DNA of 21,063 nt, taken from the IMG/VR virus record IMGVR_UViG_3300032360_000062, positions 1 through 21,063 of that record. One strand, given 5' to 3'. The DNA is from a virus. Every line of letters begins with the position of its first letter. The stretch's first letter is position 1. The position numbers and the translations under genes were made by a program. This document shows positions 1-21,063 of the stretch, piece after piece. The notes under the pieces are model-generated. The model had not been told where the DNA came from. It saw only the letters and a program-made list of their open reading frames with translations, and searched no databases.

Positions 1-2306
1 AACTCTGGTGTTTTATCAAGAATGCTGAATTTTATTATATATTGGTAATTTCCATATCCAAGACTTGAAGACGTCTTGTCTTGAAAAGTGAAGAATTTTG
101 TTTTACCTAAATTGCGTGTGGCTCGTATTTCATCAGACTTCCCCTCATTTTGAAGAAATCCAGTGACGTCCCGGAAGCCGCCGCCGTGGGCGCTGTCTAA
201 TGACATCACTCCAGCGGACATACTCTCATCTAACAATACAGTGTCTGCGATTTCATAGTCTCCCTCGTCAATTTTGGGCATATCAGTTCCTAATCCACCC
301 ATTCTATTATAGGTCATGGCCGATTGGACGTGTCGTCGGCGTAATTGCACCTGTTCGAATTTAACGTAAGAGAACATCAGTTCCTTCTCTACATCAGATA
401 AGTTATTCCACAAAGATCCAAACAACGTTTCTCTAACGATGAAAGATTCAACATCGAAAACGGTAAACAAGCTAACGTTTTTATTTAGATCGGTGGTTAA
501 TTCCACTTCGCCAAAGTAAGAATCAACAAGATCTGTCTTTTGTCGATTGTTAGGGCTTTTGATTTCAGGATCAAATTCTTTAACGTCCAACGGAGAAAGA
601 TCTGTAAACAAATGTTGTACTCGATCTAACGCTCTAAAATCTTGAATTTTATTGTTGGGAACTGCTTTGACCCGTAGTTCTGGCTGTTCCCGGGCGGCTT
701 CTTCGGGAGTTAGTCCTGGGCGATGACGGAAACCCCCCATCCACCCAACATACCCAATAGCACTAGGTGGTGCGCCGCCAGTTCTCCACGCATCTGCGTT
801 AACAATACCTTGTCCTGTTGAACGATCATCTAGGACCCCAGCATTATCGCCATGATAGTGTACAGGTCCTGTCCACACGCGTTCTTCTTGTTTTCCAGAT
901 GGTAAAGTGTGGGTATAAGTATAAACATCCGTCTTCTGCGGAGTCTGTGAATTTTCGATAACAACCTCCATAGTCATAGAACCAATAAAGTTATTGTAAT
1001 ACTGTTGCCGCTGCGCGGGGGACAATTGTCCTATGGCGGGGTATTCCTTCGAAGCCATGAACCCTGCGATATTAAAGCACGGCACTACTAGAAAAGCTAA
1101 ATTCTCAGTCTCTCTTTCAAAGGTGTAATCCATAGGAAAGTTAAACTCTCGAACAAAATTGCCCTTGGCATCGATTTTGTTCGAGCCCTCCATCCTCGCG
1201 AGGTTGCCCATATAGTTGTTGTTTGCCGTTATTTGACTGTGAAGAGGGTGGGGGCCGCCATATTCCAAATTTAACCTGGCGCGGTCGCTGCGGTGATGGC
1301 GGTGATCGGCGATCGTGGCATTAGCATCTTCAAATGTAACATAATAACCCTGATCAAAGAGCCATTCTACTGCGTCAAAATGATTACGGGCGTGCTCCCT
1401 ATAGCTCTTTATAACGTTTATATCATGAGTATAGAACACGTAATAATCAAAATATTGGGAAACGTCTTGACGAGAGAGCCAGCCTGGAGAAGCTTCGGAT
1501 ACGAGGTCCTTGACACTTAGTAAGAGGTTGACGTTCAGTTGCTTATCCGCTTCAGTTATAGGCGCGCGGAGGACCGTAAGACTCCCGTCGATGTCGACAA
1601 AGCGGTGTTGTTGCTCCCTTGCCTTCCTCACAACGGCCCACAAGAAGGCAATATCGCCAGGGGCGATGACGGCTTGGTCTTGCTGCCCGGCGAGGTCGAG
1701 CCCTCGGTTGGTAAGACTCTCAAGATCGAATTGTCTTGTGCCATTTTCAACAGTGCGTGATATTGTTGGCATGTCGGCGGCTAGCCAATCTGAAAGTGTT
1801 TTTTCATATACGCGTGGCTGCGTATTGCGGATTCTTGCTAGCGTACGCCTTACCGTCGCGGCGTTGTTGGGCGTATCGTACGACACGGAGAAGCCCTCAT
1901 TGACTGCGTGGAGTTGGCGGACAATGAAAAGCTCCTCGCCTGGGTCGGGATTGTTTTGTATGAAATAAAACCGCAGGAGTGTTGCGATTGCATATTTCTT
2001 AATATTAATGGGAGTAGCAAGAGCAGGATCTATAGTGCGGAGGGTGCTCTTCGCCCGGGCGAGTTGTTCAGTATATACCCGCTTGATGGCTTCGCGAGTA
2101 TTAAAGAGATTTTCATACCATATACTCTCTACGTCACCTTGAACGGCGCCTTCGATTGTCTCAAACGAAGCCTGGAGTCGGTCGGATTCAACAATGTGAG
2201 GATCGTCACTTACGATCATTTTCCCACCGTTACTGATGGTGATTTTGTCTATGCGGATCTTAGGAACGTTTCCGCCGACAATATTTATTGTATCACATGC
2301 TGCCAT
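1..2306 (-). CDS. Large phage structural protein of unknown function, C-terminus beyond window
   Basis: Translating the minus strand from ATG at 2306 gives 768 codons with no stop before the left edge, so the gene is real and 3'-truncated by the window. It starts two bases after the previous TAA behind GGGGA. The N-terminus reads MAACDTINIVGGNVPKIRID, followed by DDPHIVESDRLQASFE (about 34-49), helical stretches (ESIWYENLFNTREAIKRVYT, about 60-79) and alternating alpha/beta sequence. A His/Arg cluster ADHRHHRSDRAR lies near residue 340. Later landmarks are YVGWMGGFRHRPGLTPEEAA (about 520-540) and WNNLSDVEKELMFSYVKFEQ (about 650-670). No signal peptide, membrane helix or catalytic motif was recognised. 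Same strand, tight spacing and similar composition place it in the tail/baseplate operon. Function unknown. Confidence 0.85.
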   Translation of the reverse strand, partial: MAACDTINIVGGNVPKIRIDKITISNGGKMIVSDDPHIVESDRLQASFETIEGAVQGDVESIWYENLFNTREAIKRVYTEQLARAKSTLRTIDPALATPINIKKYAIATLLRFYFIQNNPDPGEELFIVRQLHAVNEGFSVSYDTPNNAATVRRTLARIRNTQPRVYEKTLSDWLAADMPTISRTVENGTRQFDLESLTNRGLDLAGQQDQAVIAPGDIAFLWAVVRKAREQQHRFVDIDGSLTVLRAPITEADKQLNVNLLLSVKDLVSEASPGWLSRQDVSQYFDYYVFYTHDINVIKSYREHARNHFDAVEWLFDQGYYVTFEDANATIADHRHHRSDRARLNLEYGGPHPLHSQITANNNYMGNLARMEGSNKIDAKGNFVREFNFPMDYTFERETENLAFLVVPCFNIAGFMASKEYPAIGQLSPAQRQQYYNNFIGSMTMEVVIENSQTPQKTDVYTYTHTLPSGKQEERVWTGPVHYHGDNAGVLDDRSTGQGIVNADAWRTGGAPPSAIGYVGWMGGFRHRPGLTPEEAAREQPELRVKAVPNNKIQDFRALDRVQHLFTDLSPLDVKEFDPEIKSPNNRQKTDLVDSYFGEVELTTDLNKNVSLFTVFDVESFIVRETLFGSLWNNLSDVEKELMFSYVKFEQVQLRRRHVQSAMTYNRMGGLGTDMPKIDEGDYEIADTVLLDESMSAGVMSLDSAHGGGFRDVTGFLQNEGKSDEIRATRNLGKTKFFTFQDKTSSSLGYGNYQYIIKFSILDKTPE

Positions 2307-2308
2307 TC

Positions 2309-3295
2309 TTAGTCCCCACAGTAAGTAGATTGATCGTCGGAGTTTACGGGAATATCGTAAACATTTTCGTTAGTTGCAGGACCGTTGGTATCGTTGCACG
2401 CAGGAGGAGTAGCCTCAAACCGATTTCTCTCCTCATTTCTGGTCATTATGTCGCATATGGTTTGCTGATCGATCTCGTCATCGACCAGAATATCCAAAAA
2501 GTATTCTATAAATGAGGGATCTCCTTGCATAGCAATGTCGTGTGGAGTGTCTTCGATCGCAAAACAATATTGATTCTCCGGATAGTGTGAAGTGCCGTCG
2601 CTAACAGAAGATGTTATTTCAAAAACCTCAATATCAAAATTCTCTCTCTGAAAGTCGGTGTTCATCTCGACCACTTGCACAGTGAGATCTCTTTTCTTCA
2701 GGAGAATCATGGTCCCATCATCAAAATCGCGTAAAATATCGTACTCTTTTAAAATAGAGCCCCCAGGAGTGACCTGATTGCGTTGCCCTGGAGTAATTAA
2801 TCTCAAATCAAAGTCTATGTTGGTGTTTAATTGTGGTATAGACAAGTTCTGGTAGGAGCCAGTTAGGTCAGCCGAGGAACTGCTCAACGGACTGTTATTC
2901 ACTAACACGCTCCACGCAGGAGCATACTCGGACGATAGCTGAGATTTTCCCATGGGGTGAGCATATACAAGGTTGTTTTGTTTTATGTCTGGTAACAAGG
3001 TGTAGGAACTAGGAGGCGCATTCGGGTCCAAGCTCCTATTCTCAAATATGACTTGTCTAGCCTCGGCTTCAAGCCCGGTATGGCATACTTGTGTCTTAAG
3101 AGATATAGAGCTAGTAATCCTACTTTGTATTTCATTCTGTACTTCAGTTATGCCAGCCCATCCAGAATCGTATATAATATCGTCATCAAAAAAAGAATAA
3201 TAAACTGGCTTGAATTTGCCTAGCGATAGAAGCCTCTTTCCATAAGAGGTGAGTTCAATATCTATTACTTCTTCTTTTTTGTTAAAAAATGACAT
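2309..3295 (-). CDS. Conserved-looking phage structural protein of unknown function
   Basis: A 328-residue protein that I cannot assign to a named family. Its N-terminus is distinctive: KKEEVIDIELTSYGKRLLS (about 7-24), GKFKPVYYSFFDDDIIYD (about 26-43) and a polar element RITSSISLKTQ (59-69). I remember similar N-termini next to baseplate-type genes in environmental phage contigs, but could not check this. The rest is mixed alpha/beta and increasingly acidic, ending in a low-complexity Asn/Asp/Thr-rich tail with scattered cysteines (QTICD, PPACND, STYCGD). No signal peptide or transmembrane helix is seen. ATG at 3295 is nine bases after the giant gene's TAG; GGAG of the preceding codons lies about 14 bases upstream, a weak ribosome site. 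The next gene begins two bases after the TAA. A tail or baseplate role is inferred only from position. Confidence 0.8.
   Translation of the reverse strand: MSFFNKKEEVIDIELTSYGKRLLSLGKFKPVYYSFFDDDIIYDSGWAGITEVQNEIQSRITSSISLKTQVCHTGLEAEARQVIFENRSLDPNAPPSSYTLLPDIKQNNLVYAHPMGKSQLSSEYAPAWSVLVNNSPLSSSSADLTGSYQNLSIPQLNTNIDFDLRLITPGQRNQVTPGGSILKEYDILRDFDDGTMILLKKRDLTVQVVEMNTDFQRENFDIEVFEITSSVSDGTSHYPENQYCFAIEDTPHDIAMQGDPSFIEYFLDILVDDEIDQQTICDIMTRNEERNRFEATPPACNDTNGPATNENVYDIPVNSDDQSTYCGD
2313..2317 (-). promoter_or_regulatory. Ribosome binding site of the leftmost gene
   Basis: On the minus strand GGGGA lies 6 bases before the ATG at 2306 and within the last codons of the 328-residue gene. It supports that ATG as the start of the reading frame that runs off the left edge. 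Confidence 0.6.
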
Positions 3296-3304
3296 ATATT
3301 TTAT

Positions 3305-6300
3305 CTATCTCCGTGGTGGGCGGCCGCGTCCTCCTCCGCGGTTTCGTCGTTGGCGGTTTTGTCGATCGGCCGGGCGGCGCGGGGCGTCTACCGGGGGGGC
3401 GCCGCTTTCGGCTGCATCCAGAAGCTCCTGGTGGCGCGTTTGAGCTGTCTCTTCAGTTTCGAATGTAACGTTGGCGTCCAATTTTACTAATTCTACTAGA
3501 GAGAAAAAGTCGTAGGGCCAATTGTAACTGTAATCTGGAACACCGAATTTGGACGAAGTCCAGTCGCGTCCGGTCCTGATATTAAATTGGAACCTCTCAT
3601 CATCAGATGTGTCATTAGTTTTCTTAAAATAGTTCCAATGCGCTCGTTGTTTGACTTTGAACACGAGCCACTTAATGTCCTCAATGTTCGAAGGGGTTCG
3701 GGGATCCGGTGATAGAAACGCTCCTGCCATTAAATCGTGGGAAATAGTTGCTCTGGCAGTCTGAAAATCTCTAGAGATTGAATCGGGAGGCAAATTCTGC
3801 CAGATATCTGTTACATCTTTTCGAGATAACTCATGTTCAAACTCAAAAATGTACATAGCTATCGAATCCTGGTCCTCGTACGTTAAGAAATCATACATAG
3901 GAGGAAGAACATAATTTTTCATCTTTAGTAATTGTTCATAAACAGCTCTAATCCTTGATGTTTCCACCGGGACGTTACCCTGGCTGATCCTTTCTGTTGC
4001 GTTAGCAACCGAGTCACTGTCCAGCGTATAGTACTGTCGGCCGCCCGGTGACTCTGGTGAAGGCATGAAGGGGATTGCTATGACTGCTTCTTTGATGACT
4101 TTTCTCACACGAGACTGCCCCAGCTTGATCTTTCTCTTAGGCATTTGAATGAGATCAGCAAGAGATCCCGTAAGGCTCTCATCAACGTCTGCTTTCCCAA
4201 AATTGGCTAAGAACTTATTTTTATCATCAACATCAGAAGCTTGTGAATCCCTTATTTCCCAGAATATGCCTGTTTCTCCGTCAAGATCTACACCATATTG
4301 ATGCCACATCCCCCTGACGGTATTTGCGGTCGAGACGCCAGAGGGGCTCCTTGGTGAACGCCCCTTAGCTTCCAATGAGGCCGAAGTAAAGTCAAGAATA
4401 GGTGTCTCGAATCTAGTCTGGAACACAAGAGCTTGGCCGTCGCCGTCATGAAGATTTTCTGGGGCACCGCTGATCGCATTAAAACTAACATCTTTGGCAT
4501 TGACAAGAGTCAGTCTTGTTGCGTCATCCGAAAGATTTAATGTTGCGTCGAGTTGCATCCAATCATTAAAGGCAGGTCCCACACCGTATTTCGCCAGCCC
4601 CCCATTAACCAAGGTATATAATGCAGGACTAATGGTGTGATAATACTTGATTGTAGAGGCATTTAATATCTCATTAAGACTATAAACCTGATCCTCTATG
4701 GGGTCGTCAACCCTGGGCGGATCAAAGGTTATCCTAGCAGTGGCTGCAAAGCTGTAGTAGGGAGGAGCGAAGGGGTAGGAAACACCGTCGGTGACGGCAT
4801 TATCATAGAATTGTACCCTGGGCCCATAAGCCTTGTCGCCGGCGCCGAACGTGGTCCCGATGTTGTACATAATATCACCATGTTGTTGTGTCGGTTCGCT
4901 TCCGCCAGGGTACATCGCGATATCCATTATGTAGGTTTTTGTTGGGTCTGCGCGAAAACCATTGCCATCTGGAGCAGATGCGAAGGACGATAGCTGCCCA
5001 TCCTTTAAGAAAAAGTTAATGGATTCTGCCAAGAAATTATGCATTGCTAACTTATAGCGGTCATCGCCATCACCACCCCAGGAAGCGGTTGAGTTAATCT
5101 CAGTGTCCGCATCAGTTACTTCAATATCAACTACTTGCTGCCCTCTTAACCACTCCGGTTCAACGAGAGCCTCAAATGGTATACGGAAGCTGGCTGAGGT
5201 GTTTATTGCCGAACCATTGGTTCCTCTTTCGATTGCGCGGGCGTCGGTGGCACTTCCAGTATAAATTGGAAAGTCGCATGCGACACCTCCCTTGATTGTA
5301 TTGTATAGAATTCCCGGGGCGAAAAATGGCTGTAAGAATGTCCGCATGCTTGCTTGTCCAGTACCAGTCTCACCACTAACTGAGGAAGAGAATTGAATAT
5401 TTTTGCCGTAAGATTGACTAAATAAACTCGCTAGCTCAACGGTTCTTTGTGCTGGGTAAAAACCCTTATAGGGTAAGAACTTCATGACAGCGTTGCACTC
5501 CAACGTAAGCTGAGTGGGGTGATCAACTCCTCGGGCGGCCGCCACAATTGGTTTAAAGTGCTCTAGGAAATCAGTGGTGGAGTACACATCGAAGAAGGAT
5601 GCCATCGAGCTTGACGCCATGGCATCCGGGGGCGCTGCCTCATTCAGCACGGCGCCAGTTAAACTTAGGAAGCCCTCGGGGGGAAGGGGCGCTGAGAAAT
5701 TTTTATCTTGTGCGACGACGTAATAATCCATATAATCGCTGATTCTGAACTCAGGAATCACTGTGTATGCTTTTCCATAACGCTTTACGTCTTCGATATA
5801 GCCCTCATATGAATCATAATAAAAAGGATTCTTTCCAGCTTGGGCGCCGGCCTCCCAAATGACAGAATAAAGGCTGTCGATACCATTCCTACCATAGCAG
5901 CTACCTGTTTGCAGATTTGCGGGGGTACCTCCATGGTTCAGGGAATACCTGTTTAATAATTCTCCCTCAGCATTACGAGAGGATGGCATTAGAGAGGCGC
6001 CTGTGACGAAAGGATCGATCCTGCCATCTAAGACCCACATGCTCTGACTCTGAATGATACTTATGTTTGTAGGTTCCGACACTGACGAGGTTGCCGTCTG
6101 ATAGTGCACTCCCATCGAGTTTGAAACATTTGTTTCGGTTCTGTGACTCCTGAGGGGGTGCCAAAAATCTACAATGAAGTTTTCTCGCTGCCTAACTTTC
6201 TTGAGATAAGCGTTTTTCTCTCGCGGGAATACTGTTTCACGATATGTAATTCGCCCTATTTGCTGATCCGGAGGCATTGATTCACGGAAAAGTGTAGTAT

Positions 6301-9300
6301 GGATTTGTTCATCGCGCACTGGTTCTGTGTTGATACCAAAAGATTCGATAGCTGTGTTGTTCTTAGTGCTCTTGTTATATCTTGTAAAAGTTACTAAGTT
6401 GTTCCCGTATGTGTCCGCTATCAGTACATGGTCCGGTGATGCTATGTCACCAAACTCATGTCTTAAGGGGGCGTATTTTGATGTGACCACTGATTCAGTT
6501 ATGAAAGCTACGTGGTCGGCACGGTTCTGAGGATATTCTTCATTTGACTTTGGTCCGGTAAGCGCGCGCGCCTGGTAGTAGGCTAGTGCGGACGGATGCC
6601 TGTGTTGCGTAGGATCATTTAAGTTGTGATAATTCGATCCAAAATCCTTTACTGATTGAAAGCGGTGAGGGAGATAAGACATAATATTGGTCTTTCTCTG
6701 ATTTCGGATAATCGGACTTTGTCCAGCCCTAATCTGCTTCCATGAAGGATATTGGTAAGGTCCATTGCGATGCAATAGGATTGAATTAAGAACGCTGGCG
6801 CTAGCTTCGGTGGCTTCGTTGGCGCTAATCCTGTCGATAAATGAACCAGTTGCTGCCCATGATACAGGCAGCACCATATCACCACCAGTGTTCAAACTGT
6901 GTATAAGATTTGTTTCGGAGATATCGTACCCCAAAAGGTTCTGCGAGCTTGTTAGAGGCTCATATATGTTGGTATTCATACCTGCGAAGTCCGTGGGGAT
7001 AAAGCCCGGACCGGGGCCGAAATTAGCAATATTCCGCGGACTAAAGTCGATAAGACTAGCACTTTGAGGATTACCCCAATATCTCAGAGGTGCGTTGGTG
7101 AATAGCTTATTGGCATTATAAGAACCATATTCCGAGTGTTGAACAAACTTTAATTCGTCGGAGGAGGTTGCATAGTTCATCTGGTGTGCCATATTAAAGT
7201 TACCAGATACTGGTGACCGAAGAAGGGACGCTGTAATCCACATATACTGAGAATCTCTCTGTGGGATAGCGTGTTGTATAAACCAGTTATCTTGCGTAAG
7301 ACTTGCAGTATACCATGAGCCTGAGTCTGGAACCGCTGCGCTGCCGCCTATGACTAAGCTTCCTCTCGAAGTATGAGATCGACGCCCGTTTCTAGATGCA
7401 TCGCGAACAATGTTAGCCCCGTCGTCAGGGCTGTCCCCAAACCTCCACCACGCCGACAAGCTCGCAAAGGATGTGTGTTGCAACCAATCAATAACACCTC
7501 CAGTAGCGCCGGGGACGAGATCATTATCTTTATATCCCTGGAGATCTTTCACCTCCTGGGGGGTCAAAGCCTTATCCCATAGACCCAGTTCGCTCATGTT
7601 GCCCTTGAAAAATTTCTTACCGGTGTCGGCGTTGGTGTTAGCAGAACCAACTACAATCGAGTCGGTGGGCAAAAGTTGCCATGAGGCTTGGACGTCTGTG
7701 GTTGTGTTCCACACCGCACCGTCGAGATATGCTCTGATTCGGCATCGAGCAGGCTGCGAGAATGAACCAACGGGATCATATGGAGTAGTGCCCAAGAACT
7801 CATATGTAAATCCGACGAGATGCCACTCCCCGTCGCTCACATCGAGGCCGCTCGCGAGACCTGTCAGGGGATCCCCGAAGTAAAGCGTAAGTTCACCATC
7901 ATCTAGATAGAACCAGAGTTTTGAGCGGCCGCTGACGATGACTGGGTTGTTGCTGCCTTCGGAGTCATAAATGCGAACGAGGCTTCGTATGCCACTATCA
8001 TCAGTCGTCTTTATCCAGAGGAAGACCGAGATCTCTCCGTTGTTAGCAAGCTGTAAAGGTCCTATGGTGGAGAAGTTGGCGCCCGAGCCGGCGCCGAACT
8101 CAAGGAAATCATCAGTGCCATCGAACACAGTCGATTGCGCCGTCATGATACTTTCTTCAACAAACTTCTTAACAACTCGTGGGTTTCTATTTGTCTTATG
8201 ATAAGAGCCAGTTAGAAGACTAAAATCGTCCATGTAGCGTTCGCTAGCGTCGAAAAAGGAGGATGATACCGTGCCTGATCTAATTCCGTATTGCCCAGAC
8301 GGCTCTCTTAACAGCGAGTTTAATGGCTGTCTTACACTCAGATTTCTCCAGGGCAAAGCGTTGTAAGGAGAGTATTCTTCAGAAGTGTGATCTCTTGTTC
8401 CTCTCGCCATTACTTCGCCAGAACCAGGAGCGCTGAATCTCTCAGTTATGACGGTCTTGTTTGTCGATCTCTCTGGCAACGAGTAGTCGATAACGCCAGT
8501 TACGTATAATGACTCACTGTTAGTAATCGACAAGCTCTCAATAAATAAGTTGTTGGCTTTCCTGCCGCTTGTTTGTACAACTTGGTAGTTCTTTTCGAAG
8601 TTGCCGATCTTGGTTATGCCGGAACTTGTAACCTGTTGAATGTTAGCGATGTTGACGGGCCGCTTAGCGTATGTTTCTCTTATTCTGTTGGCGAATGGAA
8701 GGTATTTATAAGCTGGATCGACAGCTAGCGTAACAGGAGGAACTATAGATGTTGTTTGAGTCGCTCCCCCGGTGGCTAGAGCTAAAGTATTAGAATTTCC
8801 TGAGGAATCTGCCGTCAAATCATCTCCAAACTGCCACCAAGCTTGCAAACTCGAAAACCCCGACAGATCCATGCGGCCCGTGGCGGTCCCCCCATAGCGT
8901 TGTACGAACCAATCATTGCTGTATAACTCGCTTACTTGAGTCGCACTAAGTTCTTCATTGAAGATTGCCATTTCGCCCATATATCCCACATAAGGGTGGC
9001 TGTAGACGGGCCCGGTGGGGTGACAGCTAACGCCAATATTTATAGCATCAGCCGTTGATATGGTAAGCGAGAGGGTTGCAGAATCGCGCTCAACACCATC
9101 AACGTACAGCTTAAGGTCGTTTGTGGTGTCATCAAAAGTGAGTGCAAAGTGATGCCACTCTCCATCATTGATTACAGTAGTGTATTCTACTGTTCCGAAG
9201 GCGTTGACCCCTGCGCCTAGCTTATTGTCTTCATCAATGAGAATGTGAAAGCGATTAGTGGTACCTTCGCGGATCTGGAGGATGTTGCCGCCAAGGAGGG

Positions 9301-12300
9301 TGGCATCATAGTTTGTACTAGTTTGTATCCATGCTGCAACAGTAAAGTCCGCAGTCATATCCAAGTTGGTTCCGACGACCGATACAAAACCCTTACCACC
9401 AGTGGCGGCGCCGGCTGTGTTGTCAAAATGGGCTGCTGATTCAGCGAGTGTGCCGGTGCGGGCTTGGGCCGGGCCACTCACGACAATGGCGCCGGGGGCG
9501 CCGCCGACTTCGTCTTCTAGTACTATCCTATAACCCTCAGGTCTAGTGTATAAATTGTCTAAGTAATCTTTACTATCATCGTTCCTATAGTTCACGTCTA
9601 CATGGCGATATTGGTAGCCTCCAACATACTTCTCGGTGAAGGGACCCTGCATTGGAATCTCAAGATTAGAACCGTATGAATCATCATGAAGATTGGTAAT
9701 GTCCAACCCTTCAAAGCCGTCAACGTCCTGGATCTCGACAACGTAACCACTAGCCGTCATTGAAGAGGAATAGAAACTTAAGGGTGTGTTTTCTTTACGT
9801 GAACCTGTCTGCTGTCCAATAGAATCATGACCAGTATAGCTTTGATAAAACACCTTTTTCTTTGATGCTGGCTCTCCCGCCGGATTTGAAGATGTTTCCT
9901 GATTCCTGTAAGTAGGCTTCAGAAGATCTGAGCAATCTACAAATTGCTCAAGATTAGATCCTGTGATATACACATAATCCTCGTACAAGTCCATGTCGGC
10001 TTCGTTTTCAATATTTGAAAAACTGCTTAGAACTGATTTCTCTTTGTGATTATTAGATAGGCTGTTTTGACCACTCTTAATGTCATTTCTCTCAACCGCA
10101 CTAAATTGAACCGGAGCAGTCATTTGCCGATCAAACTTCTGAACGATCGACGTATACATGTCTGTTCTATCGCTATCAATGCCAGCGTCGAAGATGTGCG
10201 GAGTTGACGATGCGGTCGGTTCTGCGCGATGTTTCCACCAGAAGCAATTCTCATCCTGTGACAGATCAACGGGGGCGTGTCCATATTTCCATGGATAAGG
10301 AGATCCTCCTCCGACGCCGGGTGAAGTCATAGGTCCTGCAGGATCCGTTATTAACTTGTTTTCCACCATGGGGAATTTATTTCGGTACTTATTGCGCTCT
10401 AATACGTGACTATCGATCATGGTTCGAACACCCTCAGAGAACCGGGCGGAGGCCGGGATCAACTGACGCAGCATTATTGATAGCGACTGATCAATCCATT
10501 TGTAGTACTGAAGATATTTTTCAAAGTCTATTGTTTCATTCTCTACTCTCTCAAAAAATAACTGGCGGAGCTTCTCTAGTGGCTTATACTCTTGTCGATA
10601 CCGACCAGGAGTATCTCCAATGAGGTTATTAAAATCAACAATGGTTGCAAAGAATTCCAGCATCTCGCGAGAAACGGCGTCATAAATGCTTTTTTCAATT
10701 GAGAAGAAATAATTTATTGGTCTGGAATTTCTATCAAAATACACATCGTCATTCGATAACACTTTGATCATGTCAGTACTGTCAAGATTTTCCAAGCCAC
10801 GCTGTTTCTGGGCGTAGATATAATTATTGCTTATTACGTTAGTTGCGCTTCCTGAGAAGCCGTAGCCAACTCCCGGGTGTTGTAGGTGAAGCATGTTTCC
10901 AAGCCAACCAGAACCAGAGGCTGCGGCGAGGGAGCCCGAAGAAACATCTGCAACAGCAAACTCACCGGTGGCAGAGGAGCCTGTAACTAGGGCAAAATCC
11001 CAGTCAAGCATTCGAGTGTTAATTCGAGGAATGTAGTTTTCAACGCTATTAGAGCTACCAGTTCCGGCGACCATAAAGGCTTGACGGTAGGGGTGCAGTC
11101 TCCCAAAGCTTGTAGGATCTTTTGCGTGAGCTAACACTTCATCGTTGCTTAAGACATCTAACCATGCGCGGACGGAGGAGATCCTAACGTCGCTCTGTTC
11201 AAGAGTTGAACCAGTGAAATCAGTTTTATGGGCGCCGGCATATACGCGCTTTGAAGACGACAAGAACAGTTGTCCTTGAGCCTGGCTCATTGATGACGTC
11301 ACATAGAAACTATGTTGAACGATGTCATATTCCATACACGACCCATAGAATTCAACCTTGTAATCGACGCCGATGGTGCCCCCAACGAAGGAGGCGGAGA
11401 GAAAAATATCTGTGATAGTTGAACCATCAAAATCTGTATTGCCGGAGGTTCCGTAGGAGCTTTGTGTTAGCTGACAAACACCAGGCGTGCCGGCTGCGGT
11501 AGCGGCGATCGTCCCGTTATGTCCATCGGTCGCATTGATACACGCAGCCAGCGATGTCGCAAGGGCGGCGGCGGTGGAAGATTGATTAAATTCCCGGGCG
11601 GCAAGATCCTCAGCAGCTTTAGCGGTATAGGTCTTAGCCGTGCCGGCGTAGTCTGTGATTATGATGGTCTCGTCGACTGATGGAAGACCTCCGGTGGCCT
11701 GCATCGTAGTTGTGGCGTTGACGCCAATGCTTCCGCTCATCAAATAAGATTGCGGATATGCCTCCGGAGCTACCTTAACGGCGAGGTTCCAACGCTTATT
11801 TTTGTACCCCTCAGGGAAGGCGGCGGAGGTTAACTCGGAAACAAACCCTTCAGTACTGGAGTCGGGATTCGAACTAGTGAGAACAAATTTTACCTCACCT
11901 AACGACGGCTGTCCTTGAGTATACTCTTTTGTTACATATACCTGAAAGTTTGCCGGATCATACAGAGACCATGCTGTAACTGCATGATCCTCGTTGGGTG
12001 TGTGTATACCATAAAGCGATGACGACGCAAAGCTAACAGCAAGATACTGTGACCCCACTGATTGTGCATTTACAGTGGGTAAAATTACCTCTGCTTCGAA
12101 TGTTAACCCAAATCCATCAGTCAGATCGTGCGATGAACTAAGGTAAGCAACAGAATTGGCATTATCACTACTAGTGTGTTGATAACATGTTGCACTAAAG
12201 TTGTCGGCCGCATGAAAATTAATATAGTTTTTTCTAAACGTCTTATTTTTCAGGTTGTCTGCTAACTCAAATTCAATGTTATTCCCATAAACTTTTAAAT

Positions 12301-14134
12301 CAACGACATCTTCATCAACACCAAAACATTTTATTAAATTCTTAAAAGAAGCCTCAGTTCCTTTTGATTTGTAAATATTGACGATATTGTTATAAATGTT
12401 CTCGTATATGCGATTCTTAACATCATTAATATCCTCTACAAACAGTTTGTCATCTGAACGAGAGCCTAAAATTTCTGAAATTTCTGCATCCACAAACAAC
12501 TCAGGAGTCGTTAACCCTACAGATTCCAACATTTCCTTTGCAAACGGATACGGCTTGTTGGAAGCAGAAGTATATGTGTCGTTGTCTCTAAACGTTGGGA
12601 GCGCATTAATCTGAAGATACAGATTGTCAAAATAACTTGACATTATCTGTGTTAAGTTCTTAAGGGCGCCATTGTCATCTTCCTCTTGGATCCAGGAAGG
12701 TATAGAACTATATAAGCTAGAAACATTCTGGTAGTCGTACTCAGTACCCGAGAGCGCTAGGTTGGTTGATAGCGTCGTAACATCCGGGTGGTCGCGATAC
12801 ATGATGGGGTCTTTAAACTCAAACAACGAAGCACTGGCTTCTACAATGGCTGAGTCGATGCTGCGTGCACCTGAAGCATAGCCTACAAAAGTACCATTAG
12901 TAACGCGCCCTGAATAATCTAAAACCTTCTTATCAATCGCAGTGTTTGCAGTAATGCCTTCATTAAATTTGTAGTATACACCAAGCTTGCTGGCTGCATC
13001 ATCAGTATTGACTCCACCCTCGACCTGATCAAGCCAGTTCAGCCCAATTTGTCTGGCCGTTCTCTTCGTTTTCCAATATCTGAACTCATCTAGTGAACCT
13101 GAGAGTTTCCACCAGCCAAGGGATCCTACGGCAGAGCCAGGGGTAGCATAGTAGCTATCAATGCCAGCACCGACGGCGGCCTGAAGCGCGCCTGTAACCT
13201 CGTTTATAGCGGCGTCGGTGTCTTCAACCGTGTTTACCCAAATCCCATTTTGATATATCTCGTATAATAAGTTGCTTCCAGTGTTCTGCAAAGTAACCGC
13301 ATAGTGATTCCAGGATCCTGTAGTGGTTAAGTCTAATCCATCGTTAATTGTATATAACTTTGTTTGTTGACTAATAGTGCCCGATTGCAGTAGTGCATTA
13401 AGCCCACTGTTCCCGGCTGTTCTATCGTTATAATAATATAGTTGAAAGCGTCCAAGGGGGCTGCCGGCAACAAGGACCGTGCCAGTGGGTTCATTATTCG
13501 TCAAGTCAAAAATGACCTGCCTATCAGTTGTAGCGTCTGGATCTAGCTCACCTAGTTTGACCCAGAACTCAACGGTGGCGCCGTCTCCGCTTAGATCGAA
13601 TTTAAGATTGGATTCCCTATCACTAGCTGCATCAAAAACGTTTGAACCGCTGAATGTGCTAGCTAGCGTTTTTCCAATCATACCAGAGGACGCTGTATTC
13701 GGTCCTCCGTAAAAAACGATGTACTCTTTAGTTGTAGGGTTGCCTAGCTCCTCACTATCAATTGCATACCCGTCGGAAGCTATGGTTATATACCCGTTGG
13801 TACGCGGATACTCATTATCAAATATATGGAGATCTAAATAAGACGAGCTATTCTGCCACTGAAGTTTTTCAACACCTGAGCCATCATATGGATAAAAGTC
13901 AATTATTCTGTCAATTGCGTCACCATAATACCTTTCGGCAGATCCAAATTTTACAAAGTTAGAAGCCGAAGAGAAGTCAATGTGAGGAATAAACCGGCGG
14001 TCCTCAACTGAGCGTGCATCAACATACTTGTCGGGACTACTGTTGGTTTCGTCGGCAATCTCTGCAACACTCTTATTGTCAAGAGATGTAAGATCGCCCC
14101 TTGTTTTAAATAGATCTTTTAGGTTGTCGCTCAT
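3305..14134 (-). CDS. Giant (3609-residue) baseplate/tail protein with gpI/gp7-like region and multiple LamG domains
   Basis: A single uninterrupted frame, about 400 kDa if uncleaved. Order seen: N-terminal scaffold (about 52-87, DFSSASNFVKFGSAERYY then YPYDG); LamG/ConA-like domain 1 (about 160-395); a helical region with K591-G592-T593 in IYKSKGTEASFKNLIKCFG, like the KGT signature of P2 gpI-type wedge proteins; a ConA-like domain (about 675-1010) with a second small domain nested at about 800-918; a helical segment (about 1140-1255) ending LERNKYRNKFP; LamG 2 (about 1558-1790, GEWHHFALTFD); scaffold (about 1805-1862, KRPVNIANIQ); LamG 3 (about 1997-2262, GEWHLVGFTYE); long beta-rich scaffold; a conserved-looking C-terminal module (about 3340-3557, MYIFEFEHELSRKD and WPYDFFSLVELVKLD); and an Arg/Gly-rich tail (3584-3609). 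Position after W-J-like genes suggests the gpI/gp7 slot of the wedge. The ATG overlaps the upstream TGA. The gene is certain; the wedge role is moderate inference, and receptor binding by the LamG domains is weaker inference. Confidence 0.9.
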   Translation of the reverse strand: MSDNLKDLFKTRGDLTSLDNKSVAEIADETNSSPDKYVDARSVEDRRFIPHIDFSSASNFVKFGSAERYYGDAIDRIIDFYPYDGSGVEKLQWQNSSSYLDLHIFDNEYPRTNGYITIASDGYAIDSEELGNPTTKEYIVFYGGPNTASSGMIGKTLASTFSGSNVFDAASDRESNLKFDLSGDGATVEFWVKLGELDPDATTDRQVIFDLTNNEPTGTVLVAGSPLGRFQLYYYNDRTAGNSGLNALLQSGTISQQTKLYTINDGLDLTTTGSWNHYAVTLQNTGSNLLYEIYQNGIWVNTVEDTDAAINEVTGALQAAVGAGIDSYYATPGSAVGSLGWWKLSGSLDEFRYWKTKRTARQIGLNWLDQVEGGVNTDDAASKLGVYYKFNEGITANTAIDKKVLDYSGRVTNGTFVGYASGARSIDSAIVEASASLFEFKDPIMYRDHPDVTTLSTNLALSGTEYDYQNVSSLYSSIPSWIQEEDDNGALKNLTQIMSSYFDNLYLQINALPTFRDNDTYTSASNKPYPFAKEMLESVGLTTPELFVDAEISEILGSRSDDKLFVEDINDVKNRIYENIYNNIVNIYKSKGTEASFKNLIKCFGVDEDVVDLKVYGNNIEFELADNLKNKTFRKNYINFHAADNFSATCYQHTSSDNANSVAYLSSSHDLTDGFGLTFEAEVILPTVNAQSVGSQYLAVSFASSSLYGIHTPNEDHAVTAWSLYDPANFQVYVTKEYTQGQPSLGEVKFVLTSSNPDSSTEGFVSELTSAAFPEGYKNKRWNLAVKVAPEAYPQSYLMSGSIGVNATTTMQATGGLPSVDETIIITDYAGTAKTYTAKAAEDLAAREFNQSSTAAALATSLAACINATDGHNGTIAATAAGTPGVCQLTQSSYGTSGNTDFDGSTITDIFLSASFVGGTIGVDYKVEFYGSCMEYDIVQHSFYVTSSMSQAQGQLFLSSSKRVYAGAHKTDFTGSTLEQSDVRISSVRAWLDVLSNDEVLAHAKDPTSFGRLHPYRQAFMVAGTGSSNSVENYIPRINTRMLDWDFALVTGSSATGEFAVADVSSGSLAAASGSGWLGNMLHLQHPGVGYGFSGSATNVISNNYIYAQKQRGLENLDSTDMIKVLSNDDVYFDRNSRPINYFFSIEKSIYDAVSREMLEFFATIVDFNNLIGDTPGRYRQEYKPLEKLRQLFFERVENETIDFEKYLQYYKWIDQSLSIMLRQLIPASARFSEGVRTMIDSHVLERNKYRNKFPMVENKLITDPAGPMTSPGVGGGSPYPWKYGHAPVDLSQDENCFWWKHRAEPTASSTPHIFDAGIDSDRTDMYTSIVQKFDRQMTAPVQFSAVERNDIKSGQNSLSNNHKEKSVLSSFSNIENEADMDLYEDYVYITGSNLEQFVDCSDLLKPTYRNQETSSNPAGEPASKKKVFYQSYTGHDSIGQQTGSRKENTPLSFYSSSMTASGYVVEIQDVDGFEGLDITNLHDDSYGSNLEIPMQGPFTEKYVGGYQYRHVDVNYRNDDSKDYLDNLYTRPEGYRIVLEDEVGGAPGAIVVSGPAQARTGTLAESAAHFDNTAGAATGGKGFVSVVGTNLDMTADFTVAAWIQTSTNYDATLLGGNILQIREGTTNRFHILIDEDNKLGAGVNAFGTVEYTTVINDGEWHHFALTFDDTTNDLKLYVDGVERDSATLSLTISTADAINIGVSCHPTGPVYSHPYVGYMGEMAIFNEELSATQVSELYSNDWFVQRYGGTATGRMDLSGFSSLQAWWQFGDDLTADSSGNSNTLALATGGATQTTSIVPPVTLAVDPAYKYLPFANRIRETYAKRPVNIANIQQVTSSGITKIGNFEKNYQVVQTSGRKANNLFIESLSITNSESLYVTGVIDYSLPERSTNKTVITERFSAPGSGEVMARGTRDHTSEEYSPYNALPWRNLSVRQPLNSLLREPSGQYGIRSGTVSSSFFDASERYMDDFSLLTGSYHKTNRNPRVVKKFVEESIMTAQSTVFDGTDDFLEFGAGSGANFSTIGPLQLANNGEISVFLWIKTTDDSGIRSLVRIYDSEGSNNPVIVSGRSKLWFYLDDGELTLYFGDPLTGLASGLDVSDGEWHLVGFTYEFLGTTPYDPVGSFSQPARCRIRAYLDGAVWNTTTDVQASWQLLPTDSIVVGSANTNADTGKKFFKGNMSELGLWDKALTPQEVKDLQGYKDNDLVPGATGGVIDWLQHTSFASLSAWWRFGDSPDDGANIVRDASRNGRRSHTSRGSLVIGGSAAVPDSGSWYTASLTQDNWFIQHAIPQRDSQYMWITASLLRSPVSGNFNMAHQMNYATSSDELKFVQHSEYGSYNANKLFTNAPLRYWGNPQSASLIDFSPRNIANFGPGPGFIPTDFAGMNTNIYEPLTSSQNLLGYDISETNLIHSLNTGGDMVLPVSWAATGSFIDRISANEATEASASVLNSILLHRNGPYQYPSWKQIRAGQSPIIRNQRKTNIMSYLPHRFQSVKDFGSNYHNLNDPTQHRHPSALAYYQARALTGPKSNEEYPQNRADHVAFITESVVTSKYAPLRHEFGDIASPDHVLIADTYGNNLVTFTRYNKSTKNNTAIESFGINTEPVRDEQIHTTLFRESMPPDQQIGRITYRETVFPREKNAYLKKVRQRENFIVDFWHPLRSHRTETNVSNSMGVHYQTATSSVSEPTNISIIQSQSMWVLDGRIDPFVTGASLMPSSRNAEGELLNRYSLNHGGTPANLQTGSCYGRNGIDSLYSVIWEAGAQAGKNPFYYDSYEGYIEDVKRYGKAYTVIPEFRISDYMDYYVVAQDKNFSAPLPPEGFLSLTGAVLNEAAPPDAMASSSMASFFDVYSTTDFLEHFKPIVAAARGVDHPTQLTLECNAVMKFLPYKGFYPAQRTVELASLFSQSYGKNIQFSSSVSGETGTGQASMRTFLQPFFAPGILYNTIKGGVACDFPIYTGSATDARAIERGTNGSAINTSASFRIPFEALVEPEWLRGQQVVDIEVTDADTEINSTASWGGDGDDRYKLAMHNFLAESINFFLKDGQLSSFASAPDGNGFRADPTKTYIMDIAMYPGGSEPTQQHGDIMYNIGTTFGAGDKAYGPRVQFYDNAVTDGVSYPFAPPYYSFAATARITFDPPRVDDPIEDQVYSLNEILNASTIKYYHTISPALYTLVNGGLAKYGVGPAFNDWMQLDATLNLSDDATRLTLVNAKDVSFNAISGAPENLHDGDGQALVFQTRFETPILDFTSASLEAKGRSPRSPSGVSTANTVRGMWHQYGVDLDGETGIFWEIRDSQASDVDDKNKFLANFGKADVDESLTGSLADLIQMPKRKIKLGQSRVRKVIKEAVIAIPFMPSPESPGGRQYYTLDSDSVANATERISQGNVPVETSRIRAVYEQLLKMKNYVLPPMYDFLTYEDQDSIAMYIFEFEHELSRKDVTDIWQNLPPDSISRDFQTARATISHDLMAGAFLSPDPRTPSNIEDIKWLVFKVKQRAHWNYFKKTNDTSDDERFQFNIRTGRDWTSSKFGVPDYSYNWPYDFFSLVELVKLDANVTFETEETAQTRHQELLDAAESGAPPVDAPRRPADRQNRQRRNRGGGRGRPPRR

Positions 14135-15624
14135 CTTTCAATTCTGAACTTAAATTCCTTTTCACCCTCAGTATACTTGCTGTTCAAATAATACAAAAAC
14201 CGCAAAGTGTATGAATAGCCGGGTTCGAGCATATGCACGTCCAAATCAAAGTAACTTCCTGTTGAATCCAACGATAACTTTGTTTGGTTATCACTCCCTG
14301 TCCCGTAATCGAAGACAGGGTACTCATCATAAGTCCGATAGAGACTGTAAAACACAGATTCTACTGGATAATTTTGGGCTTGGGCGACGACTTTCGAATA
14401 AACATTTGGATTCCAATTCTTGTTTCTGGTATAGAGGCGGAACCTAGTAGTCTTTTCATCTAAGTGATAAACTGCTTTCAAGTTGGTGATATTTTCGACG
14501 ATCTTAACATTAGGATTATAGTTTGATGAATCAAATTTCTTGGGCGTGATGCTTCCAGTGTGGTATTGTGTTCCCGCATCATCGTGCCACACATCATAAA
14601 TGCGTGTCAGGGGCGTCGCGGCGGCCGTCACGGCATAAGACGCTGAATATATTCCTGTGGAAACATAGCCGCCAGTTACGTTGGTATCGTCAGCAGAAGC
14701 AACGTCGCCGCCTACAGCCAACTCCAGCGCTGAGCCGGATGGTTCCGTATTATCATCTGATCCCGAATAGAGGCTTACATAAATGGCACCAGTATCTGCG
14801 CCGGGAATATCCGCTAAGTGCCCACGTATTACGTTATAAATGTAAACTGTATTAATATTATCGGCTGCAGGAGCAACAGAACTGCTATAGTAGAAGTTTC
14901 CTCTGTCATCAATCTTGGAAGAATCCCATCGTGCCTCTATTACTGGCCTCTTGAGAAAATACTGTGATGAGCGTGCAAAGAACTTTTTAGTGTATTGAGT
15001 AACACCACTCGTTTCCAAACTGGACGTGAGTCGTACGACTAGTCCGTAGTTGTCAATGCCGCTGTCGCCAGAACCTTTGATCCAGTCTTCAACCAGGGGT
15101 GTGATATCAAGTTCGATATCTTCAACACCGGATTCCATCGTAACATCAAAAACGTTCTCGTTTTTGTTTTGATCCAAGAAGTCGCCGCCGGCAGTTGTCC
15201 AGGTACTTCCTGAGCCGGCGTTAATCCAGTTCGAACCAGTTTCATCATAAGTGAGATCACTATAGTTCTCCATGTCCATGCCGTACCCCTCTTCCCATGC
15301 CGTTGAAACCGGCATTACTGAGTAGGTTGTGTCGCGCGGAATAGTGGACGCGTGGGGGGCGTTATAGACACGAAGGTAAAATGAAACGCTGCCGCTGGCG
15401 GGAACGTCTCCGTTGGTTCGGTCGGTGGAAATATCGGAGACCGGAAAATTAATTATAACCCTAGAAAGTTCCTGAGAAGTTGAAGATTCCTGCCCATAGA
15501 TGTGGAATACTTCTAAAATATCCGCTCGTCCCATATTTGAACCGGTTCCTCTCGTTGAGAGGTTCAACTCAAACGCATTAGTAATGGTATTGTCTGCATC
15601 TGCTGTATATCTTTTGATAGCCAC
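14131..15624 (-). CDS. Phage structural protein with DNRLRE-like (beta-jelly-roll) N-terminal domain
   Basis: This 497-residue protein sits between the gp6-like and giant wedge genes. Residues about 38-233 have the layout of a DNRLRE-type domain, a beta-sandwich found in secreted carbohydrate-associated proteins: RVIINFPV (55-62), LRVYNA (84-89), TAWEEG (108-113), Trp133, DITPLVEDWIKG (173-184), NYGLVVRL (192-199) and RPVIEARW (226-233). The remainder is beta-type sequence rich in Ser, Thr, Gly and Tyr, ending in a strand-rich KEFKFRIER. No signal peptide or membrane segment is visible. The N-terminus YTADADNTITNAFELNL resembles proteins I remember from uncultured marine phages, which supports the GTG start. 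The stop codon overlaps the start of the giant gene as ATGA, so the two are probably coupled in translation. A baseplate or fibre component is likely; binding to glycan is inference from the fold. Confidence 0.85.
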   Translation of the reverse strand: MAIKRYTADADNTITNAFELNLSTRGTGSNMGRADILEVFHIYGQESSTSQELSRVIINFPVSDISTDRTNGDVPASGSVSFYLRVYNAPHASTIPRDTTYSVMPVSTAWEEGYGMDMENYSDLTYDETGSNWINAGSGSTWTTAGGDFLDQNKNENVFDVTMESGVEDIELDITPLVEDWIKGSGDSGIDNYGLVVRLTSSLETSGVTQYTKKFFARSSQYFLKRPVIEARWDSSKIDDRGNFYYSSSVAPAADNINTVYIYNVIRGHLADIPGADTGAIYVSLYSGSDDNTEPSGSALELAVGGDVASADDTNVTGGYVSTGIYSASYAVTAAATPLTRIYDVWHDDAGTQYHTGSITPKKFDSSNYNPNVKIVENITNLKAVYHLDEKTTRFRLYTRNKNWNPNVYSKVVAQAQNYPVESVFYSLYRTYDEYPVFDYGTGSDNQTKLSLDSTGSYFDLDVHMLEPGYSYTLRFLYYLNSKYTEGEKEFKFRIER

Positions 15625-17420
15625 TATCTAAGGACTCCCCTAATATCGCTCTTAGGATACTTAACTTCCCAAATCGTATTTTCAGGGAACTGTATCACAC
15701 GACCATCTGGACTGGTGTAGTCACTTACTGCCACGGCAGCTGAGGCGTAGTTCAATCCAGTCCTTTGGTAGACGACAACATCTTCCGCATCCACGATTCC
15801 TGAAACATCGTTTATGACATTATAAATATCAGACAGAAAGAACGGCTGCGCCATATTGGGTTTTGTTTCAAAATATGTTTCTAGCGCATCTGTTACGTCA
15901 TTCATGATCTCAAATCTATTAGCGGAGTATTCTATAACGGCTCTGAAGTTGATTCCAAGATTAACAATTACGGGATCTAGGATATCGATAGTGTCGTTAA
16001 TCATTTTAACACTAGTGAGCCATGTTTTTAAATTTCTCTTTAAGGTATTGTTTGCTAGTATAAATTTCCCATTATTATCCTCAGATAACACATACAGGTT
16101 TAGATTCCTTTTGAGGGAATCTTTGTCTTGCAAGATATTACATCGCTTAATAGCTCCAAATTGAGCCGGCATATTATACGCCATGGCTATATAATCTTGC
16201 TTTGTTACTGCGCGGGATTGAGTCGCGAACGTCGATAAAGCCCGTTTCCTAAGTTCCTCAGTTGAAGGATAGCTGACGCTTCCCACAATCTGTTCCTCGT
16301 TCGTTACTTCTAAAGAGTTGACTGTTTCTGAAACAAGCGCTGTGTTTAAGGTGTTTATGCTGCTAAATCGCGCGAGGGGACCCTTAACAATGCTTAAGGC
16401 TCCGACACCAGTATTCATGTTTGCCGCACTGTTAACTCGATACTTCACAGTCAAAGTAGTGTTGGCGGGTCCAACGCCGAGTTTGTCCGTTTGCAGAAGT
16501 CGACTGGGGTCCAGGGTGGTGGTGGAATAATAATCTTTCCCATAGACCTTTAGTACCACATTACTTGGATCTACTACTGACTGAGTCGTTAACTCACTAT
16601 CAGATCCAAACCCAAACAACAAGTTTACGCCCGTTCTGTCTTTTTCAACCACATAACGGCGAGGGACAGAAATGGCACTAAGAACTGAGCCGACTACGTC
16701 CTTATCTTCGTTTCTATTCTTGATAGATTTATAGATTACGTCTTGTGTAAGGTAGTCGACTTCATAATACTCATTACCATTTGAGTCCACAACTGACAAG
16801 ATCTCGGTTATATTTTGTCCGCGCAATCCCACTTTTCTGAACTTTTCAAAGGCTCCGACTTCGATTTCATCAACTAGTAAATCACCAGATATAACGGGCC
16901 CGCGCGCTTTAAGAGCAAAATATGTTGGCAACCCGGTGGTGGGATCCTGTCTGGCGGGGACCACATCGCCTGTCTGGACGTTTGCAAAATCAATGTCTTG
17001 GTTTAGAACAAAGTTTCGTCCATCGACCGTAGAAAGTTCTGTTCCCTTTTCAAGAACAGGCATATAAGCAGTGTCAGGCTCGTTCGCCGTTGCAGAAGCT
17101 GGAACTATTATGTAGAAGGTGACTGTGCCGGTGGCGGTTGGGCTTAGGTCGAGCCTGAACCCAGTCTGTTTTATCAGCTTTATTACATTATCATATTCGA
17201 TCGCTGTGCTTAAAAAGGATTCATTTGCCTGATAATCTAAGTAAAAAGAAAGCATGTCTCCAACATAGGCGACGGTATCGAGCATGAGCGCTCCGAAGCT
17301 TGCCTCGTTAAAGTCTCTAAATGTATCAGGGTAGTATCTCTTTGCATAGTCCACAAGCTCAGCTTTAATGGAGTTGAAATCTCTACTGGTGTAATTAACA
17401 GCTGTTTTTTTCTTTGGCAT
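15624..17420 (-). CDS. gp6: Baseplate wedge protein, gp6-like / baseplate J family
   Basis: A 598-residue protein of the T4 gp6 / P2 gpJ type, which in contractile baseplates forms the trifurcated wedge core as a dimer bound to a gp7/gpI subunit and to gp25. The N-terminus carries the YTSRDFNSIKAELVDYAK stretch (about 10-27) and SFGALMLDTVAYVGDMLSFY (about 41-60), typical of the gp6-like branch. A beta-rich middle follows, then the gpJ-like element RAVTKQDYIAMAYNMP (about 400-415) and a C-terminal alpha/beta segment LGINFRAVIEYSANRFEI (about 488-505). The length suits phage gp6-like proteins. It begins with ATG behind AGAGGA and ends at a TAG that overlaps the next gene's GTG by one base. The gp25-like gene immediately upstream confirms the assignment. 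Confidence 0.93.
   Translation of the reverse strand: MPKKKTAVNYTSRDFNSIKAELVDYAKRYYPDTFRDFNEASFGALMLDTVAYVGDMLSFYLDYQANESFLSTAIEYDNVIKLIKQTGFRLDLSPTATGTVTFYIIVPASATANEPDTAYMPVLEKGTELSTVDGRNFVLNQDIDFANVQTGDVVPARQDPTTGLPTYFALKARGPVISGDLLVDEIEVGAFEKFRKVGLRGQNITEILSVVDSNGNEYYEVDYLTQDVIYKSIKNRNEDKDVVGSVLSAISVPRRYVVEKDRTGVNLLFGFGSDSELTTQSVVDPSNVVLKVYGKDYYSTTTLDPSRLLQTDKLGVGPANTTLTVKYRVNSAANMNTGVGALSIVKGPLARFSSINTLNTALVSETVNSLEVTNEEQIVGSVSYPSTEELRKRALSTFATQSRAVTKQDYIAMAYNMPAQFGAIKRCNILQDKDSLKRNLNLYVLSEDNNGKFILANNTLKRNLKTWLTSVKMINDTIDILDPVIVNLGINFRAVIEYSANRFEIMNDVTDALETYFETKPNMAQPFFLSDIYNVINDVSGIVDAEDVVVYQRTGLNYASAAVAVSDYTSPDGRVIQFPENTIWEVKYPKSDIRGVLR
15635..15641 (-). promoter_or_regulatory. Ribosome binding site supporting the GTG start of the DNRLRE-like gene
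   Basis: On the minus strand AGGGGAG lies 10 bases before the GTG at 15624, inside the end of the gp6-like gene. The next in-frame Met is at residue 31, inside what looks like a conserved N-terminus, so this site and the 1-base TAGTG overlap favour GTG as the real start. Confidence 0.6.
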
Positions 17421-17427
17421 TTTGGGG

Positions 17428-17433
17428 TCCTCT
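17428..17433 (-). promoter_or_regulatory. Ribosome binding site of the gp6-like gene
   Basis: On the minus strand AGAGGA lies 7 bases before the ATG at 17420, inside the 14-base gap that follows the gp25-like stop codon. This is a good Shine-Dalgarno match and supports that start. Confidence 0.7.
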
Positions 17434-17434
17434 T

Positions 17435-17830
17435 CTAAATAGCTGTAATCTCATTATTTCTTAGAGACGCTTGCAAACTTATGCGATCCGCAACTCCGAC
17501 AGTTGGTACAGAATATTGAATGGTTATACTTAAGATCTGAGAGTCTTCAACTTCAAAAATATCTAGGTTGCCCAAGCGGACAAATGGCATATATCTTGAC
17601 GTTTGCTCAACGAGGGCTTCCTCGATCTCTTCGGGAGTGTCTTCTGAGAAGCTTAGGAACAAGAAATTTCTTATCCCTACGCCGAAGTCCGGATCCATCA
17701 TTCTCTCACCAGGAGCGGTTAAGATCAAGTTTTTAAAATTTTGCTTTATTAACTCACTATAGGTTTTGATCAGGCCAAAGCCATTTTCGGAGTCTCTCTG
17801 GATAGGTAGTCTGGGTGCAATTCCTGGCAT
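17435..17830 (-). CDS. gp25: Baseplate wedge / tail sheath initiator, gp25-like (P2 gpW family)
   Basis: This 131-residue protein matches the T4 gp25 / P2 gpW family in length and motif. After a short N-terminal arm (residues 1-22) come the helix SELIKQNFKNLILTAPGERM and the family hallmark GERMMDPDFGVGIRNFLF at residues 41-58, followed by the helix PEEIEEALVEQTSRYMPFV and beta strands ending in SITIQYSVPT. In contractile tails and injection systems this protein joins the wedge to the first sheath ring and templates sheath assembly. The start is ATG at 17830, giving the usual family length; no Shine-Dalgarno sequence precedes it, which is unusual beside its neighbours. It stops with TAG 14 bases before the gp6-like gene, the standard W-J order. 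Identity is firm from the motif and the context together. Confidence 0.95.
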   Translation of the reverse strand: MPGIAPRLPIQRDSENGFGLIKTYSELIKQNFKNLILTAPGERMMDPDFGVGIRNFLFLSFSEDTPEEIEEALVEQTSRYMPFVRLGNLDIFEVEDSQILSITIQYSVPTVGVADRISLQASLRNNEITAI

Positions 17831-17890
17831 TTTGTTATACTATAAATATGAAGCAAAGACGAAAAATAAATATATTTGTTACTCGCCCTC
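17831..17890 (-). other. AT-rich intergenic spacer, possible internal promoter
   Basis: This 60-base gap is the only intergenic stretch of any length in the window. Read on the minus strand it is mostly A and T after the first ten bases and contains TATAGTATAA just before the gp25-like ATG, which could act as a -10 region, but I see no convincing -35 partner. There is no purine-rich Shine-Dalgarno sequence in the 15 bases before that ATG. No hairpin with a T-run was found, so there is no support for a terminator after the upstream gene. A promoter is a weak inference from composition and position. Confidence 0.25.
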
Positions 17891-20800
17891 TTAGGCTTCG
17901 GCGGCTTCAGCGGCGAGGAGTCGGAGGCGTTCCTGGGCAGCGTCCAATTCACTCTTAGTTCTATAGGTAGTTTTCCCAGCGTTTGGGGTTAAATCATCAG
18001 GAAGTTCAACGGGTGGCATTAATATCTCATCTAGCGGAGCATTAGTATAAACCTTGTCATATCGTACAGGATCTAGGCACTCTTCGCCTCCGGCGCCAAG
18101 GGCTCCTCCGGCGCTCCCTGGGCCGCCCTGTCCTGCCTTCAGTTGACCGGTGGGGCATGCCGTCTTCCCGCCGGGGTCTGGCTTAACGTACTCTGGGAAC
18201 ACAATATCTGGAATTCTTAAATCAAAGCATCCCCATTCGTCCTTCATTCTCTCTCCAAACCCTCCGAGGAGTTCACTGTCTTTGGTGGTGGGCAGTATGG
18301 GGCAGAGCAGCAGTTTCAGTATCATCATGGTAATTCCGCCGACCAAGTCACTCCCGAGGACGCCGAGGGCGCCTGTGATGATTGCAACGATAGCATCAAT
18401 TATCATCTTTTGTATATCAAGACCGAAAGAGCCAAGTATATCATCCCAATCGAGCCCAAAGAGCGCGTCCATCAAGTCAGTATCTTTGCATCGATTTATT
18501 TGCTCATCATCAACTAAGACATAATACAATTTCTTCAAGGCTTTCTTAACTGCGTCGAAGGTACCGTCCGTATCACGATATAAGCTTGTGGTCAGCAGGT
18601 CCAGACCCAAGAATGCAGTACCATAGAGCCTATCAGTTGGGAAAATGTTCTGTGATAAGGACCTATACTCTTCGCTGTTTTTTATTTCTTCTTGTAAACG
18701 GTTAAAGTGATCTTCAGCACCCCATTCCTCCAAGTTAACACTGAGGGAGTAGGAATCCGTTAACACATACTCTTTTTCAAAAATAGGCAGAGTAGTTATC
18801 CCTAGGGCGGCCGCCCGCCCGTATTCGGCGGGAATGTATTCGTAGGTATTCAACATTTTTTCTTGATGTGATGCTTCCGCAGCAGGACCGCCCGCATATC
18901 TCAACCACCTGGCATAATTGTTTTCGCCGGCCCAGACGTTGCCATGAGCGTACCCTTTTATTCCGGTCTCTTGTCCTCCCAGATCCGGTACAGGAGGCAT
19001 ATAAACAAGTCTAACTCCCAAAGCCAACCTGTCAAAATATTCTGTTATTTTTGCTGATGGATTTTGTGCTGCCGCTGCCTTAACGCTGGCGTCCCAAAAG
19101 TCGTTCCATTTGTCGTAATTAACTACGCCCGCAAGATCCGGAGTATTTACCTGCTCCTGTATATTGCCCTGCCCCAGGGTGACCCTCTGGTCAAGCTCCG
19201 TCTCAGAAACTCGTGATGTAGGACGATTGTCTGGACTAAGTACTGCGCCGAGGACGCCGGGTACAGGTGAAGGTTTGTCAACAACTCTTACATACTTTTG
19301 AAAGAAAAATGTTCCAAGGCGGCTCGCCTGACCGAAGCGGTCGTCGGAGAGGCTGGGGCGATAATAGGTGGAAGGATCCGCAAAATCGAAGGGTTTGACG
19401 ACACGAGACCATGGCACTTGATAAAGCTGATTATAAGGAAGAAACAAACCTTCAGCTCTAGTTTTCAATTCAGGATTCTCGAAGACCCCGCCGAGGTGAT
19501 CTGGCTCACCGGCGGCCCTCAATCTGTCAACATGATCCTTCATAATAAAGTCGAATTCGCCCACCAAAGATGGCACCTGCTCTTTTAACATGAATACGAT
19601 CATATCATCTAGCGATGTTACTTGGATGGGTTGGCCGCCGATAGGATCTACTCTTAGAGACTGATCACCTCTGTTTTTTCGATCCCTCATCATCTTTTTT
19701 ATTGTTTGCACAAAATCGCAATAGAAGCCTTTATCCTTACTAAGCTCCATCTTGATCTTTTGAGTTATATACATTGGTACGACATTAGAGTTGAAGATAT
19801 CTAGCATATTGAACGTGGCGATCAGTGGATACATCTTCAACAAAAACTCAAGCGTATATATTCTCATGAACAGATACATCACGCCGGCAATACTGGCTCG
19901 GGCGAGAGGAGAGATATCCTTGCCTGCTGCCGGGTCGCCGACAGGATCACATACAGGATTTTTTGAAAACTCTTCCCTCACCTTGTCTTTTAAGACCGAA
20001 AGCCCGAGGAGATCTCCATGTGGTGCCATTGGAGGAAGTTTTATATATTCTTGCTTTGGCAACCCTTCGTCATTGTAACCGACCCCCTGTTTTCTCATAA
20101 AACCCCTACTTCTTTGCAGACGATCATAGCTCTTCGGAATAAACTCGATGTCTGATAGTTGTGTCGCATTTTGGAATATTCCCCACACGGAATTGTAAAC
20201 CTGCGTGGTCATACTATCGCACAACGCTGTGTACTCCTGTTTAGCCTCGATCTCCCAAGCTATCCGCGAATCAATTAGCGGAGGGGCGCCCTTCGCTGTT
20301 AGGTTATCTTCTATAAGTTTGAAAAAGGCAACAGGCTTAGAAGTGGGTGTGGCTGCGGGGTATAGATTGGGAGCCGACGAGAAATCATAATAATCTATAT
20401 CGTATTGACGGACATCTGATATCCCAAAGGGGGGCTCATTAGGGGGGTTCGTAATGCCGGGCTGGGTAACTTGCGTTTGCTTTTGATATATTACTTTAAA
20501 GCGATCGCGATTCGGTTCTTCTTCTTCAGCTGACAGATCCACGATGTGCAAAGTGGGCTGTATCCTAAAGTTTAGCCCAAACTGTTCCGGAGTTCCGGCT
20601 TTGAACGCAGCAGGACGAGTTACTTCGACTCCGTCGCGTTGAGCGTCGAATTCCGCCGTGAAAGCTATAGTTTTAAACCCATCTGAAAGCTTCGCTGTTG
20701 CCTTCTTGCCCGGGTATGCTAATTCAAACTGATCGGATGGTATGTTGATCATTAAAATGGAGTTAGAGGCACCAACACCATCAAGAAATGGCATTGGTTG

Positions 20801-21063
20801 CAGCATATCGTTTTTATTAGACTGAAGGTAGTCGAATACTTTCTTTAGTGGCTTCTGCTTGGCTTGAGCATCCCGGATATAGGCAATGTCAAGAACTCCG
20901 CCGTCCAAGAACCCTTGATATTCCACGTCTAGGAATATGGCACCTGGCAGAGTTAGGGGTGTATCTCCCGCTTCGAACTCCTTTCCCATATAGTAATAGT
21001 AAAGCCACTTCGCGCGAGCTAGCGGGTGATCCAAGTTCGCATCTGCAGAAGGTTTTGTTGGAG
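17891..21063 (-). CDS. Large phage virion-associated protein of unknown function, N-terminus missing
   Basis: I do not recognise a family. The frame ends at a TAA codon at 17891-17893 and remains open to the right edge: codons upstream of the TTG at 21034 read PTKPSADAN without a stop, so the true start is probably outside the window and TTG should not be taken as the start. About 1057 residues are visible. Numbering from that TTG, residues about 372-412 and about 873-915 are long hydrophobic stretches (for example AGVMYLFMRIYTLEFLLKMY) that could be membrane-seeking helices or buried helices. A Gly/Ala-rich low-complexity stretch lies at about 964-986, and the protein ends in an Ala/Glu/Leu-rich helical tail (LLAAEAAEA). 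It sits immediately upstream of the gp25-like gene on the same strand, so a tail or baseplate role is likely from position alone. No catalytic motif was seen. The gene is certain; its function is open. Confidence 0.85.
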   Translation of the reverse strand, partial: PTKPSADANLDHPLARAKWLYYYYMGKEFEAGDTPLTLPGAIFLDVEYQGFLDGGVLDIAYIRDAQAKQKPLKKVFDYLQSNKNDMLQPMPFLDGVGASNSILMINIPSDQFELAYPGKKATAKLSDGFKTIAFTAEFDAQRDGVEVTRPAAFKAGTPEQFGLNFRIQPTLHIVDLSAEEEEPNRDRFKVIYQKQTQVTQPGITNPPNEPPFGISDVRQYDIDYYDFSSAPNLYPAATPTSKPVAFFKLIEDNLTAKGAPPLIDSRIAWEIEAKQEYTALCDSMTTQVYNSVWGIFQNATQLSDIEFIPKSYDRLQRSRGFMRKQGVGYNDEGLPKQEYIKLPPMAPHGDLLGLSVLKDKVREEFSKNPVCDPVGDPAAGKDISPLARASIAGVMYLFMRIYTLEFLLKMYPLIATFNMLDIFNSNVVPMYITQKIKMELSKDKGFYCDFVQTIKKMMRDRKNRGDQSLRVDPIGGQPIQVTSLDDMIVFMLKEQVPSLVGEFDFIMKDHVDRLRAAGEPDHLGGVFENPELKTRAEGLFLPYNQLYQVPWSRVVKPFDFADPSTYYRPSLSDDRFGQASRLGTFFFQKYVRVVDKPSPVPGVLGAVLSPDNRPTSRVSETELDQRVTLGQGNIQEQVNTPDLAGVVNYDKWNDFWDASVKAAAAQNPSAKITEYFDRLALGVRLVYMPPVPDLGGQETGIKGYAHGNVWAGENNYARWLRYAGGPAAEASHQEKMLNTYEYIPAEYGRAAALGITTLPIFEKEYVLTDSYSLSVNLEEWGAEDHFNRLQEEIKNSEEYRSLSQNIFPTDRLYGTAFLGLDLLTTSLYRDTDGTFDAVKKALKKLYYVLVDDEQINRCKDTDLMDALFGLDWDDILGSFGLDIQKMIIDAIVAIITGALGVLGSDLVGGITMMILKLLLCPILPTTKDSELLGGFGERMKDEWGCFDLRIPDIVFPEYVKPDPGGKTACPTGQLKAGQGGPGSAGGALGAGGEECLDPVRYDKVYTNAPLDEILMPPVELPDDLTPNAGKTTYRTKSELDAAQERLRLLAAEAAEA

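Follow-up and report, generated by a model that had tools for sequence, protein, structure and literature searches.

The 3609-residue protein encoded in this viral DNA is probably a gp7/gpI-type wedge protein of an uncultured clade of contractile-tailed phages that carries its own covalent adhesion modules. The window, which is the whole stretch analyzed here, is a 21,063-base viral record, and its relatives were taken from IMG/VR. It contains seven sizeable genes, on the minus strand throughout: an open frame of 1047+ aa, gp25, gp6, a 497-aa gene, the 3609-aa giant, a 328-aa gene, and an open frame of 768+ aa (Table 1). A preceding sequence-only reading had placed in the gpI/gp7 slot a protein of this length, and the reading frame is indeed intact, with 3609 codons from ATG to TAG and a mass of 398.8 kDa. 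Its ATG shares a 4-nt overlap with the stop codon of the 497-aa gene, and a 9-nt gap separates its end from the 328-aa gene. Comparison with the nearest relative, L119, over 3359 aligned codons gave a pN of 0.23 versus a pS of 0.76, with 1896 differences at the third codon position versus 936 and 681 at the others, so the giant is a protein under purifying selection. The extreme enlargement that had been proposed holds against P2 gpI and pyocin Tri2 (176-177 aa) and T4 gp7 (1032 aa), and the computed mass of six copies, 2.39 MDa, reproduces the earlier estimate of ~2.4 MDa. The chain, otherwise acidic (pI 4.9), closes with a basic Arg/Gly-rich tail (RRNRGGGRGRPPRR; 3308-3385, minus strand).

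Table 1. Features of the window, with residues counted on the giant and coordinates on the 21,063-base record.
Feature	Coordinates	Strand	Basis or remark
Giant wedge-slot protein (putative), 3609 aa, 399 kDa	3305..14134	-	ORF reading, neighbours, codon comparison
N-terminal conserved region, residues 1-160	13655..14134	-	found throughout clade
LamG 1, residues ~161-390 (PF13385 stretch ~164-364)	12965..13654	-	PF13385 + LamG profile
gpI-like helical half, residues 437-632, invariant K-x-K-G	12239..12826	-	profiles; TIGR02242/PF09684 matches of relatives fall here
KGT motif, K591-G592-T593	12356..12364	-	read in translation
Insert between gpI halves, residues ~640-1060	10955..12217	-	ConA-like by eye + Foldseek alignments spanning the homologous region
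Mobile ~120-residue cassette, residues 803-919	11378..11728	-	missing there in most relatives
gpI-like C-terminal half, residues ~1082-1300, 'LIPASA' at 1225	10235..10891	-	profile, alignment
M module, residues ~1440-2005, LamG 2 nested inside	8120..9817	-	profile comparison across loci
LamG 2, residues 1579-1736, nested in M module	8927-9400	-	PF13385, LamG profile
LamG 3, residues ~2017-2220	7475..8086	-	PF13385, LamG profile
C module, residues 2440-3570	3425..6817	-	clade-conserved; separate gene in some lineages
C-terminal tail, residues 3571-3609	3308..3424	-	last ~25 residues basic, Arg/Gly-rich
gp25/gpW-like sheath initiator, 131 aa	17435..17830	-	PF04965, E 3e-11
gp6/gpJ-like wedge protein, 598 aa	15624..17420	-	PF04865, E 1.3e-6; phrog_6 baseplate wedge, E 3.5e-22
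497-aa gene, between gp6 and giant	14131..15624	-	conserved; DNRLRE-like, below cut-off
328-aa gene, directly after giant	2309..3295	-	conserved

The neighbouring genes define the slot. The order gp25, gp6, one gene, giant, noted earlier from the letters alone, is borne out by the PF04965, PF04865, and phrog_6 matches and recurs across the clade. IMG/VR holds at least 140 gp6 relatives, and the gp6-linked loci with the downstream region present make up a set of 36 loci. In these, gp25 is followed by gp6 (~600 aa), a gene of 466-887 aa, the giant in single or split form, and usually a gene of ~300-380 aa. The third gene had been called an extra one; it is not peculiar to the window, as its family is kept across the clade and is present in three deposited phages: Flavobacterium phage immuto, which is the nearest cultured phage, Microcystis phage Mel-JY01, and LR756508. 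The Mel-JY01 homologue is CBM96-like, just below the cut-off, and, together with the DNRLRE-like character of the 497-aa protein itself, this suggests that more than one baseplate-region protein may carry carbohydrate-binding-type folds. The gene upstream of gp25 (17891-21061, minus strand) is giant too, with 1047+ aa before it is cut by the window edge; several relatives have frames of ~2,150-3,160 aa there, with no family match. The window itself spans only 21 kb. Phage_sheath_1 matches, in agreement with a contractile tail, come from the three deposited phages and from the records of seven of 17 relatives, one of which scores above the curated cut-off. The sheath-matching open frames of G025, G026, G027, G028, G033, G040, and G046 are long, at 930-1166 aa versus 663 in T4. 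Genome bins of relatives pointed to Maricaulis, Poseidoniales, WOR-3, Flavobacteriales, and other hosts; these bins are mixed and probably misbinned, so we claim no host.

The giant is linked to known phages through a core in two halves. The core profile (residues 437-632) matches each of the three deposited phages once only, always in the slot ORF: immuto (1265 aa, E 1e-47), Mel-JY01 (1336 aa, E 7e-49), and LR756508 (1400 aa, E 2e-49). The alignment behind these values (A5) includes the three deposited phages as rows, and a giants-only profile built without those rows recovers the same three phages at E 8e-42 to 6e-46. A profile of the region around residues 1060-1310 matches the same three slot ORFs at E 2e-17 to 5e-42; the C-terminal half was aligned (A6) with immuto-type loci and with the deposited phages left out. 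The slot ORF of these phages follows gp25, gp6, and a gene of ~370-420 aa, and the synteny is supported gene by gene, with E-values of at most 1e-19 for gp25, 1e-125 for gp6, and 1e-17 for the ~500-aa gene. Because both core halves are homologous by profile and the genes are syntenic, the giant belongs to the slot-protein family of immuto, Mel-JY01, and LR756508. The residues K591-G592-T593, singled out in the sequence-only reading, lie exactly where they had been placed, and the surrounding K-x-K-G is invariant in all 58 diverse aligned sequences. The two halves are separated by 26 residues in immuto, ~300 in Mel-JY01 and LR756508, and ~420 in the window. This difference in spacing points to a two-half domain, whose insert would have been gained in some lineages or lost in immuto.

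Beyond the core, the size of the giant is made up of LamG 1, the core-splitting insert, extra LamG domains, a mobile cassette, and the M and C modules, which together account for ~2,000 residues. Built-in binding domains had been anticipated, and three LamG stretches are present: PF13385 (Laminin_G_3) matches the window's giant with an E-value of 8e-42 and 143.4 bits against a gathering cut-off of 27.6. Binding is predicted, and the LamG domains would recognize host glycans. The LamG profile detects LamG 1 in every N part from the 36 loci and in nearly all complete ones elsewhere. When the L114 homologue was modeled with AF2, this domain resembled the LG domains of pentraxin and PAPP-A (Z ~20, rmsd 3 Å, ~210 residues). 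Among 57 complete single-chain giants, between one and three LamG domains were detected, in varying number and position. The cassette moves as well: 57 copies occur at changing positions in 44 proteins, which comprise giants and enlarged versions of the 497-aa gene (L101, L118, L386, L428, and others). Two slot-protein relatives in A6 carry another accessory domain type, FISUMP/Fib_succ_major (E 3e-35). M and C are kept throughout the clade. We found no known relatives of either module; in the three deposited phages, their profiles were not detected within 40-kb regions spanning the slot gene, and profile-profile comparison with T4 gp6-gp12 (part of a 63-cell hhalign matrix) gave nothing above background.

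T4 gp7, P2 gpI, Mup48, and TssG occupy the same slot in wedges of the (gp6)2-gp7 type (PMC6300606). We infer that the core of the giant is gp7/gpI in fold and stoichiometry, and that the giant chain is part of the virion. Like T4 gp7, the T6SS protein TssG, and XM1 gp17, the core (residues 437-632 and ~1082-1300) would tie a pair of gp6 copies together in every one of the six wedges, with one copy of the giant per wedge by analogy with T4, T6SS, and XM1. TssK trimers are held by two loops of the TssG sheet (PMC6300606), and XM1 gp17, a gp7 orthologue of 242 residues, uses its C-terminus and an internal loop to hold spikes (PMC10457771). The insert inside the core and the C-terminal extension of the giant would, by the same analogy, lie at the kinds of place where the family holds spikes or fibres. 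The covalent modules would then be arranged as a LamG domain in front, a ConA-like region between the core halves, and M, C, and further LamG domains behind; on the simplest reading, modules that are attached non-covalently in other phages would here be part of the chain. The likely job of the protein is to provide an outer wedge from one chain together with rapidly exchangeable surface-binding modules, whose target would probably be polysaccharide.

M and C would form the baseplate periphery; matching nothing known, they could also have another role. The giant is more than an enlarged gpI, since some sister lineages encode the last ~2,000 residues in genes of their own. As a tentative extension of the wedge-protein reading, a gp7/gpI protein might have absorbed its outer-baseplate neighbours (M and C) along with exchangeable adhesion modules. 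Six chains of ~400 kDa would then form the outer baseplate and make the first host contact, the same arm being built from two chains in sister lineages. Alternatively, and rather unlikely in our judgement, the gpI-like part could be a mere anchor for a fused receptor-binding device, in which LamG, M, and C act as a fibre or spike that replaces separate tail fibres. The constancy of the core beside LamG domains of varying count and position suits such a device, as do the spikes that the family attaches at comparable places (PMC10457771) and a search next to the giant in G033, where no recognisable fibre gene was found. M and C, however, are conserved throughout the clade, unlike typical fibre tip domains, and unnamed ~1000-aa genes downstream may themselves be fibres.

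The clade offers both single and split forms of the slot protein. In the 36-locus set, the slot is filled either by one giant ORF of 2921-4416 aa or by two consecutive ORFs, of 1121-1256 plus 1561-2886 aa or of 1803-1853 plus 1281-1536 aa. A search with the C module returned at least 588 encoding stretches, from which 80 further loci were kept for analysis: the giant is single and complete in 57 (2628-3686 aa, median 3145), has a separate downstream ORF for the C part in 16, and is cut by locus ends in seven. The recurrence of a complete single ORF in 57 of these 80 contigs shows that the giant is no assembly artefact. The split forms are real genes too, because the seven split junctions read in the 36-locus set consist of a normal stop followed by an ATG, in a different frame in six, and two of the seven carry an AGGAG sequence. 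The domain order, gpI half, C-terminal half, M, C, is constant in all loci.

These same observations bear on the idea that the chain is a polyprotein: cleavage at the gpI/M and M/C linkers after assembly would release two or three baseplate proteins, which the split genes would make separately. Genuine gene starts recurring at the same two linkers, and a module order that never changes, fit this idea; yet fused chains are in the majority, with the 57 single complete giants against 16 with a separate C part, and we regard such processing as improbable. In a gp6 tree, the clade and the three deposited phages are separated with full support; the backbone is unresolved, so the tree does not polarise fusion versus fission. 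The best tree needs two changes for the split after the gpI part (split A) and three for the split after M (split B), and each may have had a single origin, as far as the gp6 sequences indicate.

Three loci depart from the common pattern. In L418 the break (899 + 2195 aa) falls within the core and parts the gpI half from its C-terminal counterpart instead of lying at a linker; this may be a real split or a frameshift error. The shortest slot protein seen is a 648-aa immuto-type ORF with the gpI half (L274:4117-6060), in which the C-terminal core half was not found. A 1559-aa slot-protein relative lies among small ORFs in the 2.8-Mb chromosome of a WOR-3 bin (L235, CP070664.1), a genome with no gp6 match, and is either a provirus remnant or an assembly mixture.

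The assignment to gp7/gpI has good, though not complete, support. Apart from LamG, searches of the giant against PHROGs, Pfam, and NCBIfam gave no wedge-relevant match reaching a curated cut-off, and in PHROGs the window's giant had no match. Sequence searches of the PDB with the N, C, and core profiles returned no relevant match, and tblastn of the N part, the C part, and the 497-aa gene against 50,697 phage records returned none. The gpI families nevertheless converge on the slot. Sub-threshold PF09684 matches occur in six of the 19 records searched and weak TIGR02242 matches in eight relatives' records among 41, with P2 as a positive control. Together these amount to 13 records (G047 by both models), from related sequences and so not mutually independent, and every match falls in the slot ORF. 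The best match covers the KG motif in 12 of the 13; the exception, G043, matches the N-terminal part of the model and, more weakly, the KG region. Of the 58 aligned members, 16 match TIGR02242 (best E 0.0014), which makes it by far the commonest NCBIfam match. The sequence-only reading would have been undermined by a separate gpI homologue, and none was found: across ~3.7 Mb, comprising relatives of up to 190 kb, most of them fragments, deposited phages of 160-484 kb, and the known part of the window's genome, neither PF09684 nor TIGR02242 matched anywhere else besides P2 gpI itself.

All matches in relatives' records lie below the curated cut-offs, and the window itself has none. T4 gp7 is an accepted member of the gp7/gpI group, and the T4 genome has no TIGR02242 match either, so failing that cut-off does not discriminate. 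By hhalign, the KGT stretch aligns in exact register with the KGI of T4 gp7 and the KGT of gpI (E 0.013 and 0.033, neither significant alone). When segments of the giant were compared with T4 gp6-gp12 in the 63-cell matrix, the best value, 0.015, came from the same KGT/gp7 pair and is about what chance gives for the best of 63. The gpI fold combines a helical bundle with a mixed beta sheet. AF2 modeling of the intact L114 N-part gene gave a good LamG region and a gpI region of low pLDDT; the Foldseek and VIA lists are filled by LamG folds, which makes the absence of gp7 from them uninformative. The compact immuto-type core was modeled at a mean pLDDT of 45.9, with all fold-search matches non-significant. 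Among these, a baseplate chain of a Streptomyces injection system (E 4.2) was not counted as evidence.

The earlier gp7/gpI identification is therefore kept in part. Synteny, slot-protein homology, the K-x-K-G motif, and the weak gpI matches on the slot ORF favor it, and the curated cut-offs are not reached. Given weak but concentrated gpI matches, non-significant hhalign values, and a low-confidence fold, we call the giant gp7/gpI-type and leave it outside the families PF09684 and TIGR02242. It is very improbable that an unrelated giant adhesin sits in the slot with a gpI-like motif by chance, as the unreached cut-offs and low-confidence models without a significant fold match might suggest: three deposited phages each have a single match, their slot protein, at E ~1e-48, and the weak gpI-family matches all gather on the slot ORF.

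Wedge proteins set the symmetry of the baseplate and pass the host-contact signal to sheath contraction. A slot chain of 3,000-4,400 residues with a fixed core and mobile modules, present in hundreds of uncultured contigs, would mean that the gp7 position has been re-engineered very far. The 648-aa and 1265-aa homologues, the split genes, and the single giants form a natural series for the evolution of baseplate complexity. The BFVD/UniProt-derived relatives of the giant are uncharacterised, and the wedge-protein reading offers a likely function for this large group of viral proteins. We found no publication on a giant gp7-slot protein in the literature searched, which is poor in subscription journals.

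Proteins at the gp7/gpI slot usually have 200 to 1,000 residues, compared with ~3,000 to 4,000 in the giants of this clade. The closest counterparts are the slot proteins of immuto, Mel-JY01, and LR756508, annotated as 'hypothetical' or unannotated, which share the gene order and both homologous core halves with the giant but are a third of its length and have no detectable LamG, M, or C. P2 gpI, pyocin Tri2, and Mu gp48 share a W-J-I-like order and a KGT in the same local context; P2 gpI and Tri2 differ in having 176-177 aa without accessory domains, and the giant's clade stays below the cut-offs of their families, PF09684 and TIGR02242. T4 gp7 (1032 aa) is likewise a large wedge protein with accessory domains around a KG-containing domain ('YSTKGIEASYKFLFKLL' vs 'YKSKGTEASFKNLIKCF'), but it has no LamG, and gp8-gp12 of T4 are separate genes. 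The gp7-like part of baseplates in extracellular contractile injection systems (eCIS) has been described as a hotspot of re-engineering (PMC8894135). In Alg12/Pvc12 this part holds fibres (PMC8894135); unlike the giant, it is fused to the gp6-like part, and the likeness is one of description. Wedge proteins with added domains are thus already known from T4 gp7 and Alg11/12. A functional parallel is provided by the evolved Dit (evoDit) of siphophages, in which carbohydrate-binding modules are inserted in a baseplate scaffold protein (PMC9128512), although evoDit is a different protein, of 383-504 aa, from non-contractile tails.
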